Assembly: GCA_028818695.1 (NCBI GenBank)
Contig: JAPPNK010000030.1
Coordinates: 62,001-126,000, forward strand
Length of the DNA: 64,000 nucleotides
Direction: 5' to 3'
DNA from: Candidatus Poribacteria bacterium
Lineage (GTDB): Bacteria > Poribacteria > WGA-4E > GCA-2687025
The translations under genes were made by a program, and so were the position numbers. This document shows positions 1 through 64,000 of this stretch, in pieces. The notes beneath the pieces were generated by a model. The model worked only from the letters and a program-made list of their open reading frames with translations. It had not been told where the DNA came from and ran no database searches. Position 1 is the first letter of the stretch, and each line of letters starts with the position of its first letter.

Positions 1-2
1 TT

Positions 3-914
3 TTATTGATCATGGCGCGCCCGCCGCGCTTCGTCCAGCCGCTTGTGTATTTCGCGCCCGTTTCCTTCGGCGAGAGCGTCCGCAAAGGCGGTCAGTTCCT
101 TCGCATACCGCCGTAGGAGCTTCTCGACCGGCTTCGCGTTCATCCGCAGGATCGGCTCCCACAGGTCGGCGGAGCCTTGCGCGATGCGCGTTGTGTCTAA
201 GTAACCGCCGCCGGCGAACGCGGTTGCGCGCAGTCCGTTTTCGGACGCCGCCCCGATCACCGACGCCAGAACCGCCGCCGCCGCATGCGGCAGATGGCTC
301 GACGCCGCCAGCAGCGCGTCATGCGTTTCAGGGGAGATCTCAATGACGCGCATTCCAGCCAGCTCCCACATCTGCCGAACAAGCGCAACCGCTGCGGGGC
401 GCGTTTCGGATGTCGGCGTCAGGACGCAGACGCGCCCGTCAAACAGCTCCGCTTCCGCGGCGCCGGCGCCGGTCCGGTGCGATCCCGCAATCGGATGCCC
501 GCCGACAAAGTTTCCCCTTGAAACGGCGGACTGGCATGCGCAGACGATGGACGCCTTGACGCTTCCGACATCGGTGAACACAGCCGTTTCAGGGGCATGC
601 TCACTGAGGCGGCGTATCGAGTCGCTGATGAGATGAACGGGCGCGCCTGAGACGACCATGTCCGCGCCGTCTAGCGCCGGCGCCGCCTCCGTTTCCAACA
701 CATATCTGTCGATAGCCCCCTTCGCCTTGGCGATTTCCAGCGTCTCCGCCCTGCGCCCGATGCCGACCGTCTCGCCCAAAAAACCGGCGCGCCGCAGAGC
801 CAGCCCCAGCGATCCGTTGATCAAACCGACCGCGTAGAGCGCGATCTTGCCGACCCGATCATTGAACGGCGTCTCAAACGCATCCGAGGAGGGCGCCTTA
901 GCGGATTGACGCAT
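3..914 (-). CDS. tyrA: Prephenate dehydrogenase (TyrA family)
   Basis: Oxidative decarboxylation of prephenate (or arogenate) in tyrosine synthesis, probably cytosolic. The protein (about 303 aa) has an N-terminal Rossmann segment VGLINGS near residue 30, a DVGSVK segment and the catalytic-His motif GGHPIAGSHRTGAG. The nucleotide loop normally reads GxGLIGGS; here it is AVGLINGS, so two glycines are changed. I chose the ATG at 914, which overlaps the end of hisC by 17 nt; a TTG at 941 is an in-frame alternative. Last gene of a minus-strand operon after pheA and hisC, which fits aromatic amino acid synthesis. Family is confident; NAD versus NADP and prephenate versus arogenate preference cannot be read. 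Confidence 0.9.
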   Translation of the reverse strand: MRQSAKAPSSDAFETPFNDRVGKIALYAVGLINGSLGLALRRAGFLGETVGIGRRAETLEIAKAKGAIDRYVLETEAAPALDGADMVVSGAPVHLISDSIRRLSEHAPETAVFTDVGSVKASIVCACQSAVSRGNFVGGHPIAGSHRTGAGAAEAELFDGRVCVLTPTSETRPAAVALVRQMWELAGMRVIEISPETHDALLAASSHLPHAAAAVLASVIGAASENGLRATAFAGGGYLDTTRIAQGSADLWEPILRMNAKPVEKLLRRYAKELTAFADALAEGNGREIHKRLDEARRARHDQ

Positions 915-2022
915 CAGGTTCGCTCTTTGGAAGACGCTCAAACGACCGCGCCAGCGCCGTTGCCAGCAGCTCGTTTTGAGACGGCAAGCCGATTGTCGCG
1001 CGAATCGATTGCGGAAAATGGTATTCGCTCATCGGGCGCACAATCACCCCCTGCCGCATGAGGCTCTCCGCCAGCTCCTTCGACGGACGCCCCGTGTGCG
1101 CCAGGATGAAATTCGCTGCGGACGGCTCATACTGAACGCCCAGCTCGTCGAACGCGCGCGTCAAGTAGGCGAGACCCTTGCGGTTCACGGCGCGGCTGCG
1201 CTCCACATGCTCCGCGTCTTGAAGCGCCGCCCGCGCCGCCGCCTGCGCAATAATGTTCGCGTTGAACGGCTGCCGAACGCGGTTCATCCAGTCGATGATC
1301 TGCGGCGGAGCGACCGCATAACCGACGCGCAAGCCCGCCAGCCCGTACGCCTTTGAAAACGTGCGCGTTACGACAACGTTCCGCCCCTGCCGCAGATACT
1401 CCATCCCGTCGGGATAGTCCGGCTTCGTCTGCGCATACTCAAAATACGCCTCGTCCAGAACGACGATCGGACCTTCAGGGACCGCATCGAAGAACCTGTC
1501 CATCTGCCGCTTGTTGACATAGGTTCCGGTCGGATTGTTCGGATTGGCGATGAACGCGATTTTTGTCGTCGGCTTGATGAGCTCCGCAAGCGCTTCCATG
1601 TCGTTTGCCGCGTTTTGAAGCGGGGCTGTCGCCGCTTTGGCGTTAAAAATCTTGGCTAAAATTGGATACATCACAAACGACTGATCCGAAAAAACGATCT
1701 CATCGCCCGGACTTAAAAACGTCTCCGCCAGTATCTGCAGGGCGTCGCATGAGCCGTTCCCGATCAAAAGATGATTCGGCTCTACATTCAGGCGCGCCGC
1801 CAGATCGTTTTTGAGATAGTAAGCGTTTCCGTCGGGATACATATGCGCTTCCCGCGCCGCCTCTACCATTGCCGCCTGCGCCGCCTTCGGCGGACCGAGC
1901 GGGTTCTCGTTCGATGCCAGCTTGACAATCTGTTCAATGCCGTAGCCGCGCTTCACCTCTTCAACGGGCTTGCCGCCCTCATACGCGCGTATCGACATGA
2001 TGCCAGGCGTCGGCCGCGTCAA
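898..2022 (-). CDS. hisC: Histidinol-phosphate/aromatic aminotransferase (HisC family)
   Basis: PLP-dependent class I/II aminotransferase. Visible motifs: KLASNENPLGPP near the N-terminus, ANPNNPTGT, DEAYFEY, and the PLP-lysine region TFSKAYGLAGLRVGY. The length of about 374 aa is normal. I place the start at a TTG (2022-2020), because GAGG at 2034-2031 sits 8 nt upstream and overlaps the pheA stop. An ATG at 1998 is the alternative, and the longer frame into pheA is rejected. It lies between pheA and tyrA, so it may serve as the phenylalanine/tyrosine aminotransferase, as HisC paralogues do in other bacteria. That role is inferred from context. Confidence 0.92.
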   Translation of the reverse strand: MTRPTPGIMSIRAYEGGKPVEEVKRGYGIEQIVKLASNENPLGPPKAAQAAMVEAAREAHMYPDGNAYYLKNDLAARLNVEPNHLLIGNGSCDALQILAETFLSPGDEIVFSDQSFVMYPILAKIFNAKAATAPLQNAANDMEALAELIKPTTKIAFIANPNNPTGTYVNKRQMDRFFDAVPEGPIVVLDEAYFEYAQTKPDYPDGMEYLRQGRNVVVTRTFSKAYGLAGLRVGYAVAPPQIIDWMNRVRQPFNANIIAQAAARAALQDAEHVERSRAVNRKGLAYLTRAFDELGVQYEPSAANFILAHTGRPSKELAESLMRQGVIVRPMSEYHFPQSIRATIGLPSQNELLATALARSFERLPKSEPDASIR

Positions 2023-2027
2023 TGCGT

Positions 2028-3134
2028 TTACCTCAACCGCGGATAAGAGCCGAGTATTTTGACCGACAGGCAGACGGAACGCAGCTGCTGAACCGTTTCG
2101 TTCAGCGGCGCCTCCTCCGAATGCCCCTCGCATTCGATGAAAAAGCCGTACTCCCACGACTCAACGCGCGACGGGCGCGACTGAATCGAGGTCAAGCTGA
2201 CATCGTTTTTGGCAAACTGCTCCAAGACGCGCATGAGCGCGCCCGCCTCATGCCGCGCCGTGAAAAAAATGGAGGTCTTGTCGTCGCCGGACGGAGCGGG
2301 TCTGTCGTTGCCGATCGATAAAAAGCGGGTTGTATTGTCGCGCAGGTCTTCGATGCGCGCCTCCAGTATCTGTAGGTCGTACACCTGCGCCGCCAGTTCG
2401 CTGGCGATCGCGGCGGTCTTCGGTTCTTCCGCCGCTTTGCGCGCCCCCTCCGAGGTGCTGCTGACAGCGACCAGCTCCGCGTCCGGCAGGCGCGTCTGAA
2501 GCCATGTGCGGCACTGCGCAAACGCCTGCTGATGCGAATAGACGCGCTTCACTTCGCCCAGAGAGGAGCCGCTCATAATGTTCTGCGTGATCGAAATCTC
2601 CGTTTCGCCGCAGATCTGCAGGCTGGAATCGACAAACTGGTCCAACGTGTCGACAACAATCCCATGCGTTGAGTTCTCAATCGGCACGACGCCATGGTGG
2701 CAGACGCCGCGCTCAACGGCGCGAAAGATGTCCGCCTGGTCGCTTTGGGGAAGGTAACGCGCGCCTTCCCCAAAAAACTTGCGCGCCGCCATATGCGTGA
2801 AGCTCGCTTCGGGACCCAGATATGCGACGGCGGAGGCGGTCTCTAGGGCGCGCGTCGCCGAGATGATCTCCCGATAGATCGCCTTCACCGCATGGTTGGG
2901 GTAAACGCCGTCGACGTTCAGCGCCTCCACCCGTTCCAGCACATTCCGCTCGCGGTGCGGCGCGTAAATGGCGATGCGTTCGTCGCTTTTGACCGCGCCA
3001 ATCGTCTTGGCGGCGCGCCCCCGCTCATGAAGCAGCTCCATGATCTGCTGATCAATTTGATCAATGCGGTTGCGCAATTTCTGAACGCGCGTTTCGGCTG
3101 CTTCGGTCGCCTCGGCCGGCTTTGAGCGGCTCAT
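2028..3134 (-). CDS. pheA: Bifunctional chorismate mutase / prephenate dehydratase (P-protein)
   Basis: Converts chorismate to prephenate and then to phenylpyruvate. The 368 aa protein has an AroQ chorismate mutase helix bundle (about residues 15-98, RNRIDQIDQQIMELL), a prephenate dehydratase domain (VAYLGPEASFTHMAA, PIENSTHGIV, the catalytic DNTTRF) and a C-terminal ACT domain (KTSIFFTARHEAGALMRVL, QSRPSR), the usual site of phenylalanine feedback inhibition. ATG at 3134 follows the DUF5069 stop by 1 nt; GGAGG lies about 12 nt upstream inside that gene's end, so the two are probably translationally coupled. Confidence 0.96.
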   Translation of the reverse strand: MSRSKPAEATEAAETRVQKLRNRIDQIDQQIMELLHERGRAAKTIGAVKSDERIAIYAPHRERNVLERVEALNVDGVYPNHAVKAIYREIISATRALETASAVAYLGPEASFTHMAARKFFGEGARYLPQSDQADIFRAVERGVCHHGVVPIENSTHGIVVDTLDQFVDSSLQICGETEISITQNIMSGSSLGEVKRVYSHQQAFAQCRTWLQTRLPDAELVAVSSTSEGARKAAEEPKTAAIASELAAQVYDLQILEARIEDLRDNTTRFLSIGNDRPAPSGDDKTSIFFTARHEAGALMRVLEQFAKNDVSLTSIQSRPSRVESWEYGFFIECEGHSEEAPLNETVQQLRSVCLSVKILGSYPRLR

Positions 3135-3135
3135 C

Positions 3136-3393
3136 TTATGAGCTGCCTCCGCTCGACATCTCGCGTATCTTTTGAATCATGAGCTCGTCGGACGGGTTTT
3201 CTTTCACCAGTTTGGTGAAATCTTCCGCCGAAATGCCCGTTTTTCGAAGCCATGCTTTGTCCGCCGGGCAGGGGTAGATGTAATCCCCCAGGCTGCCGTT
3301 CAGATGCGCCCTCGCCTTATCGACGATGCGCGGAAGCCAGCCGATTCCGCCCATGACGTTGTCCCTGCCGCGCGGTTTCCAGTCCAGTCCCAT
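3136..3393 (-). CDS. DUF5069 family protein
   Basis: Small soluble protein of 85 aa that matches my recollection of DUF5069: GLDWKPRGRDNVMGGIGWLPR at the start, then KARAHLNGSLGDYIYPCPAD. Function unknown. The ATG at 3393 was chosen over the longer frame because AAAGGA lies 8 nt upstream. It is the first gene of the minus-strand operon with pheA, hisC and tyrA, behind a good sigma-70-type promoter. No catalytic motif can be assigned. Confidence 0.75.
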   Translation of the reverse strand: MGLDWKPRGRDNVMGGIGWLPRIVDKARAHLNGSLGDYIYPCPADKAWLRKTGISAEDFTKLVKENPSDELMIQKIREMSSGGSS

Positions 3394-3427
3394 ACGCTTA
3401 ATCCTTTCCGTTCGTGGCGTTTGTTTT

Positions 3428-3456
3428 ATTTTGCCAAAAGCGGTCGGCGGCGTCAA
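3428..3456 (-). promoter_or_regulatory. Sigma-70-like promoter for DUF5069-pheA-hisC-tyrA
   Basis: On the minus strand, TTGACG (3456-3451), a 17-nt spacer, then CAAAAT (3433-3428). It lies about 35 nt upstream of the first ATG. The -35 matches 5/6 and the -10 matches 4/6 of consensus. Confidence 0.55.
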
Positions 3457-3604
3457 GCGAATCGTTTTGACCCCGTTTCTTTAGCTGGAACATGAAGGCG
3501 GGCGAGCTTTTGAAGCAGCGATCAACCACCGTCTTCGCCCGCCGACATGTCCAACTCAAAGACTCGTTGCCGAGACCGTTTCGCCCGCGCCGCCGAAACC
3601 TGCG

Positions 3605-4243
3605 TCAGCGCGTCTTCAACTCGCCCCAGACAGCCGCCGCTTTCCCTTCAGGGTCCACCGACGTCAGCGCGGGATTGAAGTACGCTTGAATCTCCACCCA
3701 GTGCGACCACTGGTTCGCGGTGCTGCCGCCAATCCAGGCATGCAGATACCGCGCCTCGACCGTGTCAAAGAGGATCTTGTATCCAGCCGCCGACTCCGCG
3801 TAGGTTTCGTCGTCGGCGTCTGTGTTGAAGACCGTCGTCAAGCCGGCGATCTGCTCCAGGTTGTCCTTGTCGCCGTCCGCGACGTCGCCCTCGCCGAGCG
3901 TGGCGGACAACGCAATGATGTTGCCGTTGTAGGCGCGTCCGTCTGCCCAGTAGTGCCAGATATGGATGCCGTTGATTGGGATGACCTCTTCAAAATCGAT
4001 CCCGACGCGGGTCGGACCGCCCAGATACGGATCGGAGGCGGTTTGCCCGTCCGTCAAAAGGCCGACGTTTCCCTGACCAGGGTTCGAGTTTGCCCATGCC
4101 GGCTTTCCAAGCGCCAGGTTCTCGAGACCTTCAAAGGAGATCTCGTCCTGCTCCTGCGCGCTTGCGCTTGGCGTGTGGTAGAAAGCGGCGCCCAGTACGA
4201 GAACGGTTATCGCCGCTACAGTTGTCATGATGTGAATTCGCAA
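3605..4243 (-). CDS. Secreted discoidin-like (F5/8 type C-like) protein, paralogue 1
   Basis: 212 aa with an N-terminal signal peptide (hydrophobic MTTVAAITVLVLGAAF, cleavage probably after SASA). The mature part begins like F5/8 type C domains (ENLALGKPAWANSNPGQG, LLTDGQ) and has Trp/His-rich blocks (IHIWHYWADGR, NQWSHWVEIQAY), so it may be a beta-sandwich binding domain. The start is a TTG at 4243; AAAGGAG lies 6 nt upstream and the position matches the ATG starts of paralogues 2 and 3, which are also 212 aa. Third of three tandem paralogues downstream of guaB. Ligand unknown; the fold call is by motif resemblance only. Confidence 0.75.
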   Translation of the reverse strand: MRIHIMTTVAAITVLVLGAAFYHTPSASAQEQDEISFEGLENLALGKPAWANSNPGQGNVGLLTDGQTASDPYLGGPTRVGIDFEEVIPINGIHIWHYWADGRAYNGNIIALSATLGEGDVADGDKDNLEQIAGLTTVFNTDADDETYAESAAGYKILFDTVEARYLHAWIGGSTANQWSHWVEIQAYFNPALTSVDPEGKAAAVWGELKTR

Positions 4244-4254
4244 TGAATTCTCCT

Positions 4255-4364
4255 TTCAAAATGCGCTCCCGCATCATGAATCGTCGGGAGCTTCCTCGGT
4301 CGTTGCCGAATCGTCGGGCGGCTTCTTGAACGCCAGCCGACGCAACTCGATATGATTCGAACCT
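4255..4364 (-). pseudogene. Decayed copy of the guaB 3' end
   Basis: This stretch upstream of discoidin-like paralogue 1 aligns by eye with the last ~100 nt of guaB (about 5808-5905), sharing CTCCCGCAT, GGGAGCTTC and GGCGGCTTCT/GGTGGCTTTCT with one small insertion. The reverse translation keeps the EEAP of the GuaB C-terminus. Homology is continuous from the paralogue's start codon and ribosome site into the guaB tail, as at the 5796/5816 junction, so the junction was copied together with the gene. Confidence 0.65.
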
Positions 4365-4420
4365 CTCTATCTCATTCCTCGTCTATCCGGCGCGGGAACA
4401 ACAGAGCCGCGCCGCCATGT

Positions 4421-5059
4421 TCACCGCGTTTTCAGATCGCCCCAGACAGCCGCCGCTTTCCCTTCAGGGTCCACCGAGAGCAGGTCTGGGTTGAAATACG
4501 CCTGAATCTCCACCCAGTGCGACCACTGGTTCGCGTCGCTGCCGCCAAGCCATGCATGCAGATACTGCGCGTCAACCGCTTCAAAGACGAGCTTATAACC
4601 CGCCGCCGACTCCGCGTAGGTTTCGTCGTCGGCGTCTGTGTTGAAGATCGTCACAATGCCCGCAATATCGTCCAGTCTGTCCTTGTCGCCGTCCGCCAGA
4701 TCGCCGAAGTCGAGCGCCTCGGACAGGGCGATGATGTTGCCGGTGTAGGTGCGCCCGTCTGCCCAGTAGTGCCAGATGTGGATGCCGTTGATCTTGACGA
4801 CCTCTTCAAAGTCGACGCCGACGCGGGTCGGACCGCCCAGATACGGATCGGAGGCGGTTTCCCCGTCCGTCAGAAGCCCTGCGTGTCCTTGACCGGCGCC
4901 CCCGTTGATCCAGGTCGGCTTTTCAAACGCCAGATTCTCAAGACCTTCGAATGAGATCTGGTCCTGCGGCGGATTCTGCGCCGCCGCGTTCGAGGCGCAC
5001 CAAAATGCGGCAGCCGCCGCGAGAGCGCATAGGACTGCCGTTTTCGTATGAGTTCGCAT
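4421..5059 (-). CDS. Secreted discoidin-like protein, paralogue 2
   Basis: 212 aa after starting at the ATG at 5059, where AAAGGAG lies 5 nt upstream; the longer upstream frame is rejected. Signal peptide with an Ala-rich core ending ASNAAAQ. The mature protein shares ISFEGLENLAFEKP, SDPYLGGPTRVG(V)DFEEV, IHIWHYWADGRTY, NTDADDETYAESAAGYK and the C-terminal SVDPEGKAAAVWGDLK with its neighbours. Probably an exported carbohydrate- or surface-binding module; no catalytic residues are apparent. Same strand and length as paralogues 1 and 3, separated by about 100-180 nt. Confidence 0.75.
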   Translation of the reverse strand: MRTHTKTAVLCALAAAAAFWCASNAAAQNPPQDQISFEGLENLAFEKPTWINGGAGQGHAGLLTDGETASDPYLGGPTRVGVDFEEVVKINGIHIWHYWADGRTYTGNIIALSEALDFGDLADGDKDRLDDIAGIVTIFNTDADDETYAESAAGYKLVFEAVDAQYLHAWLGGSDANQWSHWVEIQAYFNPDLLSVDPEGKAAAVWGDLKTR

Positions 5060-5157
5060 AGATTCTCCTTTCAAAGTTGCTTCCGCTATGCTTTGCTTTT
5101 TCCGTTCTCGATGTTTCGCTGCATTCTGCCAACTACGCGCGCCCGCGTCAAGCGCCT

Positions 5158-5796
5158 TCAACGCGCCTTCAACGCGCCCCATACGGCCGCCGCTTTCCCT
5201 TCAGGGTCCACCGACAGCAGCGCGGGGTTGTAAAACGCTTGAATCTCCACCCAGTGCGAAAACTGGTTCACGTTGTTTCTGCCGAGCCAGGCATGCAGAT
5301 ACTGCGTCTCTATCGGGTCGAACACGATCTTCTTGCCCGCCTCGGTTTCAGGATAGGTTTCGTCCCCCGCGTCCGTGTTGAACACCGTCGTAATTCCTTC
5401 GATCTCATTCAGCCTGTCCTTGTCCCCGTCCAATAGATCATCGAAATGCAGCGTCTCCGACAGGGCGACAATGTTGCCTTCGTAGATCGGATTGGTCAGC
5501 CAGAAGTGCCAGATATGAACGCCGTTGATGAGGACAACCTCTTCAAAATCGATGCCGACGCGCGTCGGACCGCCGAGATACGGATCGGACTCCGTATTGC
5601 CGTCTGTCAACAACTCGGGATGCCCCTGACCGATCCCCCCGTTTGTCCATACAGGTTTTTCAAACGCCAGATTCTCAAGACCCTCAAAAGAGATGTCGTC
5701 CTGCGTTAAATCTTGCCCTTCCGCGCTCGCGAGACAACAAAGCGCGGCCGCTGTCATGAAAATGCGCAGCGCCGCTCTTGTCGTATGAGACCGCAT
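5158..5796 (-). CDS. Secreted discoidin-like protein, paralogue 3
   Basis: 212 aa, signal peptide MRSHTTRAALRIFMTAAALCCLASAEGQ, then the shared module (ISFEGLENLAFEKPVW, YLGGPTRVGIDFEEVVLINGVHIWHFW). It is the most diverged of the three in its middle (PIYEGNIVALSETLHFDDLLDG; GRNNVNQFSHW). ATG at 5796 has AAAGGAG 5 nt upstream and begins 19 nt after the guaB stop, so it may be cotranscribed with guaB. It is probably the ancestral copy, because a decayed guaB tail also precedes paralogue 1. Confidence 0.75.
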   Translation of the reverse strand: MRSHTTRAALRIFMTAAALCCLASAEGQDLTQDDISFEGLENLAFEKPVWTNGGIGQGHPELLTDGNTESDPYLGGPTRVGIDFEEVVLINGVHIWHFWLTNPIYEGNIVALSETLHFDDLLDGDKDRLNEIEGITTVFNTDAGDETYPETEAGKKIVFDPIETQYLHAWLGRNNVNQFSHWVEIQAFYNPALLSVDPEGKAAAVWGALKAR

Positions 5797-5815
5797 CGGT
5801 TCTCCTTTCAAAAAA

Positions 5816-7279
5816 TCACTCCCGCATGATCGAATAGTTGGGAGCTTCTTCAGTGATGATCACATCGTGCGGGTGGCTTTCTCGCACCCCCGCCGATGTG
5901 ATTTGAACAAATTGCGCATTGCCGCGCAACTCCTCGATAGACGCGGAGCCGCAGTAACCCATCGCCGCCCGCAGCCCGCCAATCAGCTGGTAGGTCAAAT
6001 CGGCGAGCCTGCCTTTATACGGGACGCGCCCCTCAATGCCTTCCGGAACCAGCTTTGCCTGCTCCATCATGCCGCCTTGGGAGTAACGTTCGCGTCCGCC
6101 GCGCTCGCGCATGGCGCTCAAGGAACCCATCGCGCGGTACACCTTGAAGCTGCGCCCTTGGTAGATGACCGTTTCGCCGGGGCTTTCTTCGGAGCCGGCA
6201 AAGAGCGACCCGATCATGACGGAACGCGCGCCCGCTCCGAGCGCCTTCGCAATGTCGCCCGAATAACGGATGCCGCCGTCCGCAATGATCGGTATGTCCG
6301 CCTCCGCCGCCGCTTCGACGCAGTCCGCAATCGCCGTCACCTGCGGCACGCCGACGCCCGCGACGATGCGCGTTGTGCAGATGGAGCCTGGACCGACGCC
6401 CACCTTGACAGCGTCCGCGCCGGCGGAGATCAGGTCGCGCGCGCCCTCTTTTGTCGTCACATTGCCCGCCGCGATGGGGATATGCTCATGCCGCGCCCGT
6501 ATCTTTTCAACCGCCTCAAGGACCGCGAGCGAATGCCCGTGCGAGGCATCGACCGCCAGCGCGTCCACATTCGCCTCGATGAGCGCGTCCGCCTCCTCCA
6601 TATGAACGGGAGCCGAAACCGCCGCGGCGACGCGCAGCCGCCCCTTTTCGTCCTTGCAGGCGTTCGGATACTGAATGATCTTGTTGATGTCTTTGATCGT
6701 GATGAGACCGCGCAGAATGCCGCCCTCGTCCACAATCGGCAGCTTTTCGATGCGCCGCTCATGGAGAAGCCGCTTCGCCTCCTCCATCGTGACGCCCTCG
6801 CGCGCCGTGATAAGCCCCGCGCTCGTCATGACGCTCTGCACCTCGGCGCTTTCGTCGGCGACATAGCGCAGGTCGCGGTTCGTCACGATGCCGACCATGC
6901 GCCCCTCGTCGTCTGTGACGGGAAAACCGCCGATGCGGTACCGCTCCATCAGATCCAGCGCATGGCGTATCGGCTGGTTGGGGCGGAGGGTGATCGGGTC
7001 GACGATCATGCCGCTTTCGGAGCGTTTGACATTGTCGACCATGCGCGTCTGCTCTTCGATGGAGCAGTTTCGGTGAAGGACGCCGATGCCGCCTTCCCGC
7101 GCGATGGCGATGGCGAGATTCGAGTCGGTGACGGTGTCCATCGCGGCGCTGACAATCGGAATGTTGAGCGGTATCTGCTTGGTGAAGTAGGTGCGCGTGT
7201 CCACATTGGCTGGATGGACGCGCGATTTTTGGGGTACGAGCAGAACGTCGTCAAATGTGAGAGCCGTTTTAATGTCCAT
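5816..7279 (-). CDS. guaB: Inosine-5'-monophosphate dehydrogenase
   Basis: NAD-dependent oxidation of IMP to XMP, the committed step of GMP synthesis. 487 aa, the normal length, when started at the ATG at 7279 ([12 protein letters not shown] follows); GGAGG lies 9 nt upstream. A TIM barrel is split by two CBS domains (about residues 95-210, [15 protein letters not shown]). The catalytic-Cys loop [11 protein letters not shown] and the flap region [10 protein letters not shown] are intact. Upstream in-frame sequence to 7555 includes the promoter and is rejected as coding. Confidence 0.97.
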
Positions 7280-7336
7280 CGTCCGCATCCTCCGCCTGCT
7301 TGCGCCGAGACCTCCTGATGTTAAAAGTTTGGTTTT

Positions 7337-7365
7337 ATGATACATCTTGGCGCGGAGCGTTGCAA
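7337..7365 (-). promoter_or_regulatory. Sigma-70-like promoter for guaB
   Basis: On the minus strand: TTGCAA (7365-7360), 17-nt spacer, TATCAT (7342-7337). It lies 58 nt upstream of the guaB ATG. The -10 matches 5/6 and the -35 4/6. Confidence 0.5.
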
Positions 7366-7390
7366 GCCCGCTTCGCCAACCCGTTCGCTG

Positions 7391-7420
7391 TTCCCGCCCC
7401 TGCGGTGAAGCGCGCGGGAA
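7391..7420. repeat. Degenerate intergenic palindrome (TTCCCGC...GCGGGAA)
   Basis: TTCCCGC and GCGGGAA arms are separated by 16 nt and followed by TCCAGAAA, as in other copies of this intergenic palindrome in the window. The 7280-7639 gap holds only this repeat, the guaB promoter and the upstream region of the next gene. Confidence 0.5.
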
Positions 7421-7639
7421 TCCAGAAAGTAGGCTAAGGACGACGGGCGAAGCGGCGCCTTTTAGACTCTCCCTCTTGACGGCGCGCCGCGATGTTGGCA
7501 TTCTGAAGCGCGTTGAAAAGAGTTGAACAGACGCATGAATAGACAGCGCGGGCATGCCGCAAGAGTTCGAATCGATTCAATGATCGATGCCGCCGGGTTC
7601 AACCAGAAAGGTCAACGAACAACAATGAAGGAGAATGAG

Positions 7640-8251
7640 ATGAACATGAAGCAGCGGCTTTTTCACATCGCCCTTGGGGGCGCGCTCGTCTTGTCGGGAG
7701 CCGCCCTGCGCGCCTGGACAGAACCCGATTCACCGCCCGCGCCTCCTAAGGACATCGTTCTGGCGGACGAGATCAAAACAAAACGCTTGACCATTGTCGA
7801 TGCCAACGGAGACCCTGCCGTCGTCCTGAAGGCAGACAACCGAGGGGGCGCCCATCATCGCCAGGGCGTCATCGAAGCCCTTCGATTGGCGCTTGTCGAT
7901 TCCAATGGATACCCTTTCATCGTCCTGGAGGCAGACGACCTAGGGGGCGCCCACCGCCGCCAGGGTAAAATCAAAACCCAGCGACTGAGCATTGTCAACG
8001 GCAAAGGAGACACAATGATCGGACTATCGGTGAGCGAAACAGGCGGCGCGATTGGAATTAGAAGACACCCATACGGCAATGAGGCGCCGACCATGGCTGT
8101 CCTTCTGGACATCGATGCAAGGTTAAACGGGTCTGTGAGCGTTTGGAATTCAAAAGAAAATCCTGCCGCCAGGTTGGGCGTCAAAGAAGACGGATCGGGC
8201 GTCCTCGAAAGGTATGATGGAAAAGGCGGTTTTCGTCCGATGAACGAATAG
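7640..8251 (+). CDS. Secreted protein with degenerate Asp/Gly repeats
   Basis: 203 aa. The start at 7640 has AAGGAG 6 nt upstream; the 7523 extension is rejected. A signal peptide (MNMKQRLFHIALGGALVLSGAALRA) precedes repeats of the pattern L-x-[IL]-V-[DN]-x-x-G-[DY]-x-x-[VI]-x-L about 37 residues apart (LTIVDANGDPAVVLKAD, LALVDSNGYPFIVLEAD, LSIVNGKGDTMIGLSV, VSVWNSKENPAARLGV). Units 1 and 2 are also joined by near-identical GGAH(H/R)RQG linkers. Such repeats suggest a beta-solenoid or stacked hairpin fold. No enzyme motif; function unknown. Confidence 0.7.
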   Translation: MNMKQRLFHIALGGALVLSGAALRAWTEPDSPPAPPKDIVLADEIKTKRLTIVDANGDPAVVLKADNRGGAHHRQGVIEALRLALVDSNGYPFIVLEADDLGGAHRRQGKIKTQRLSIVNGKGDTMIGLSVSETGGAIGIRRHPYGNEAPTMAVLLDIDARLNGSVSVWNSKENPAARLGVKEDGSGVLERYDGKGGFRPMNE

Positions 8252-8292
8252 AAACGACGAAGCAAGAAGGGCTGGGGAGGTTTCGCCTGACG

Positions 8293-9762
8293 CTAAAACA
8301 GACCCTGCTGCATCAGCTTGCCCGTGTACGGATTCGTCATCGGCGGGAGGGGGCAGGGGCGGTTGTTGAAGTAGTCGTCAATCGACCAGAGGCGCAGACG
8401 ACGGTACGATTGACCGAGGACAGCAATCGAGCCGAGCTCCGCCGCGCGAGAATTGGCGTCCGCGGACGCGACAGGCTCCAACGTGATGAACCGTCCAATC
8501 GCAGCCTTGCCCCTCTCGACGACGCCGATGAAGTCGCGCAGCGCGCTCGCGCTGAACCTCCCGCCCTTCACCTGCGCAAGAGCGAGCCGCGAATCCCAGT
8601 CGTCCGGCTGGTCAAACAGCATGCCGCGCCCATCAACGCCGCCGTCCGCAACCTGCTTCGTGTTCGGCGCGAACCCAGGCAGGCGCGTCACCGCCCAGGA
8701 TTCAAACTCAAACGGCTTCTCGCGCGCCAACTTGCGCGCCGACGACAGATCGGCGGGAATCCCTTTGACCGGTATCGACTCGTCCTTCAGGCGTTTCCGA
8801 ACGAGATCGATCGCAAAGGAGCTGATGTCGACGCCCGCCCAGCGGCGGTTGAGACGGCCGGCGGCTTCCACCGCTGTGCCGCAGCCGCAGAACGGATCCA
8901 GCACAAGGTCGCCCTCATGAGACGACGCTTCAATAATGCGTTCTAACAAAGCCAGCGGCTTCTGCGTCGGATAGCCTGTTTCCTCGCGGTTGGTATTAGG
9001 GAACCATCCTCTGCGGCTCGACAACTGCATAATATCCGACCACACCGTGGACAGCGGCACGCCAGGACTTTCATCGAGATATTGACGAACGATCGTTCCC
9101 TTGCGGGAGCGTGTCTGGTACATCCGCCCGTCTTCGTCTTTATGACGGAACCAGTCCCTGACATACTTTTCGCTGTAGGGCGTATATTGGCGGTTGTATA
9201 AGTGCTTCCCATAGCTGCTAGCGTAAGCCAATAGATAATCATGAACCTTGACGGGCTTCTTGCCGGAAGCTCGCCCACCAGATGGAGTTCCGTAATTCCA
9301 GACGACCTCGTTAATGAAATTCTGTTTGCCGAATACGGCGTCCATGACGATTTTGAGATAGTGGCTGGCGAACTGGTTGCAATGGAGGTAGATGGAGCCT
9401 GTCGGTTTCAGCAGGCGGCGCATCTCTTCTAGCCGTTCCGCCATGTAGGTCAGATACGCCAGCATTCCGCATCTGCCGAGTATGCGGCGCAGTCCGACCA
9501 TCGCGTCATGCGCGGGGCGTCCGGGGGCGTTCTCAAACTCCGCATACCGTTCGGCGGCGGCGGCGTCCCAATGCCATGTGTCGTTGAAGGCGCGGTATTG
9601 CGCTTTTCCGTCGCCCTTCGCGCCGAAGAGGACGTTGTAGTTCGCGTTGGAATTGAACGGCGGGTCTAGATAGATCAGGTCGACGCAGTCCGCTTCCCAT
9701 TCGCGCATCCAGTCGAGGCAGTCGCCGTAGTAGAGGGTGTTGGGGTTGAAGTCTTGCGCCAC
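8293..9762 (-). CDS. DNA methyltransferase fused to a Mrr/PD-(D/E)xK-like nuclease domain
   Basis: 489 aa from a GTG at 9762 (AAAGG 7 nt upstream). The N-terminal part is an N6-adenine/N4-cytosine methyltransferase with motif IV (LDPPF, residues 32-36) before motif I (DPFCGCGT, about 289-296), the beta-type order. The last ~140 residues contain DGGVDGRG (about 373-380) and AQVKGG (about 396-401), matching the D...QxK core of Mrr-like nucleases. One chain may therefore modify and cut DNA. Adjacent to an AT-rich FRG-TPR gene on the same strand; a restriction-modification or defence role is inferred. Target sequence unknown. Confidence 0.85.
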   Translation of the reverse strand: MAQDFNPNTLYYGDCLDWMREWEADCVDLIYLDPPFNSNANYNVLFGAKGDGKAQYRAFNDTWHWDAAAAERYAEFENAPGRPAHDAMVGLRRILGRCGMLAYLTYMAERLEEMRRLLKPTGSIYLHCNQFASHYLKIVMDAVFGKQNFINEVVWNYGTPSGGRASGKKPVKVHDYLLAYASSYGKHLYNRQYTPYSEKYVRDWFRHKDEDGRMYQTRSRKGTIVRQYLDESPGVPLSTVWSDIMQLSSRRGWFPNTNREETGYPTQKPLALLERIIEASSHEGDLVLDPFCGCGTAVEAAGRLNRRWAGVDISSFAIDLVRKRLKDESIPVKGIPADLSSARKLAREKPFEFESWAVTRLPGFAPNTKQVADGGVDGRGMLFDQPDDWDSRLALAQVKGGRFSASALRDFIGVVERGKAAIGRFITLEPVASADANSRAAELGSIAVLGQSYRRLRLWSIDDYFNNRPCPLPPMTNPYTGKLMQQGLF

Positions 9763-9875
9763 GGGTTCGCCTTTCACGCGATTCCTGTTTGCCGTTTTGA
9801 GCAGTATGCCAAAGGAGGGAGGCTTGCGCAACGGCTCGCCTTTTTCATGAAACGCGCCGCGGCGCGCAACCCGTC

Positions 9876-9895
9876 ATTCCCGCGCAAGCGGGAAT
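9876..9895. repeat. Intergenic palindrome ATTCCCGC-gcaa-GCGGGAAT
   Basis: Perfect 8-bp arms with a 4-nt loop, followed by CCAGAG. It lies between the methyltransferase-nuclease gene and the FRG-TPR gene. Same core as copies at 11699, 28798, 36312 and 56049. Confidence 0.75.
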
Positions 9896-9937
9896 CCAGA
9901 GGAGCTGGGAAACCGCGCGCTCACAAGCATGCCTGCT

Positions 9938-11554
9938 TTATAATAGGATTTGAAGTACTTCATTATCCGAATGAAAAAGAAATAGCGCATGTCTAACCCC
10001 CTCAAATTCATTCGCCTTATTGCGATCTTGTTCGGCTTTCGTATGGTCGCCTATTTTAATATAAGCCAATCTGCGGTTTTTGTAGAAGGCGGGATTGTTT
10101 CTGTCGGATTCAATTGCTTTGTTGTAGTCTCTGATTGATTCAGGATATTCGCGTTTAGTATAATGAAGAACGCCTCGATTATTATAGGCTCTGGCATAGC
10201 TAGGCTTTGCTTTGATCGCTTTATTGTAGTTATCAATCGCGCTATCATGATCGTTATTGATAAAATAAACCCATCCTAGACGATTATATCCTGTGGCATA
10301 GTAAGGTTTTGTTCTAGTCGCTTCCTCAAAGTCTTTGATAGCCTTATCATGGTCGTCATTTAAAAAATGAGCATAACCTCGATTGTTATAGGCGTCGGCA
10401 TTATTTGGATTGAGTTTAATCGCTTTATCAAAGTTTTGGATGGCGTTATCAAGCATATCTTTTTGAAGATAGCAATTGCCGAGAAGATTATAAGCTGCGC
10501 AGTTTGGATTGAGAGCAATAACGCGCTTGATTTCTATAATAGCAGCATCTATATATCCATCCTTGAAGTAAAAAGCTGCACGATTGTTATGAGATACAAT
10601 AAGATTCCTCCTGGCTTCATCACGATCAGGATTCAATCTTTTCGCTAGCATATAATTACCTATGGCATTATCATAGTCGCCTTTCTCATGATAAAGATGT
10701 CCTATATTATAATATGCTGTGTCGTCATCTGGCTTTAGCCTTCTGAACTCATTGAAATCTATGATACCGTTCTCAAAAGCATTGATAGCCTTATCTCGTT
10801 CATATATCAGCGTATAAACAGTGCCTCGATTATTATAGGCGCTGGCATAGTTAGGCGTTAACTCTATTGATTTGCTAAAATGATTAATCGCTCTACCATA
10901 TCCGCCTTTTGCTCTATATCCAGATGCTTTTTTGAAGTTGACATAGGATTCCCAACGAATCTCCTGACTGCGAATAAAGCCGTGGAGGTCGGGATAAATC
11001 GTTTTAGCGGACTTATTGACGCTTTCAAGATGCTTTAGCATGGGTCTTTTGTATTCGGCTGGAATTTCAAATATAAATACATCGTCAGAATCTGACTCAA
11101 TAAAGCCATCAGGCGGGTCAATAAATATGCTTTCCTGTTTCTTGATGCGAATTTCGTCTTCTACATTCTGAGGTTCCATGATGTAATCTTTTATTGCGCC
11201 ATTTCTGTCTTGCAAAATAACTCTGCCAGGTTCAGAATGGAAACGTTCGCATGCAAAAAAGAGCGCGACATAGTAATTTTTTGTAAAGTCTATCAGATTG
11301 GTTCTACCGCCATAATGCTGTATCCGAGATCGAATTTCAAAGTCGGTTCCTTTGACATAATTTCTCGCATCTTCCATTTCTCTACTCCTAATTTCCTCTA
11401 ATCCAATTTCTAACAACCCGGTCTCCTCCATTCTGCGATAGAGGTTTGATGACACTTTTTCATACAGTTTCGGCTCACCGCGGTAGATGTAGTCGCCGCT
11501 TTTGGATTTGTTGTGTATTTTGCCGACGAACTCATAAATCTCATTCGGCGTCAT
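9938..11554 (-). CDS. FRG-domain protein with TPR array
   Basis: 538 aa. The N-terminus carries an FRG domain: YIYRGE at about residues 22-27 and QHYGGRTNLIDFT at 79-91 followed by VALFFAC. From about residue 215 to 520 run eight or more TPR units (AYNNRG, AIxxYNKAIKxKPxYARAYNNRG). The gene is visibly AT-richer than its neighbours and uses many AAT/ATA/TTA codons, which suggests recent acquisition. ATG at 11554 follows GGAG and a good promoter. It sits upstream of the methyltransferase-nuclease on the same strand. An anti-phage or stress role is a guess from context. Confidence 0.85.
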   Translation of the reverse strand: MTPNEIYEFVGKIHNKSKSGDYIYRGEPKLYEKVSSNLYRRMEETGLLEIGLEEIRSREMEDARNYVKGTDFEIRSRIQHYGGRTNLIDFTKNYYVALFFACERFHSEPGRVILQDRNGAIKDYIMEPQNVEDEIRIKKQESIFIDPPDGFIESDSDDVFIFEIPAEYKRPMLKHLESVNKSAKTIYPDLHGFIRSQEIRWESYVNFKKASGYRAKGGYGRAINHFSKSIELTPNYASAYNNRGTVYTLIYERDKAINAFENGIIDFNEFRRLKPDDDTAYYNIGHLYHEKGDYDNAIGNYMLAKRLNPDRDEARRNLIVSHNNRAAFYFKDGYIDAAIIEIKRVIALNPNCAAYNLLGNCYLQKDMLDNAIQNFDKAIKLNPNNADAYNNRGYAHFLNDDHDKAIKDFEEATRTKPYYATGYNRLGWVYFINNDHDSAIDNYNKAIKAKPSYARAYNNRGVLHYTKREYPESIRDYNKAIESDRNNPAFYKNRRLAYIKIGDHTKAEQDRNKANEFEGVRHALFLFHSDNEVLQILL

Positions 11555-11596
11555 GTTCGTTCACTCTCCATAGGTTGCGTTTCTATCACGCTGAAT

Positions 11597-11624
11597 AATT
11601 TAGCGCATCCGCCGTGAATGTCAA
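11597..11624 (-). promoter_or_regulatory. Sigma-70-like promoter for the FRG-TPR gene
   Basis: On the minus strand: TTGACA (11624-11619), 16-nt spacer, TAAATT (11602-11597), about 43 nt upstream of the ATG. Perfect -35, 4/6 -10. Confidence 0.55.
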
Positions 11625-11648
11625 CAGAAATCTGACGCAGGCGTTTGC

Positions 11649-11718
11649 GTTGGGACATGCCTGAATGCGAACTCGGACGGGTTTCTGCAGGACTCTGGAT
11701 TCCCGCTTTCGCGGGAAT
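11649..11718. repeat. Partial copy of intergenic element family 2
   Basis: GTTGGGACAT at the left, then CGGACGG(G)TTTCTGC and the palindrome ATTCCCGC-tttc-GCGGGAAT (11699-11718). This aligns with the left half of the element at 28747-28882. No right terminal repeat is visible. The 302-nt gap 11555-11856 holds this repeat between two divergent promoters. Confidence 0.6.
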
Positions 11719-11771
11719 GGCGGCGGGGTGGGCGCGGGAATGAGAGCGGAAGGGAGGGCGGGCTAGGCGCT

Positions 11772-11800
11772 TTGACAAGAGGCGCGCCGCGCGTTATACT
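11772..11800 (+). promoter_or_regulatory. Strong sigma-70-like promoter
   Basis: TTGACA (11772-11777), exactly 17 nt, TATACT (11795-11800). It lies 56 nt upstream of the ATG at 11857 and probably drives the 11.9-17.8 kb operon. Confidence 0.7.
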
Positions 11801-11856
11801 CGTCAGGAAGCGTACCATTTCAAAGGGCGGCGGCGGAACGAAAGGAGCGGGGCTGG

Positions 11857-12858
11857 ATGCATGCGGCGGACATTTCACCGATGAGAATAGCGGTACTGGG
11901 AGCGGGCGGACTCGGCTCGGCGGCGGCGCGGATGCTGTCGCAAAAGCGCGAGCTGCGGCTGGACGCGCTGGTCGACAGCCGAGGCTTCGCCTTCGACCCT
12001 GACGGGCTGGACGCCGAGGCGGTTCTCCATGCCGCGTCTGAAAGGGGAGGAGTCGCCTTCGCCCCCAAGACCGGCGCCCCGTCGGACGACCCGATCGGAG
12101 AGATCGTCCGCCGCGCGGAGGCGTTCGATGGCGTCTTTCTGGCGCTGCCGAATCTGCCGAACGACTTTGTGCCGGGCGTCGCGGCGCGTTTCGCCGCCGG
12201 CGGGTACCGCGGCGTCATGACCGATGCGCTCAAACGAACCTCCGCCGCGGAGCGGGTCCTGAAGCTGGACGAGCTGTTTAAAACCGCCGAGATCGTCTAT
12301 ATCGTCGGCTGCGGCGCGACGCCGGGTCTCCTGACCGCCGCGGCGAACCTTGCCGCTCAGTCGTTTGCGGAGGTGGAATCGGTTCGCATCTGGTTCGGCG
12401 TCGGCATTCAAAACTGGGAGGCGTACCGCGCGACGATACGCGAGGACATCGCCCATATGCCTGGGTTTGACGTCGAGTCGGCGCGTCGTCTCACGGACGA
12501 AGAGGTCGCCGAGCTGCTGGACGAACGGGGCGGCAAACTGATTCTGGAAGAGATGGAGCATGCGGACGACGCGATACTGGAAGCGGCGGGGGTCGTTTCG
12601 CGCGATTGCGTCAGCGTCGGGGGCGTCGTCGACACGCGCAGCTCCCAAAAGCCGGTCAGCACCAGCGTTGTCGTCACGGGCGTCACTTTTGAAGGTCGGC
12701 GCAGCTCGCACACCTTCACGCTCGGCGACGAGACCTCCATGGCGGCGAACGTATGCGGTCCCGCCTTCGGGTATATGAAAGCGGGGCGCCGGCTGCATGA
12801 GATCGGGGCGTACGGCGCGCACTCATCCGCGACCGTCATGCCGCGCTTCGTCCGCTAA
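11857..12858 (+). CDS. Saccharopine dehydrogenase-like NAD(P)-binding oxidoreductase
   Basis: 333 aa. Rossmann motif MRIAVLGAGGLGSAAARML near the N-terminus, then VDSRGFAF, a LALPNLPNDFVPGVAARF segment and GCGATPGLLTAAANLA, a layout seen in saccharopine-dehydrogenase-like proteins. The start at 11857 has AAAGGAG 9 nt upstream; the ATG at 11881 is the alternative. Substrate cannot be read; carboxynorspermidine or saccharopine chemistry would be typical of the superfamily. First gene behind the 11772 promoter, 18 nt before the cysteine-cluster gene. Confidence 0.75.
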   Translation: MHAADISPMRIAVLGAGGLGSAAARMLSQKRELRLDALVDSRGFAFDPDGLDAEAVLHAASERGGVAFAPKTGAPSDDPIGEIVRRAEAFDGVFLALPNLPNDFVPGVAARFAAGGYRGVMTDALKRTSAAERVLKLDELFKTAEIVYIVGCGATPGLLTAAANLAAQSFAEVESVRIWFGVGIQNWEAYRATIREDIAHMPGFDVESARRLTDEEVAELLDERGGKLILEEMEHADDAILEAAGVVSRDCVSVGGVVDTRSSQKPVSTSVVVTGVTFEGRRSSHTFTLGDETSMAANVCGPAFGYMKAGRRLHEIGAYGAHSSATVMPRFVR

Positions 12859-12876
12859 ACAGGGCGCGGCAGACGC

Positions 12877-13527
12877 ATGATCGCGCATGAGCAGCTGTCG
12901 CTTTTTCAGCGTCAATCGGACGAGTTTTGGCGGTTCACGCTTGCCCAGTTTGAGGCGAAGGGCGGGACGGTCGCCTGCAAGGCGGGCTGCGTTCACTGCT
13001 GCAAGGCGTATGCGCAGTGTTCGGACGTTGAGGCGGATCAGATTGCCGCGGCGATGCGCGCCGATCCCGACGGGCTTGGGCGTTATGAGGCGCGGATCAA
13101 CGCCTATCTGCGCGAGCTGGCGGACAAATGGCGCGCCGCCGGCGACCCTGTACCCGATTTTGAAAAGCGGGTGGAGATGCATTTTGGGCTGAATATGCGC
13201 TGCCCGTTTTTAACCGACGGGGACCGATGCGCCGTCTATGATATGCGTCCGCAGGCGTGCCGAACGCACTGGGCGGCGGGAACGAACGAGCTTTGCAAAA
13301 GTCCGGCGACCGTCTCGAAGGCGTTGAAAATCGCGCCGACGGAGGAATCGACCCGAATGTTCGTCGAGGCACTGCGCCAAGAGGGGCGGACTGAAGAGTA
13401 CGCCTCATACGACCGAATCCAAGAGGTGTTGTCGCAAAAGGGATCGTTGACGCTGATCGCCGCCGCTGTCAAGAGGGCGTTGATGCGGCGTTCGAGCGCG
13501 GAAAGCCGACCTGAAAGGAACCCATGA
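12877..13527 (+). CDS. YkgJ-family cysteine-cluster protein
   Basis: 216 aa. The cysteine pattern CKAGCVHCCK (about residues 34-43), then CPFLTDGDRCAVYDMRPQACRTHW, matches the zinc- or iron-sulfur-binding YkgJ/UPF0153 family. Biochemical role unknown. Its stop overlaps the ATG of the first CPBP gene (ATGA), so translation is probably coupled; whether it acts with the membrane proteins is unknown. Confidence 0.85.
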   Translation: MIAHEQLSLFQRQSDEFWRFTLAQFEAKGGTVACKAGCVHCCKAYAQCSDVEADQIAAAMRADPDGLGRYEARINAYLRELADKWRAAGDPVPDFEKRVEMHFGLNMRCPFLTDGDRCAVYDMRPQACRTHWAAGTNELCKSPATVSKALKIAPTEESTRMFVEALRQEGRTEEYASYDRIQEVLSQKGSLTLIAAAVKRALMRRSSAESRPERNP

Positions 13528-14933
13528 TGGAACGCGCCGCGCCGGCCGGTTTCACCTACAAAAAGCTGCTTAAGAGGCTGGCGCCCGCCGCGGCTGCAGT
13601 CGCCGCGTGCCTGTCGCTGCTCCTGCTTGGGAGCTGGGCGAATCAGCATGAATGGGCGGTCGGCTGGCTTCGCCGGCGGTTTGAGGGGCTGGACCCTTTC
13701 CCGTTCACGTTCTGGACGGGGCTGGAGCGGGGCGGCGTCCTGATTGCGTTGAGCGTCCTTGCCGCGCTCATTCGATTCATCCGCCAAAGGGCGTCTCCAA
13801 CCGAGCGGGAGAACGAAGAGAACGAAGAGACCGATCCGCCGGAGAAGCCGAAGCTGCTTCAAAGGTTCATGGTCTGTTTCGCTTCGTTCTTCACCGTCAA
13901 CTCCCCCTTGATCTATGCGCTTCAGATCCCCGCGCTCCTGCTGTTGAAGCTGATGGGGGCGGGCGCCGGGACGCTGACGGCGGCGTCGGTCTGCGTGTGC
14001 GCAGCGTCCGCTTTCAAGAAAAAAGGCTGCTCGCGTTGGTTGAGAACCCTCCAGGGGGCTGTCGGAGGCGTTTATACAGGCTTCGCCTTTGCGCATTGGT
14101 TTGGCTCCTCTTGGTGGACGGGGCTGTGGACGACTGCGGCTCTCTACGCCGTTTCGCTTCTGACGCTTTTTGCGCTGTTCATATTGACAGCGGCCGCGCT
14201 TCAGATACGAGAGCTTTCCATGGCTGCGCTGGAACATTGGAAATGGGCGGCGGGGGTCGCGGTCGCAACGGCGTTATGGCTTTGGCTCGGCGGCTCGCTT
14301 GAATGGACGGTCGGCTGGCTTGAGCATAGATATATGGATCGCTCGGCATGGTCGTTCTGCTGGCGCATTGCAGTGGAAAGGGTCGCCGTTTCGCTCCTGG
14401 TCATGATTGCCATACATCCATTTAAAGACAGGCTTGAGGCGCTTCTCCCTGACGCAAAAGAGAAAAAGAAAAAGAAGAAGTCCGATTCTAAAACGACGCC
14501 TGAAGAGACGGCGTCTGCCTTTAACTTGGAGATAGGCCGCGTTGCCTTCAAGGTTGCGGCAGTCGCTCCCGTCGGCGAGACGATCGCGCTGCAGGCTCTC
14601 ATCATCGCGCCGTTGAGCGCTCTCGGCGCCGACATCGGAACGCAGACGGTCGTTTCGGCGCTGCTGTTTGCGCTGGCGCACTGGAGAACATCGCCCGTCC
14701 AAGCGATTGTCGCGGGGCTGCCGTGCGGGGTCTATTTCGGGTTTATGTTCGCGTTTTGGTATCCTCAGTCGATCTGGACAGCTCTATGGGTTACGGCGCT
14801 GTCGCACGCATTGAGCAACCTGTTGTCGATCTTATCGACAATACCCATCATCGTCTTCACGTTGTGGAGCGAAAAGCGTCAAAAGAAAAAGAGCGCAAAA
14901 AACGACGGCGACGCTCAAACAGACGAAGCATGA
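13524..14933 (+). CDS. Internally duplicated CPBP-family membrane protein, copy 1
   Basis: 469 aa, many transmembrane helices. The C-terminal half resembles CPBP (CAAX protease/Abi) intramembrane proteases: GETIALQ with E352 (family EExxxR, here first E to G and R to Q), LLFALAHW with H386, ALSHALSN with H428 and N432. The N-terminal half repeats the same layout (VNSPLIYALQIPALLLLK ... GAVGGVYTGFAFAHW ... LYAVSLL) without these residues, so it is a degenerate duplicate. A lysine-rich loop (EKKKKKKSDSK) joins the halves. AAAGGA lies 4 nt before the ATG. First of three tandem copies. Confidence 0.75.
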   Translation: MMERAAPAGFTYKKLLKRLAPAAAAVAACLSLLLLGSWANQHEWAVGWLRRRFEGLDPFPFTFWTGLERGGVLIALSVLAALIRFIRQRASPTERENEENEETDPPEKPKLLQRFMVCFASFFTVNSPLIYALQIPALLLLKLMGAGAGTLTAASVCVCAASAFKKKGCSRWLRTLQGAVGGVYTGFAFAHWFGSSWWTGLWTTAALYAVSLLTLFALFILTAAALQIRELSMAALEHWKWAAGVAVATALWLWLGGSLEWTVGWLEHRYMDRSAWSFCWRIAVERVAVSLLVMIAIHPFKDRLEALLPDAKEKKKKKKSDSKTTPEETASAFNLEIGRVAFKVAAVAPVGETIALQALIIAPLSALGADIGTQTVVSALLFALAHWRTSPVQAIVAGLPCGVYFGFMFAFWYPQSIWTALWVTALSHALSNLLSILSTIPIIVFTLWSEKRQKKKSAKNDGDAQTDEA

Positions 14934-16327
14934 CGGAACGCGCCGCGCCGGCCGGTTTCACCTACAAAAAGCTGCTTAAGAGGCTGGCGCCCGCCGCGGT
15001 TGCAGTCGCCGCGTGCTTGTCGCTGCTCCTGCTTGGGAGCTGGACGAATCAACATGAATGGGCGGTCGGCTGGCTTCGCCGGCGGTTTGAGGGGCTGGAC
15101 CTGTTCCCGTTCACGTTCTGGACGGGGCTGGAGCGGGGCGGCATCCTGATTGCGTTGAGCGTCCTTGCCGCGCTCATTCGATTCATCCGCCAAAAGGCGT
15201 CTCCAACCGAGCAAGAGACCGATCCGCCGGAGAAGCCGAAGCTGCTTCAAAGGTTCCTGGTCTGTTTCGCTTCGTTCTTCTCTGTCAACTCCCCTTTGAC
15301 CTATGCGCTTCAGGTCCCCGCGCTCCTGCTGTTAAAGCTGCTGGGGGCGGGCGTCGGGACGCTGGCGGCGGCGTCGGTCTGCGTGTGCGCAGCGTTCATT
15401 TACAAGAAAAAAGGCTTCTCGCGCTGGTTGAGAACCCTGCAGGGGGCTGTCGGAGGCGTTTATACCGGCTTCGCCTTCGCGCATTGGGTTGGGTCCTCTT
15501 GGTGGACGGCGCTGTGGACGACCGCGGCTCTCTACGCCGTTTCGCTTCTGACGCTTTTTGCGCTTTTCACATTGGCAGCGGCGGCGCTTCAGATACGAGA
15601 TCTTTCCAAGGATGCGCTGGAATATTGGAAATGGACGGCGGGGGTCGCGGTCGCAACGGCGTTATGGCTCTGGTTCGGCGGCTCGCTTGAATGGACGGTC
15701 GGCTGGCTTGAGCATAGATATATGGATCGCTCGGCATGGTCGTTCTGCTGGCGCATTGCAGTGGAAAGGGTCGCCGTTTCGCTCCTGGTCATGATTGCCA
15801 TACATCCATTTAAAGACAGGCTTGAGGCGCTTCTCCCTGACGCAAAAGAGAAAAAGAAAAAGAAGAAGTCCGATTCTAAAACGACGCCTGAAGAGACGGC
15901 GTCTGCCTTTAACTTGGAGATAGGCCGCGTTGCCTTCAAGGTTGCGGCAGTCGCTCCCGTCGGCGAGACGATCGCGCTGCAGGCTCTCATCATCGCGCCG
16001 TTGAGCGCTCTCGGCGCCGACATCGGAACGCAGACGGTCGTTTCGGCGCTGCTGTTTGCGCTGGCGCACTGGAGAACATCGCCCGTCCAAGCGATTGTCG
16101 CGGGGCTGCCGTGCGGGGTCTATTTCGGGTTTATGTTCGCGTTTTGGTATCCTCAGTCGATCTGGACAGCTCTATGGGTTACGGCGCTGTCGCACTCATT
16201 GACCAACCTGTTGACGATCTTCTCGGGAATACCCATCTTCATCTTCAAGTACAAGGCGTGGAGCGAAAAGCATGAAAAGAAAAAGAGCGCGAAAAACGAC
16301 GGCAAAGCTGAAACCGATGCAGCATGA
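14930..16327 (+). CDS. Internally duplicated CPBP-family membrane protein, copy 2
   Basis: 465 aa. The start ATG at 14930 overlaps the stop of copy 1 (ATGA); a longer frame from 14723 reads into copy 1 and is rejected. Same two-half architecture and motifs as copy 1. From about 15677 to 16197 the DNA appears identical to copies 1 and 3, whereas the 5' third differs by scattered substitutions and a shorter acidic linker (QETDPPEK). The C-terminal tail (FSGIPIFIFKYKAWSEKHEKKK) matches copy 3 rather than copy 1. Confidence 0.75.
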   Translation: MTERAAPAGFTYKKLLKRLAPAAVAVAACLSLLLLGSWTNQHEWAVGWLRRRFEGLDLFPFTFWTGLERGGILIALSVLAALIRFIRQKASPTEQETDPPEKPKLLQRFLVCFASFFSVNSPLTYALQVPALLLLKLLGAGVGTLAAASVCVCAAFIYKKKGFSRWLRTLQGAVGGVYTGFAFAHWVGSSWWTALWTTAALYAVSLLTLFALFTLAAAALQIRDLSKDALEYWKWTAGVAVATALWLWFGGSLEWTVGWLEHRYMDRSAWSFCWRIAVERVAVSLLVMIAIHPFKDRLEALLPDAKEKKKKKKSDSKTTPEETASAFNLEIGRVAFKVAAVAPVGETIALQALIIAPLSALGADIGTQTVVSALLFALAHWRTSPVQAIVAGLPCGVYFGFMFAFWYPQSIWTALWVTALSHSLTNLLTIFSGIPIFIFKYKAWSEKHEKKKSAKNDGKAETDAA

Positions 16328-17742
16328 CGGAACGCGCCGCGCCGGCCGATTTCACCTATACGAAGCTGCTTAAGAGGCTGGCGCCCGCCGCGGCTGCAGT
16401 CGCCGCGTGCCTGTCGCTGCTCCTGCTTGGGAGCTGGACGAATCAACATGAGTGGGCGGTCGGCTGGCTTCGCCGGCGGTTTGACGGGCTGAACCCGCTG
16501 CCGTTCACTCTCTGGATGGGGCTGGAGAGAGGCGGCGTCCTGATTGCGTTGAGCGTCCTTGCCGCGCTCATTCGATTCATTCGCCAAAAGGCGTCTTCAA
16601 CCAAGCGGGAGAACGAAGAGACCAATCCGCCGGAGAAGCTGAAGCTGTTTCAAAGGTTCATGGTCTGTTTCGCTTCGTTCTTCGCTGTCAACTCCCCCTT
16701 GACCTATGCGCTTCAGATCCCCGCGCTCCTGCTGTTGAAGCTGCTTGGGGCGGGCGCCGGGACGCTGACAGCGGCGTCGGTCTTCGTCTGCGCAGCGTTT
16801 GTTTATAAGAAAAAATACGAGAAAAAGGGCGGCTCCCGCTGGTTGAGAACCCTGCAGGGGGCTGTCGGAGGCGTTTATACAGGCTTCGCCTTTGCGCATT
16901 GGATTGGCTCCTCTTGGTGGACGGCGCTGTGGACGACCGCGGCTCTCTACGCCGCCTCGCTTCTGACGCTTTTTGCGCTTTTCACATTGGCAGCGGCGGC
17001 GCTTCAGATACGAGATCTTTCCAAGGATGCGCTGGAATATTGGAAATGGACGGCGGGGGTCGCGGTCGCAACGGCGTTATGGCTCTGGTTCGGCGGCTCG
17101 CTTGAATGGACGGTCGGCTGGCTTGAGCATAGATATATGGATCGCTCGGCATGGTCGTTCTGCTGGCGCATTGCAGTGGAAAGGGTCGCCGTTTCGCTCC
17201 TGGTCATGATTGCCATACATCCATTTAAAGACAGGCTTGAGGCGCTTCTCCCTGACGCAAAAGAGAAAAAGAAAAAGAAGAAGTCCGATTCTAAAACGAC
17301 GCCTGAAGAGACGGCGTCTGCCTTTAACTTGGAGATAGGCCGCGTTGCCTTCAAGGTTGCGGCAGTCGCTCCCGTCGGCGAGACGATCGCGCTGCAGGCT
17401 CTCATCATCGCGCCGTTGAGCGCTCTCGGCGCCGACATCGGAACGCAGACGGTCGTTTCGGCGCTGCTGTTTGCGCTGGCGCACTGGAGAACATCGCCCG
17501 TCCAAGCGATTGTCGCGGGGCTGCCGTGCGGGGTCTATTTCGGGTTTATGTTCGCGTTTTGGTATCCTCAGTCGATCTGGACAGCTCTATGGGTTACGGC
17601 GCTGTCGCACTCATTGACCAACCTGTTGACGATCTTCTCGGGAATACCCATCTTCATCTTCAAGTACAAGGCGTGGAGCGAAAAGCATGAAAAGAAAAAG
17701 AGCGCGAAAAACGACAGCAAAGCTGAAACCGACGCAGCATGA
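16324..17742 (+). CDS. Internally duplicated CPBP-family membrane protein, copy 3
   Basis: 472 aa, overlapping copy 2 by ATGA. It differs from copy 2 mainly in the first third (ADFTYTKLL, FDGLNPLPFTLWMGLERGG, a four-residue insertion KKYEKKGGSRW) and is otherwise nearly identical, with the same E/H/H-N motif set in the C-terminal half. The shared tail and 3' block suggest recent duplication or gene conversion between copies. Function unknown; CPBP proteins elsewhere act in bacteriocin immunity, protease signalling or as scaffolds. Confidence 0.75.
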   Translation: MTERAAPADFTYTKLLKRLAPAAAAVAACLSLLLLGSWTNQHEWAVGWLRRRFDGLNPLPFTLWMGLERGGVLIALSVLAALIRFIRQKASSTKRENEETNPPEKLKLFQRFMVCFASFFAVNSPLTYALQIPALLLLKLLGAGAGTLTAASVFVCAAFVYKKKYEKKGGSRWLRTLQGAVGGVYTGFAFAHWIGSSWWTALWTTAALYAASLLTLFALFTLAAAALQIRDLSKDALEYWKWTAGVAVATALWLWFGGSLEWTVGWLEHRYMDRSAWSFCWRIAVERVAVSLLVMIAIHPFKDRLEALLPDAKEKKKKKKSDSKTTPEETASAFNLEIGRVAFKVAAVAPVGETIALQALIIAPLSALGADIGTQTVVSALLFALAHWRTSPVQAIVAGLPCGVYFGFMFAFWYPQSIWTALWVTALSHSLTNLLTIFSGIPIFIFKYKAWSEKHEKKKSAKNDSKAETDAA

Positions 17743-17820
17743 TGGAACGCGCCGCCTCGATTAACTTCGCCTACATAAAACAGCTCAAAAAACGGATCCC
17801 CGCCGCCCGCCGCGCCGACT
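17739..17820 (+). pseudogene. Truncated fourth copy of the CPBP gene
   Basis: ATGATGGAACGCGCCGC restarts at the ATGA overlap exactly as in the other copies, followed by INFAYIKQLKKRIPAA, which parallels GFTYKKLLKRLAPAA. Homology then stops and the frame runs on only to 17939 into unrelated DNA. It is a remnant left by deletion or unequal crossover. Confidence 0.7.
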
Positions 17821-17914
17821 GCCAATCTAGGGTGAGGGGAGGAATAATGGCTGGCAGAGTCGCAGAAATGCCGTTTCTGCTGTATGATGTTTTTAACAAA
17901 CAGAGGAGAAGCGC

Positions 17915-18754
17915 ATGCCGTTCACCATCGCCGCGTTGACGGACGAAATCAGCGAAGATTTCCAAGAAGCGGTCGACATAGCCCTAGAATGGGGCATCCA
18001 GCACATCGAGCTCCACAACGTATGGGGCAAGAATATCTGCGACGCCAGCGACGCTGAAATCAGCCGCGTCCTGCGCATCGTCCGAGAAAACGGGCTGGCC
18101 GTCGTCGCCATCGATTCGCTGACGCTGCGCGCCGACCTGGACGACGACGACGAATACGCGCGGCATATGGAGCATCTGAAGCGGTCGATAGAATTGACGC
18201 GCCTTTTTGACGCGCGGATGGCGCGCCTGTTTTCGTTTTGGAAGCGGGGCGATCTCGACAACGAAGCGACATGGGAGCGCATCTTTGAAAAAATGGAGCT
18301 GCCGATACGCATCGCCGAAGCGGAAGGCGCGACGCTCGGCTTTGAAAACGTGTCGTCGGGAAATATCGGCGCGAGCGGCGACATTGAGCGGCTGCTGGAG
18401 CGGTTCCCGTCGCCCGCCCTTCAGCTGATATGGGACCCTGGGAACGCCTATGCGGCGGGGGATGCGCGCTCGGCGCTGGAGGGTTATGAGGCGGTGCGGG
18501 AGCGGGTTGTGAACGTTCATATCAAGGACGCCGCTTTTGTGAAAGGGAAGCGCGTTTGGCTGCCTGTCGGGGAGGGGGAGGTGGAGTATCCGCCTTTTTT
18601 GGCGGCGCTGGCGCGGGACGGGTACGAGGGAGTCCTGTCGCTTGAGACGCATTTTCGTCCGCCGAGCGGCAACCGCGCCGAAGGCTCCAAAGCGGCGCTG
18701 GACGGACTGCTAGCTGCCATCGCGGAGGCGTCAACGCTGATGAAGGCGAAATGA
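17915..18754 (+). CDS. Sugar phosphate isomerase/epimerase (xylose isomerase-like TIM barrel)
   Basis: 279 aa. AP-endonuclease-2/xylose-isomerase-like barrel features: EWGIQHIELHNVWG, GATLGFENVSSG, LIWDPGNAY, VVNVHIKDA, YEGVLSLETHF; the E, D, H and E metal ligands are at the expected strand ends. The start has AGAGGAG 6 nt upstream. Substrate unknown; the family isomerizes or epimerizes sugars and polyols. It begins about 95 nt after the truncated CPBP copy. Confidence 0.85.
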   Translation: MPFTIAALTDEISEDFQEAVDIALEWGIQHIELHNVWGKNICDASDAEISRVLRIVRENGLAVVAIDSLTLRADLDDDDEYARHMEHLKRSIELTRLFDARMARLFSFWKRGDLDNEATWERIFEKMELPIRIAEAEGATLGFENVSSGNIGASGDIERLLERFPSPALQLIWDPGNAYAAGDARSALEGYEAVRERVVNVHIKDAAFVKGKRVWLPVGEGEVEYPPFLAALARDGYEGVLSLETHFRPPSGNRAEGSKAALDGLLAAIAEASTLMKAK

Positions 18755-18854
18755 CGCGCGCCGCATGCTGCGCGGGAATCGTTAGAGTCCTTGAGCAAGG
18801 GACGAGTATGAAAGCGTATCGTTTTCTAAAACATCCAGAAGGGAGGCGTTTGAC

Positions 18855-18911
18855 ATGCGCGGAGTGAAGCAGTACCATATGCCCTATCAATGGGCGGGGT
18901 CCAGGCTATGA
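18855..18911 (+). CDS. Possible 18-codon leader ORF coupled to the next gene
   Basis: ATG at 18855 has GGGAGG 8 nt upstream and encodes 18 residues (MRGVKQYHMPYQWAGSRL). Its TGA (18909-18911) overlaps the ATG at 18908 of the membrane protein gene, which otherwise lacks a good ribosome site. An overlapping 19-codon ORF at 18808-18867 (MKAYRFLKHPEGRRLTCAE) is also possible. Coupled translation is inferred. Confidence 0.4.
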   Translation: MRGVKQYHMPYQWAGSRL

Positions 18912-19501
18912 ACGCTCGATGGTTTATCGCTTTAAAAGAATACGGGGCGGGTCTGGCGGGCGGCGTCCTGATCGGAGGAGCCGCGCTTCTCTTCGGAAAC
19001 ACCGCGTTGAGATGGACAGCTCTCGCTATCGGCGGATGGGCAGTCGACCTGTCCTCGTTGACCGCCCTTCTGCTTCTCGCAGCGGCGGCGTCTATCGGAA
19101 GCGGGGAGTCGATCTACCGCCTCGCGCGGCGGGAAAAGCCTGAATGGGGCAAGCGCGCCCGGCGGCAGATCTGGAAAGGCGGCTTTCTCGGACCGACCGC
19201 CGTCATCGCCATTCTACAGGTGATGGAGCTGGACTGGCGAGCGGTCGCCCAGCCCGCCCTGAACGAGGGATTTCTATGGCGCGCCCTGAAACTGTTTATC
19301 GCCGGCTTTCAGTATCTCATCACCGCCCCGCTTCGACTCATCGTGTATGAATTCGGCATACCGGCTGAAGTCCCGATGATTCTGGCGATACCGGTCGGCG
19401 CCCTGCTGGTGCGGTATTTTGGACATCCTGAAAATATGTTGGACGCGACTCCAACCAACAACGAGGAGACGCCCAATGACGCAGCCCCTCAACAGAGCTG
19501 A
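18908..19501 (+). CDS. Small integral membrane protein, unknown
   Basis: About 197 aa. Two long hydrophobic stretches near the N-terminus (AGLAGGVLIGGAALLFG, LTALLLLAAAASIG), a basic loop (RREKPEWGKRARRQIWK), then two or more further segments (FLGPTAVIAILQVM, VPMILAIPVGALLVRYF). No family recognised. The start at 18908 was chosen because the leader ORF stop overlaps it; ATG 18890 is the alternative. Its 3' end overlaps purF by 26 nt, so the two are cotranscribed. Confidence 0.6.
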   Translation: MNARWFIALKEYGAGLAGGVLIGGAALLFGNTALRWTALAIGGWAVDLSSLTALLLLAAAASIGSGESIYRLARREKPEWGKRARRQIWKGGFLGPTAVIAILQVMELDWRAVAQPALNEGFLWRALKLFIAGFQYLITAPLRLIVYEFGIPAEVPMILAIPVGALLVRYFGHPENMLDATPTNNEETPNDAAPQQS

Positions 19502-20909
19502 CGACAAGCCGCGCGACGAATGCGGCGTGTTCGGAGTGTTTGGACATCAGCAGGCGGCGCAACTCGCCTATATCGGACTCTACGCGCTTCAACACCGCGG
19601 ACAAGAAAGCGCCGGCATCGTCGCATTCGACGGAACCGCATTCAACTCCCATAAGGGCATGGGGCTGGTCGAACGGGTCTTCAGCGCCGAAAGACTGGAG
19701 CGGCTCCACGGCTCCCACGCCCTTGGACACAACCGTTACTCCACCGCAGGGCAGAGCAGCCTTCTGAACGCGCAGCCGTTCCTGATGCAATACGCCCTCG
19801 GTCCGCTCGCCATCGCCCACAACGGCAACTTCACCAACGCGTTCGATATACGCTCCCACCTGCAAACGCACGGGCAGCTGTTCACCACCACCTCCGACAC
19901 CGAAATTATCGCCCATATGATCGCCGGCTCCAGAGAGAATATGCTGGAGAACCGCATCATCGACGCGCTCAAGGAGCTGAGCGGCGCCTACTCGCTTCTG
20001 TGCCTTGGACAGGACATCATGGCGGCGGTGCGCGATCCGCACGGGTTCCGTCCGCTCTGGATGGGCAAGCTGGACGACGCCGTTCTCTTTGCGTCCGAGA
20101 CGTGCGCGCTGGACGCCGTCGAAGCGGAGGTCTTGCGGGAGGTGGAGCCGGGCGAGATCGTCATTGTCACCGAAGCGGGCGTCGGCAGCGCGCGGCTGCA
20201 TAGCCCCGTCCAGCGGGCGCACTGCGTTTTTGAGCTGCTGTACCTGTCGCGCCCTGACAGCGTCGTCTTCTCCGAATCGGTCGCGCAGCGCCGGAAAGAT
20301 TTTGGGCGGCGGCTCGCCAAAGAATGCCCGGCGGACGCGGACATTGTGATCGGAATGCCCGAATCGGCGAACGCGGCGGCTCTCGGATACGCGCGCGAAG
20401 CCGGCATTCGATTCGATTACGGCGTCGCGCGGAATCAGTATGTCGGGCGGACGTTCATTCAGCCGTCGCAGCGGGAGCGCGAATTCTCGGTCAACATCAA
20501 AATCAACCCGATCAAATCGGTCTTGCAGGGACAGCGAGTCGCGCTCATTGACGATTCGCTTCAGCGCGGAACGACGCTGCGCAAGAGCGTTCAGAAGATA
20601 CGCGAGGCGGGCGCTCAGGAGGTGCATGTCCGCATCGCCGCTCCGCCGACGCAGTTTCCCTGTTTTTACGGGGTTGACATACCGACGCGGCAGGAGCTGA
20701 TTGCAAGCGACCGCGCCGTTGAGGAGGTGCGCGACTACATCCGCGCCGACTCGCTGGGATATTTGAGCATCGAAGGGATGCTTTCATGCCTCTCCGAGCC
20801 GGACGCATACTGCGCCGCCTGTTTTGACGGCGTCTATCCGACCGAGCACACAGGGCAGAAGCTGCTTCAGCTCAGTTTTGATTTCACCCAGGACCGCGAT
20901 CGGGAATAG
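19476..20909 (+). CDS. purF: Amidophosphoribosyltransferase
   Basis: First committed step of purine synthesis (PRPP plus glutamine to phosphoribosylamine). 477 aa from the ATG at 19476 (GAGGAG 7 nt upstream). The catalytic Cys lies in DECGVFGVFG after a short propeptide, as in Bacillus-type enzymes. LQHRGQESAG and NRYSTAG mark the Ntn glutaminase; RVALIDDSLQRGTTLRK is the PRPP loop. Cysteines in HCVFELLYLSRPDS, PCFYGVDIPT and YCAACFDGVYPT match the 4Fe-4S ligands of the iron-sulfur PurF subtype. Confidence 0.96.
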   Translation: MTQPLNRADDKPRDECGVFGVFGHQQAAQLAYIGLYALQHRGQESAGIVAFDGTAFNSHKGMGLVERVFSAERLERLHGSHALGHNRYSTAGQSSLLNAQPFLMQYALGPLAIAHNGNFTNAFDIRSHLQTHGQLFTTTSDTEIIAHMIAGSRENMLENRIIDALKELSGAYSLLCLGQDIMAAVRDPHGFRPLWMGKLDDAVLFASETCALDAVEAEVLREVEPGEIVIVTEAGVGSARLHSPVQRAHCVFELLYLSRPDSVVFSESVAQRRKDFGRRLAKECPADADIVIGMPESANAAALGYAREAGIRFDYGVARNQYVGRTFIQPSQREREFSVNIKINPIKSVLQGQRVALIDDSLQRGTTLRKSVQKIREAGAQEVHVRIAAPPTQFPCFYGVDIPTRQELIASDRAVEEVRDYIRADSLGYLSIEGMLSCLSEPDAYCAACFDGVYPTEHTGQKLLQLSFDFTQDRDRE

Positions 20910-20936
20910 AGCCGCCGGCGCCGTCTAGAAAGCGGA

Positions 20937-21800
20937 TTGAACTTGCTAAGCCTCGCGCTACAAATTCTGTTCGGGGCGGGTTTTAACGTCGGCGTCAAGG
21001 CGGCGTCGATTCGCAAGCGCGACATGATCTATGTCGGCGGGCTGAATTACATCGCCGCGGCGATTCTTTGCTCCGCCTGGCTCGCGGGTCGATACTTCAT
21101 CGGCGGGGGCGCGGTCTCGGTCGGCAGGTCGGGCGCCGTTTTCGGAACGCTGAACGGCATAGGGTATTTTTCGGCGTATTTTTTTCTGGTTAAAGGCATT
21201 CAGCATCAGGGTCTCGCGGCGACGCGCGCCGTTGGAGGGCTTGCCGTTCTGCTGCCCGTCCTCGCGTCGATGCTTGTATGGGGGGAGCAGCCGTCCGTTG
21301 CGCAGGGGGTTGGAGCTCTCGTCGCCGCTTTCTCTGCGGCGCTGCTGGATGCGCGGCGCAACCTTCTCGGCGAAATCAAGCGCGGCATGTGGATACAGAT
21401 GTTCATCTTTTTCATGCTGTCGGGCGGCTCGCGCGTCGCGGCGAAAGCGTTCAACGAGGCGGACGCGCCGGACGAGAAGCTGTTTTATACGTTGATGGTG
21501 TATGTGTCGTCGGGTCTTTTTTCGGTTGTCATGCTGGCGTTTCATAAACGGAAGCCGCGCGCGGAGGAGTTTTTATGGGGAATATGCATCGGGGCGTGCA
21601 ACATGCTGCAGGTGATTTTCATGCTGCGCGCCTTAGAGGAGATACCCGGCATCATCATGTTTCCGACGGCGGCGGCAGGCGGGTTGATCGTCTCGTCGCT
21701 GTCCGCCGCCGCTCTTGGGGAACGGCCGTCAGGGCGCGTTTGGTCGGGCGTCGGCGCGTCGGCTGCCGCCGTGATTTTATTGAACTGGAAACAAGGCTAA
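20937..21800 (+). CDS. EamA/DMT-superfamily transporter
   Basis: 287 aa with about ten hydrophobic helices in two related halves, the drug/metabolite transporter layout (LNGIGYFSAYFFLVKGIQHQGLAATRAVGGLAVLLPVLAS, and the C-terminal EIPGIIMFPTAAAGGLIVSSL ... LGERPSG). The start is a TTG at 20937, with another TTG two codons on; neither has a strong ribosome site. Substrate cannot be predicted. It follows purF by 27 nt and may be cotranscribed. Confidence 0.8.
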   Translation: MNLLSLALQILFGAGFNVGVKAASIRKRDMIYVGGLNYIAAAILCSAWLAGRYFIGGGAVSVGRSGAVFGTLNGIGYFSAYFFLVKGIQHQGLAATRAVGGLAVLLPVLASMLVWGEQPSVAQGVGALVAAFSAALLDARRNLLGEIKRGMWIQMFIFFMLSGGSRVAAKAFNEADAPDEKLFYTLMVYVSSGLFSVVMLAFHKRKPRAEEFLWGICIGACNMLQVIFMLRALEEIPGIIMFPTAAAGGLIVSSLSAAALGERPSGRVWSGVGASAAAVILLNWKQG

Positions 21801-21832
21801 CGCGCGGAAAGAACGGATAAACCTCTCCTGTC

Positions 21833-21994
21833 GGCAGTCTCTACAGACAATGATTTGATTTTAGAAAGCCGTTTTAGAATGCGGAAGCTGTCTAGGAGAA
21901 CTCTAGATTCCCGCACGTTTTACCGCAAGGGCGGGAATGACGCTCTGTACGATTTGAACAGGATTTTCGTATATCGTCGTTTGTAAAGAATACT
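21833..21994 (+). mobile_element. MITE-like element, family 1, copy A
   Basis: About 162 bp with imperfect terminal inverted repeats (left GGCAGTCTCTACAGACAATG; right the complement of a diverged copy), conserved inner segments (GATTTGATTTTAGA, TTTTAGAATGCGGAAGCTGT, AGGAGAACTCTAGATTCCCGC) and the central GGGAAT palindrome. The flanks CTCCTGTC and CTCCGTC resemble an eroded target duplication. It occupies most of the 21801-22023 gap and has no coding capacity. Confidence 0.7.
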
Positions 21995-22023
21995 CTCCGT
22001 CTTTAGGAGAGGCGCCGTCCTCG

Positions 22024-23058
22024 TCAACGCTTTTCGCCAATCTTCTCTGCGGCTGCTGAGCGCAGGCGCGCCGTCCCTTCAAAATCCGTCAGCGCGCCGT
22101 ATGCGACCGCTTGCGCCGTCTGCTCAAAACGTTTCATCCGATTTTGCCAGTACTGGTCATGCGCATTCTCCGCGTCTGCAGGCGGCGCAAGTCCGCCCCG
22201 AAGAAGACGCTCCGCCGTCAGACACTGGAACACAAACAGATGCGCCTCCAGCGCGGAAGGTTCAAAAAAAACAACGCCCTCCAACGCCTCCGGCGTCAAG
22301 GCGCACACAAACGACCCGGACGGATCGCGCGCCCCAAGCGCGTATAAATAATGCGCAAGACGCCGCTCCGTCCAGTCCCACCCGACCGCCGAAAAGTCCA
22401 CATACACGGCTCGGCTCGGCGTTATGAGCAGGTTTCGCGCGTTGTAGTCGAGCGAACCCATCGTCGGCTGCGCGTTTTGAATCGCCGCATAAACCGCCTC
22501 CCATTCGGCGTTTCCCGCGGGAGGTTCCGCCCCGACGCGTTCGCAGAGCGCGTTGTAACCGATGCGCGCCTCCGTCAAGATATGCGCAAAATCGGCTCCG
22601 AGATAGGCGTCGTAATCATGGTCAAACGCAAACGGCTCCGTCTCTGAAATGCGCGCCTCCAAAGCCCGTTCAATCTGCTCAAGCGCGGCGAGCGCCTTTG
22701 GAGCGGCTTTGCGGGCGGCGTCCGGGTCGCGCTGCGCGAGGTCGTCCAGAGCCGCGCCGCGTATCCATTCGGACGCGAGATAGCCCGCCTCCATGTCGAC
22801 CGCTTTCACGGCGGGGGTCGGGGCGCGCATCTCTTCAAGGAGCGTCAGGACGGCGGCTTCGGTTTCAAGCGCGTCATGTCCGCCGCGCGTTTGGGCGGCT
22901 CGATAGATGTGCTGTTTTACGGCGTATTCGCGTCCGCTTTCGGCTTTTACGCGCCATACGCGCGTCGTTCCGAGGGCGTGCCGCGCAACCTGTTCGACAG
23001 CGCTGACCGTTTCGCCAAGCCGCTCAGCAAACGATTCTGCCCAAGAAGGTAAGATCAC
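22024..23058 (-). CDS. Aminoglycoside phosphotransferase (APH)-like kinase-fold protein
   Basis: 344 aa. The kinase fold is indicated by YAVKQHIY (probable ATP-lysine), YLASEWIRGAALDDL, GSLDYNARNLLI and AVYVDFSAVGWDW. The catalytic HxD of APH enzymes reads SLD here, with D, N and the DFS acidic residue kept. The GTG start at 23058 has GGAGG 5 nt upstream. Substrate unknown: small-molecule kinase or a protein of altered activity. Alone on the minus strand between a MITE-like element and the sigma-54 regulator. Confidence 0.75.
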   Translation of the reverse strand: MILPSWAESFAERLGETVSAVEQVARHALGTTRVWRVKAESGREYAVKQHIYRAAQTRGGHDALETEAAVLTLLEEMRAPTPAVKAVDMEAGYLASEWIRGAALDDLAQRDPDAARKAAPKALAALEQIERALEARISETEPFAFDHDYDAYLGADFAHILTEARIGYNALCERVGAEPPAGNAEWEAVYAAIQNAQPTMGSLDYNARNLLITPSRAVYVDFSAVGWDWTERRLAHYLYALGARDPSGSFVCALTPEALEGVVFFEPSALEAHLFVFQCLTAERLLRGGLAPPADAENAHDQYWQNRMKRFEQTAQAVAYGALTDFEGTARLRSAAAEKIGEKR

Positions 23059-23178
23059 CGCGTCCTCCGCAAGAAGAGGTTGCGGAACAGCATAGACGGT
23101 TTCAGGCGCGGGGGCAAGCCGCTCCCGCTCTTTCGCTCTATGCTCTCAGTTCCGCGTCTTGCTATTCTGCGCGGGGCG

Positions 23179-24564
23179 TCATAAGCCGTATGTTTTGATC
23201 TTGCGGAAAAGGGTTCGACGGCTGATCTCAAGGACGCGGGCGGCTTCAGCCTTGTTGCCGCCTGTGTATTCTAAGGTGGCGCGTATCGCCTCCTTTTCAA
23301 TCTCGCTCCACGGCATGCCCGCGGCGACATGCATGCGCTCTTCGTCCGCCTCCGCGTTGGAAGGCGGCGTCGGACGGCCGCTTTGAAGGATCCATTCCGG
23401 CAGATCGGGCAGCCCTAGAACAGATCCCTGCGCCGTAACAACCATCACCTCAATGCAATTTTTCAGCTCGCGCACATTGCCGTGCCACGGGTATTTCTCC
23501 AGCGCGCGCATCGCTTCGGGCTTGATGCCGGACGCCTCGGCGCCGGTCTCTTCAGCAAAATGATCAATGAAATGGCGCGTCAAAAGCGGAATGTCCTCAA
23601 CGCGCTCGCGCAGCGGCGGAATGCGGATTGTCCAGACGCGCAGGCGGTGGTACAGGTCGCCTCGAAACCGCCCCTCCTCCACCTCAAGCTCAAGGTCGCG
23701 GTTCGTGGTGGCGATGATGCGCACATCCACCCGTATCATCTTCTCGCCGCCGACCCGCTCAAACTCGCGCGTCTCCAGAGCGCGCAGCAGCTTTGATTGC
23801 TGCGCCAAAGACATCTCCCCAATCTCGTCCAGTAGCAGCGTTCCGCCGTCCGCCAGCTCAAAGCGGCCGCGCCGGCGGCGTTCCGCGCCCGTGAAGGCGC
23901 CCTGTTCATGTCCAAACAGCTCGCTCTCGATGAGCGCTTCGGGCAGCGCGGCGCAGTTGAACGGCACAAACGGACCCTTGCGCCGGACGCTGCGCGTATG
24001 GACGGCGCGCGCCGCGACCTCCTTGCCGACGCCGCTTTCGCCCATGATGAGACCCGTCGTCCCGGGCGACGCCGCCAAGCGTATGACGCTGCGGTACACC
24101 TCCTGCATGCGCGGCGACTTGCCGGTGAAACCGAGCTGCGCGCTGGGCGACTCAATCTGTCGGCGGAGCGCGCTGTTCTGGCGGGAGATGTCCAGATCGC
24201 GCAGCGCTTTTTGGACGGAAGCGCCCAGCTTCACCGTGTCGACAGGCTTCACTAAAAAATCATGCGCCCCGTCCGCCATGAGACGCGCGGCGGCGTCTCG
24301 GTCCAGCTGATTCGGCTCAACGGTCAAGATGACGGCGGTCTCTTCGCCGGCGGCGCGGACAGCGCGCAAGAGGCGCATTCCGCCGGAACGCATCGGCGCG
24401 ACGACCACATGGGGCGCCTCGTCTAGGAGACAGTTCAGCGCTTCCTCAACGCCGGCGGTCTGGACGGCTCGGCAGCCGACTTTTTCCGCGGCTGCGGCGA
24501 AGGAGCCGCGTTCGCGGGCATCCTCCTCCACAATCAGAACGGCGTAACGATCCGCGCCGTTCAC
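23179..24564 (-). CDS. NtrC-family sigma-54 activator with degenerate receiver
   Basis: 461 aa: receiver-like domain (8-120), AAA+ sigma-54 activator domain (about 143-375), C-terminal Fis-type HTH (NKAEAARVLEISRRTLFRKI). Walker A is GESGVGKE (175-182), Walker B LLLDEIGEM, and GAFTGA (222-227) is intact, so sigma-54 contact is expected. In the receiver the phospho-acceptor Asp is absent (HVVVAPMRSGG where DLVLLDL is usual), though the T and K switch residues remain. GTG start overlapping the mpg stop; translation coupled to mpg. Confidence 0.93.
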   Translation of the reverse strand: MNGADRYAVLIVEEDARERGSFAAAAEKVGCRAVQTAGVEEALNCLLDEAPHVVVAPMRSGGMRLLRAVRAAGEETAVILTVEPNQLDRDAAARLMADGAHDFLVKPVDTVKLGASVQKALRDLDISRQNSALRRQIESPSAQLGFTGKSPRMQEVYRSVIRLAASPGTTGLIMGESGVGKEVAARAVHTRSVRRKGPFVPFNCAALPEALIESELFGHEQGAFTGAERRRRGRFELADGGTLLLDEIGEMSLAQQSKLLRALETREFERVGGEKMIRVDVRIIATTNRDLELEVEEGRFRGDLYHRLRVWTIRIPPLRERVEDIPLLTRHFIDHFAEETGAEASGIKPEAMRALEKYPWHGNVRELKNCIEVMVVTAQGSVLGLPDLPEWILQSGRPTPPSNAEADEERMHVAAGMPWSEIEKEAIRATLEYTGGNKAEAARVLEISRRTLFRKIKTYGL

Positions 24565-25151
24565 CGCGCTCTCCGCGCGCGTTTGGACACATGCGGGTTG
24601 TCGGCGAGGTAGAAGCGGAGCGGCAGGCTGGCGCCTTTGGAGATGCCGACCCGCTTTGAGACGACAACGGCGCCGGCGGGCTTGTCGGCGGGACGTATGG
24701 CGAGCGGCCCGTCCCAGAGCGGCGTTCCGTTATGCTCTTTTGAGAGGCCGAGCGCTTGGGAGAGGCGGCCGGGGCCGGAGGCGAGATCGCGGTCGTTTCG
24801 GGCGGCGGGACGGCGGGCGCGCATGATGTCCAGCCCGCGGGTCGGCTCAAGGGCGCGGATGAGCGCGGCGCTGCCGACGCCCTGCCTGTCCGCGACGGCG
24901 TTCAGCAGCCAGTGGCACCCGTAAGAAAGATACACATAGGCGCGCCCCGGTTCGCCGAACATGACGCGGGAACGCGGCGTGACGCCGTTGTAGGCGTGGC
25001 AGGCAGGGTCGTCCATCAGATACGCCTCCGTTTCGACGATGACGCCGGCGGTCGATTCGTGGGACAGCTCCGCGCCGAGCAGGTCCATCGCCACTTCAGC
25101 GGCGGAGCGGTCGTAAAACGCTTGCGGCAGCGGCGCGGCGGAGTGTGTCAA
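24561..25151 (-). CDS. mpg: 3-methyladenine DNA glycosylase (Mpg/AAG family)
   Basis: Base-excision repair of alkylated purines. 196 aa, the usual size. Motifs: LLGAELSH, GVIVETEAYLMDDPACHAYNG with the catalytic Glu, RSRVMFGEPGRAYVYLSYG, GSAALIRALEP, GPGRLSQALGL. The TTG start at 25151 is supported by AAGGAG 8 nt upstream. Upstream partner of the sigma-54 activator with a 4-nt overlap, an unusual pairing. Confidence 0.95.
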   Translation of the reverse strand: MTHSAAPLPQAFYDRSAAEVAMDLLGAELSHESTAGVIVETEAYLMDDPACHAYNGVTPRSRVMFGEPGRAYVYLSYGCHWLLNAVADRQGVGSAALIRALEPTRGLDIMRARRPAARNDRDLASGPGRLSQALGLSKEHNGTPLWDGPLAIRPADKPAGAVVVSKRVGISKGASLPLRFYLADNPHVSKRARRAR

Positions 25152-25271
25152 GAGAGGCGCTCCTTGGGAGGCGTCTTCGCGGGAAGGTTTGGGTCATGTT
25201 AACGGACGCGCGCCGCCCTGTCAAACGGCTCCGCCTATCCGACGGCTGTCTCCCGCGCCTCTTCTCCCGTC

Positions 25272-25291
25272 ATTTCTGCAAAAGCGGGAAT
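25272..25291. repeat. Imperfect intergenic palindrome (ATTTCTGC-aaaa-GCGGGAAT)
   Basis: A degenerate member of the GGGAATCCAGA palindrome family; the left arm carries two changes. The right flank (TCCAGAAACCGCGCTAAG) resembles the copy near 7414-7435. Confidence 0.5.
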
Positions 25292-25325
25292 CCAGAAACC
25301 GCGCTAAGCGTCTAAACCCCCCAAC

Positions 25326-25384
25326 CCCCCTTATCAAGGGGGCTTTCGCTTTCTTCTCACTTATCAAGGGGGGCTTTCGCTTTT
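25326..25384. repeat. Paired TTATCAAGGGGG direct repeat with hairpin
   Basis: TTATCAAGGGGGCTTTCGCTTT occurs at 25331 and again, with one extra G, at 25361. The first copy also forms a perfect hairpin CCCCCTT-atc-AAGGGGG (25326-25342). It lies between mpg and the phosphohexomutase end; it could end transcription from the latter, but a clear U-tract is missing. Confidence 0.55.
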
Positions 25385-25399
25385 CCGCGCAGCTCGCCG

Positions 25400-26848
25400 T
25401 CATTTTCCGGCGACGAGGGCGCGCGCCGCCGCCTGCATCGCCTCCATGTCGCGCGCGCTCGGCGCGTCCAGATAGCAGCGCACCAGCGGCTCTGTGCCGG
25501 ACGCGCGCGCCGCGATGAACCCGCCGTTCTCCAGAACAAACTTATGCCCGTCTATTCGAACGACGCGCTCCACCTGAAACTCGCCAATCCGCTCCGGCGG
25601 CGACGACTCCAAGCCGCCCAACAGCTCCGCCTTCCGCTCCTCGGACAGCTCCAGATCGAGCCTGTCCACATGCCGCTCCCCGACCCGCTCAAACAGGGCG
25701 CGCAGCTGCTCTCCCATCGATTGACCGCGCGAGGCGACCATCTCGGCGAGAAGAAGGCAGGCGATCACGCCGTCCTTTTCAGGCGTATGTCCGCGCATTG
25801 TCATGCCGCTGCTCTCCTCCCCGCCTAAGATGAAACGGTCGGGAGACGCCAGCATCTCGGCGCCGATATATTTGAAGCCTGTTCCTGTCTCCGTCGTTTC
25901 AACGCCGCGGGCTTGCGCCGCCGCATCCAGCAGGTGCGACGTTGGAACGCTCCGCACAACAAAGCCGCTCCATCCGCGCGACTCGATCAGATAGTCCGCC
26001 ATGACGCCCAAGATATGATTCGCGTGAAGATAGGAGCCGTCCGCGTCAATCACGCCGAACCGGTCGGCGTCGCCGTCCACCGCCAGCCCGATGTCCGCCT
26101 TGACCAAGCGGGTTAGGCGGCTCAGTTCGGTCAAGTTTTCGCCGCACGGTTCGGGCCGTCCGCCGTCGAAGCCTGGGTTGGAGCCTGTGCGCAGGCGGGT
26201 TACCTCGCAGCCCGCCTCTGTCAAGAGCCTCGGCAGATAGTCGCGCCCCGACCCGTAAAAAGCGTCCGCCGCGACGGTCAACTTCGCCTTTCGTATCGCC
26301 TCCACGTCGATAAGCGAGAACAGATGATCGCGGTACGACTCATACGGGTCGACGCGTTCAATGCCGCCCTCTGCCGCAGCCGCTTCAAAATGCGAAGCGG
26401 ACGGGTAGCGCGTTTCTGGGCGGCGCTCCTCCATCAGCGCGTTTGCCGTTTCGGCGATGCGCGCTGTCAGCTCGTTGGAGGCGGGCGCGCCGTTGGAGGG
26501 GGAGTATTTCATGCCGTTATACTCCGGCGGGTTGTGGCTCGCGGTGATGACAAGCCCGCCGTCCAGCCCGAGCGAGCGGGTCATGAACGACACAACAGGG
26601 GTCGGAATCGGAGCGTCGGCAAGGAGAACGGAGGCGCCGTTTTGAACGAAGGTTAGAGCGGCGGTTCGGGCGAAAGCGTCCGACAGAAAGCGCCCGTCGT
26701 ATCCGACAGCGAAGCGCGCCGCCCGTCCGCCGGCGTCCTCTGCCGCGACGCGCGCGATCGCCTCCGCCACGATTTCGACGTTGCGGAAGGTGAAGTCTTC
26801 TGCGATGACAGCGCGCCAACCGGATGTCCCAAACCGAATGCGTCCCAT
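25400..26848 (-). CDS. Alpha-D-phosphohexomutase (phosphoglucomutase/phosphomannomutase)
   Basis: 482 aa from the ATG at 26848 (AGGAG 6 nt upstream). Motifs of the superfamily in order: FGTSGWRAVI, active-site serine loop TASHNPPEYNGMKYSP, metal-binding DGDADRFGVID, sugar-binding GGEESSGM and phosphate-binding ASGTEPLVRCY. It isomerizes hexose 1- and 6-phosphates; glucose versus mannose preference is not readable. Downstream of rfaE2 on the same strand, so it may supply sugar phosphates for envelope polysaccharide. A second member lies at 40512. Confidence 0.92.
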   Translation of the reverse strand: MGRIRFGTSGWRAVIAEDFTFRNVEIVAEAIARVAAEDAGGRAARFAVGYDGRFLSDAFARTAALTFVQNGASVLLADAPIPTPVVSFMTRSLGLDGGLVITASHNPPEYNGMKYSPSNGAPASNELTARIAETANALMEERRPETRYPSASHFEAAAAEGGIERVDPYESYRDHLFSLIDVEAIRKAKLTVAADAFYGSGRDYLPRLLTEAGCEVTRLRTGSNPGFDGGRPEPCGENLTELSRLTRLVKADIGLAVDGDADRFGVIDADGSYLHANHILGVMADYLIESRGWSGFVVRSVPTSHLLDAAAQARGVETTETGTGFKYIGAEMLASPDRFILGGEESSGMTMRGHTPEKDGVIACLLLAEMVASRGQSMGEQLRALFERVGERHVDRLDLELSEERKAELLGGLESSPPERIGEFQVERVVRIDGHKFVLENGGFIAARASGTEPLVRCYLDAPSARDMEAMQAAARALVAGK

Positions 26849-26953
26849 GATGTTCTCCTGCTGATGAATCGTCTGCGATGCCGGCATATTATTTTAAATT
26901 AAAAACAGCGCATGCGCTCCGCCTCGTTTGTAGACGTCAGCCGACTCAATCCG

Positions 26954-27436
26954 TCACTTTTTCGCTTGGCGCGGGGATCGTATCGCCGCGGCGATCTCTG
27001 TCGTTGAGCGCGTCTCAATATGCGGCGCGAGGACGACGCGGCCGCCGCCCCGCTCTACCGCTTCGCGCTCGATGATCTGGTCAATGGAGTAGTCGCCGCC
27101 TTTGACATGGATGTCGGGGCGGAGCGCCTCGATCATGGCGATGGGCGCGTCCTCCTCAAAGACGACGGCGCTGGTCACAGGCTTTAGCGCGGCGATCAGC
27201 TCGGCGCGTTCCTCGGCGGGAAGAAACGGGCGCGGAGAGCCTTTCAGCCGGCGCACCGACTCGTCGCTGTTCACTCCGACAATCAGCAGGTCTCCCAGCG
27301 AACGCGCGTGGCGCAGATACCTGACATGCCCGACGTGGAGAAGATCGAAGCAGCCGTTCGTTGTGACGGTCGTCTGTCCGTTTTGACGCGCTCTCCGCGT
27401 CTTTTCCGCCGCCTCCTCCATGGTCAAGACGCTCAT
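26954..27436 (-). CDS. rfaE2: D-glycero-beta-D-manno-heptose 1-phosphate adenylyltransferase
   Basis: 160 aa nucleotidyltransferase; like the C-terminal half of HldE. Motifs: TNGCFDLLHVGHVRYLRHA with the HxGH signature, GVNSDESVRRLKG, HVKGGDYS, and the terminal ETRSTTEI. It activates heptose 1-phosphate to ADP-heptose for lipopolysaccharide core, implying an outer membrane. A free-standing RfaE2 is common outside Enterobacteria. The ATG at 27436 overlaps the stop of the upstream selenoprotein gene (ATGA), so they are translationally coupled. Confidence 0.9.
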   Translation of the reverse strand: MSVLTMEEAAEKTRRARQNGQTTVTTNGCFDLLHVGHVRYLRHARSLGDLLIVGVNSDESVRRLKGSPRPFLPAEERAELIAALKPVTSAVVFEEDAPIAMIEALRPDIHVKGGDYSIDQIIEREAVERGGGRVVLAPHIETRSTTEIAAAIRSPRQAKK

Positions 27437-28599
27437 TCGCCGCTCTCCGTCTGCCGGCGCTGCCATCCCCAATCGATTCCGCCGTTGTAAAACCGCTCAG
27501 GGTTCTCAACCGCCCATATCTGCTTTCGGATGATGTAGTTTTTCGGGTCAAGTTTGAGCGCGGCTTTCATCTGCTCGGCGGCTTCCTTTTTTCTGTTCAG
27601 TTGAAGAAGCAGCTTGGCGTATCGGAAGCGGCGGCGGGCGTCCTTCGCGTCCAGTTTCACGGCGCGTTCGTAGGCGTTCAAGGCGCGCTCCGCCTCTCCC
27701 TCCCGCTCATACAGCTCGGCGCGCAGCGTGTGGAGCGCGGCGTCGTACGGCAATGCCCGCGACAGCGCCTCAACCGCCTTGAGCGAGGTCGCCGGCGCGG
27801 GGTCCGCCTTCTCAATCGGCGCGCCGACGGGCGTCTGCGCCCATACCTCCGCCTCCTGTTGAGACGCCTTCCCGACAAACCTGCCCTTTTCATCGATGAG
27901 CAGCGTGTTCGGAACCGCCCTTAGCCCAAACAACTCTCCCAGCAGGTTGTTTGCGTCGATCAGGTTCACATATTCCGCGTCTGCCGCTTCGATGTAGGGG
28001 CGGGCAGCTTCGGCTCCCTGTATGTCGATGGCGGCGGCGACGACGATGACATTGTTTTCGCGGTGTTTTTCATAAAAGGCTTGCCAACCTGGCAAGTTGT
28101 CTCGGCACCCTCACCAGCTCGCCCAGGTGTAGAGCGCGACGCGCTTGCCGATAAAGCTGGAAAGGCGAATCTGCTCGCCGTCCAGGTCGGGCAGGGCGAT
28201 GTCGGGCATCCGCTCGCCCGGTTGAATGGAGCGCGTCGGCGCCGCCCCCGGCAAGAGAGCTGGCGTCTGCGCCGTCTCGTTCCAACCGAAATGCGCGTTC
28301 AGCAGCTCAGGCAAACGGGACGCAGACGCATAGACGCCGCGCTCCGTTTGGAGAACGCGCTGGTCGCTCCCGTCTAGGCGTACGTTGACGCAGAACTGGC
28401 CGATGCAGACATTGAGGCTGCCGTCGGGGAGCGGTTCCAGTTTGGCGTTGAAGGCGTCCGCGGCGGGTTGAAGCGGAACATAGGCAGCGGCGCCGAGCCG
28501 TCGGATGTCCAGCTCTAGGGCGGTTCCGTTCGCGTCGATGCGCAGTTCGTCTGCCTGCGCGCATGCGGCGAGGGCGATCAGGGCGGCGTATATCGTCAT
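27433..28599 (-). CDS. Exported redoxin-TPR protein, probable selenoprotein (in-frame UGA)
   Basis: 388 aa if UGA at 28113-28111 is read as selenocysteine (residue 163). Order: short exported N-terminus with lipobox-like LAAC, a copper-amine-oxidase-N-like stalk domain (AAYVPLQPAADAFNAKLEPL), a TlpA/AhpC-type redoxin domain (GERMPDIALPDLDGEQIRLSSF, LYTWASW-U-GCR, LPGWQAF, VPNTLLIDEKGRFVGK), then two to three TPRs. The UGA sits where TlpA-like proteins have the first active-site Cys, followed by Gly-Cys-Arg. Both halves are in the same frame, so no indel is needed. A SECIS-like hairpin follows. ATG at 28599 has a weak CAGG upstream. Coupled to rfaE2. Alternative: a nonsense mutation. Confidence 0.85.
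28080..28096 (-). promoter_or_regulatory. Bacterial SECIS-like hairpin
   Basis: On the minus strand CTTGCC-AGGTT-GGCAAG: a perfect 6-bp stem with a 5-nt apical loop carrying GG. The loop guanines lie 22-23 nt after the UGA, inside the 16-37 nt range described for bacterial SECIS elements, and the AGGU loop resembles the E. coli fdhF element. Confidence 0.75.
28111..28113 (-). other. In-frame UGA, proposed selenocysteine codon
   Basis: TGA between TGG and GGG-TGC-CGA, giving W-A-S-W-U-G-C-R in a redoxin active-site context. Reading frame continues unbroken for another 225 codons. Confidence 0.75.
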
Positions 28600-28628
28600 G
28601 CGTCTTACCTGCGCTTCGGTTTCAAAAT

Positions 28629-28667
28629 GGAGCGCCGAGTTCTTGATGTAGGAGAAGCCGGCGCTCC
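28629..28667. repeat. Inverted repeat in the 5' region of the selenoprotein gene
   Basis: GGAGCGCCG (28629-28637) and CGGCGCTCC (28659-28667) form a perfect 9-bp stem with a 21-nt loop, 30-68 nt upstream of the proposed ATG. It could be a 5' leader structure. No promoter is clear in this stretch. Confidence 0.4.
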
Positions 28668-28746
28668 CAATCAAATAGGAGATTCTGCTGCGATGTTAGC
28701 GCCGATCAAGCCGGCATGCAACCGCCTTTCCTGACCTTAGCGCTTT

Positions 28747-28882
28747 AGTTGGGACATTCCGCCTAACGAACGCGGACGGTTTCTGCGGCGCCTCTGGATT
28801 CCCGCTTTCGCGGGAATGACGACCTGGTTGGCGGCGCCTTTTTCCCATCAATAGAGCGATCATTCGTTCAAATATCCCAACT
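28747..28882 (+). mobile_element. MITE-like element, family 2
   Basis: 136 bp bounded by inverted repeats AGTTGGGACATT and its near-complement AATATCCCAACT, with the palindrome ATTCCCGC-tttc-GCGGGAAT at 28798-28817. TTTA on each side (if the ends are taken at GTTGGGA) may be a 4-bp duplication. A partial relative lies at 11649-11718. With the hairpin at 28629 it accounts for the 28600-28935 gap. Confidence 0.55.
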
Positions 28883-28935
28883 TTACGCATGAGGTCGGCC
28901 TTCCTCCCCCTGCCTGACTGGGAGGCTGTTTGAGG

Positions 28936-31365
28936 CTAGAAACGCATCGACAAACCGATGAACGGAATAATCGGGAGCTGATAGACTTTTTCTTCGGCGG
29001 AATAATCGTCGTTGTAGCTGATGTCGAGAACGTTGCGGCGGTAGAACGCGTTCAGAATCTCCAAATAGCCTCCGATCTCCGCCCCCGCCAGCGTCCAGTT
29101 GCGCGACGCCCGCACATCCAGACGGCTATAGTAAGGCAGCCGCGCCGAGTTGGTCGGTCCGAACGCCGGCTCATAGTAGAAACCGCCTGCGCCGTCTATA
29201 GCAAGGTTCGCGTCCACAACGGGCGTATAAGGCAGCCCCGTCGCATAGTGCCATTTGAACCCGATCTCCCACTTCGGGCTGGGCGCGAGAACGGCGGCGA
29301 CCGTCGCGACATGCGTCTGGTCAAAGCTGAACAGCCGCTCCTCTTCTTCGGGATCGTCCCTGCGCGTTGAGCGTCCGTAGGCGTAGCTGAACCAGCCGAG
29401 GAATTTGTCGGACAGGTTGTATTTGGCAAAAAGCTCCACGCCGCGCGCCAAGCCTGTCCCCTTGTTCACATAGATATCGATAGGGTCGGAGATGACGAGG
29501 CCGCTCTGCCGTTTCTGATACGCCGCCGCCTTGACGCTGAGCGAGTCGCCAATCTGCCGTTCCGCTTCGGCGATGAAGTGAACGGCGCGCCGCGATTTCA
29601 GGTCCGAGTTCCCCCATGGCTCCAAAACATGGTACGGCTCCGGGCTTTGGCTGTACAACCCCCATGCGAGCCGCAGCGACGATTCGTCCGAAGGCGCGTA
29701 GGAGAGGCTGAGGCGCGGGTCAAGGTTCACATCGCGCGTGATGTTGTAACGCTGTATGCGCGCGCCGACGGTCGCTTTGACCGTCTCGGACAGTTTGGCG
29801 GTGTCCTTGAGATAGGCGGAGAGCCAGGTCATCGGCAGGGTTGACTCGGCGCGTATCTTTTCGGCATCGGCAAAATCGGGCGCCTCCGAGCCTTCGTCCG
29901 GCGGACGCGCAAAGAAGGAGCTGACGCTGGAGGTTCCCGCGTACATTTCAGCGCCCGCTTCAATGAGATGCGCGTCGTTCAGCGGATACACAAGGTCTTC
30001 CCGAAGCGTCCACATGTTCTGGCTTATTTTGAGAAAAAATCCCTGCCCGATGGTGAAATCAAACGCGAAGAGGTTCTGCGCAAGCGTCGTATCCAGAACG
30101 CCGCCGTTCTCTAAACGGGTTTCAAGCGTCGCGCCGCGCCCGGCGAAGCTGTACTTGTAGCGCAGATCGCCCGCCAGCTCCGGGTCTTCAGTCACATCTT
30201 CATCTTTCAAGAGCAGCTGCATGAAATCCTGCGATCCGAAGGCGGTGACGCGCAAAAACTGCGTCGGCGACAGATCAATCTCCGCGCCCGTTTGATAATC
30301 CCAGAAGCGCGGAAACGCGGTGATCGTGTCGATGTTCAGAATTTTGGGAAGTATCAGGTCGTAATAGCTGCGCCGCCCCGCCAGATACGCTGTCCCGTCC
30401 GCGCCCAGCGGCGTCGACAAAAACCATTCCGACAGCAGCGGATTCAGGTTTGATTTTAGCCCGGCGCTCCGCTTCTCCAGCCGTCTCGGCGCAATTTCAA
30501 TGACCGCCTGCGCTTCGCCGTATTCAGCTCCGAAGCCGCCCGCATGCACATCGATGCGGTCGATGATTTCGTTGCTGATGGTTGAAACAAGCCCGCCGAA
30601 ATGGTACGGGTATCCCAGCACAATGCGGTCAAAGTAATACCTGTTTTCTTCAGAGCTTCCGCCGCGTATGTACAGTTCGCCGCTCAGGTCGTTCGCGGTG
30701 GAGACGCCCGGCATGGAGCGGAGCGCTCGGAGGGCGTCGCCCGCTGTGCCGGGGAGCCGCCGTATGTCCGCGCCGCTGATGGTCGCCCTGCCAGGTTTTA
30801 CGACAGGCGGCCGCGTTCGGACGCCGGCGTTCAGATCCGGTTCTGCCGTCCGTTCGACGCTGGGCCGCTCCCGTTCGGGCGGATTGAGCCGCGCGGCGGG
30901 AAGGCTTGAATCTGCCAAGAGAGCGGGCGCCTCCGAGGGGCGCATCTCCGGCGGTTTCGCCGTCATGGGTTTGAATTTAGGCGGGTCGGGCTGACTCGCC
31001 GGCGGCGCGGCGCGCAAAGCGGCAGGCTCCCGCAGAATCTCCGGCGCCTCGCCAGACCCCCCGTCCCCGTACGCCGGCGCAACCTGAATGACCCCGATGC
31101 CGTCCTGCCGCGAGCTGAAGAGCAGCTGGTACGGCGCGCCGCTTCGGACAGCCGCCTCCATCTTCGTTTTCGGCAGTTCAGGCCGTTCGCGCCGTATCGA
31201 CGGCTTCCGCTTTTTCTCTCCGCCGAGAACGATCTCAGGCGCCTCCGTCTCACGCATTTTCACCCGCTCAAGAATGAAGGTGAAGGCTAGGAAGACGCCG
31301 ATGACGAGATGCGCCGCGAGCGACAGAAAAAAGGCGGCGCTGCTTCGTTTGCGTCGCATGTTCAT
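28936..31365 (-). CDS. TonB-like membrane anchor fused to TonB-dependent-receptor plug and barrel
   Basis: 809 aa. Residues 1-35 resemble a TonB N-terminus: basic start then SLAAHLVIGVFLAFTFIL, with the His-containing helix of TonB/TolA. A Pro-rich, charged linker runs to about 190. Then a plug domain (ISGADIRRLPGTAGDALRALRSMPGVS, LYIRGGSSEENRYYFDRI, HAGGFGAEYG) and a long beta-barrel ending in Phe (LSMRF). The ATG at 31365 has AAGGA 7 nt upstream. An uncleaved N-terminal helix would conflict with outer-membrane placement, so it is either cleaved or spans the periplasm. Downstream of rtcB by 31 nt. Confidence 0.8.
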   Translation of the reverse strand: MNMRRKRSSAAFFLSLAAHLVIGVFLAFTFILERVKMRETEAPEIVLGGEKKRKPSIRRERPELPKTKMEAAVRSGAPYQLLFSSRQDGIGVIQVAPAYGDGGSGEAPEILREPAALRAAPPASQPDPPKFKPMTAKPPEMRPSEAPALLADSSLPAARLNPPERERPSVERTAEPDLNAGVRTRPPVVKPGRATISGADIRRLPGTAGDALRALRSMPGVSTANDLSGELYIRGGSSEENRYYFDRIVLGYPYHFGGLVSTISNEIIDRIDVHAGGFGAEYGEAQAVIEIAPRRLEKRSAGLKSNLNPLLSEWFLSTPLGADGTAYLAGRRSYYDLILPKILNIDTITAFPRFWDYQTGAEIDLSPTQFLRVTAFGSQDFMQLLLKDEDVTEDPELAGDLRYKYSFAGRGATLETRLENGGVLDTTLAQNLFAFDFTIGQGFFLKISQNMWTLREDLVYPLNDAHLIEAGAEMYAGTSSVSSFFARPPDEGSEAPDFADAEKIRAESTLPMTWLSAYLKDTAKLSETVKATVGARIQRYNITRDVNLDPRLSLSYAPSDESSLRLAWGLYSQSPEPYHVLEPWGNSDLKSRRAVHFIAEAERQIGDSLSVKAAAYQKRQSGLVISDPIDIYVNKGTGLARGVELFAKYNLSDKFLGWFSYAYGRSTRRDDPEEEERLFSFDQTHVATVAAVLAPSPKWEIGFKWHYATGLPYTPVVDANLAIDGAGGFYYEPAFGPTNSARLPYYSRLDVRASRNWTLAGAEIGGYLEILNAFYRRNVLDISYNDDYSAEEKVYQLPIIPFIGLSMRF

Positions 31366-31396
31366 GCGGCGTTCCTTGCCTGCGGGTTGCGTCGGT

Positions 31397-32617
31397 TTAG
31401 TCGTCGGCGGCGCGCGGGTCGCCTTTCAGCGTGATGATCGGCTCCAGGGTATGGACCGGCTCAATCAGATCAATCTGCCGCTGAATCACCTCGTGAATGT
31501 TTTTATAGGACTGCGGCGCCTCGTCCACATAGCCGCGCGCGGGGCGCGTGTAGGTGTGCGCGAGCGCGTTTTCGTAGTCGCTTTGGTCGATGGTCTTCCG
31601 CGCCTTCGTCCGCGACATGACGCGCCCGGAGCCATGCGAGCAGGAGCGGAAGCTGTCGGGGTTGCCGCGCCCTTTTACAATGTAGGACGGGGTTGCCATA
31701 GAGCCTGGAATGATGCCGATCTCGCCGTCCTGGGCGGAGGTGGCGCCTTTTCGATGAACAACGACGCTCTCGCCGCCATGGTTTTCGATGCGGGCGAAGT
31801 TGTGGTGGATGTTGATGCCGCGCGTCCGGACAGAAGCCGCGTCGTCCGCCCTGTCGCTGTCAAACAGGTCAAAGAAACGCTCTACAGCGCGCTCCAGCAT
31901 GCGCCACCGGTTCTCAAGGGCGAAGCGCACCGCCCAGCCCATGTCATGCAGATAGTCGTCAAACAGGCGGTTGTCTGCGGACAGATAGGCGAGATGGGTC
32001 GGGTATTTCGTCTTGGAACGCGCCAGCAGCTCCTCAGCCTGGCGGTTGTAATACTCGGCGATGCGGTATCCCGTGTGGCGCGAGCCGGAGTGTACCATGA
32101 ACCAGATGCGCCCGTTTTCGTCCGTTTGCGCCTCCACAAAATGGTTTCCGCCGCCGAGCGTTCCGAGCTGAAGACGCGCTCTTTCTTCAAGATATGTTTG
32201 AATAGGCTTGGCGCGCAGATCAATGTTGAATCCGTCCCAGGGCTGATTCTTCTTAAACCAGTTGAATCCGACCGGTATCTCTTGGAGCGCCGCTTTTTCC
32301 CATGTCCGCCAGAATTGCAGCTCGCCGTCGACCTCTTCGTTCAGCTGCTCTCTGCGTACGCCCGTGTTGTAGGCGCTGATTCCGCAGCCGATGTCGACGC
32401 CGACGATGTTCGGGACGACAGCGTCCTTGGCAGGCACAACGCTGCCGATGACGGCTCCCTTGCCAAGATGGACGTCCGGCATGACAGCGATATGCTGATG
32501 GATGAACGGCAGCCCGCCCATCTGATGCAGCTGCTGCTGCGACAATGTTTCGATCTCTTCAAGGTTGTCGACCCATACCTTGATGAGCGTTCCGCCGCTT
32601 GTTCTGAATTCAACCAT
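31397..32617 (-). CDS. rtcB: RNA ligase RtcB (RNA-splicing ligase)
   Basis: Joins 2',3'-cyclic phosphate or 3'-phosphate ends to 5'-OH RNA ends using GTP and Mn. 406 aa when started at the ATG at 32617 (AAGGA just upstream). Active-site blocks are all visible: MPDVHLGKGAVIGSV, GVDIGCG, TLGGGNHFVE, HSGSRHTG, HHNFAR, RKGATSA and SCSHGSGRVMSR with the GMP-linked His. The longer frame to 32773 overlaps intergenic DNA and is rejected. No archease-like partner is adjacent; a 2',3'-cyclic phosphodiesterase lies far away at 62.4 kb. Confidence 0.95.
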   Translation of the reverse strand: MVEFRTSGGTLIKVWVDNLEEIETLSQQQLHQMGGLPFIHQHIAVMPDVHLGKGAVIGSVVPAKDAVVPNIVGVDIGCGISAYNTGVRREQLNEEVDGELQFWRTWEKAALQEIPVGFNWFKKNQPWDGFNIDLRAKPIQTYLEERARLQLGTLGGGNHFVEAQTDENGRIWFMVHSGSRHTGYRIAEYYNRQAEELLARSKTKYPTHLAYLSADNRLFDDYLHDMGWAVRFALENRWRMLERAVERFFDLFDSDRADDAASVRTRGINIHHNFARIENHGGESVVVHRKGATSAQDGEIGIIPGSMATPSYIVKGRGNPDSFRSCSHGSGRVMSRTKARKTIDQSDYENALAHTYTRPARGYVDEAPQSYKNIHEVIQRQIDLIEPVHTLEPIITLKGDPRAADD

Positions 32618-32699
32618 GTCCTTCTCCCCGCTTCTTGAGTCGCTCCCGCCGCTTCTAATCATAACATGAAAAAAGGAGTATCGACAGAAGAGATCGCCT

Positions 32700-32927
32700 T
32701 TAAGTCGGGATATGGGCGCAAAATGCCGTTCTATTTGGGGAAAGGGCGGCGCTCCCATGCGGCGATGTATCAAACCTTACGATCCAATTGGATCCGCAGC
32801 GAGGACAACGAATGTCATGGCGGTAGGAGCGCGGGCGAGGCGTATGCGGCGCTCCTGTTGAACCAACAGGGTCCGATTCTATCCTAATCGCCGCATGGGC
32901 GTACCGCCCCAGATAGACGCTTGACAT
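32700..32927 (-). pseudogene. Possible zinc-ribbon transposase remnant
   Basis: The frame contains HDIRCPRCGSNWIVRF, which resembles the zinc-ribbon start of IS1-type transposases, followed by unrelated residues and a stop. No catalytic domain or clear terminal repeats. It is the only recognisable content of the 32618-32980 gap, apart from the local palindrome CTGTTG-aac-CAACAG near 32856. Confidence 0.25.
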
Positions 32928-32980
32928 CTCCCCCCAGATGAGCGACGCTATAGCGACATTCCCAAAACGGAGTATGCCCC

Positions 32981-34240
32981 ATGGCAGCGCCCCCCCTTTC
33001 GTATGATGAGATCAGCCCCGCCGTGGAGCGCGCCGTCCAATCGCAACGCGCCTTAGACATCCATACACATCTGTTCTCGCCCGAATTCGGGGCGCATATG
33101 CTCTGGGGGATCGACGAGCTGCTGAACTACCATTACCTTATCGCCGAAACGCTTCGGCAATCGGACATCGGCGTTGACGCGTTCTGGAAAATGAACCGCG
33201 CCCAGCAGGCTGACCATATCTGGCAAACCTTATTCATCGAAAACTCGCCCGTCAGCGAGGCGTGCAGGGGCGTCATTACGGCGCTCAAAACGCTCGGCGC
33301 CGACCCCGCCGAACGCGACCTGAACCGCATACGCGAGTTCTTTGCCGACACAACCGCGGACGAAATGATCGACCGCGCCTTCAAAGCGGCGAACATCGGC
33401 GCCGTCGTCATGACGAACGACCCGTTCGACGAAGAAGAGGCGCGCGTCTGGTTCAAAGGGCGTCCGCCGAACGAGCGGTTTCTGCCCGCGCTCCGCATCG
33501 ACCCGCTTCTCAACGACTACGAAGAGCAGGCGCTGCCGACGCTGCTCGCGCAGGGATACCATGCGGACGCCGCGCTCTCCAAGCAGTGCCTCGGCGAGAT
33601 ACGCAAGTTTATAAACGACTGGATAGACCGCATGGATCCGCTCTACATGGCGGTCTCGCTGCCGCCCGACTTCGCCTATCCAGAGGAGTCGATACGCGGC
33701 GAGCTGATCAGGCAGTGCGTTCTTCCGGTCTCCTATTTCCGCGGCGTTCCGTTTGCGCTCATGATCGGCGTCAAGCGGCAGGTGAACCCGTCGCTGCGCA
33801 TGGCGGGGGACGGCTGCGCGAAGGCGGATATGTCGGCGCTTGAGCGTCTATGCGCTGAAAATCCGAACAACGCCTTTTTGACAACTTTTCTGTCGCGGGA
33901 GAATCAGCATGAGCTGTGCGTCGCGGCGCGGAAGTTTCCAAACCTGCTTGTGTTCGGCTGCTGGTGGTTCATGAACAACCCGAGCGTCGTGGAGGAGATC
34001 ACGTGCGAGCGGGCGGAGCTGCTGGGGTTAAGTTTCATTCCCCAGCATTCCGACGCGCGCATCTTGGAGCAGCTGGCGTATAAATGGCCCCACGCGCGCG
34101 AGACGATCGGCTCCGTCCTCGCCGAGAAATACCGCGGTCTCGCCGCCTCCGGCTGGAGAGTGTCCGCCGCCGAGCTGGAGCGGGATGTCCACAACCTGTT
34201 TGTCGGCAACTTTCAGCGGTTCCTGGAGCGCGCCTCATGA
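32981..34240 (+). CDS. Uronate isomerase-like amidohydrolase-fold protein
   Basis: 419 aa. An amidohydrolase-type metal motif DIHTHLFSPEFG near residue 27, then LLNYHYLIAETLR, TNDPFD, LRIDP, WWFMNNPSVVEEI and FIPQHSDARILEQLAYKW, the order found in glucuronate-isomerase-related proteins. The length is shorter than classical UxaC (about 470 aa). It may isomerize a hexuronate or related sugar acid. CGGAG lies 8 nt before the ATG. Its stop overlaps the GNAT gene start (ATGA). Family moderately sure, substrate unknown. Confidence 0.75.
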   Translation: MAAPPLSYDEISPAVERAVQSQRALDIHTHLFSPEFGAHMLWGIDELLNYHYLIAETLRQSDIGVDAFWKMNRAQQADHIWQTLFIENSPVSEACRGVITALKTLGADPAERDLNRIREFFADTTADEMIDRAFKAANIGAVVMTNDPFDEEEARVWFKGRPPNERFLPALRIDPLLNDYEEQALPTLLAQGYHADAALSKQCLGEIRKFINDWIDRMDPLYMAVSLPPDFAYPEESIRGELIRQCVLPVSYFRGVPFALMIGVKRQVNPSLRMAGDGCAKADMSALERLCAENPNNAFLTTFLSRENQHELCVAARKFPNLLVFGCWWFMNNPSVVEEITCERAELLGLSFIPQHSDARILEQLAYKWPHARETIGSVLAEKYRGLAASGWRVSAAELERDVHNLFVGNFQRFLERAS

Positions 34241-34755
34241 GCGAACGCTTTCGCATACGCCCGGCGGTTGAAAGCGACGCCGCCGTCCTGCTCAGCCTGA
34301 TACGCGAGCTTGCCGAATATGAACGGCTGCTGCATGAGGTGTCCGCCGACGAGGAAGCGGTGCGCAAAACGCTGTTTGGAGAGAACCCATGCGCCGAGGC
34401 GCTCATCGGCGAGCTGGACGGGGAACCGATCGCCTTCGCCCTCTTTTTTCAAACCTACTCGACATTCCTCGGCAAGCCTGGGCTGTGGCTCGAAGACCTG
34501 TATGTCCAACCGCAGCATCGGCGTCAAGGCTACGGCGGACAGCTCCTTAAACATGTCGCCATGACCGCCGAAAAACGCGGCTGCGGCAGGTTCGAATGGA
34601 CGGCGCTGGACTGGAACGAACCTGCCGTCAACTTCTATCTCAAGATCGGAGCCGTCCCGATGAGCGACTGGACAACCTTTCGCCTCTCCGGGGACGCGCT
34701 GCGCGATTTCATTCGCGGCGAGGACGCACCACCCCGACGCCGTCATCCTCAATGA
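34237..34755 (+). CDS. GNAT-family N-acetyltransferase (diamine acetyltransferase-like)
   Basis: 172 aa. Begins FRIRPAVESDAAVLLSLIRELAEYE, then WLEDLYVQPQHRRQGYGGQLLKH (acetyl-CoA loop Q/RxxGxG/A) and FEWTALDWNEPAVNFYLKIGA, close to the spermidine/diamine acetyltransferase pattern. Start ATG 34237 overlaps the upstream stop; the longer frame from 34084 is rejected. Its 3' end overlaps the convergent PhyH-family gene by 47 nt. Substrate (amine versus other) inferred only from motif similarity. Confidence 0.88.
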   Translation: MSERFRIRPAVESDAAVLLSLIRELAEYERLLHEVSADEEAVRKTLFGENPCAEALIGELDGEPIAFALFFQTYSTFLGKPGLWLEDLYVQPQHRRQGYGGQLLKHVAMTAEKRGCGRFEWTALDWNEPAVNFYLKIGAVPMSDWTTFRLSGDALRDFIRGEDAPPRRRHPQ

Positions 34756-35554
34756 GCGGGCGGTTGTAGATGTAGGGCGGCTCTAAGGTCGCCTGCTGCG
34801 CCTCCGTCAGCTCATGGACCCACTCCGGCAGCTTCGTATGGTAGTAGCCGCCCGCGAAGTGCAGATACTTCGGCGAATAGCGCACCAGCAGCGACCGCCG
34901 CTCCCCCTCCGACACCCAGGGCAGCGTCCCGTGCAGCGTCGCCTCGTTGAAGATCACAAGATCGCCCGCCTTGCACGGCACATTATACACAATGCGCTGA
35001 TGTTCTTCCCATTCGCGTATCTTTTTCGGCAGCGGGAAGTTGGACTTGTGGCTGCCGGGGATAACGCACAGCCCGCCGTCCCCCTCGTTCACGTCGGTCA
35101 GCTGGTATTGCATGACGATCATGCCGCACCGCATCACGCCGTTGCTGAAGGTGTAGTATTGCGAGCCGTCAAACACCCGCGCCGTCGACCCGTGAAGCAC
35201 CAGCCCCTCGGTTCCCTTCGTCGAGTAAAGCAGAAACGGCGAATGGTCAATCTTCCAGCCGCGCCCATGCATCGTGTTGAGATACGGCACCGCCTTCGGA
35301 TGCGCCAGCATGTCGCGCCACGGCTGGCAGTGCGGCTGGGGCCAGGTGAGCATCCCGGTGAACATGCCGCGCTTGCGCCCGACAAGCGTCTTCGATTCGC
35401 CCGTGTGCGAGTTGCCGTCCTTGCCCATCCTGTCCATGTTCGCGTCCAGCGAGGCGTTCAAGGCGTCCACTTCTTCGGCGGTCAGAAAGTTCGGCACATG
35501 CAGGAACCCCTGCAGGTCGAAGAGAAATTTTTCGGTCTCGTTCATCTGTTTCAT
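34709..35554 (-). CDS. Phytanoyl-CoA dioxygenase (PhyH) family protein
   Basis: 281 aa double-stranded beta-helix Fe(II)/2-oxoglutarate oxygenase family. GDGGLCVIPGSHKSNFPLP and GDLVIFNEATLHGTLPW carry the distal His and core strands. The expected proximal HxD appears as LHGSTARVF, so the Asp ligand is Ser, as in Fe/2OG halogenases that have HxG or HxA. Substrate unknown. Poribacteria and related groups are rich in this family (recollection). Starts at ATG 35554, 11 nt after the repressor gene's stop, same strand. Confidence 0.85.
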   Translation of the reverse strand: MKQMNETEKFLFDLQGFLHVPNFLTAEEVDALNASLDANMDRMGKDGNSHTGESKTLVGRKRGMFTGMLTWPQPHCQPWRDMLAHPKAVPYLNTMHGRGWKIDHSPFLLYSTKGTEGLVLHGSTARVFDGSQYYTFSNGVMRCGMIVMQYQLTDVNEGDGGLCVIPGSHKSNFPLPKKIREWEEHQRIVYNVPCKAGDLVIFNEATLHGTLPWVSEGERRSLLVRYSPKYLHFAGGYYHTKLPEWVHELTEAQQATLEPPYIYNRPLIEDDGVGVVRPRRE

Positions 35555-35565
35555 GCGGTTTCTTT

Positions 35566-36189
35566 CTAGGCGTCTCCGCGCCGGTTTTCAGGTATGATGA
35601 GTATGCTGACGACGACGCCCTGTATGGACGCCCCGTTCTCCGATTCGATTTCAATGTCGGGGTAATTCTTGCCGCTGTTTTCGGAGGCGAGCGCGCACCG
35701 CCCGCCCTCTCGCATGCGGAGCCGTTTGAGCGCACTTTCGCCGTTGATGAGCGCCGCGACGATGTCGCCGTTCCGCGCCTGCAGGTTCGGGTCGACGACG
35801 ACGCGAGCGCCCTGCGGTATGTGCGCGTCCACCATCGAGTCGCCCTTGACGGCAAGCACAAAACGGCCTGAGCGTCCGCCGAATTCAGACGGCCAAAGAT
35901 GGCGCCCAATCACATTCTGCGTCGCTTCATCCGGCGGTCCCGCGCTGATCCAACCCAGTTCCGGCAAAAACGCGCCGTCTATCTCCTCAAACAGCGCGGA
36001 CGGCGGCACATCAAAATAGCGCGCCAGCTTCGGCAGCAGTTTCAGCGGAGCATGCTGATAGGCTCCGCGCATGAGATTGGAGACGCGCTGCTGCGAAATG
36101 CCGAGCGCGTCCGCAATCTCGCGTTGAGGAATCGACCGCCCCTCCTTCAGCCGCTTCCGCTCTACAAGTTCGCGTATGCGCATCTTCAT
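35566..36189 (-). CDS. CI/LexA-like self-cleaving repressor (XRE HTH + S24 peptidase)
   Basis: 207 aa. N-terminal XRE-type HTH (PQREIADALGISQQRVSNLMRG, 21-42), then a cleavage-site-like A83-G84 (WISAGPP), nucleophile S118 (GDSMVDAHIPQGARVVVD) and general base K155 (ESALKRL). The A-G, Ser and Lys positions and the 37-residue Ser-Lys spacing match E. coli LexA (84-85, 119, 156) shifted by one. It probably responds to RecA/DNA damage. The target is unknown; it could control the PhyH gene that follows or be the cell's SOS regulator. No prophage genes lie nearby. Confidence 0.88.
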   Translation of the reverse strand: MKMRIRELVERKRLKEGRSIPQREIADALGISQQRVSNLMRGAYQHAPLKLLPKLARYFDVPPSALFEEIDGAFLPELGWISAGPPDEATQNVIGRHLWPSEFGGRSGRFVLAVKGDSMVDAHIPQGARVVVDPNLQARNGDIVAALINGESALKRLRMREGGRCALASENSGKNYPDIEIESENGASIQGVVVSILIIPENRRGDA

Positions 36190-36256
36190 CGTCCGCCTCT
36201 CCATACCGCTCTATCATAAAGGCGCAGGCTGAATTTGTAAAGCCGATTCCGCAACA

Positions 36257-36404
36257 GGTATTCTTACAAACGATGATATACGAAAATCCAGTTCAAATCG
36301 GACACATCGCCATTCCCGCGAAAGCGGGAATCCAGAGTTCTCCCAGACAGCCTCCACATTCCAAAAACGGCTTTAAAATCAAACCATCGTCTGTAGAGAC
36401 TGCC
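36257..36404 (-). mobile_element. MITE-like element, family 1, copy B
   Basis: About 148 bp in inverted orientation relative to copies A and C. The right end carries CCATCGTCTGTAGAGACTGCC, the left end the diverged partner GGTATTCTTACAAACGATG; the centre has ATTCCCGC-gaaa-GCGGGAAT (36312-36331) and GGATTTCCAG-like arms. CAGGTA occurs at both edges (36255 and 36411), possibly an eroded duplication. It fills most of the 36190-36519 gap. Confidence 0.7.
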
Positions 36405-36519
36405 CCCTTCAGGTACTGCTTAAACGCGACCGCGCCCCTACTCAAACCGCAGATTTGGTCAAAAAAGCTTTCAAAAGCGGTTTCAAAGTTGTATTATGGT
36501 ACATGTTGAGGAGCATTCC

Positions 36520-38925
36520 ATGTCGAATCGCAGGTCGGAACACAGCGTTGATCAGACCGGATGCTTTATGGACGCCTACGAACGGCTTATGGAGCAGTTT
36601 GCGGACGGCGGACGCCTTGACTGGCCGACGGTCTTGAATCGTTTTGAGGGGGCTTTGCTGCCGATTTTCGATGCGGACGGCATCTCCATTCTGATCGGTT
36701 CCCCTGAGCCGATGACCGCAGAGCAGAACGCCTTTCTCCGCGCCTACACGAGCGGGCGGCTCGCGTCCAACCCGCGGGGAGCGGCAATACCGTTTCAACA
36801 AGCCCCTTGGCTGGAATCGGCTCTAGAATCGAAAACGCCGCTGAATGTGAAAGACTGGGCGGAACATATTAAACCCCCACACACCCTCTTCGACCGCGAG
36901 CTTTCGGCGGTCGGCGCGCGGTCGGCTCTTGCGGCTCCGTTCGGCTCTCCTGGCGGTCTTGTCGGGGCGGCCGCCCTTTACCGAACGAAATCGGACGCCT
37001 TCTCTGAAGAGCATGAGCGGCTTATCGACAAACTGTCCCCGCTGATCCAAACCATACTCAGCTCCGCATACGACTACAATGAGCATCGCCTCGGCATGCT
37101 CCGCACCGAAATTATCCATGAAGTGAACGCCGAAGCGGTCGCTCAACTCACCTCTCCAGAGCAGCTCTACGACCGGGTCTGCGAGCTGATTCATCAGCAG
37201 TTTGAGCTGTACGATGTTGCCATTTTTCAGGTCGACTGGAGCGCTGGAGACGCGGGAGAGATGAGCCTTGCCGGCCATTCGGGCGAGTACTTTGAGTACC
37301 GCGAAACCGACTACACCCAGAGCGTCGACATCGGCAATCTCGGATACGCCGCGCGGACGGGTCAAACCCGCCTCGTCAACGAAGCCCAGAACGACCCGAT
37401 CTATTTCAACGCATTTCCAGACAACCAGACGATTCGCAGCGAGCTGACGATACCCATCAAGACCGAAGGCGAGTATGTGACCGCCGTCATGGATGTGCAG
37501 AGTCAGGAGTCGTACGCCTTTGACAAACACCAGGTCGCGTCGCTGGAGGCGCTCTCTCGTCTGGTCGCCAGCATCGTTCAGTCGGTCGACTGGTATAAGC
37601 AGATGGAAATGCTCCACCGCCTGGGTCAGCAGCTGCAGCACACGTTGGATTTAAAATCGCTCTACCATGCGATCTTGACATGCGTCACAGCGGGACCTGG
37701 CTTTGGGTTCAACAGAGCGATCCTGTTCATGCTGGACGAGGAGAACGCCGCCTTGGAGGAGAAGCTGTATATCGGTCCGGCGTCGACCGAGGAGGCGTAC
37801 CGCATCTGGTCGGAGATCGGGGAGCAAACGATTGAGGAGTATCTTGACCAGGCTCCCCAGCAAGTATCGTCCCAGGAGGTCTCCGTCGAAGACCGCTTCA
37901 TGCGGGTGCCGGTCGACAGCGGAGACATCGCGGAGCTGTCGGAGCTGGGCGGCGCAGTGGCGGCGACGCGGGACGGAAAAGCGAGCTGCTCGGTCGTTCA
38001 GGCGTTTCAGCAGATTTTGCAGGCGGAGGAGTTTGCGTTGATACCGCTCATCGCCCGCCGGCGGCTCATCGGCGTCATCATCGCCGACAATTCCATCACG
38101 GGTCAACCAATCTCCCTGGGGCTGCTGGAGACGCTCGGAGCGTTTGCGAGTCAGGCGGCGCTGGCGCTCTCGAACGCGCAAACTTTTCGAAGGCTGGAGG
38201 TGGCGTTTGAGGAGCTGGAGTCGGCAAAGGATCAGGCGCATCGGCATGAACGGCAGGCGATCGTCGGACAGCTGATGCAGTATGTGACGCATGAGATACG
38301 CAATCCGCTGGTGAGCATCGGCGGATTTGCGCGGCGCATACTCAAAACCACGCAGGAGGAGGAGACGACCCGCCGAGCCGGCGTCATCGCGCAGGAAACC
38401 TCCCGATTAGAGATCATCCTAAAGGATGTCATGGATTTCATGTCGCCGCTGTCGCTCGAATATGAGTCGATCTCGATGGAGGCGTTGGCGAAGGAGATGG
38501 CGGGGATGATCGCCGAGTCGGCGGCGGAGTCGAATGTGCGCATCGCGTACGAATGCCCCGAGCCGGTGCCGAACGCGCATCTGGATGTGGACAGGATGAA
38601 GCAGACGCTCTGGAATCTCTCCAAAAACGCGGTGGAAGCGATGCCGAATGGAGGCGTGTTGACGATTCGGCTTGGCGTTGAAGGCGATTATGTCTGTATC
38701 GAAATAGAGGACACCGGCACCGGCATTCAGAGCGACCATATCGACCGTCTCTTTGAGCCTTTTTATACGACGAAGAAGTATGGAAGCGGTCTTGGGCTGG
38801 CTTTGACGAAGCAGATCATTGATCATCATGGCGGCTCCATTGAGGCGAGAAGCGAGCTGAATCATGGAACCGCCTTCACTATCCGACTGCCAATAAACAG
38901 ATCGGAGCGAAAGGATGTTATATGA
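36520..38925 (+). CDS. Multi-GAF sensor histidine kinase
   Basis: 801 aa from ATG 36520 (GAGGAG 6 nt upstream). No membrane segment: two to three GAF-like sensor domains (about 30-185, 215-370, 375-560), a short coiled coil (RRLEVAFEELESAKDQAHRHERQ), then HisKA with H591 (HEIRNPLVSIGGF) and an HATPase domain (SKNAVEAM, DTGTGI, FEPFYTTKKYGSGLGL). Presumably cytosolic. Its stop overlaps the start of the response regulator (ATGA), and glgC and a phosphohexomutase follow with overlaps, so one transcript probably links sensing to sugar-nucleotide metabolism. Confidence 0.92.
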   Translation: MSNRRSEHSVDQTGCFMDAYERLMEQFADGGRLDWPTVLNRFEGALLPIFDADGISILIGSPEPMTAEQNAFLRAYTSGRLASNPRGAAIPFQQAPWLESALESKTPLNVKDWAEHIKPPHTLFDRELSAVGARSALAAPFGSPGGLVGAAALYRTKSDAFSEEHERLIDKLSPLIQTILSSAYDYNEHRLGMLRTEIIHEVNAEAVAQLTSPEQLYDRVCELIHQQFELYDVAIFQVDWSAGDAGEMSLAGHSGEYFEYRETDYTQSVDIGNLGYAARTGQTRLVNEAQNDPIYFNAFPDNQTIRSELTIPIKTEGEYVTAVMDVQSQESYAFDKHQVASLEALSRLVASIVQSVDWYKQMEMLHRLGQQLQHTLDLKSLYHAILTCVTAGPGFGFNRAILFMLDEENAALEEKLYIGPASTEEAYRIWSEIGEQTIEEYLDQAPQQVSSQEVSVEDRFMRVPVDSGDIAELSELGGAVAATRDGKASCSVVQAFQQILQAEEFALIPLIARRRLIGVIIADNSITGQPISLGLLETLGAFASQAALALSNAQTFRRLEVAFEELESAKDQAHRHERQAIVGQLMQYVTHEIRNPLVSIGGFARRILKTTQEEETTRRAGVIAQETSRLEIILKDVMDFMSPLSLEYESISMEALAKEMAGMIAESAAESNVRIAYECPEPVPNAHLDVDRMKQTLWNLSKNAVEAMPNGGVLTIRLGVEGDYVCIEIEDTGTGIQSDHIDRLFEPFYTTKKYGSGLGLALTKQIIDHHGGSIEARSELNHGTAFTIRLPINRSERKDVI

Positions 38926-39305
38926 GCGATATTGAAATTGAGGTCCTGATCGTAGAAGACGACAAAGCGATGGCGGACCTGATTCAGGAAGAGCTGGAGG
39001 ATGAAGGCTATCAGACGCGAGTCGCCTACAACGGCGGAGACGCCATCAAGGCGGTCCAGGATTCGCTCCCTGATGTGGTCGTTTTGGACATCAACATGCC
39101 GGGCAAGGACGGCATTGAAACATTGAGCGAGATTGTGAATCTCAATGCGAATTTGCCGGTGATACTCCATACGGCGTATTCGGCGTATAAAGAAAATTAT
39201 ATGACCTGGGCGGCGGTCGAGTATGTGGTGAAAGCGTCCGATTTCAAAGATTTGAAAAACGCGATCGCGCGTTTGGCGAAGCAGGCGGCGCATGAAAAGT
39301 CTTGA
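38922..39305 (+). CDS. Single-domain response regulator (CheY-like)
   Basis: 127 aa, receiver only. Acidic pair in VEDD, phospho-acceptor D56 (VVVLDINMPGKDG), T in HTAYS and K in VVKASD, all conserved. There is no DNA-binding output domain, so output must be by protein contact. It is coupled to the kinase upstream (ATGA) and overlaps glgC by 14 nt. Confidence 0.95.
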   Translation: MSDIEIEVLIVEDDKAMADLIQEELEDEGYQTRVAYNGGDAIKAVQDSLPDVVVLDINMPGKDGIETLSEIVNLNANLPVILHTAYSAYKENYMTWAAVEYVVKASDFKDLKNAIARLAKQAAHEKS

Positions 39306-40515
39306 CAGGCGCGCGGTTGTCATGATCTTGGCGGGCGGTCAAGGCTCGCGGCTTTACCCGCTCACCAAATACCGCGCAAAGCCTGCCGTCCCCTTCGGCG
39401 GCTCCTACCGCATCATCGATTTCACCCTGTCGAATTGTCTCAATTCGGGTTTGACGCGCATCTTCTTGTTGACGCAGTACCGCTCCATCACGCTCCATCG
39501 GCATGTTCAAAACTGCTGGTCCTCCTATGTGATCCCCGCTCTCGGGCAGTTCATCGATCTGGCGCCGCCGCAGCAAAAAACGCATGCGACCTGGTATATG
39601 GGAACGGCGGACGCCATCTACCAAAACATTGAATTCCTTGAACAAACGCGGCCCGAATATGTGCTGATTCTCTCCGGCGACCATGTGTACAAAATGGACT
39701 ACGGCGAGATGCTGGAGACGCATGCGCAAAGCGGCGCCGTCTTGACCGTCGGATGCATCGAGGCTCCAATCGGCGAAGCGTCCCGATTCGGCGTCATGGA
39801 GGCGGACGAAAACTTTCAGATACGCAGCTTTATAGAAAAACCGACCGACCCGAAGCTGATGCCCGGCAAACCCGACTTCGCCCTCGCCTCCATGGGCATC
39901 TACATCTTCAACACGGACGCGCTCGTGAAGGCGCTCATTGACGACGCCCGGCGCGACTCCGACCATGACTTTGGAAAAAACATCATTCCGCGCTTGGTCG
40001 ATTCGCATGAGCAGGTGAACGCTTTCCCGTTCCATGAGCCGAACCGCCCTGACCGAAACTACTGGCGCGACATCGGAACGCTCGACAGCTTTTACGGGGC
40101 GCACCAGGACCTCTTGAAGCCGGAGCCGCCGTTCGACCTTTACAGCTCCGAATGGCCGATCCGCGCGCTCCATCCGCCGGCGCCTCCCGCCCGCCTTCTC
40201 TCGGACGGCGAGACGCAGCTGTCGATCGACAACTCGCTGCTTTCGTCGGGCTGTCTGCTGCGCGGCGCGGCAGTGCGCGATTCGGTCGTCGCCCCGAATG
40301 TGACGGTGGAACCGGGCGCGCGCGTTGAAAGCTCTATACTCTTTGAAGGCGTCGCGGTGCGCAGGGGCGCGGTTGTCTCGCGCGCCATTGTGGATAAAGG
40401 GGTTGTCATCCCGCCCAACAGGCGCATCAGCTCCGAGACGCCTGAGAGCGTCCAAGAATTTAAAGCGACCGAATCGGGCGTCGCCGTCATCCCGAAAGGC
40501 ATGATTCTTTCATGA
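39292..40515 (+). CDS. glgC: Glucose-1-phosphate adenylyltransferase
   Basis: Makes ADP-glucose for glycogen. 407 aa, typical length. N-terminal nucleotidyltransferase with ILAGGQGSRLYPLTKYRAKPAVPFGG, YRIIDFTLSNCLNSG, LTQYRSITLHRHV, ILSGDHVYKMDYGEM, SFIEKPTDP and RDIGTLDSFY; C-terminal left-handed beta-helix repeats from about residue 295. The start ATG overlaps the response regulator end; AGGCGG lies upstream. No glgA or glgB in the window. The overlap with a two-component system suggests shared control. Confidence 0.94.
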   Translation: MKSLDRRAVVMILAGGQGSRLYPLTKYRAKPAVPFGGSYRIIDFTLSNCLNSGLTRIFLLTQYRSITLHRHVQNCWSSYVIPALGQFIDLAPPQQKTHATWYMGTADAIYQNIEFLEQTRPEYVLILSGDHVYKMDYGEMLETHAQSGAVLTVGCIEAPIGEASRFGVMEADENFQIRSFIEKPTDPKLMPGKPDFALASMGIYIFNTDALVKALIDDARRDSDHDFGKNIIPRLVDSHEQVNAFPFHEPNRPDRNYWRDIGTLDSFYGAHQDLLKPEPPFDLYSSEWPIRALHPPAPPARLLSDGETQLSIDNSLLSSGCLLRGAAVRDSVVAPNVTVEPGARVESSILFEGVAVRRGAVVSRAIVDKGVVIPPNRRISSETPESVQEFKATESGVAVIPKGMILS

Positions 40516-41888
40516 CAGGGCGCGATTTTGTGTTCGGCGTCTCCGGCTTCCGAGCGCGGACGGGCGAGTCGTTCACAGCCGCCAACCTTGTCCGTTTCGG
40601 GAACGCCTTTGCGCGGCTGGTGAAACAGCGCGGCGGGCGGGTCGTTTCCATAGCCCGCGACACGCGGCTCTCTGGCGAAGCGGCGCTGGGCGCCCTTGCC
40701 TCGGCGTTGATGTTGAACGGGCTGGACGCGGTCGATTTTGGAATCGCGCCGACGCCGGCAGCTCTTTACGCCGCCTCGCATTTTGAAATGGACGGATCGC
40801 TCACGATCACCGCGAGCCATAACCCTGCCGAATGGAACGGCATCGAGTTTGCGATGGAGCGGGGGCGTCTCTTGAACGCCTCGGAACGGCGCCTGTTGGA
40901 GGCATGGTTTCGCAATCCTCCGCGGACATTCGCCCCTTGGAACGAGACGGGCAGTCTCCGCGTTGAAGAGGGAGCCGCCGAGGCGCATATAGAGCGCGTC
41001 TTGAGCCTCCAAAGCGTTGACGCCGAGGCGGTTCGCCGGCGCGCGCTGCGCGTTGTGGTGGACGCCGGGAACGGAGCCGGCTCTATCGTCAGCCCAACCT
41101 TGATGCGCCGCCTCGGTTGCGAAACGACGGAGTTATACTGCGAGCCGAACGGCATCTTTCCCCGAAACCCGGAGCCGACCGAAGGCAGCTTGGACGCGCT
41201 CAAAGCGGCTGTAAAAGAACATGGCGCCGACATCGGAATCGCGCATGACCCGGACGCCGACCGAACAACGCTCATCGACGAAACGGGAGCGTTTGTGCCG
41301 GAGGAGTACACTTTCGCGCTGACGGCGGACGTTCTCTTGAAGGAGCGGCGCGGACCTATCGTAACGACCGTCGTCACCGGCGCTCTTCTAGACGAAACGG
41401 CGCAGAAACATGACGTCCCGATCCTGCGAACGCCGGTTGGGGTCGGCCATGTGGTTGAGAAGATGGCGGAGACGAGCGCGGCTGTCGGCGGGGAAAGCAC
41501 CGGCGGCGTCGTTCTCCCGCAGGTTCATCTGACAACAGACGGCGTCGCCGCCGCGGCTGTGATTGCGAGCGGGCTGGCGAGCCGCGGCGGAACGCTGTCG
41601 GACTGGGTGAACGAATGGGGGCGCTATGTTCTGGTTAAGCGAAAAGTCCGGCTGACGACGCGCGCGCCCGATGTGAATCGACTGGCGGAGGCGATGTCAT
41701 GGGCGCAGGAAGCCTCCGCGGAGACGACAGACGGGTTGAAGTTGACATGGGAGGATGGCAGCTGGGTCTCGGTACGCCCGTCCGGCACGGAGCCTGTCAT
41801 GCGCGTCTTCGCTGAATCGCGCGACGCGGCGCGCGCGCAGGAGCTGTTGAACCGCGCCGCAGACGCCGTCTCACGACTCCTCCTTTAA
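40512..41888 (+). CDS. Phosphoglucosamine/phosphomannomutase family protein
   Basis: 458 aa. FGVSGFRARTG, TITASHNPAEWNGIEF with the phosphoserine loop, DPDADRTTLID metal site, GGESTGGVVLP sugar site, RPSGTEPVMRVFAE phosphate site. The sugar-binding GGESTG and the length suggest the GlmM/ManB-like branch, but specificity is open. ATGA overlap with glgC, so they are cotranslated; it may feed hexose 1-phosphate to GlgC. Its 3' end overlaps the convergent VWA gene by 18 nt. Confidence 0.9.
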   Translation: MTGRDFVFGVSGFRARTGESFTAANLVRFGNAFARLVKQRGGRVVSIARDTRLSGEAALGALASALMLNGLDAVDFGIAPTPAALYAASHFEMDGSLTITASHNPAEWNGIEFAMERGRLLNASERRLLEAWFRNPPRTFAPWNETGSLRVEEGAAEAHIERVLSLQSVDAEAVRRRALRVVVDAGNGAGSIVSPTLMRRLGCETTELYCEPNGIFPRNPEPTEGSLDALKAAVKEHGADIGIAHDPDADRTTLIDETGAFVPEEYTFALTADVLLKERRGPIVTTVVTGALLDETAQKHDVPILRTPVGVGHVVEKMAETSAAVGGESTGGVVLPQVHLTTDGVAAAAVIASGLASRGGTLSDWVNEWGRYVLVKRKVRLTTRAPDVNRLAEAMSWAQEASAETTDGLKLTWEDGSWVSVRPSGTEPVMRVFAESRDAARAQELLNRAADAVSRLLL

Positions 41889-43952
41889 GGATCGATTCGA
41901 AAGAAACGACTCCGCCGCCAAAAGCAGCGCCGCCAAAAGCAGCGCCTCCGCCCAGAGCTCCCGCCCTAGCCGCTCCTGTTGAAGGTCCCAGTTCGCCGTC
42001 TCCTGCCGATCGTCCGAGTCGACCCATGCGGCGCTTCCTTGGACGGCGTTCAGCGCCTGGTCGCGCGGAAGCGGCGCAAGGTTCGACTCGTCAACAGGCG
42101 CGTTCACGACAAACATCTCGGTAAACCCGCCGTTGCCTGAGACGCGGTACAGCCCCGCTTCGTCCGTCCATCTGTAGTTCATTTCCGCCCCGTCCGGCGT
42201 TCGTCCGACGGAGCGCTTTTCGCCGTCCGGCGCTTCGATTTCAAACGCCGCAGGGTCGGACGGCTTCAACGGAAGGCGAAAGGCGTTTCCCGCTTCAATA
42301 GCTCGCGCGGGCGGGTTTTGCGGCGTCAGCGCGTAAAACGCAAGCTGTTGAACAAGCGGCGGAAAAGACGGGTTCAGCGGAAAGTTGGAGCTCTCCTGTC
42401 CATAACCTGGCGCGTTCACAACGACGCACGCCCCTCCTAAAGATCGCCCGACGGCGGCAGCGGTCTCTCCGTTGCTGAATCCGCACAACGTCTGCGCCGC
42501 CGGCTTGACGGTCAACTGCCGATACCGGTAAAACGAAGGCGCCCCCTGCCGCATCCATGGATCCCCCTCAAAGATGCCGAAAAGATAAAGCGAATCGACG
42601 GCGGACGGGTTCGATAGATGCGCGGGCCGCAGCTTCAACGGCTCCTGCGACTGCTGAACAGGACCGACCGAAACGGCCAGCCAGTCGGGCGTCGCCGTCG
42701 AATCTGCTTGCTCTCCGAGAAAAACCAGTACCGGCTGTCCGCTCAACAGGCGGTTGCGCAGCCGGCTGTTGAGCCGCTCGTCGTTCAGGGGCGGGTCTTG
42801 TAAAATGAGCAGGTCTGCCGCGTCAAATGAACGGCTGGGCGCATCTTCGCTGGAAATCAGAACAGGGCGAACGGCGTACACGCTTTCGGGCTGCGGTTCA
42901 AGCGACGGGTTCAGCGCCAGCGCGAGATGAAGCGCGTTGTCGCCGACGATATAGGCGTCTATCTGCCCCAGCGCTTCAATGACAACCGCGCGCTCGTTGT
43001 CGCCGGCAAGCCTGTCCTGGTCAATGGAGGCGCGTACTTCGTATCTGCCCGCCGCTTCGAACGCATGCTGAAACTCTTTGACGACGCTCGATTCAGGCGG
43101 GATAGAGACGGCGGCGGCGCTTTTCAGTTTTCCGCCGGCGCGAAACTCAAGGCGCCTCTGGGCGGTCGCGGCGCCTGTGTTGCGCAGCTCAACTCGAAAG
43201 ACGGCAGGCGTACCTGCCGCCACAATCGGATTGTCGGGCTGAATGGAGGCGATGTACACATTCTCAACAGGTCCGGCGGAGACGGCGCGGAACGGCATCA
43301 TGAAGACGCGCGCCGACTCGATGGAGACGCGCGCGTTGCTCCATCCGTTCGCGGTGAAATCGCTCAGTATGTAGATTTCTCGGTTGGGCGACTGCGACCG
43401 TTCAACCAGCTCCGCGGCGCGTTCAAGAGCCGATTCGGGGCGCGTCCCCCGCAGACGAAGCGGCGCCGATTCGATGGCGCGTTCCGCTTCGCGTATCTGC
43501 GTTGTGGGCGGTTCAAAGAGCGTCGTTTGCCGGTCCGACATGAGAATCACAGAGACGGAGTCGCCGGGTTGAAGCGAGCGCAGTATTTCGAGCGCGCGCG
43601 CTTTGGCTTTTTCAAACGGAACGCCGTCAACTCCTTTGTACCCCATGCTTGCGGACTGGTCTAGAACGATGATTGCGGTCGTTTGGGCGCGCGGGTCGCC
43701 GAACAGCGCCGCCCCTCTCAAAACGGGGCGCGCCATCGCCAGCGCAATGAGCGCCATCGCCAGAACGCGCAGCGCCAGAAGCAGCAGCTGTTCAAGCCGG
43801 AACCGTCGGGCGGACTGCTGCGCCGCCTCCACGAGAAACCGCAGCGCGCTGAACTCCAGCGTCCGCGCTCGCCGCCGACTCCATAGATGGATCAGCACCG
43901 GAACGGCGGCAGCGAGTATGCCGAGAAGCAGCAGCGGGTTTAAAAAACCCAT
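41871..43952 (-). CDS. BatA-like membrane protein with VWA domain
   Basis: 693 aa. N-terminal BatA-type segment (MGFLNPLLLLGILAAAVPVLIHLWSRRR, then a second helix LLLALRVLAMALIALAMARPVL), a von Willebrand A domain with MIDAS IIVLDQSASMGY (about 95-106) and YILSDFTANGW, a long extracytoplasmic beta-rich region, and a C-terminal helix (EALLLAALLLAAESFL). The architecture resembles aerotolerance-operon or DUF4159-adjacent proteins. Role probably in envelope stress. Second gene after the pseudopilin-like gene, 23 nt away, weak ribosome site. Confidence 0.85.
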   Translation of the reverse strand: MGFLNPLLLLGILAAAVPVLIHLWSRRRARTLEFSALRFLVEAAQQSARRFRLEQLLLLALRVLAMALIALAMARPVLRGAALFGDPRAQTTAIIVLDQSASMGYKGVDGVPFEKAKARALEILRSLQPGDSVSVILMSDRQTTLFEPPTTQIREAERAIESAPLRLRGTRPESALERAAELVERSQSPNREIYILSDFTANGWSNARVSIESARVFMMPFRAVSAGPVENVYIASIQPDNPIVAAGTPAVFRVELRNTGAATAQRRLEFRAGGKLKSAAAVSIPPESSVVKEFQHAFEAAGRYEVRASIDQDRLAGDNERAVVIEALGQIDAYIVGDNALHLALALNPSLEPQPESVYAVRPVLISSEDAPSRSFDAADLLILQDPPLNDERLNSRLRNRLLSGQPVLVFLGEQADSTATPDWLAVSVGPVQQSQEPLKLRPAHLSNPSAVDSLYLFGIFEGDPWMRQGAPSFYRYRQLTVKPAAQTLCGFSNGETAAAVGRSLGGACVVVNAPGYGQESSNFPLNPSFPPLVQQLAFYALTPQNPPARAIEAGNAFRLPLKPSDPAAFEIEAPDGEKRSVGRTPDGAEMNYRWTDEAGLYRVSGNGGFTEMFVVNAPVDESNLAPLPRDQALNAVQGSAAWVDSDDRQETANWDLQQERLGRELWAEALLLAALLLAAESFLSNRSLKEES

Positions 43953-43975
43953 CTTATGAAGCCCGCATCAAGCGC

Positions 43976-44395
43976 TCACAGGTCTTCGGGGCGGAGCCAG
44001 TTGACAACATCCTCGTTTTCTCCGCGTCCGCCTTCAATGCCGTCGGCTCCGCGCGAGAACAGATCGAAGGCGTACGCGTCGTACCGCCCTGGCCGCCGAT
44101 ACACATACGGACGCCCCCACGGGTCGTTGAAGTTCGGATCGTCAATATAGGGTCCGTTCCAGTTGACAGGCCTCGGCAGCCCGGTCGGCTTTTCCCAGAG
44201 CGCGTCCAGCCCCTGCTCGGTGGACGGGTAGTCGCCTGTCGCTTTGGCGTACCGGTCAAGCGCAAACTCAAGGTCGGCGATCTGCTCAACGGCTGCCTGC
44301 CGTTTCTCCTGCCCGCCCCGTTGGACAATCCGAGCCGCCCCCGCGACCGCTCCAACGGCCAAAACGCAGCCCAATATCCAGTACACGCGCTTCAA
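43976..44395 (-). CDS. GspG-like pseudopilin C-domain protein
   Basis: 139 aa. One N-terminal helix (VYWILGCVLAVGAVAGAARIV), then the type II secretion major-pseudopilin body: LEFALDRYAKATGDYPSTEQGLDALWEKP, VNWNGPYIDD, DPWGRPYVYRRPG, DLFSRGADGIEGGRGENEDV, with the calcium-loop-like acidic end. The usual prepilin peptidase site (G|FTLxE) is absent, so it may not assemble as a pilin. GAGGAG lies 6 nt before the ATG. No other secretion genes are nearby. Confidence 0.8.
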   Translation of the reverse strand: MKRVYWILGCVLAVGAVAGAARIVQRGGQEKRQAAVEQIADLEFALDRYAKATGDYPSTEQGLDALWEKPTGLPRPVNWNGPYIDDPNFNDPWGRPYVYRRPGRYDAYAFDLFSRGADGIEGGRGENEDVVNWLRPEDL

Positions 44396-44460
44396 TGGAA
44401 CGCTCCTCTTTCTTCGCTTCTGTTTATGTTAGCGCACACAGGCGGAAATGCGCAACGCCT

Positions 44461-45339
44461 TTATTCGCTTACGCCGCTGTTTCGAATCGCGAGGAGAACG
44501 GCGGAGCTGTCTAAACCGCCCATCCCGTCTGCGCAGAGCCGCTCCAGCAAACGCGCATGCTGATCGGCGAAGGGCAGCCGCAAGTTCGCTCCATCCGCGC
44601 ATTCAAGAATCAGATGAAGGTCTTTCAGATGCTGCGACACGCGCGACTGGGGCGTGAAATCTTCCCGCGTCAGCTTTTCGCCCTTCGCGTCGATGGCGCT
44701 GGAGCGCGCGGGCGTTATTTTCGCCAGTTCCAAAAAACCGCCCCGTTCCAGACCTTGCGACTCGGCAAACAGCAGCGCCTCTGCCAGCGCCGCTCTGTTC
44801 AGTCCAAGCAGCAGGTTCGTCGCCAGTTTCGCCTTCATCCCGAACCCCGGCCCGCCGATATAGACGACGCGCGGCAGTACGCTTTCCATGAGAGGACGCA
44901 GCCGTTCAAACGCGGCGCGCCGTCCGCCCGCCATGAAAACCGCCTCCCCGGCGCGTATCTGCGCGCTTGAACCGGAGATGGGCGCGTCCAGATAATCGGC
45001 CCCGATCCCCCGCAGCCGTTTTTCAAGCTGAACGCTCGTCCGCGGGTCGCCTGTCGTCGCGTCAATGACAGCGCGGACAGGCGCGGCTCCTGAAAAAACG
45101 CCCCCTTCTCCCAGAAGCGCCTCTTGAACGGCTTCAGCGTCCGGCAGGGAAAGAAAAACCGTTTCAGCGCTCATTTGGTTTAAATGAACAACGCGCCTTC
45201 CGCCCAGCTTCTCCAGCGCGTCCAGACGATTCGAATCGATGTCGAACCCCTCAACGCGGCAGCCGGCGGCGAGAAGGCGCTCCGCAATCGCCGTCCCCGC
45301 AAGCCCGACCCCGATCAACCCGACGGTTGAGACGCTCAT
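44461..45339 (-). CDS. Beta-hydroxyacid dehydrogenase (3-hydroxyisobutyrate dehydrogenase-like)
   Basis: 292 aa. N-terminal NAD-binding motif VGLIGVGLAGTAIAERLL, VFLSLPDAEAV, DATTGDPRTS, substrate motif DYLDAPISGSSAQIRAGEAVFMAGG, and the catalytic-Lys segment GPGFGMKAKLATNLLLG. Oxidizes a short beta-hydroxy acid with NAD(P). Overlaps the small unknown upstream gene by ATGA. Exact substrate (3-hydroxyisobutyrate, tartronate semialdehyde, others) cannot be set. Confidence 0.9.
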   Translation of the reverse strand: MSVSTVGLIGVGLAGTAIAERLLAAGCRVEGFDIDSNRLDALEKLGGRRVVHLNQMSAETVFLSLPDAEAVQEALLGEGGVFSGAAPVRAVIDATTGDPRTSVQLEKRLRGIGADYLDAPISGSSAQIRAGEAVFMAGGRRAAFERLRPLMESVLPRVVYIGGPGFGMKAKLATNLLLGLNRAALAEALLFAESQGLERGGFLELAKITPARSSAIDAKGEKLTREDFTPQSRVSQHLKDLHLILECADGANLRLPFADQHARLLERLCADGMGGLDSSAVLLAIRNSGVSE

Positions 45340-45689
45340 GCGTTTTCCGCCGCTTTTCGGTACGCCTCGGCGGCTTGTAGAATCGCGTCTGTCGGGTCTT
45401 CCATGTCGGCGCGGAGCGCGTCAAGGCGAGCCGCTTTTGCCGCGGCGGCAAGGCGGGGGCAGACGCACAGGACGACGACAGCCCCCGCCTCGGTCTCTTC
45501 TTGGACCGCCAGCGCCGCCTCTGTCTGCAGCTGTTCATCCCCGATCCCTGAAAGATGCGTCAACGCCGCATGCCGAACCGGCAGATCGGGAGCCAGCTCC
45601 GCCAGCAGCTTGTCAAAAGCGGCGACGCTCTCCGCGCTGGAATGAAGAAACGCGGCAAGTTTTACGGGGATGCGGCGCGGCTCATTCAT
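45336..45689 (-). CDS. Small conserved-looking protein, unknown
   Basis: 117 aa, no signal peptide or membrane segment. Mostly helical Ala-rich sequence with one short hydrophobic strand and a cysteine pair (GAVVVLCVCPRLAAAA). No family recognised. The coding status rests on position: its ATG overlaps the 3' end of the TPR lipoprotein gene by 8 nt and its stop overlaps the dehydrogenase start, forming a tight operon. Confidence 0.6.
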   Translation of the reverse strand: MNEPRRIPVKLAAFLHSSAESVAAFDKLLAELAPDLPVRHAALTHLSGIGDEQLQTEAALAVQEETEAGAVVVLCVCPRLAAAAKAARLDALRADMEDPTDAILQAAEAYRKAAENA

Positions 45690-47049
45690 ACGTGCGGAAG
45701 TTGAAAATGGTCATCCTGTTGGGGAGTATCTCCACTTCTGGAATGGAATGCGTCCGTTTGCCGCCTTTCCCGCCGGTAAAACGAAGATGGACGTCATGCG
45801 TTCCCGGCGGCAGCTCCATTCGAAGTACGCTCACCAGCGCCGGCAGCGTTTGCCAGGAGCGCGTGTCGGCGTTTTCAGAGAAGAAGTTGAACAGCTCCAT
45901 GGCGATTTCCACGCCTTCGCCTTGGCGTTTGGCGGCTCCATGCGCCTTATGTTTCACGACTCCTCGAAGTACCGCCCGCAGCAGCATTCCCGGCAGCTCG
46001 GAGCGGTAGGTTCGATCCGACGCTTCGTTCAGATCCTCCGCCAGGACGCTGCGCGCTTGAACGCCGGCGGCGGACGCCTCCACGCCTGTGAACGCAGGGG
46101 GGGTCTCTTTCAGCGTCGGCAGCGCAATCCGCAGGAGATAATCCAGCTCCGCCTCCAAATAGTGGATATCAGCCCCGGCATAGACGGAAGCCGCATATCT
46201 GTCCGTCTGCCGGCGGTGGCTCTCCCGCTTCTTCTCGTCCTCGTACGTGTCCGATTTCAGTATCGGAATGACGACGTTCATCTCCTCCTTATGCGGTCCA
46301 AAGCCGGACTCATACAGGATTACCAGCTCGCCCAGCCCGTCTTTAGACGGATCAGGCGCGCCGTATTTTTGTTCGTAAAGCTCCGCTTCCTGCGTGAAGT
46401 TCAGCTGACGCGCGAGAAGAACAAGCCGCCGCCCAATGTCCGGCGGGGCTTTGACGCCGCCGGAATCGCTGTAGACGCTGTAGTACTCTTCTGCCGCGCG
46501 GTAGGAAATGAAAGCGTCGTTCGTTTCCCCCGCCCACTCAAACAGCATGCCCGCAAAATACGCAAGGAACGCCGCCGCCTCAAAAGCGTAATCGTCGTCC
46601 TCGTCCGCATAGTATTGAATAAGGCGAAGCCCCCTCCTCGCCTCGACAAGCGCGTCGTCCACATCGCCGTCGTACACGTAATTCAACGCGCGGTAGTAAT
46701 GGATCAGCAGCCGCTCAACGCGGGAGCCAGGGTACGGGCGGACGGTGTCGTTCGTCGCCAGGGCGGCCGCTTCCGTGGAAAGGCGGCGCGTGTAAAGGTC
46801 TTCAGAGACCGCTTCGGCGATCTCAAAAGCGTTGTTGCTTGTCTGGTAATCGTTCGCATAATGCGCGACAAGCCCCAGCTCAAGCAGGTCGGGCAGGACA
46901 GGCTCCAGGTCCTTTCTCAGCGTCTCAACCGCTTCGACGTACGCGCCCTGCGCCATCTGCCGACGCTGCGCCTCCATGTTGTATTGGGAGCATCCAGCAA
47001 GCAGCACTGCGCACAGAGACGCCCCCAAATGCAGCGCAAGTTTTTTCAT
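45682..47049 (-). CDS. TPR-containing lipoprotein (COG3014-like)
   Basis: 455 aa. Signal with lipobox LLAGC (Cys20), then TPR-like helices (GAYVEAVETLRKDL, NNAFEIAEAV, YYRALNYVYDGDVDDALVEARRGLRL, DAFISYRAAEEYY) and a C-terminal beta-rich part (GTHDVHLRFTGGK). It resembles COG3014 proteins which, in other Gram-negatives, sit next to LpoB-like genes, as here (2 nt away). It presumably faces the periplasm or outer membrane; possible helper in peptidoglycan synthesis control, by context. Confidence 0.75.
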   Translation of the reverse strand: MKKLALHLGASLCAVLLAGCSQYNMEAQRRQMAQGAYVEAVETLRKDLEPVLPDLLELGLVAHYANDYQTSNNAFEIAEAVSEDLYTRRLSTEAAALATNDTVRPYPGSRVERLLIHYYRALNYVYDGDVDDALVEARRGLRLIQYYADEDDDYAFEAAAFLAYFAGMLFEWAGETNDAFISYRAAEEYYSVYSDSGGVKAPPDIGRRLVLLARQLNFTQEAELYEQKYGAPDPSKDGLGELVILYESGFGPHKEEMNVVIPILKSDTYEDEKKRESHRRQTDRYAASVYAGADIHYLEAELDYLLRIALPTLKETPPAFTGVEASAAGVQARSVLAEDLNEASDRTYRSELPGMLLRAVLRGVVKHKAHGAAKRQGEGVEIAMELFNFFSENADTRSWQTLPALVSVLRMELPPGTHDVHLRFTGGKGGKRTHSIPEVEILPNRMTIFNFRTYE

Positions 47050-47051
47050 GG

Positions 47052-47669
47052 TTATAGAACGGTTCGTTTCCGCTGAATGTACTTCTTCAGTTTTTCAGGG
47101 CGAATCCAAACTTTTTCGTTCGTCTCAATGTTGGTGAGCGTCAGGTCAACCTGATAAAACAGAATCTGCTCGCCTCCTTCGCGGTCTTCGATGGTGTTCA
47201 CTTCGCCCGTCATCATGTAGTCCGCTCCGAGCTCCATTCCCATCTCCTTGATCGTCTCCAGGCTTGCGTTGGCGCGCTGGTCAAGCCGCTCATCGCGCAG
47301 CTCGTTGCGTTCCTCAGCGCCCGCCACAACGGAGACCCGACCCGAATTGACAAACGCCCGCTCAATGTCGGTGATGAAAGTGGCGGCGGGAATATGCTCC
47401 ATCCCGCGGTTGCGAATCGACCCGACGATGACGACCGGCTTTTTGCCGCCGTTGGAGCTGGTGAATTGCGTGATCCAGACATGGTTTAGGCAGTCCATGA
47501 TCATTTTCTGCGCCACCTGCTGCGAATCGGTATCGTTCCATCGACCCGACAGGTCCACCACTTCGGACGGATCAAGGCGGGTGACCCTTTTGCCGGAACC
47601 GCACCCTGCGGCGGCTGCCAGCATAACGACCATCGAAAAACAAGCGACCTGCGCGACGTACCGTTTCAT
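47052..47669 (-). CDS. LpoB-like lipoprotein (penicillin-binding protein activator family)
   Basis: About 205 aa from the ATG at 47669 (AGGAG 7 nt upstream). Signal peptide with lipobox AAAGC. The body has LDPSEVVDLSGRWNDTDSQQVAQKMI, KPVVIVGSIRNRGMEHIP, FITDIERAFVNSGRVSVVAG, ELGADYMMTGEVNTIED and IETNEKVWI, the LpoB/CsgG-like pattern. In E. coli LpoB stimulates PBP1b; whether this one does is inferred. Followed by the COG3014-like gene, matching the arrangement seen elsewhere. Confidence 0.85.
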   Translation of the reverse strand: MKRYVAQVACFSMVVMLAAAAGCGSGKRVTRLDPSEVVDLSGRWNDTDSQQVAQKMIMDCLNHVWITQFTSSNGGKKPVVIVGSIRNRGMEHIPAATFITDIERAFVNSGRVSVVAGAEERNELRDERLDQRANASLETIKEMGMELGADYMMTGEVNTIEDREGGEQILFYQVDLTLTNIETNEKVWIRPEKLKKYIQRKRTVL

Positions 47670-47716
47670 TCGGATGCTCCTGAATAATGACAACGCTGCT
47701 GTTTACAGGTATCTTT

Positions 47717-47745
47717 AACATAGCATGAAGCGGTATGGTTGACAA
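47717..47745 (-). promoter_or_regulatory. Sigma-70-like promoter for the lpoB-like operon
   Basis: On the minus strand: TTGTCA (47745-47740), 17-nt spacer, TATGTT (47722-47717), 48 nt upstream of the ATG. Lies in the divergent gap with the 47776 gene. Confidence 0.5.
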
Positions 47746-47775
47746 GAAATCAACTGGCACAGAAGGGCGGACCGT

Positions 47776-48387
47776 TTGGCGGCAAGAAAAACAGACGCGG
47801 GCGGCGGAGAGCTGTCGGAGGTGCGGGTCGAGTCGTATGCCGACAGAACGCTGCCGGTTGAGCGGAGCGTCCTGCGCAGATGGTTGAAACGGCGCCTGCC
47901 CGCCGTTTTGATTGCGGCGGCGGTGTTGATCGGTCCCTTTCTCGGCGGATATGTTTTGACGCAGCGTCTGCGCATGTCGCAGTTTGAGGCGGCGTACGAA
48001 GCCCTTGAACAGGAGATACGCGCCAACGCGGCGGCGCTGGCGGACTTATCCTCCGCGGCGGCGGCGGCGGCGGACGGCGATTTCGCCCGCGCCGAAAATC
48101 TGCCCCCCGACTTCAGCGCTTCTCGATGGAAACTTGCGGCGGGCAAGCTGAACATGCTCAACCCGAAAACGCTTCAAGCCGCCGATTTCTACGGCAGGCT
48201 TGAGTCGCTGACTGCGCAGTATGAACGCGCGATGGGGTATGTTCAGCGTTTCAGGACGGCGGAAGCTGCCGACTCCGAACAGGCTGCGTCAGCCCAGCTC
48301 GCGGCTCAAAGCGCGTTCCAACAGCTGGCAAAAAACCTGCAAGAGCTGCGCAGGCAGGCGGACGCGCTGACGGAGCCTGACGAATGA
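47776..48387 (+). CDS. Single-pass membrane protein with coiled coil
   Basis: 203 aa. Basic N-terminus (RRWLKRRLP), one helix (AVLIAAAVLIGPFLGGYVL) and a long Ala/Glu/Gln-rich helical region (FEAAYEALEQEIRANAAALADLSSAAAAAADG ... QSAFQQLAKNLQELRRQADALTEPDE). Orientation probably N-in. TTG start, weak AAGG upstream. The C-terminus ADALTEPDE and the DNA after it recur at the end of the next gene. No family recognised. Confidence 0.55.
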   Translation: MAARKTDAGGGELSEVRVESYADRTLPVERSVLRRWLKRRLPAVLIAAAVLIGPFLGGYVLTQRLRMSQFEAAYEALEQEIRANAAALADLSSAAAAAADGDFARAENLPPDFSASRWKLAAGKLNMLNPKTLQAADFYGRLESLTAQYERAMGYVQRFRTAEAADSEQAASAQLAAQSAFQQLAKNLQELRRQADALTEPDE

Positions 48388-48401
48388 ATCGAGGCTGACG
48401 T

Positions 48402-49520
48402 ATGAAAAATGAAAGACGCCGTAAAGCGCGCGGCGTCTTCGTCCGCGCGCTCAGAATCGTTCTTGCGGCGGGAGCTGTTTTGGCTTACTGGTATTCTGTT
48501 CATCTTGCCCTAGATCTGAAAGCGAAGATCGACGCGGACGAGCCGAGAGGCGAATGGTTCGTTCGAGACAAGAATGAAAATCGACCCCGCTACATCGGTC
48601 CGCAAAACGCAGACGCGCTCCTCTCCGCGCTGCGCTTCGACATGGGCGAAGAGAAAAGCGACGCGCAGACAGCGGAACTGAAGGCGCATTTTGAGCGGGT
48701 CTTAGAGCGCGGCGCCGTCTTTCAAGACAACATGGACATGTTCCATTTCGGTCCGGCGCTCATGCGCCGTTTCAGGGAGGCGGCTGAGTATGAGCGGCAG
48801 CGGGTTGCGGAGCATTCTGAAGACGCAGACTTTCCCTCCATTCGCGCGCTGTATGATCTGCCCGAAAGCGCGTCATGGACGGAGCTGGAAAATGCCCTCA
48901 TGGACGGCGATCTGAAAAAATGGAAGGACGCAAAGAAGGGGCTGGATTCCATTGTAAATCATCGCATTAAAGCCGAGAAAGAATCGACGAGCGGGACGTT
49001 GCGCGAGACGCTGCGGACAACGCTCCCGTTTGCGCTGATGTTTGTGTTGTTGGGTTCCTGGGGGTTGACCAGACCGTTCATCCGGAGCGCCAAGTCTAAC
49101 AGCCGCGGGATACGGCTTATACAGGATAAGGGAAAAGCAAAGCTAGCGGTCGTATTTTTGCTCATCTGGTGCGCATGTGGATCCAGCGCTTTCATGCTGA
49201 ACGGGCCAAGTTCGGCGCTCAACTGGGGGGACGATTATACGAAGACGAAATCGTTTCTAAGAGAGGCGCAGGAAAAGAAGCGGACAGCGCGGGAGCTGCT
49301 ATATAGAATTAGAGCTGGCAATGAGCGCGGGTATTCTGACTTCGACGATCTTGCAACGGCAACAGAGATACAGCGGCATCGGGGAAAGAAAATTGCGACC
49401 AGTATGCTGTTTTCCGCCGCGATACTCCCGATCAGCTTTGGCATGGTGGCATGGTTGATCATAAGATGGAGGGCGGCGCTTCAAGCGAATGCGGACGCGC
49501 TGACGGAGCATGATGAATGA
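48402..49520 (+). CDS. Multi-pass membrane protein, unknown
   Basis: 372 aa. One helix near the N-terminus (ALRIVLAAGAVLAYWYSVHLAL), a soluble charged central region (about 40-205), then three helices (LPFALMFVLLGSWGL, LAVVFLLIWCACGSSAFML, ATSMLFSAAILPISFGMVAWLII). C-terminus NADALTEHDE matches the ADALTEPDE of the gene before. GAGGC lies 6 nt before the ATG. A 19-codon ORF (49540-49599) begins at the equivalent position after this gene and may be the stub of a further gene. No family recognised. Confidence 0.6.
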   Translation: MKNERRRKARGVFVRALRIVLAAGAVLAYWYSVHLALDLKAKIDADEPRGEWFVRDKNENRPRYIGPQNADALLSALRFDMGEEKSDAQTAELKAHFERVLERGAVFQDNMDMFHFGPALMRRFREAAEYERQRVAEHSEDADFPSIRALYDLPESASWTELENALMDGDLKKWKDAKKGLDSIVNHRIKAEKESTSGTLRETLRTTLPFALMFVLLGSWGLTRPFIRSAKSNSRGIRLIQDKGKAKLAVVFLLIWCACGSSAFMLNGPSSALNWGDDYTKTKSFLREAQEKKRTARELLYRIRAGNERGYSDFDDLATATEIQRHRGKKIATSMLFSAAILPISFGMVAWLIIRWRAALQANADALTEHDE

Positions 49521-49619
49521 GCGACTCGAGGCTGGATATATGAGAGTTGACATGGTCAGGTATAATGAGTACGCAGCATGCAACGCGGCGGAAGAGTAAA
49601 GAGTGGACGGAGGACGTCG

Positions 49620-50468
49620 ATGAGCAAAAAGCGGTTGACAATGGCTTTGGCGTACATGGCACTGGCATTAGCCTGGGCGGGATGCGGCGGCAAGCCGACA
49701 GCGGAGGAGCGGGCGGTTAAGAGGGCGTCGGAGGAGCTGGAGGCGCCGGTGGCGGAGTCGACGCGCCTAGTAGCGCCGACAGCGGAGTTTTTGGAGTTTC
49801 CGAGCGGACGCGGCGCGCATGAAGGCGGCGTGGCTGAATATGCGGCAGCGTATAAGGCATATCAAGCGGCGTCCGCGGCGCTGCTGGCGGCGGCTCCCGA
49901 CGAAGGATGGGCGGTGCTGGCTGAATTAGAAGCGGCGTATCAAGTGCCGCGGGGAGCGCGTGCGGCGTATGTGTCGCCAAAGACGCTGGCGGCAGTGCAG
50001 GCGGCGGCTCCTGATGAGTATGCGGCGTGGGAAGTAGCGGCCGCGAGGATTACCGCGGCATGGGGCGCGTTGGCGCCTGATGAGAGGGCGGCGCATGAAG
50101 CAGCGCGGGATGAATTAGACGCGGCGTGGGATGAATTAGACGCGGCGGAGGCGGCGCTGAAGGCGGTGGCTCCTGATGAATATGCGGCGATGGAAGCGGC
50201 GTTTGAATCGATGTTGGCTAAATTAGAGGCGGCTGAATTAGAGGCGACGTTGAGCTGGGCGATTGCGGCTCCTGGTGAACAGACAGCACAGGTTGATGCG
50301 GCGCTAAAGGCGGCGTTTCCTGATGAATGGGCGGCGATGGAAGCGGCGGCGGAGGCGATGGCACGGGCGGCGCCTAGTGAGTATGCGGCGTATAAGGCGG
50401 CGGAGGCAAGGTTTAACGCAACGTCGTGGGCTCCTGCTTATGATCGGACGGAAGGCGTCAATGAGTAA
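49620..50468 (+). CDS. Ala-rich low-complexity lipoprotein
   Basis: 282 aa. GGAGG lies 6 nt before ATG 49620. Lipobox LAWAGC (Cys about 21). The mature protein is Ala/Glu/Asp/Tyr-rich with recurring A(A/V)PDE(Y/W)AA blocks about 30-40 residues apart (AAPDEGWAVL, AAPDEYAAWE, LAPDERAAHE, VAPDEYAAME, AFPDEWAAME, AAPSEYAAYK), suggesting a long helical repeat rod. Overlaps the HNH gene by 8 nt. No family recognised; function unknown. Confidence 0.6.
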   Translation: MSKKRLTMALAYMALALAWAGCGGKPTAEERAVKRASEELEAPVAESTRLVAPTAEFLEFPSGRGAHEGGVAEYAAAYKAYQAASAALLAAAPDEGWAVLAELEAAYQVPRGARAAYVSPKTLAAVQAAAPDEYAAWEVAAARITAAWGALAPDERAAHEAARDELDAAWDELDAAEAALKAVAPDEYAAMEAAFESMLAKLEAAELEATLSWAIAAPGEQTAQVDAALKAAFPDEWAAMEAAAEAMARAAPSEYAAYKAAEARFNATSWAPAYDRTEGVNE

Positions 50469-51480
50469 AGAGCGGCATTATCCGTCTCTCCGCAGTCAAC
50501 ATCATACTCGGCTTCTGAAAAAGTATGGAGCCTACTGCCAAGGCTGCGGGCGCAATTTTAGAAGCAATCCAAAAGCCCTACAAGTTGACCATATCCGACC
50601 CAGATCCGACGATGGAACGGACGCATTCGAGAACTTAACCCTGTTATGCCGTCAATGCAACCAAACCAAAAGCGACCAGATGACGATAACAGGCTTACAA
50701 CTGCACAATCGGATCAGGCGTATTTTACTGCCTGAAAACGAAACCAATCTGAAACTGGGACTCCGCGCATACAAAAAATGGCGGAAGGCGTTTGCAGCGA
50801 ATGCGCGGGCGGTGTTTGAATATGTGAAGGCGGTCAAGGCTGCGTGGGATCAGTGTGCGGGGGCAATGGACGCAGCGTGGGATCAGTGTGCGGGGGCAAT
50901 GGACGCGGCGCGGGATCGATATGAAGAGGAGGAGTGGTATCGGGATACGGGGGACATGGACGGGGAGTGGACTGAATATGAATGGGATGGATATGAAGAG
51001 GAGGAGTGGGAGGAGGGCACGGACGAGGCGTGGGATCGCTATACAGAGGCAACGGATGAGGCGTGGGATCAATATAGCGCGACAATGGACAAGGCGAGAT
51101 CGTCGAAGTGGTTTAAATATAGCGAAACGTTGTCGTCGGTGTGGGATCAGTATGCGGAGGTAACGGACGAGGCATGGGCTAAATTAAAGTCGGCGGGATC
51201 GGCGGCGAGGGCTGCATTAGACGCGGCGCGGGAGCAGTATATGGCGGCGCTGTCGAAGGCGCGGGATGAATATGAAGAGGAGGAAGTGCAGGATGCGTGG
51301 GACGAGTATAAGGCGGCAACGGACAAGGCGCGGGATCAGTATGAGAAGGCAAAATACAAGGCAAAGGTGGCTGTGGACGATGAATATAAGGCGGCGCTGT
51401 CAACGGCGCAGGTCGAATTAGACGAGGCGTTGATAGTGACGCGGGCGAAAAAGCAGAAACCGCCCGCGTTCATCCGCTAA
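50461..51480 (+). CDS. HNH endonuclease-like protein with Trp/Asp/Tyr-rich repeat tail
   Basis: 339 aa. Residues 1-75 hold an HNH domain: CQGCGRNF, VDHIRPRSDDGTDAFENL, LLCRQCNQTKSDQ (zinc cysteines and catalytic H, N present). After a short linker, about 220 residues are low-complexity repeats with an AWDQY/EAWDRY core every ~11-12 residues and a very acidic patch (EEEEWEEGTDEAWD). HNH proteins usually lack such tails. GGAAGG lies 5 nt before the ATG. The repeat style resembles the preceding lipoprotein gene, and the two start regions are near-duplicates. Confidence 0.7.
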   Translation: MSKERHYPSLRSQHHTRLLKKYGAYCQGCGRNFRSNPKALQVDHIRPRSDDGTDAFENLTLLCRQCNQTKSDQMTITGLQLHNRIRRILLPENETNLKLGLRAYKKWRKAFAANARAVFEYVKAVKAAWDQCAGAMDAAWDQCAGAMDAARDRYEEEEWYRDTGDMDGEWTEYEWDGYEEEEWEEGTDEAWDRYTEATDEAWDQYSATMDKARSSKWFKYSETLSSVWDQYAEVTDEAWAKLKSAGSAARAALDAAREQYMAALSKARDEYEEEEVQDAWDEYKAATDKARDQYEKAKYKAKVAVDDEYKAALSTAQVELDEALIVTRAKKQKPPAFIR

Positions 51481-51518
51481 CATATCCCAATTAAAGCCTT
51501 AAGATCAACGCCCCGCCC

Positions 51519-51547
51519 TTGACGCCCCCGCATCCGCGCGCTACAAT
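51519..51547 (+). promoter_or_regulatory. Sigma-70-like promoter for gmk-rpoZ
   Basis: TTGACG (51519-51524), 17 nt, TACAAT (51542-51547); 5/6 matches in both boxes. It makes the in-frame codons before about 51555 untranslated. Confidence 0.65.
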
Positions 51548-51608
51548 CTTAAATAAGCCGACCATGAACAACCTGTATCCGTTCCGCATCCGTCAGAGGC
51601 AATGCCGC

Positions 51609-52259
51609 ATGCGTTCAAACGGCGCATCTTTTTATCGAGAGTTGTTGGCGTCTCCGCCTGTGTTGGCGGTTTTGTCGGGACCTTCAGGCTGCGGCAAAAC
51701 GACCGTGGCGGACGCTTACGTCAAAAAAAAGTCCGCCCGCTGCTCCGTCTCGGCGACGACGCGCCCCCCAAGAGCGGGCGAACGGCACGGCGTCGACTAC
51801 TTTTTCATGAGCGACGCCGAATTCGACGCATGCATACGGAACGGCGAACTGGCGGAATGGGCGACGATGTACGGCAGGCATCGATACGGCACATTGAACC
51901 GAACGATACAGGACGCTCAGAAGGTCGGCGGCGATCTCCTGCTGGTGATCGATCCGCAGGGCGGGGCGCAGATACGGGCAAAGTACCCGCTTGCCGCGCT
52001 GATACTGCTTGTGCCGCCCAGCATGAAGGCGCTGAAACGGCGGTTGATGCGGCGCGGAACCGACTCTGAAGAGGAGCGGGAAGCGCGCGTCCAAGAAGCC
52101 TTGAACGAGATACAGGCGGCGAATTTTTACGACTATGTGATCGAAAACAGGGACGGCAAAATCGACGAAGCGGTGAAAGCGCTGGAGGCGGTGATGGAAG
52201 CCGAGAGGCGCAAGATGGCAGCTCGCCAAGCAGCGTTTGCGGCGGCGGCATCCCAATGA
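51609..52259 (+). CDS. gmk: Guanylate kinase
   Basis: GMP to GDP with ATP. P-loop LSGPSGCGKTTVADAY, GMP-binding SVSATTRPPRAGERHGVDYFFMSDAEF, ELAEWATMYGRHRYGTL, LVPPSMKALKRRLMRRGTDSEEE. About 216 aa from ATG 51609 (AGAGG 10 nt upstream); ATG 51564 is an alternative, and starts further upstream lie within the promoter. The gmk-rpoZ order is common in bacteria and supports both calls. Confidence 0.93.
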   Translation: MRSNGASFYRELLASPPVLAVLSGPSGCGKTTVADAYVKKKSARCSVSATTRPPRAGERHGVDYFFMSDAEFDACIRNGELAEWATMYGRHRYGTLNRTIQDAQKVGGDLLLVIDPQGGAQIRAKYPLAALILLVPPSMKALKRRLMRRGTDSEEEREARVQEALNEIQAANFYDYVIENRDGKIDEAVKALEAVMEAERRKMAARQAAFAAAASQ

Positions 52260-52295
52260 ATCCATCGAACAGGCACATGCTAAGGAGCGTTTGAG

Positions 52296-52739
52296 ATGAG
52301 CGAGAACACCCCCAAAATCGTCAAGGCGCCCCGTCGTCTTGGATCCGGCGGCGGCAAGCCCCAGGAGATCTACATCGACGACCTGAAAGACCCCAACCAG
52401 GAAAGCGGCGGGTTCATCAACAAGTATCTGGTCGTCAACATCGCGGCGCAGCGCGCCCGCGAGCTGAACGAACGCGACCTGCCGATCGGCAAACTCTCCC
52501 GCAGCGCGAAGAAGCCGACGACGCAGGCGCTTCTCGAACTGATGGACGGGCAGCTGAAATACGAGCGGGTTGAGGCGCAGTCCGTCATCGCCGAAGACGA
52601 TCTCATCTTCGATGATGCGCCCGACGAAGAGGTCGCCGCGCTCTTTGAAGAGTATGAAAACCTGAATGTCGACGAGGAAGAAGAAGAAGAGGACGACAGC
52701 CCGTTCCCGATGGGCGACGACGGCGAATATGAAGATTGA
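52296..52739 (+). CDS. rpoZ: RNA polymerase omega subunit, extended
   Basis: 147 aa. The omega core is visible in the centre: NKYLVVNIAAQRARELNERDLP, then KKPTTQALLELMDGQLKYE. There is an N-terminal extension of about 40 residues (KAPRRLGSGGGKPQEIYIDDL) and an acidic C-terminal tail (NVDEEEEEEDDSPFPMGDDG), making it longer than the usual 70-100 aa. Omega helps assemble and stabilise RNA polymerase. 36 nt downstream of gmk. Confidence 0.85.
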   Translation: MSENTPKIVKAPRRLGSGGGKPQEIYIDDLKDPNQESGGFINKYLVVNIAAQRARELNERDLPIGKLSRSAKKPTTQALLELMDGQLKYERVEAQSVIAEDDLIFDDAPDEEVAALFEEYENLNVDEEEEEEDDSPFPMGDDGEYED

Positions 52740-52760
52740 CGGCATGGCATGAAGGCGGCG

Positions 52761-52789
52761 TTGCGCCGAGTGACAAATTCGGTTATGCT
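52761..52789 (+). promoter_or_regulatory. Possible promoter before the TPR lipoprotein gene
   Basis: TTGCGC (52761-52766), 17 nt, TATGCT (52784-52789). Weak -35 (3/6). Transcription from about 52796 would favour ATG 52830 over 52803. Confidence 0.3.
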
Positions 52790-52829
52790 GTGAGAGGCGG
52801 AGATGTTGAGAACGGAAAGGATTGAAGAC

Positions 52830-54782
52830 ATGCGGCGCATACCCATCTCGAAGCTTGTGTTGGCAGCAGTTTTGGCGGTTTCTCTAGCCGCTTGCTCAGG
52901 CGGCCCGTATCAACAGGGGGAGACGTTTGAGCGGCAAGGTTCCTATGAGCTGGCGATTGAGCAGTACGAATTGGCGGCGGCGGAAAATCCCGGCTCGTCC
53001 AACGCGCTCAAGGCGCAGATGAAGATCGCAAGCATCTACCATGTGAATCTCGAACAGCTTGAAAAGGCGGCGGAGATCTATGCGGCAGTCATCGAGGCGG
53101 CTCCGGAAGGGGAGGTCGGTCTCGAGGCGCAGTATCAGCTCGGCCTTGTTCATTTTGGGAGCGACAATTACGACGCGGCGGCTGAGGCGTTCCGAAGCCT
53201 GTTGATGGCCGCTCCGTCCTCAGCGCAGGGCGGAAACGCGCAGATGATGCTCGCGCAAACCTATGAAAAGGCGGGCAAGCTGGAAGAGGCGCAGGAGACC
53301 TACGGCGAATTTTCGCGCTTGCATTCGGAGAACAAGAACGCGGTCATCGCCCTTGAGAAGCGGGCGCGGCTTCTGGACAGTCTTGGAAAAAAGGATGAGG
53401 CGATAGAGCAGCGGCAGGATATCGTGCGAAAATTCGGCGAGCGCTCCGACGCCGAAGCGGTGGTGCGCCTCGCCGCTGAGGAGCTGGTGAAAGCGGGCGC
53501 GGAAGTTCCAGACATTGAATCGCGTCCGATGTCCGAAGCGGACAGGCAGATGGAACGGCGTGAAGAGCGCCGAGAACGCGACCGGCCAAGATCGCAGCGG
53601 GACAACGAAGAACAAACGAAAAACGCGGAAGAGCTGATCTTCGGATACAACGCCGATGAGATCATGAACGAGATACAGTTCGATCTAGACGACCAGGGGA
53701 CGATGTACGACGCCATGTTCTCCATGGCGGGGGTGTTGTTCACAACAGCCGATTACAAGAAATCGGGCGCTCTTTATCACCGTTCGCTGCGGATGGCGGA
53801 ATCGGCAGTCGGCTCCGCATGGGACAGCCGCGTCTCTGCCATCAAAGGCTTGTCGGATGTGTACCTGAAACTTGGACTGGAAGAACGCGCGAAACAGCTC
53901 CTCGAAGACGCCATCCGCTCCGACATTAAGGTCATCGATCAGGTCATCACACAGGGCGAATATGAGTACGGCGTCGGCGACTACCAGAAGGCGATCGACA
54001 TATGGAGCTTCGTCGCCGGCCTGTCTGCGGGCAGGGACAGCCAGATCTACTATTTGATCGGTCTCGCCCAGCGCGAGCTTCAAAACACAGCCGCGGAAGT
54101 GGCGGCGTTTGAGCGGTCGATCGCCGCAAACCCGCGCAACGAAGAGGCGGCGCAGAGCCTCGCCGAAGCGCTTTACTACCGCGCTGGAAACCGCAAGCGC
54201 GCCTACCTCTACCAGGACATCATCGACAAGAAAACAGGCTGGCAGACCTACTTCGATGTCGGCAAATCGGCGATGCGCTACGGCTACTGGCTGCAGGCGT
54301 CTCAGCAGTTCAACATCGGCGCGCGCGCCGCGGCAAAAGCGGCAGAACGGGCGGCAAAAAATGAAGACTCCCGCGCCGAAAAAGAGGCGGTCAACGCCTC
54401 CATCGGGATGACCGCGTTGAGGCAGGCGGCGCGCGCCCGCGCCTCTGAATCGAGCCGAGACGAAGCGGGCGTTGAGTTGGCGGCTCTGGCGCAGGGCAAT
54501 CCGCAAAACGCGCTTGTGCGCTACGCTGTCGGACATCTCGCGGAGCTCATGAACGAGACCGAAAAAGCCGCGGCAGAATACGCCAAAGCGATGGAGCTGG
54601 AGCCGATGAACGCCGACTTTGTAGAAGCGCTCGCCAACCTGCACCTTGCGAACGACAATGCGGAGGAAGCGGTCAACGTTTACACGGCGTATCTGCAGAA
54701 AAATCCGCGCGACAAGCGCATACAGGGTCTCCGCGACGCCTTAAAAGCGCAAACCATTTCCGTTCCCTCGGCGGCTCCGTAG
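52830..54782 (+). CDS. Large TPR lipoprotein
   Basis: About 650 aa. Signal MRRIPISKLVLAAVLAVSLAAC with lipobox SLAAC (Cys about 22). Two TPR blocks (about 25-210 and 290-640: GSYELAIEQYELAAAENP, YDAAAEAFRSLL, KLEEAQETYGEF; DYQKAIDIWSFVAG, EVAAFERSIAANPRNEEAAQSLAEALYYRAG) are joined by a charged segment (RPMSEADRQMERREERRERDRPRSQRD). AAAGG lies 9-10 nt before ATG 52830; ATG 52803 is the alternative. Probably a periplasmic or outer-membrane scaffold, like BamD or YbgF partners; no specific role readable. Confidence 0.8.
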   Translation: MRRIPISKLVLAAVLAVSLAACSGGPYQQGETFERQGSYELAIEQYELAAAENPGSSNALKAQMKIASIYHVNLEQLEKAAEIYAAVIEAAPEGEVGLEAQYQLGLVHFGSDNYDAAAEAFRSLLMAAPSSAQGGNAQMMLAQTYEKAGKLEEAQETYGEFSRLHSENKNAVIALEKRARLLDSLGKKDEAIEQRQDIVRKFGERSDAEAVVRLAAEELVKAGAEVPDIESRPMSEADRQMERREERRERDRPRSQRDNEEQTKNAEELIFGYNADEIMNEIQFDLDDQGTMYDAMFSMAGVLFTTADYKKSGALYHRSLRMAESAVGSAWDSRVSAIKGLSDVYLKLGLEERAKQLLEDAIRSDIKVIDQVITQGEYEYGVGDYQKAIDIWSFVAGLSAGRDSQIYYLIGLAQRELQNTAAEVAAFERSIAANPRNEEAAQSLAEALYYRAGNRKRAYLYQDIIDKKTGWQTYFDVGKSAMRYGYWLQASQQFNIGARAAAKAAERAAKNEDSRAEKEAVNASIGMTALRQAARARASESSRDEAGVELAALAQGNPQNALVRYAVGHLAELMNETEKAAAEYAKAMELEPMNADFVEALANLHLANDNAEEAVNVYTAYLQKNPRDKRIQGLRDALKAQTISVPSAAP

Positions 54783-54820
54783 GGCGCCCATGGAGAGCCT
54801 TCAAAAGACGCCGCAGCGTC

Positions 54821-54852
54821 CGGCGCGCGGGCAACTCTCCGCCCGCGCGCCG
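54821..54852. terminator. Very stable GC hairpin after the TPR lipoprotein gene
   Basis: A 12-bp perfect stem, CGGCGCGCGGGC (54821-54832) with its complement (54841-54852), loop AACTCTCC. It lies 39 nt after the stop codon. There is no T-tract, so termination is uncertain; it may protect the mRNA 3' end. Confidence 0.5.
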
Positions 54853-54929
54853 TGCCGCGCATGCCGCTCCCATACAACGGATAAGGCTATCCATTTTACG
54901 CCAGCTGCCGGCGGCAGACGGGTCTGGTC

Positions 54930-55955
54930 ATGTTGTGGCTAATACAGCGGTTCTTGCGCCGAGAGATCCCCGCCTTTGCGACTCTCATTGCGCTCATCCT
55001 CATCGGAACCGTCGGGTACCAGCTCCTCGAAGGCATGAACCTGGTGGAAGCGCTGTATATGACGACGGTGGTGATCAGCACCGTCGGTTTGTATATCGGA
55101 AAGCAGGGGCCGTTGAGCCAGTGGGGAATGCTCTTCACCGTGTTTTTAATCGTGTCCGGGGCTGCGACAGCGGCGTATTTTGTCGGCGTTGCGGGGCAGC
55201 TGTTCTATGACGGGGAATGGCGTTCCCATTGGAAGCAGCAGTGGAGGATAAGAATGCTCAAGAAACTGCAGGGGCATGCAATCTTATGCGGATTTGGGCG
55301 CGTGGGCGGACATGTCGCCGACGAGCTGAAGCGGGAAGGCATGCCGTTTGTGGTGGTTGACCCGGACGACGGCGCTCTGGAGCGCGCCAGCGCGGAAGGA
55401 TACAACATCTTAGAAGGCGACGCCACCTTTGAAGAAACGCTGCAGGAAGCGGGCGTTGAGCGCGCTAAATTTCTTGTGGCGGCTCTCAGCTCGGACGCCA
55501 ACAACGTCTTCATCGTGTTGACAGCTCGGAACCTGAACCCCGATCTGATCATCTCGGCGCGCGCAAATATGGAGGCGACGGAGCCTAAATTGCTGAAAGC
55601 GGGGGCGGATCATGTCATGTCCCCGTACCGAATCGGCGCCCATCGGATGGTGACGCGCATGATTCGCCCAAGCGTCGCCGACTTTTTGGACGAAGTGATG
55701 CATGCGGACACATTAGAACTGCTGCTTGAACAGATAGACCTGCCGGACAATTCGCAGCTGACCGGCAAGACGCTGGCAGAGACGGACCTTCGCAAGCGGA
55801 CAGGGGTGACGGTGCTGGCGTGCGCCCTGCCCGGCCGGCGGTTGAATTCCAGCCCCGACCAGGAGATCGCCCTTCAACCAGGCGCCCGCCTCATCGTCCT
55901 CGGCACCCGCGAGCAGCTCGAGAAGCTTAGAAGCATCGCGCGCGGCTCCAAGTAG
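54930..55955 (+). CDS. 2TM potassium channel with RCK (TrkA-N/TrkA-C) domains
   Basis: 341 aa. Two helices (AFATLIALILIGTVGYQLL, MLFTVFLIVSGAATAAYFVGV) flank a pore loop VEALYMTTVVISTVGLYIG (filter TVGLYI, 51-56; the common form is TVGYGD). Then an RCK N-domain with the NAD-binding motif HAILCGFGRVGGHVADEL (about 115) and a TrkA-C domain (LPDNSQLTGKTLAETDLRKRTGVTVLA). MthK/YugO-like architecture. ATG 54930 has a weak ribosome site. Filter alteration may change ion selectivity. Confidence 0.85.
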   Translation: MLWLIQRFLRREIPAFATLIALILIGTVGYQLLEGMNLVEALYMTTVVISTVGLYIGKQGPLSQWGMLFTVFLIVSGAATAAYFVGVAGQLFYDGEWRSHWKQQWRIRMLKKLQGHAILCGFGRVGGHVADELKREGMPFVVVDPDDGALERASAEGYNILEGDATFEETLQEAGVERAKFLVAALSSDANNVFIVLTARNLNPDLIISARANMEATEPKLLKAGADHVMSPYRIGAHRMVTRMIRPSVADFLDEVMHADTLELLLEQIDLPDNSQLTGKTLAETDLRKRTGVTVLACALPGRRLNSSPDQEIALQPGARLIVLGTREQLEKLRSIARGSK

Positions 55956-55974
55956 CCGGCGTCTTAAGTTTGGA

Positions 55975-56124
55975 GGCTGTCTCTATGACGATGGTTTTGA
56001 TTTTAGAGAACTGTTTTGGAATGCGGAGGCTGTCTGGGAGAACTCTGGATTCCCGCTTTCGCGGGAATGACGACCTGCCCGATTCGAACAGAATTTTCGT
56101 ATGTCATCGTCTGTAGAGATTGCC
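55975..56124 (+). mobile_element. MITE-like element, family 1, copy C (with 8-bp target duplication)
   Basis: 150 bp, inverted terminal repeats GGCTGTCTCTATGACGATGG / complement of CATCGTCTGTAGAGATTGCC, central palindrome ATTCCCGC-tttc-GCGGGAAT (56049-56068). Flanked by perfect 8-bp direct repeats AGTTTGGA (55967-55974 and 56125-56132), the expected footprint of transposition. No coding capacity. Confidence 0.8.
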
Positions 56125-56241
56125 AGTTTGGACATCGCAGTGTATGAGCCGCGGTCATCAGCAAACAAGCGCCAACGTCGGCAAGTACGTTTTACAGAAG
56201 CGGTTTCTTTGGGTATCATATGAGCAGGCACACAACGGAAT

Positions 56242-57168
56242 ATGGAGATGATTGAAGTATCGAATCTTGGCAAGTCGTACGGTCGCGTTCAGGCTTTGCG
56301 GAATGTCGAGTTTGAAATTGAGCAAGGCGAAATCGTCGGCCTCCTCGGACCCAACGGAGCCGGCAAAACCACCATCATTAAAATACTGACAGGCTATCTT
56401 CAACCCGACGAGGGTACGGCGCGCGTCAACGGTCTGGATGTGACGAAAAATCGGCTCGAAACGCAGGCGCAGATCGGATACCTGCCCGAAAACGCCCCTT
56501 TATACAAGGAGCTGTCGACGCAGGAGTACCTGAAAATGATCGCCGACCTGCGCATGATTCCGCCGGAGGAGCGGCTCCGCTGCATCTCCGAGGCGGCGCG
56601 CGCGACGCAGATTGAAGACCAACTGACGCGCCCCATCGGGCATCTCAGCAAGGGTTACCGGCAGCGCGTCGGACTGGCGCAGGCGATCCTGAGCCGACCC
56701 AAACTGCTCATCTTTGACGAACCGACCGTCGGCTTAGACCCAACTCAAATCGTGGAGATACGCCGCCTCATCAAGCGGCTCGCCGAACGCAGCACGGTGC
56801 TGTTTTCGACGCATATCCTGTCCGAAGTGGAGGCGTTGTGCGACCGCGTCATCATTCTGATGAACGGCGAAGTGCGCGCGGACGCGCGGCTCTCCGAGCT
56901 GGCAACATCTCCGAACGCCGTCCTGACCCTTCAGGCGCCCGTCAAGAATATCCAACGGCAACTGAATCGGATCGACGGCGTTGAATCTGTCCAAAAGTTT
57001 GAATCGTCCGACGGATATCCGTCATACCGCATCGCGGCGTCTCCTGAAACAGACCTTTGCCCTGCGCTCTATCAACTCAGCAGGGAGCAGGGCTGGTCGG
57101 CGCGCGAAATCAAGCGGGACGCCCGAACGCTCGAATCTGTCTTCAATGAATTAGCGACTTCAGGGTAG
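56242..57168 (+). CDS. ABC transporter ATP-binding protein (GldA-like)
   Basis: 308 aa. Walker A GPNGAGKTT (about 37-45), Q-loop region QIGYLPENAPLY, signature LSKGYRQRV, Walker B LLIFDEPTVGLDP, H-switch STHIL, plus an ~80-residue C-terminal domain. The LPENxPLYxxL segment is typical of GldA/ABC-2 type ATPases. Starts at ATG 56242 or 56248. It is followed 7 nt later by the fused permease and then a DUF4340 protein, the Gld-type operon order. Motility is not implied by this alone. Confidence 0.92.
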   Translation: MEMIEVSNLGKSYGRVQALRNVEFEIEQGEIVGLLGPNGAGKTTIIKILTGYLQPDEGTARVNGLDVTKNRLETQAQIGYLPENAPLYKELSTQEYLKMIADLRMIPPEERLRCISEAARATQIEDQLTRPIGHLSKGYRQRVGLAQAILSRPKLLIFDEPTVGLDPTQIVEIRRLIKRLAERSTVLFSTHILSEVEALCDRVIILMNGEVRADARLSELATSPNAVLTLQAPVKNIQRQLNRIDGVESVQKFESSDGYPSYRIAASPETDLCPALYQLSREQGWSAREIKRDARTLESVFNELATSG

Positions 57169-57175
57169 GAGTCTA

Positions 57176-60070
57176 ATGAAACGTACGTTAGCGGTAGCGC
57201 GCAAAGAGATGAGCGGCTACTTCGGTTCCCCTCTGGCGTTTATTTTTATCGGCGTCTTTTTATCGGCGCTGCTCTTTCTGTTCTTCTGGCGGGAGCGGTT
57301 CTTCGCGCGCGGAATCGCCGATGTGCGACCGCTGTTCAGGTCGATGCCGATGCTGTTGATCTTTCTCGTCGCGGCGCTGACGATGCGCCAATGGAGCGAG
57401 GAGCAAAGCTCCGGCACCCTTGAAACGCTGTTGACGCTGCCTGTGCCGTCCTATCAGCTCGCGCTGGGCAAGTTTCTCGCGGTGACGGGGCTGGTCGGTC
57501 TAGCGCTCGCGCTGACGCTGCCGATTCCGATCACCGTCGCCTTCATGGGAGACCTTGATTGGGGACCGGTCGTCGGCGGATATGCGGCGGCGCTGCTTCT
57601 CACCTGCGCCTACGCCGCCATCGGCCTTTTTCTTTCCTCTAGAACAGACAACCCGTTTGTCGCGCTCATTATGACGGCGATCGTCGGCGGAATCTTTTAC
57701 CTGATTGGCGCCGGCGCCGTCACCAATTTTGCGGGAGACGCGGGCGACCTGTTCCGCGCGCTCGGAGCCGGCAGCCGCTTCGAGTCGATTGAACGCGGCG
57801 TCCTAGACCTGCGCGACCTGCTCTACTATCTCTCCATCGCCGCTGGATTTTTGATCTTGAACGCCGTCTCGCTTGACGCAAAACGCTGGAGCAAAGGCGA
57901 GCAAACGAAGGCGTATCGACGAGCCGCGGTGTGGACGACAGCCCTGCTGCTTGCGAACATAACCCTGCTCAACATCTGGATGTATCCGCTTTACGGCTTG
58001 CGCGTCGACCTGACAAGTCAGCGGCAATACAGCCTTTCTAAGCAGACAAAACAGCTGCTGGGCGGGCTTTCGGAGCCGCTTCTCATGCGCGCCTACATCA
58101 GCAAGCAGACGCACCCGCTCCTAGACCGCCTCCGTTCGCAGATTGCGGATATGTTGACCGAGTATGCGATTGCCGGCAAGGGGATGATTGAGACCGAAAC
58201 GATCGATCCGAGCGACAACGAGGAGCTGATGCAGGAGGCGCGCGACGCCTACGGCATCGTGACGGAGGCGTTTCTGAACCAGGGGCGCGCGGAGACCTCG
58301 GTTCGAAACATCTACTTCAACATCTTGGTTCGCTACGGCGATCAGCATGAGGTTTTTGGATTTCGGGACATCACCCAGATAGAGCCGCTGGCGGACGGCG
58401 GAATCGAAGTGAGGCTCCGCAATCTAGAGTACGACCTGACGCGCGCCGTCAAAAAATCCGCATACGGCTTCCAGAGCATCGATACGGCGCTGGAATCGTT
58501 TCAGCAGCCGGCCGAATTGACGCTCTATGCGACGCCGAATACGCTGCCGGAAGGCGGAGCCGAATTGATGGAAACGTTTGAGCGCGTCGGGAACGAAATC
58601 GCCGGCAATTCAAACGGCAAACTGCTCTTTAGAACGGTCGACCCGACCGATCCAAACAGCGGCGAAACGATGGAATCGCTCGCTCAAAAGTACGGCTTGC
58701 GCCCCATGCGCGTCGCGTTTCTTTCGACAGACACGTATTACTTTTCGCTCATTCTCGCTGTTGACAACCAGTTTGAGGTCGTTTTAATCGGGAGCGATCT
58801 TGAAGCGGACATACGCAGAGCCGTTGAGGCGTCCATCAAGCGCATGGCTCCCGGTTTTCTTAAAGTCGCCGGGCTGTGGGTTCCGCCTAGAACGCCGACC
58901 CAGAACGCTTTTGGACAAATGACGGAACCGTTCGCCTCCTATCAATCGATCGCCCAACAGCTCCAGAGCGACTACACGGTTCAGAATATCGACCTGTCCA
59001 GCGGCTCGGTTCCCGCCGAAGTGGACTCGCTGGTGATTGCGGCGCCTCAAAATCTGAACGAAAAGGAGCTGTTTGCCATCGACCAGTATCTGATGCGGGG
59101 CGGATCGGCGGTGATTGCCGGCGGCGCATATCTGATGGAGCCTGACCAGTTCACGCGCGCCCCGGCGCTGAAACAGGTTGTCGGCGGCGCGCGCGAGCTG
59201 TTGAGTCATTACGGCGTAGAGGTGGGCGCGTCGGCAGTGATGGACATGCAGAATGAGCCGCTTACCTTCCGAAGGACGAGGCAGGTCGGCAATTTTGTTG
59301 TTCCAGAGATAACGAAGGAACCTTACCCGTTTTTCATCGACATCCGACAGGAAGGCATGGCGAGCGGACATCCGATCGCCGCCAACCTATCTGCCGTGAC
59401 TCTGCACTGGGCGTCCCCGATACTGCTTGACAAGGACAAAAATGCCAACAGGGATACGGCAGAGCTGCTGAAATCCAGCGAAGAGGCATGGACGACCACC
59501 GATACAAACGTGAACCCTGATCTACAGACCTACCCGGATCTAGGATTTCATCCAGGTCAGGAACTCACATCGCACACGCTTGCGGTTGCGGTGAAAGGTT
59601 CGTTTGAGAGTTACTTCAAGGACAAGCCGTCGCCGCTGTTGACGGAGGAGCCGGCAGAAGAAAACGACGAGCAGAACGAAGCGGACGAATCGCCCGCGCT
59701 GGCGAATATGATCGAATCGTCGCCTGAGTCGTCCCGCTTGGTCGTCATCGGCAGCAGCGAATTTATCAACGACTCCGTCATTGTGATGTCCTCCGATGAG
59801 CGCGCGAGGGAAAACCTGCAGCTGATCCAAAACGCGGTCGATTGGTCAGTGGAGGACTTGGACCTGCTCAGCATACGCGCGCGCGGCGCCCAATCCCGGC
59901 TGTTGAAACCAATGACAGAAGGCGAGCAGCGGATCTGGGAGATCGCCAATTACGTTCTCGCGCTCGCGTCGCTGGGACTGCTGGCGCTGATGTGGCAGAT
60001 ACGGCGGAGAAGCGAACGGCCGATAGCGCTGGAGCCGTTGGAAACGAAGGAAGCGGAGGAGTCGGCATGA
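57176..60070 (+). CDS. Fused ABC-2 permease and GldG-like auxiliary protein
   Basis: 964 aa. N-terminal six-helix ABC-2 permease (about 1-235: LAVARKEMSGYFGSPLAFIFIGVFLS, LPIPITVAFMGDL, LIMTAIVGGIFYLIGAG), then a GldG/ABC_transp_aux part beginning RVDLTSQRQYSLSKQTKQLLGGL, DMLTEYAIAGKG, VIAGGAYLM, and a last helix (IANYVLALASLGLLALMW). GldF and GldG are separate genes in most Bacteroidetes; here they are one chain. GTAGGAG lies 4 nt before the ATG. Overlaps the DUF4340 gene by ATGA. Substrate unknown. Confidence 0.88.
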   Translation: MKRTLAVARKEMSGYFGSPLAFIFIGVFLSALLFLFFWRERFFARGIADVRPLFRSMPMLLIFLVAALTMRQWSEEQSSGTLETLLTLPVPSYQLALGKFLAVTGLVGLALALTLPIPITVAFMGDLDWGPVVGGYAAALLLTCAYAAIGLFLSSRTDNPFVALIMTAIVGGIFYLIGAGAVTNFAGDAGDLFRALGAGSRFESIERGVLDLRDLLYYLSIAAGFLILNAVSLDAKRWSKGEQTKAYRRAAVWTTALLLANITLLNIWMYPLYGLRVDLTSQRQYSLSKQTKQLLGGLSEPLLMRAYISKQTHPLLDRLRSQIADMLTEYAIAGKGMIETETIDPSDNEELMQEARDAYGIVTEAFLNQGRAETSVRNIYFNILVRYGDQHEVFGFRDITQIEPLADGGIEVRLRNLEYDLTRAVKKSAYGFQSIDTALESFQQPAELTLYATPNTLPEGGAELMETFERVGNEIAGNSNGKLLFRTVDPTDPNSGETMESLAQKYGLRPMRVAFLSTDTYYFSLILAVDNQFEVVLIGSDLEADIRRAVEASIKRMAPGFLKVAGLWVPPRTPTQNAFGQMTEPFASYQSIAQQLQSDYTVQNIDLSSGSVPAEVDSLVIAAPQNLNEKELFAIDQYLMRGGSAVIAGGAYLMEPDQFTRAPALKQVVGGARELLSHYGVEVGASAVMDMQNEPLTFRRTRQVGNFVVPEITKEPYPFFIDIRQEGMASGHPIAANLSAVTLHWASPILLDKDKNANRDTAELLKSSEEAWTTTDTNVNPDLQTYPDLGFHPGQELTSHTLAVAVKGSFESYFKDKPSPLLTEEPAEENDEQNEADESPALANMIESSPESSRLVVIGSSEFINDSVIVMSSDERARENLQLIQNAVDWSVEDLDLLSIRARGAQSRLLKPMTEGEQRIWEIANYVLALASLGLLALMWQIRRRSERPIALEPLETKEAEESA

Positions 60071-61065
60071 CGTTTGATCTCAAAGGGCGGCGTTTTCAAA
60101 TACTGATCGGCGTCGTTGTCGTTCAGGCGCTGTTGATCGCGGTCGTCTATTGGCCGCGCGGGGGAACGTCCGAAGAGGCGGGCGAGCCTCTTCTTCCCGA
60201 TATTCGGGAGAAAGCGGAGCGCATAACGATTGAGGACAGCGAGGGCAATGCGCTCACGCTCGCCAAAGAGAACGGCGAATGGGTCTTGCCGGACGCGGAC
60301 AATTTTCCCGTCGAAAGCGGCAAAGCGGGCGAATTCCTGGACAAGGTTGGCGGCATCGTCAAAAAACAGCTCATCGCGCGCACAAAGAAAAGCCACAAAC
60401 AACTGAAAGTGGCAGAGAGCGATTTTGAACGCAAAGCGTCCATCGAAGCGGACGGCAAGACGAAGACGCTCTACATCGGCTCCGCGGTCGGCGCCCGGTC
60501 GGCGCACACGCGCCTGGGGGGCGAGAACGAAACCTACGTCGCGGACGATCTGTCCAGCTGGCAGGCGGGAACCGATATATCCTCTTGGATCGATTCCGAG
60601 TATTTTAAGGTGGACAAAGACGCCGTACAGACCATCTCTCTCAAAAACGACGAGGGAGAGATCGTATTTGAGCGCGGAGAGGGAAACGCCTGGACAATAA
60701 AAGGTCTCCGCTCCGATGAAACGCTGGACGACGCGAAGATGTCGACGCTGTTGAACCGCTTGTCGCCGATGCGTATGACGAAGCCTCTCGGCAAAGAGGA
60801 GAAGCCTGAGTACGGGCTTAGCGATCCGGCGGCGGTCATCGCGCTGGAGGTCGCCGTTGAGACGGGGGAGCCTAATGAAGAGGAGGCGTCTGAAGAGCCG
60901 GCGGAAATGAAAACGGAAACGCGCGCTATTCGAATCGGACGCAAAGCGGAGGATGAGGAGAATTATGCGGCGCAGTCCTCCGAATCGCTTTACTATGTGG
61001 AGCTGTCGCGCTGGAGCGCCGGCGATTTCACCAAATGGAAGCGGTCCGATTTTCTCAAGGAGTAG
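60067..61065 (+). CDS. DUF4340 family protein
   Basis: 332 aa. One N-terminal helix (QILIGVVVVQALLIAVVYW) and a large extracytoplasmic domain with the DUF4340 pattern: ITIEDSEGNALTLAKENGEWVLPD, AHTRLGGENETYVAD, WIDSEYFKVDKDAVQTISLKN, SPMRMTKPL, YGLSDP. ATG 60067 overlaps the permease stop (ATGA). DUF4340 proteins commonly sit after GldA/F/G-like genes, so it is probably a periplasmic partner of this transporter. Its stop overlaps the convergent transporter gene by 11 nt. Confidence 0.88.
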   Translation: MTFDLKGRRFQILIGVVVVQALLIAVVYWPRGGTSEEAGEPLLPDIREKAERITIEDSEGNALTLAKENGEWVLPDADNFPVESGKAGEFLDKVGGIVKKQLIARTKKSHKQLKVAESDFERKASIEADGKTKTLYIGSAVGARSAHTRLGGENETYVADDLSSWQAGTDISSWIDSEYFKVDKDAVQTISLKNDEGEIVFERGEGNAWTIKGLRSDETLDDAKMSTLLNRLSPMRMTKPLGKEEKPEYGLSDPAAVIALEVAVETGEPNEEEASEEPAEMKTETRAIRIGRKAEDEENYAAQSSESLYYVELSRWSAGDFTKWKRSDFLKE

Positions 61066-62386
61066 GGCGGTCGGCTGAAGCGGCCGCTTCGCCCGTTTTT
61101 TCGTTGACGCCTGCCAGCAGCGCCATCCCCGCGGCGAAGAACAGCCCGACGCACAACATGGCGGGCCGGAAGCCGAAAAGGTGGTTCAAAGCGGCAAAGG
61201 CGCCAAGTCCCCAGAAACCAGGCGCCTTGTTGAAGACGGAGTAGAAGCCGTAGAATTCGGCGGCAGACTGTTCAGGGATCATCTGCCCATAGAGCGATCG
61301 GCTCAACGCCTGCGCGCCTCCCAGCACAAGCCCGACCAGAACCGCCAGGGCGAAAAACTGCGTCTGCGTTTGAATGAAATACGCGCACACAACGGCGGCT
61401 GTCCACCCAAGCAGCGATACGATGACGGCGCGCTTCGCGCCGAGGCGCCCCGCCATCCATCCGAACAGCAGCGCTCCGCCAAACGCGATGAACTGAATGA
61501 TGAGCAGCGTCGTCATCAGCCCCGTCGGCTCCATCTTCAGCTCTTCCGTTCCAAACAATGTCGCCATATGGATGACAACCTGAATGCCGCCGCTGTAGAT
61601 CATATACGCTATCAGGAAACGCAGGACGGAGGGCATGCGGGCAATTTTGCGCGCCGTTGTCCATGACCGGCTGAACCCGTAGCCGAGATACGCCAGCGGC
61701 TTCGGCGCGCCGCGGAATCTGTCGGGCAGCGCCTCGTATGAGGGAGTCTCCTTCAACAGAAACGCGGTGATAAGGGCAAACCCGCCCCACCAGACCGCCG
61801 TCATCAGCATGCAGACGCGAACGGCTCCGCCCTCGGAGAGTCCAAACATGTCTCTCCCGACGATGAGCGCAAGGCAGAGCGCGAACTGAATCCCGCCGCC
61901 GATATACCCGTATGCGAACCCCTTGCTTGAGACCCAGTCCTGCCGTCCTTCGGGCGCGATCTGCGGCAGGAAGGCGTCGTAGAACACATTCGCGGCGACG
62001 AAGCAAAACTGAGAGACGATATAAAACAGCGCCGTTTGCCACACATCGCCGCGCGCGCAGACGCTCAACAGCGCCGCGTTCAGAACGCCCATGTAGCAGA
62101 AGGAGAGAAGCAGCCGTTTTTTAACGGACGCAAGGTCGGCGGCGGCGCCGAGAGCGGGCGCGGCGATCAGCACCAGCAGCGCGGCGACCGCGCCAAAAGC
62201 GGGCCAAAGCGTCGCCGAGTTGAAGGTCTGCCCAAAGAGCGCGACGCCCTCGCTTGGCATCACCCCTTCTTTGAAGTAGATCGGCAGCAAGCCGGAGACG
62301 ATGGCGGTCGAGTAGGCAGAATTTGCCCAGTCGTACACTGACCAGCCGAAGATGACGCGCCTGTTTCCGCGTATGTCGTCGGACAG
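61055..62386 (-). CDS. UMF1/Atg22-like MFS transporter
   Basis: About 443 aa, twelve hydrophobic helices. Start region VIFGWSVYDWANSAYSTAI is the UMF1 family hallmark, and ANVFYDAFLPQIA and GAQALSRSLYGQMIPEQSAAEFYGFYSVFNKAPGFWG are also typical. In-frame sequence continues upstream of GTG 62338 to a CTG at 62386 with AAAGGAG 6 nt upstream, and that extension restores conserved residues before YDWANSAY, so I propose a CTG start. Substrate unknown. Downstream of thpR by 12 nt. Confidence 0.85.
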   Translation of the reverse strand: MSDDIRGNRRVIFGWSVYDWANSAYSTAIVSGLLPIYFKEGVMPSEGVALFGQTFNSATLWPAFGAVAALLVLIAAPALGAAADLASVKKRLLLSFCYMGVLNAALLSVCARGDVWQTALFYIVSQFCFVAANVFYDAFLPQIAPEGRQDWVSSKGFAYGYIGGGIQFALCLALIVGRDMFGLSEGGAVRVCMLMTAVWWGGFALITAFLLKETPSYEALPDRFRGAPKPLAYLGYGFSRSWTTARKIARMPSVLRFLIAYMIYSGGIQVVIHMATLFGTEELKMEPTGLMTTLLIIQFIAFGGALLFGWMAGRLGAKRAVIVSLLGWTAAVVCAYFIQTQTQFFALAVLVGLVLGGAQALSRSLYGQMIPEQSAAEFYGFYSVFNKAPGFWGLGAFAALNHLFGFRPAMLCVGLFFAAGMALLAGVNEKTGEAAASADRPTP

Positions 62387-62398
62387 CGTTTTCTCCTT

Positions 62399-62950
62399 TC
62401 AAGCGGCGAAGAGAAAGCGATGAAGGGAAGTATAGCGCGCTCCGTCGGGGCGCAGATCGCTCTGAATCAGATGAAACTGGTCAATCTGAAACGAGGGAAA
62501 CGCCGGCGGGCATTCCGCTTTCGGCATCCAGCTTCGCGCGTCAAGCGGCGGGCGCAGACGCGCCAAGGTGATGTGCGGCGTGTAGGGGCGCGTTTCGCGG
62601 GCGAATCCGAGCGGCTCAAGCGCGCGCTCCACTTGGGCGGCGGCTTCAGAGATTTCGCGGAATCCCTGATCGACTCCCCGCCAGACGACGGAGGCGCGCC
62701 GCGCGTTTGGAAAACATCCCAAACCGCCGATGGAAAGCGCGAACGGACGCAGCGCCACCGCGGCCGATTCCAACGCAGCAACGATCCCCTGCATGTCCGA
62801 ATCGGCGACATTTCCCAGAAACTTGAGCGTCAAATGCAACTCGCGGGCAAAACGCGCCCCCGGCAGATGCGGCCATGACCGCTGCGATTCAAAAAGCGAC
62901 GATTGCGCTTTGTCTGGCAGCGTCAACCCGACAAACAACCGGCGGCGCAT
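62399..62950 (-). CDS. thpR: RNA 2',3'-cyclic phosphodiesterase (LigT/ThpR)
   Basis: 183 aa. The two HxT motifs are LHLTLKFLG (about 39-47) and PHITLARLR (about 124-132). Starts RRLFVGLTLP, typical of the 2H phosphoesterase family. It opens 2',3'-cyclic phosphates to 2'-phosphate. Follows a small membrane protein gene by 12 nt and precedes the UMF1 transporter. Chemistry is opposite in sense to RtcB at 31-32 kb; no physical link. Confidence 0.93.
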   Translation of the reverse strand: MRRRLFVGLTLPDKAQSSLFESQRSWPHLPGARFARELHLTLKFLGNVADSDMQGIVAALESAAVALRPFALSIGGLGCFPNARRASVVWRGVDQGFREISEAAAQVERALEPLGFARETRPYTPHITLARLRPPLDARSWMPKAECPPAFPSFQIDQFHLIQSDLRPDGARYTSLHRFLFAA

Positions 62951-62962
62951 GCCCGAAGACGC

Positions 62963-63418
62963 CTACTCTTCCGAATCGTCTGAATCGCCGCCGCTGGAGC
63001 CGCAGCAGAGCGAGTATCCCAACGCGCCCGCCAAGAGCGGAAATCCAGCGTCCACTATGATCCAAATGATCGACGCTGCCGAAGGATCAACTGCCGTAAA
63101 GCGGTCAACGCTAAACAGACCGAACCAGTTGAAAAAGAACAGAATGCCGACAAACAAAAAGCCGTAAAAAACGACATTCGCGGCAAGATAGCCGACCGTG
63201 ACAGGGCTGTCTTTTTCAAGCCTTGCGCCGCGCTTGCGGCGAAGAGCATATAAGATTCCTATCAGTACCCCCACAGCGGTGATGTAGTTGATCCAGGTCC
63301 ACTGAGGGCTGTAAGGCGACGCGTCAGTGGATGTGTAGTAGAGCGGCTCAATGACAGTATGCACAGCCACGATGAGCGCGACAATGATCAGAAAAACGCC
63401 GACAATGCGGTGAATCAT
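62963..63418 (-). CDS. Small four-helix membrane protein, unknown
   Basis: 151 aa. Hydrophobic segments IVGVFLIIVALIVAVHTV, INYITAVGVLIGILYAL, VVFYGFLFVGILFFFNWFGLF and ASIIWIIVDAGFPLLAGALGY, with an acidic, cysteine-containing tail (CCGSSGGDSDDSEE). No family recognised. GGGAG lies 7 nt before the ATG. Same strand as thpR and pgsA, likely one operon. Confidence 0.7.
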   Translation of the reverse strand: MIHRIVGVFLIIVALIVAVHTVIEPLYYTSTDASPYSPQWTWINYITAVGVLIGILYALRRKRGARLEKDSPVTVGYLAANVVFYGFLFVGILFFFNWFGLFSVDRFTAVDPSAASIIWIIVDAGFPLLAGALGYSLCCGSSGGDSDDSEE

Positions 63419-63465
63419 CTTTTTGCTCCCTGAGGGTTGCTTCTTCTGTTCGCTCGTAACATATG

Positions 63466-64000
63466 TTATCCACGCGCGCTCGTCAAGTTGCGCAGCTGCG
63501 TCCGGTTGTTGTAAAGAAACTCAACGCCCGACACAACGGTGAGCGTCATCGGAAACAGCATCATCCAGAAGATGGGTCCGTGCGCCCCTTGCACGCCGCC
63601 GACGCGAAGCCCTGCGCTGTTGACGGCGAGCAGAGCGATGCTGAGCGTCACAACGGCGATCTGCGACCCCGTTTTATACTTGCCCCATTGCGAGGCGCTG
63701 ATGACCCGCCCGCCGCGCGCGACAAGGGCGGAACGAAGAGCCGTGACTCCGACCTCGCGCAGCGCCATGACGAGAAACATCCAAAGCGGAATCAGCCCGC
63801 CCCAGTATTTAAAAGCAAAGAGCGTCCCCAGAATGAGCAACTTGTCGGCGATCGGATCGGCGAACTTGCCAAAGTCGGTGACGCCGCGCTTACGCGCAAT
63901 CCGCCCGTCCAGATGATCGGTCAACGCGGCGATGCCGAACAGAGCCAGCGCGCCCAGATAGAACCAAGCGGCGCCGCCGTGAGCAGTTTCGGCTCTGTGA
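63466..64000 (-). CDS. pgsA: CDP-diacylglycerol-glycerol-3-phosphate 3-phosphatidyltransferase, 5' end off window
   Basis: Phosphatidylglycerophosphate synthase. The CDP-alcohol transferase motif is complete: DHLDGRIARKRGVTDFGKFADPIADK (D-G-A-R-G-D-D). Helices typical of the family follow. The frame stays open to the window edge; residues before TTG 63924 (AAWFYLGALALFGIAALTDHLDG) belong to the family pattern, so the gene is truncated by the window rather than starting there. Membrane phospholipid synthesis. Confidence 0.92.
   Translation of the reverse strand, partial: HRAETAHGGAAWFYLGALALFGIAALTDHLDGRIARKRGVTDFGKFADPIADKLLILGTLFAFKYWGGLIPLWMFLVMALREVGVTALRSALVARGGRVISASQWGKYKTGSQIAVVTLSIALLAVNSAGLRVGGVQGAHGPIFWMMLFPMTLTVVSGVEFLYNNRTQLRNLTSARG

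Follow-up and report, generated by a model that had tools for sequence, protein, structure and literature searches.

The stretch of DNA analysed here (64,000 nucleotides, positions 62001-126000 of contig C19 in the 3.57-Mb genome G000, called the window below) contains three similar short repeats, and these raise the question of what moves such elements and how their target sites are chosen. The initial annotation had described full-length copies A, B and C, all intergenic, with imperfect terminal inverted repeats (TIRs) of about 20 bp, a central GGGAAT palindrome, perfect repeats flanking copy C and a less regular pair flanking copy A. Each of these features was found at the place given for it. 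The palindrome is ATTCCCGC-TTTC-GCGGGAAT, the flanks of copy A form only an imperfect duplication (CTCCTGTC/CTCCGTC), and the three copies do lie between open reading frames (ORFs):

55975-56124, + strand: MITE copy C, full length, 150 bp, between tandem genes
55967-55974, no strand: left 8-bp target duplication of copy C, AGTTTGGA, its register confirmed genome-wide
56125-56132, no strand: right 8-bp target duplication of copy C, AGTTTGGA, an exact match to the left one
56044-56072, + strand: TCTGGATTCCCGCTTTCGCGGGAATGACG, the CGTC-type REP palindrome at the centre of copy C, family identity from PMC3733652
21833-21994, + strand: full-length MITE copy A, located between convergent genes, its palindrome interrupted by a 12-bp insert
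36257-36404, − strand: full-length MITE copy B, located between divergent genes and without a remaining duplication

A MITE family with 8-bp target duplications

The genome-wide BLASTN comparison that the initial annotation had proposed returned 40 matches with E<=1e-38, so that at least 40 of 306 first-look candidates are confirmed copies. When at most 2 mismatches were allowed, G000 contained 106 matches to the TIR core TCTCTACAGACGATG and a single match to its reversed control. In 864 kb of stretches we counted by hand 19 copies that span both ends, which extrapolates to about 80 per genome. Inspection of the flanks, also proposed earlier, revealed perfect 8-bp duplications at one exact register (GGCAGT...GGCTACC|) in 15 of 49 distinct full copies, with neighbouring registers giving at most 5; duplications identical at 7 or more of the 8 positions accompany 22 of the 49. 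Because of the 40 BLAST matches, the excess of TIR-core matches over the control and the single register of the duplications, the family is not a product of chance, and its reality is confirmed.

The elements are 146-177 bp long, mostly 150-151 bp, which leaves no room for a transposase gene, and their consensus ends, GGCAGTCTCTATAGGCGATGA and GGTAGCCTCTACAGGCGATGA, are inverted repeats of about 21 bp. They are thus short, non-autonomous and multi-copy, with TIRs and target duplications of constant length (8 bp), as is characteristic of bacterial MITEs. A whole element can be folded as a single long hairpin (-56.3 kcal/mol, z -3.8). The MITE had no match in 59 relatives, in one of which the palindrome alone was present, and an Rfam search of the 64-kb window gave zero matches. 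The many copies and the 8-bp duplications elsewhere in the genome support the earlier proposal that these are non-autonomous elements on which an unseen transposase acts in trans. The fixed promoter distance, the putative IS1-type parent, the REP identity of the palindrome and a second MITE family, all described below, go beyond that proposal.

A fixed distance between MITE ends and predicted promoters

The MITE tends to insert exactly 15 bases upstream of the −35 boxes of predicted sigma70 promoters. A TTGACA-like hexamer matching at 4 or more of 6 positions lies at exactly +15 from 35 of 119 distinct ends, where 3.8 were expected from a background of 3.2% (p 7e-24), and the more stringent limit of at least 5 of 6 is reached at 19 of the 119, against a background of 0.45-0.49% (p 4e-23). 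This offset was first noticed and then tested in the same MITE copies; the larger elements, the other genera and the E. coli control discussed below were examined later. All promoters are predictions from sequence. At left MITE ends, T, T and G peak at +15, +16 and +17 (63, 63 and 54%), and downstream peaks of the form T-A---T at +38, +39 and +43 correspond to a −10 box separated from the −35 box by a 17-bp spacer, the predicted −35 box reading away from the element. A joint −35/−10 score of 8 or more out of 12 is attained by 24 of 121 ends and by 0.12% of random genome positions. The promoter may be faced by either end, although left ends are somewhat commoner. When only the well-duplicated copies are considered, the +15 rule holds in 11 of 22 (p 2e-8) and is as strong as in old copies. 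In the window it is obeyed by copy B, beside a minus-strand gene that starts at 36204:

36236-36241, − strand: predicted −35 box TTTACA, which obeys the offset rule: it reads away from copy B and is separated from its right end by exactly 15 bp
36213-36218, − strand: predicted −10 box TATGAT, 17 bp after the −35 box and upstream of ORF 35566-36204 (−)

A recognisable −35 box at +14 to +16 is absent from both sides of 17 of the 49 full copies, including A and C. The two kinds of end could not be told apart by whether an ORF starts downstream (20/27 versus 31/46), which speaks neither for nor against the rule.

A priori, a link with promoters might be produced by selection acting on random intergenic insertions, as those inside promoters or genes would be lost. 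MITEs generally pile up between genes, and the copies that have no nearby promoter would be in keeping with such a process. Selection would, however, be expected to leave a broad zone of tolerated positions, whereas the data reveal a peak one base wide, with 35 ends carrying the hexamer (>=4/6) at +15, 6 at +14 and 4 at +16. For this reason, and for others that emerge below, we regard random insertion followed by selection as very unlikely.

Candidate parent elements and the type of transposase

Two resident multi-copy insertion sequences, IS-A (5 copies) and IS-B (4 copies), are visible only as contig ends. Many contigs stop 54-55 bp inside one of these repeats, the pattern expected when a short-read assembler meets identical multi-copy elements. 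The copies were reconstructed from pairs of contigs:

IS-A: C8/C15; C9/C2; C23/C12 end; C30 start/C12 start; C30 end/C18
IS-B: C13/C27; C29/C16; C34/C10; C32/C14

When the flanks were paired in this way, perfect 8-bp duplications appeared in all nine copies; that of the C32/C14 copy had been predicted before the C32 end sequence was fetched, and then matched. The TIR of IS-A is a perfect 21 bp, GGTAGTACCTGAAGGCGATGG, and that of IS-B is GGTGGTACGCTCATGCGATGG. Both elements have the ends expected of the IS1 family, namely TIRs of about 20-24 bp starting with GGT and duplications of 8-9 bp. They also share the promoter offset of the MITE, since a −35-like hexamer (>=4/6) is located at exactly +15 on one side of 7 of the 9 copies (p 1e-7). 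The IS-A copy at the C30 end has TTGATC at +14, and the IS-B copy at C32 is followed by TTTCTA and then TATGAT. In all four IS-B copies it is the InsA-side end that faces the promoter. At C15/C8 the promoter, 7 bp, GTGGAAGG, IS-A, GTGGAAGG, MITE and GTGGAAGG succeed one another, and an IS and a MITE are similarly arranged at C2/C9, shifted by one base. Such a pair of insertions, one after the other at a single nucleotide position, is to be expected if the distance is fixed. Selection among random insertions accounts poorly both for this sharing of one 8-bp target by two elements and for the presence of the same offset in young IS copies with perfect duplications.

These elements lend weight to the proposal of an unseen transposase, as they are resident, have TIRs similar to those of the MITE and have lost their interiors from the assembly. 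The search for an IS with matching ends, suggested by the initial annotation, was successful in part: IS-A agrees with the left end of the MITE at 16 of 22 bases and has 8-bp duplications in 5 of 5 copies, but its interior is missing. Because 6 of the 22 terminal positions differ, the MITE may have as its exact parent a different IS of this group, which perhaps no longer exists. With the interiors missing, no intact IS-A or IS-B transposase gene is present in the assembly, and in the 55 bp available from each end of IS-A no transposase fragment was seen. Paired TIRs 0.2-4 kb apart were considered as a possible intact parent and rejected, as there were only two pairs, both composed of the ends of separate short copies.

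The transposase type is suggested by remnants of IS-B at C26:6880, C12:16348 and window positions 32745-32908, all of which keep the left end, the latter two keeping both ends:

32745-32908, − strand: internally deleted IS-B-type remnant with both terminal repeats and the decayed start of an InsA-like zinc-finger frame

The sequence TTGACA is found 12 bp outside the 32908 end of this remnant. In those on C26 and C12 a ribosome-binding site precedes an open frame, MxRPRSYRHDIRCIHCGSNWIIN..GKDRGKQTALCRQCETRHTP. This InsA-like N-terminus scores 26.2 bits against the IS1/IS1595 zinc-binding model NF050000, just under the cut-off of 28, and its identity to a protein of G002, a member of another genus of the same family, is 69%. 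A second G002 element (L201) contains an A7 frameshift (slippery) site, and its two frames, joined by us, score 128.5 bits against NF033558 transpos_IS1 (cut-off 100 bits), a full IS1 match seen only in this relative. Its ends are GGTGGTGCTCCTGATCCATGATGATA and GGTGTTCCTAACTCATGATGATA, and beyond the right end there are 15 bp and then TTGACA. G007, which belongs to a different family within the class, has an IS1-type element whose sequence begins GGTATTCTCTATAGATGACGGTAATGG; this element is 15 bp from TTGACC-N17-TATAAT and matches the left end of the MITE at 16 of 22 bases. An IS1-type end in G003 has TGGACA at +15. By hand count, 3 of about 10 IS1-type ends in other genera, a small sample, are at +15 (p 1e-5). 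The loci L198 (G000:C12:16348-16482), which is the C12 remnant, and L191 (G000:C26:6690-6827) derive from IS-B, retain the beginning of its transposase with the zinc finger and appear as intermediates between IS and MITE. An internally deleted IS1-type element of about 210 bp next to a tRNA-like gene (L242, G007:C40) has its predicted promoter at +5, not +15.

Other searches were less productive. PF03400 had no match in the G000 assembly, as is expected if the IS interiors are missing from it; an automatic search of the class for complete IS1 copies with exact TIRs and duplications found none, and an InsB scan of the genome contigs matched only distant Aquificales-type elements. In a control with 20 E. 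coli IS1 copies, 2 of 40 ends were at +15 with no peak, and many copies were inside genes. Since these copies lack the peak, a preference for promoters is not something that IS1 shows in general, and the missing peak is a further argument against random insertion and selection.

A comparable geometry is known from Mutator-like elements. TnGBS/ISLre2 (p-MULT 3) and some ISKra4 (p-MULT 4) elements duplicate 8-9 bp of their target and insert at a distance of 15-17 bp upstream of −35 boxes, in an oriented or unoriented manner depending on the asymmetry of their ends, and contact of their transposases with RNA polymerase has been proposed (PMC3942029). The G000 elements insert within the same 15-17 bp, and a transposase of this kind might move the MITE, in which case its likeness to IS1 ends would be accidental. 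The insertion geometry, the duplication length and the terminal C are all as reported (PMC3942029), and the 46-aa N-terminus of IS-B also matches the zinc-binding model IS256_N_4Cys. However, the G002 protein to which the frame between the IS-B ends is related is of the IS1 family along its whole length, and both IS-A and the G007 element have the terminal likeness to the MITE noted above. In G000 itself, whose assembly lacks the IS interiors, neither ISKra4 (NF033572) nor Transposase_mut (PF00872) was matched; UPF0236 (PF06782) matched nowhere at all and is hence uninformative for this genome. We therefore consider a Mutator-like mover unlikely. On present evidence the G000 transposase appears to be of IS1 type, and the system works like TnGBS/ISLre2/ISKra4 yet is not one of them.

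Like IS-A and IS-B, members of the IS1 family (IS1, ISAba3-like) have TIRs starting GGTGGT or GGTAGT and 8-bp duplications; an InsA-like zinc finger is shared with IS-B, and the A7 site with the G002 relative. The IS1-family composite transposon Tn6645 has the TIR GGTGGTGTTTCAAAAAGTATGCTG and 8-bp duplications (PMC6382973). The G000 elements differ from the E. coli IS1 copies in their insertion 15 bp upstream of −35 boxes, and no report of IS1-type promoter targeting was found in the open-access papers searched. Because the IS interiors are absent from the assembly, we infer rather than observe that the IS-A/IS-B group moves the MITE by means of an IS1-type transposase.

The REP core and a model for MITE transposition

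Read as CGTCATTCCCGCGAAAGCGGGAATCCA, the centre of the MITE consists of a CGTC tag, an 8-bp stem, a 4-base loop and a CCA tail. This is the structure of CGTC-1 REPs, identical with Neisseria dRS3, in which the stem starts with AT and for which no linked transposase was found, several transposases being suggested as possible movers (PMC3733652). The fit is CGTC-ATTCCCGC-GAAA-GCGGGAAT-CCA, on the other strand of the MITE core. In G000, by contrast, two MITE families, each with TIRs and duplications, are centred on the CGTC REP. The following belong to the window:

28732-28897, + strand: full copy from a second MITE family (f2), whose TIRs, TGACCTTAGCGCTTTAGTTGGGACAT, are unrelated to those of family 1 but whose REP core is the same
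11631-11734, + strand: partial copy of the second family
9872-9900, − strand: CGTC-type REP core without clear MITE arms
25268-25296, − strand: CGTC-type REP core without clear MITE arms

About 25 full copies of the second family are present in the DNA examined. Its ends are TGACCTTAGCGCTTTAGTTGGGACAT...ATGAGGTCG, its duplications are of about 8 bp and mostly imperfect, and a predicted −35 box is located at +10/+11 from 9 of 35 left ends at >=5/6 (p 3e-8).

The Neisseria NIME are high-copy intergenic mosaics around an ATTCCC-N8-GGGAAT core, as are the repeats of G000, and Correia elements target TA. The G000 MITE is set apart from dRS3/NIME and Correia-type repeats by its 8-bp duplications and different TIRs. 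Nevertheless, it might be a REP-driven mosaic like the dRS3/NIME arrays, spread by recombination or by a tyrosine transposase, with the TIRs secondary. CGTC-type palindromes occur at about 268 places in the genome, many of them without family-1 arms, and at several loci the left arm of family 1 is joined to other right arms, which implies that arms recombine around the REP core. On the other hand, recombination makes no duplications, and the 8-bp ones seen here border the outer arm ends exactly and not the REP. Such an origin is disfavoured for the full copies, and as an account of the family we judge it highly improbable, although mosaics that have only the left arm may be explained in this way.

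In our judgement it is probable that transposases of the IS1 family, belonging to the IS-A/IS-B group and targeting promoters, act in trans on these MITEs of about 150 bp, with the REP as a passenger. The transposase would pair two ends of about 21 bp and join them to a target of which 8 bp are duplicated. The preferred target would be a sigma70 promoter, perhaps one occupied by RNA polymerase at the time, so that recognition would depend on the polymerase and not on bare DNA sequence. The cut would leave the element end 15 bp upstream of the −35 box (the 8-bp duplication, 7 bp and then the hexamer), with the core promoter intact and only the upstream region displaced. Most insertions should then do almost no harm, and the many copies of the MITE would be explained. 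Each MITE carries a CGTC-type REP hairpin, and transposition would spread REPs through intergenic DNA. A broader view is that an IS1-family lineage has independently evolved the TnGBS/ISLre2/ISKra4 geometry, probably by docking on RNA polymerase, and that its MITEs are the long-missing vehicle of CGTC REPs; we hold this to be evenly balanced between right and wrong.

Some Mutator-like transposases of bacteria were already known to choose targets at a fixed distance from promoters. That IS1-type elements keep an equal distance suggests that unrelated transposases may have a general dock in common, RNA polymerase bound at promoters. MITE passengers would also be a concrete answer to the question of how CGTC REPs, described without a transposase (PMC3733652), could multiply. 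A promoter-tagging tool could also be made from a mini-transposon whose insertions fall directly upstream of promoters and leave them unbroken.

Several other repeats were noted. The contig ends of C3, C6, C16, C21, C23, C24 and C31 share the sequence GAGTATCTGTGTTCAAAGTCAATC and those of C1, C5, C10, C19 and C32 share TACATGATTACTTTACCCCTCAGG; these are possibly the two ends of another multi-copy IS whose interior is also missing. This candidate would have a single insertion point within the REP palindrome, following CGCGG, and would be a REP-targeting element of the kind treated in PMC1525189. A further multi-copy repeat coincides with contig breaks at the starts of C3, C26 and C6, where its end, GGGAACTATATGCTTGACTA, is seen. 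Within the window, positions 13523-17755 comprise three tandem coding repeats of about 1.4 kb (93-95% identical), and positions 3605-5705 three tandem repeats of about 550 bp (77-84% identical) with overlapping ORFs.
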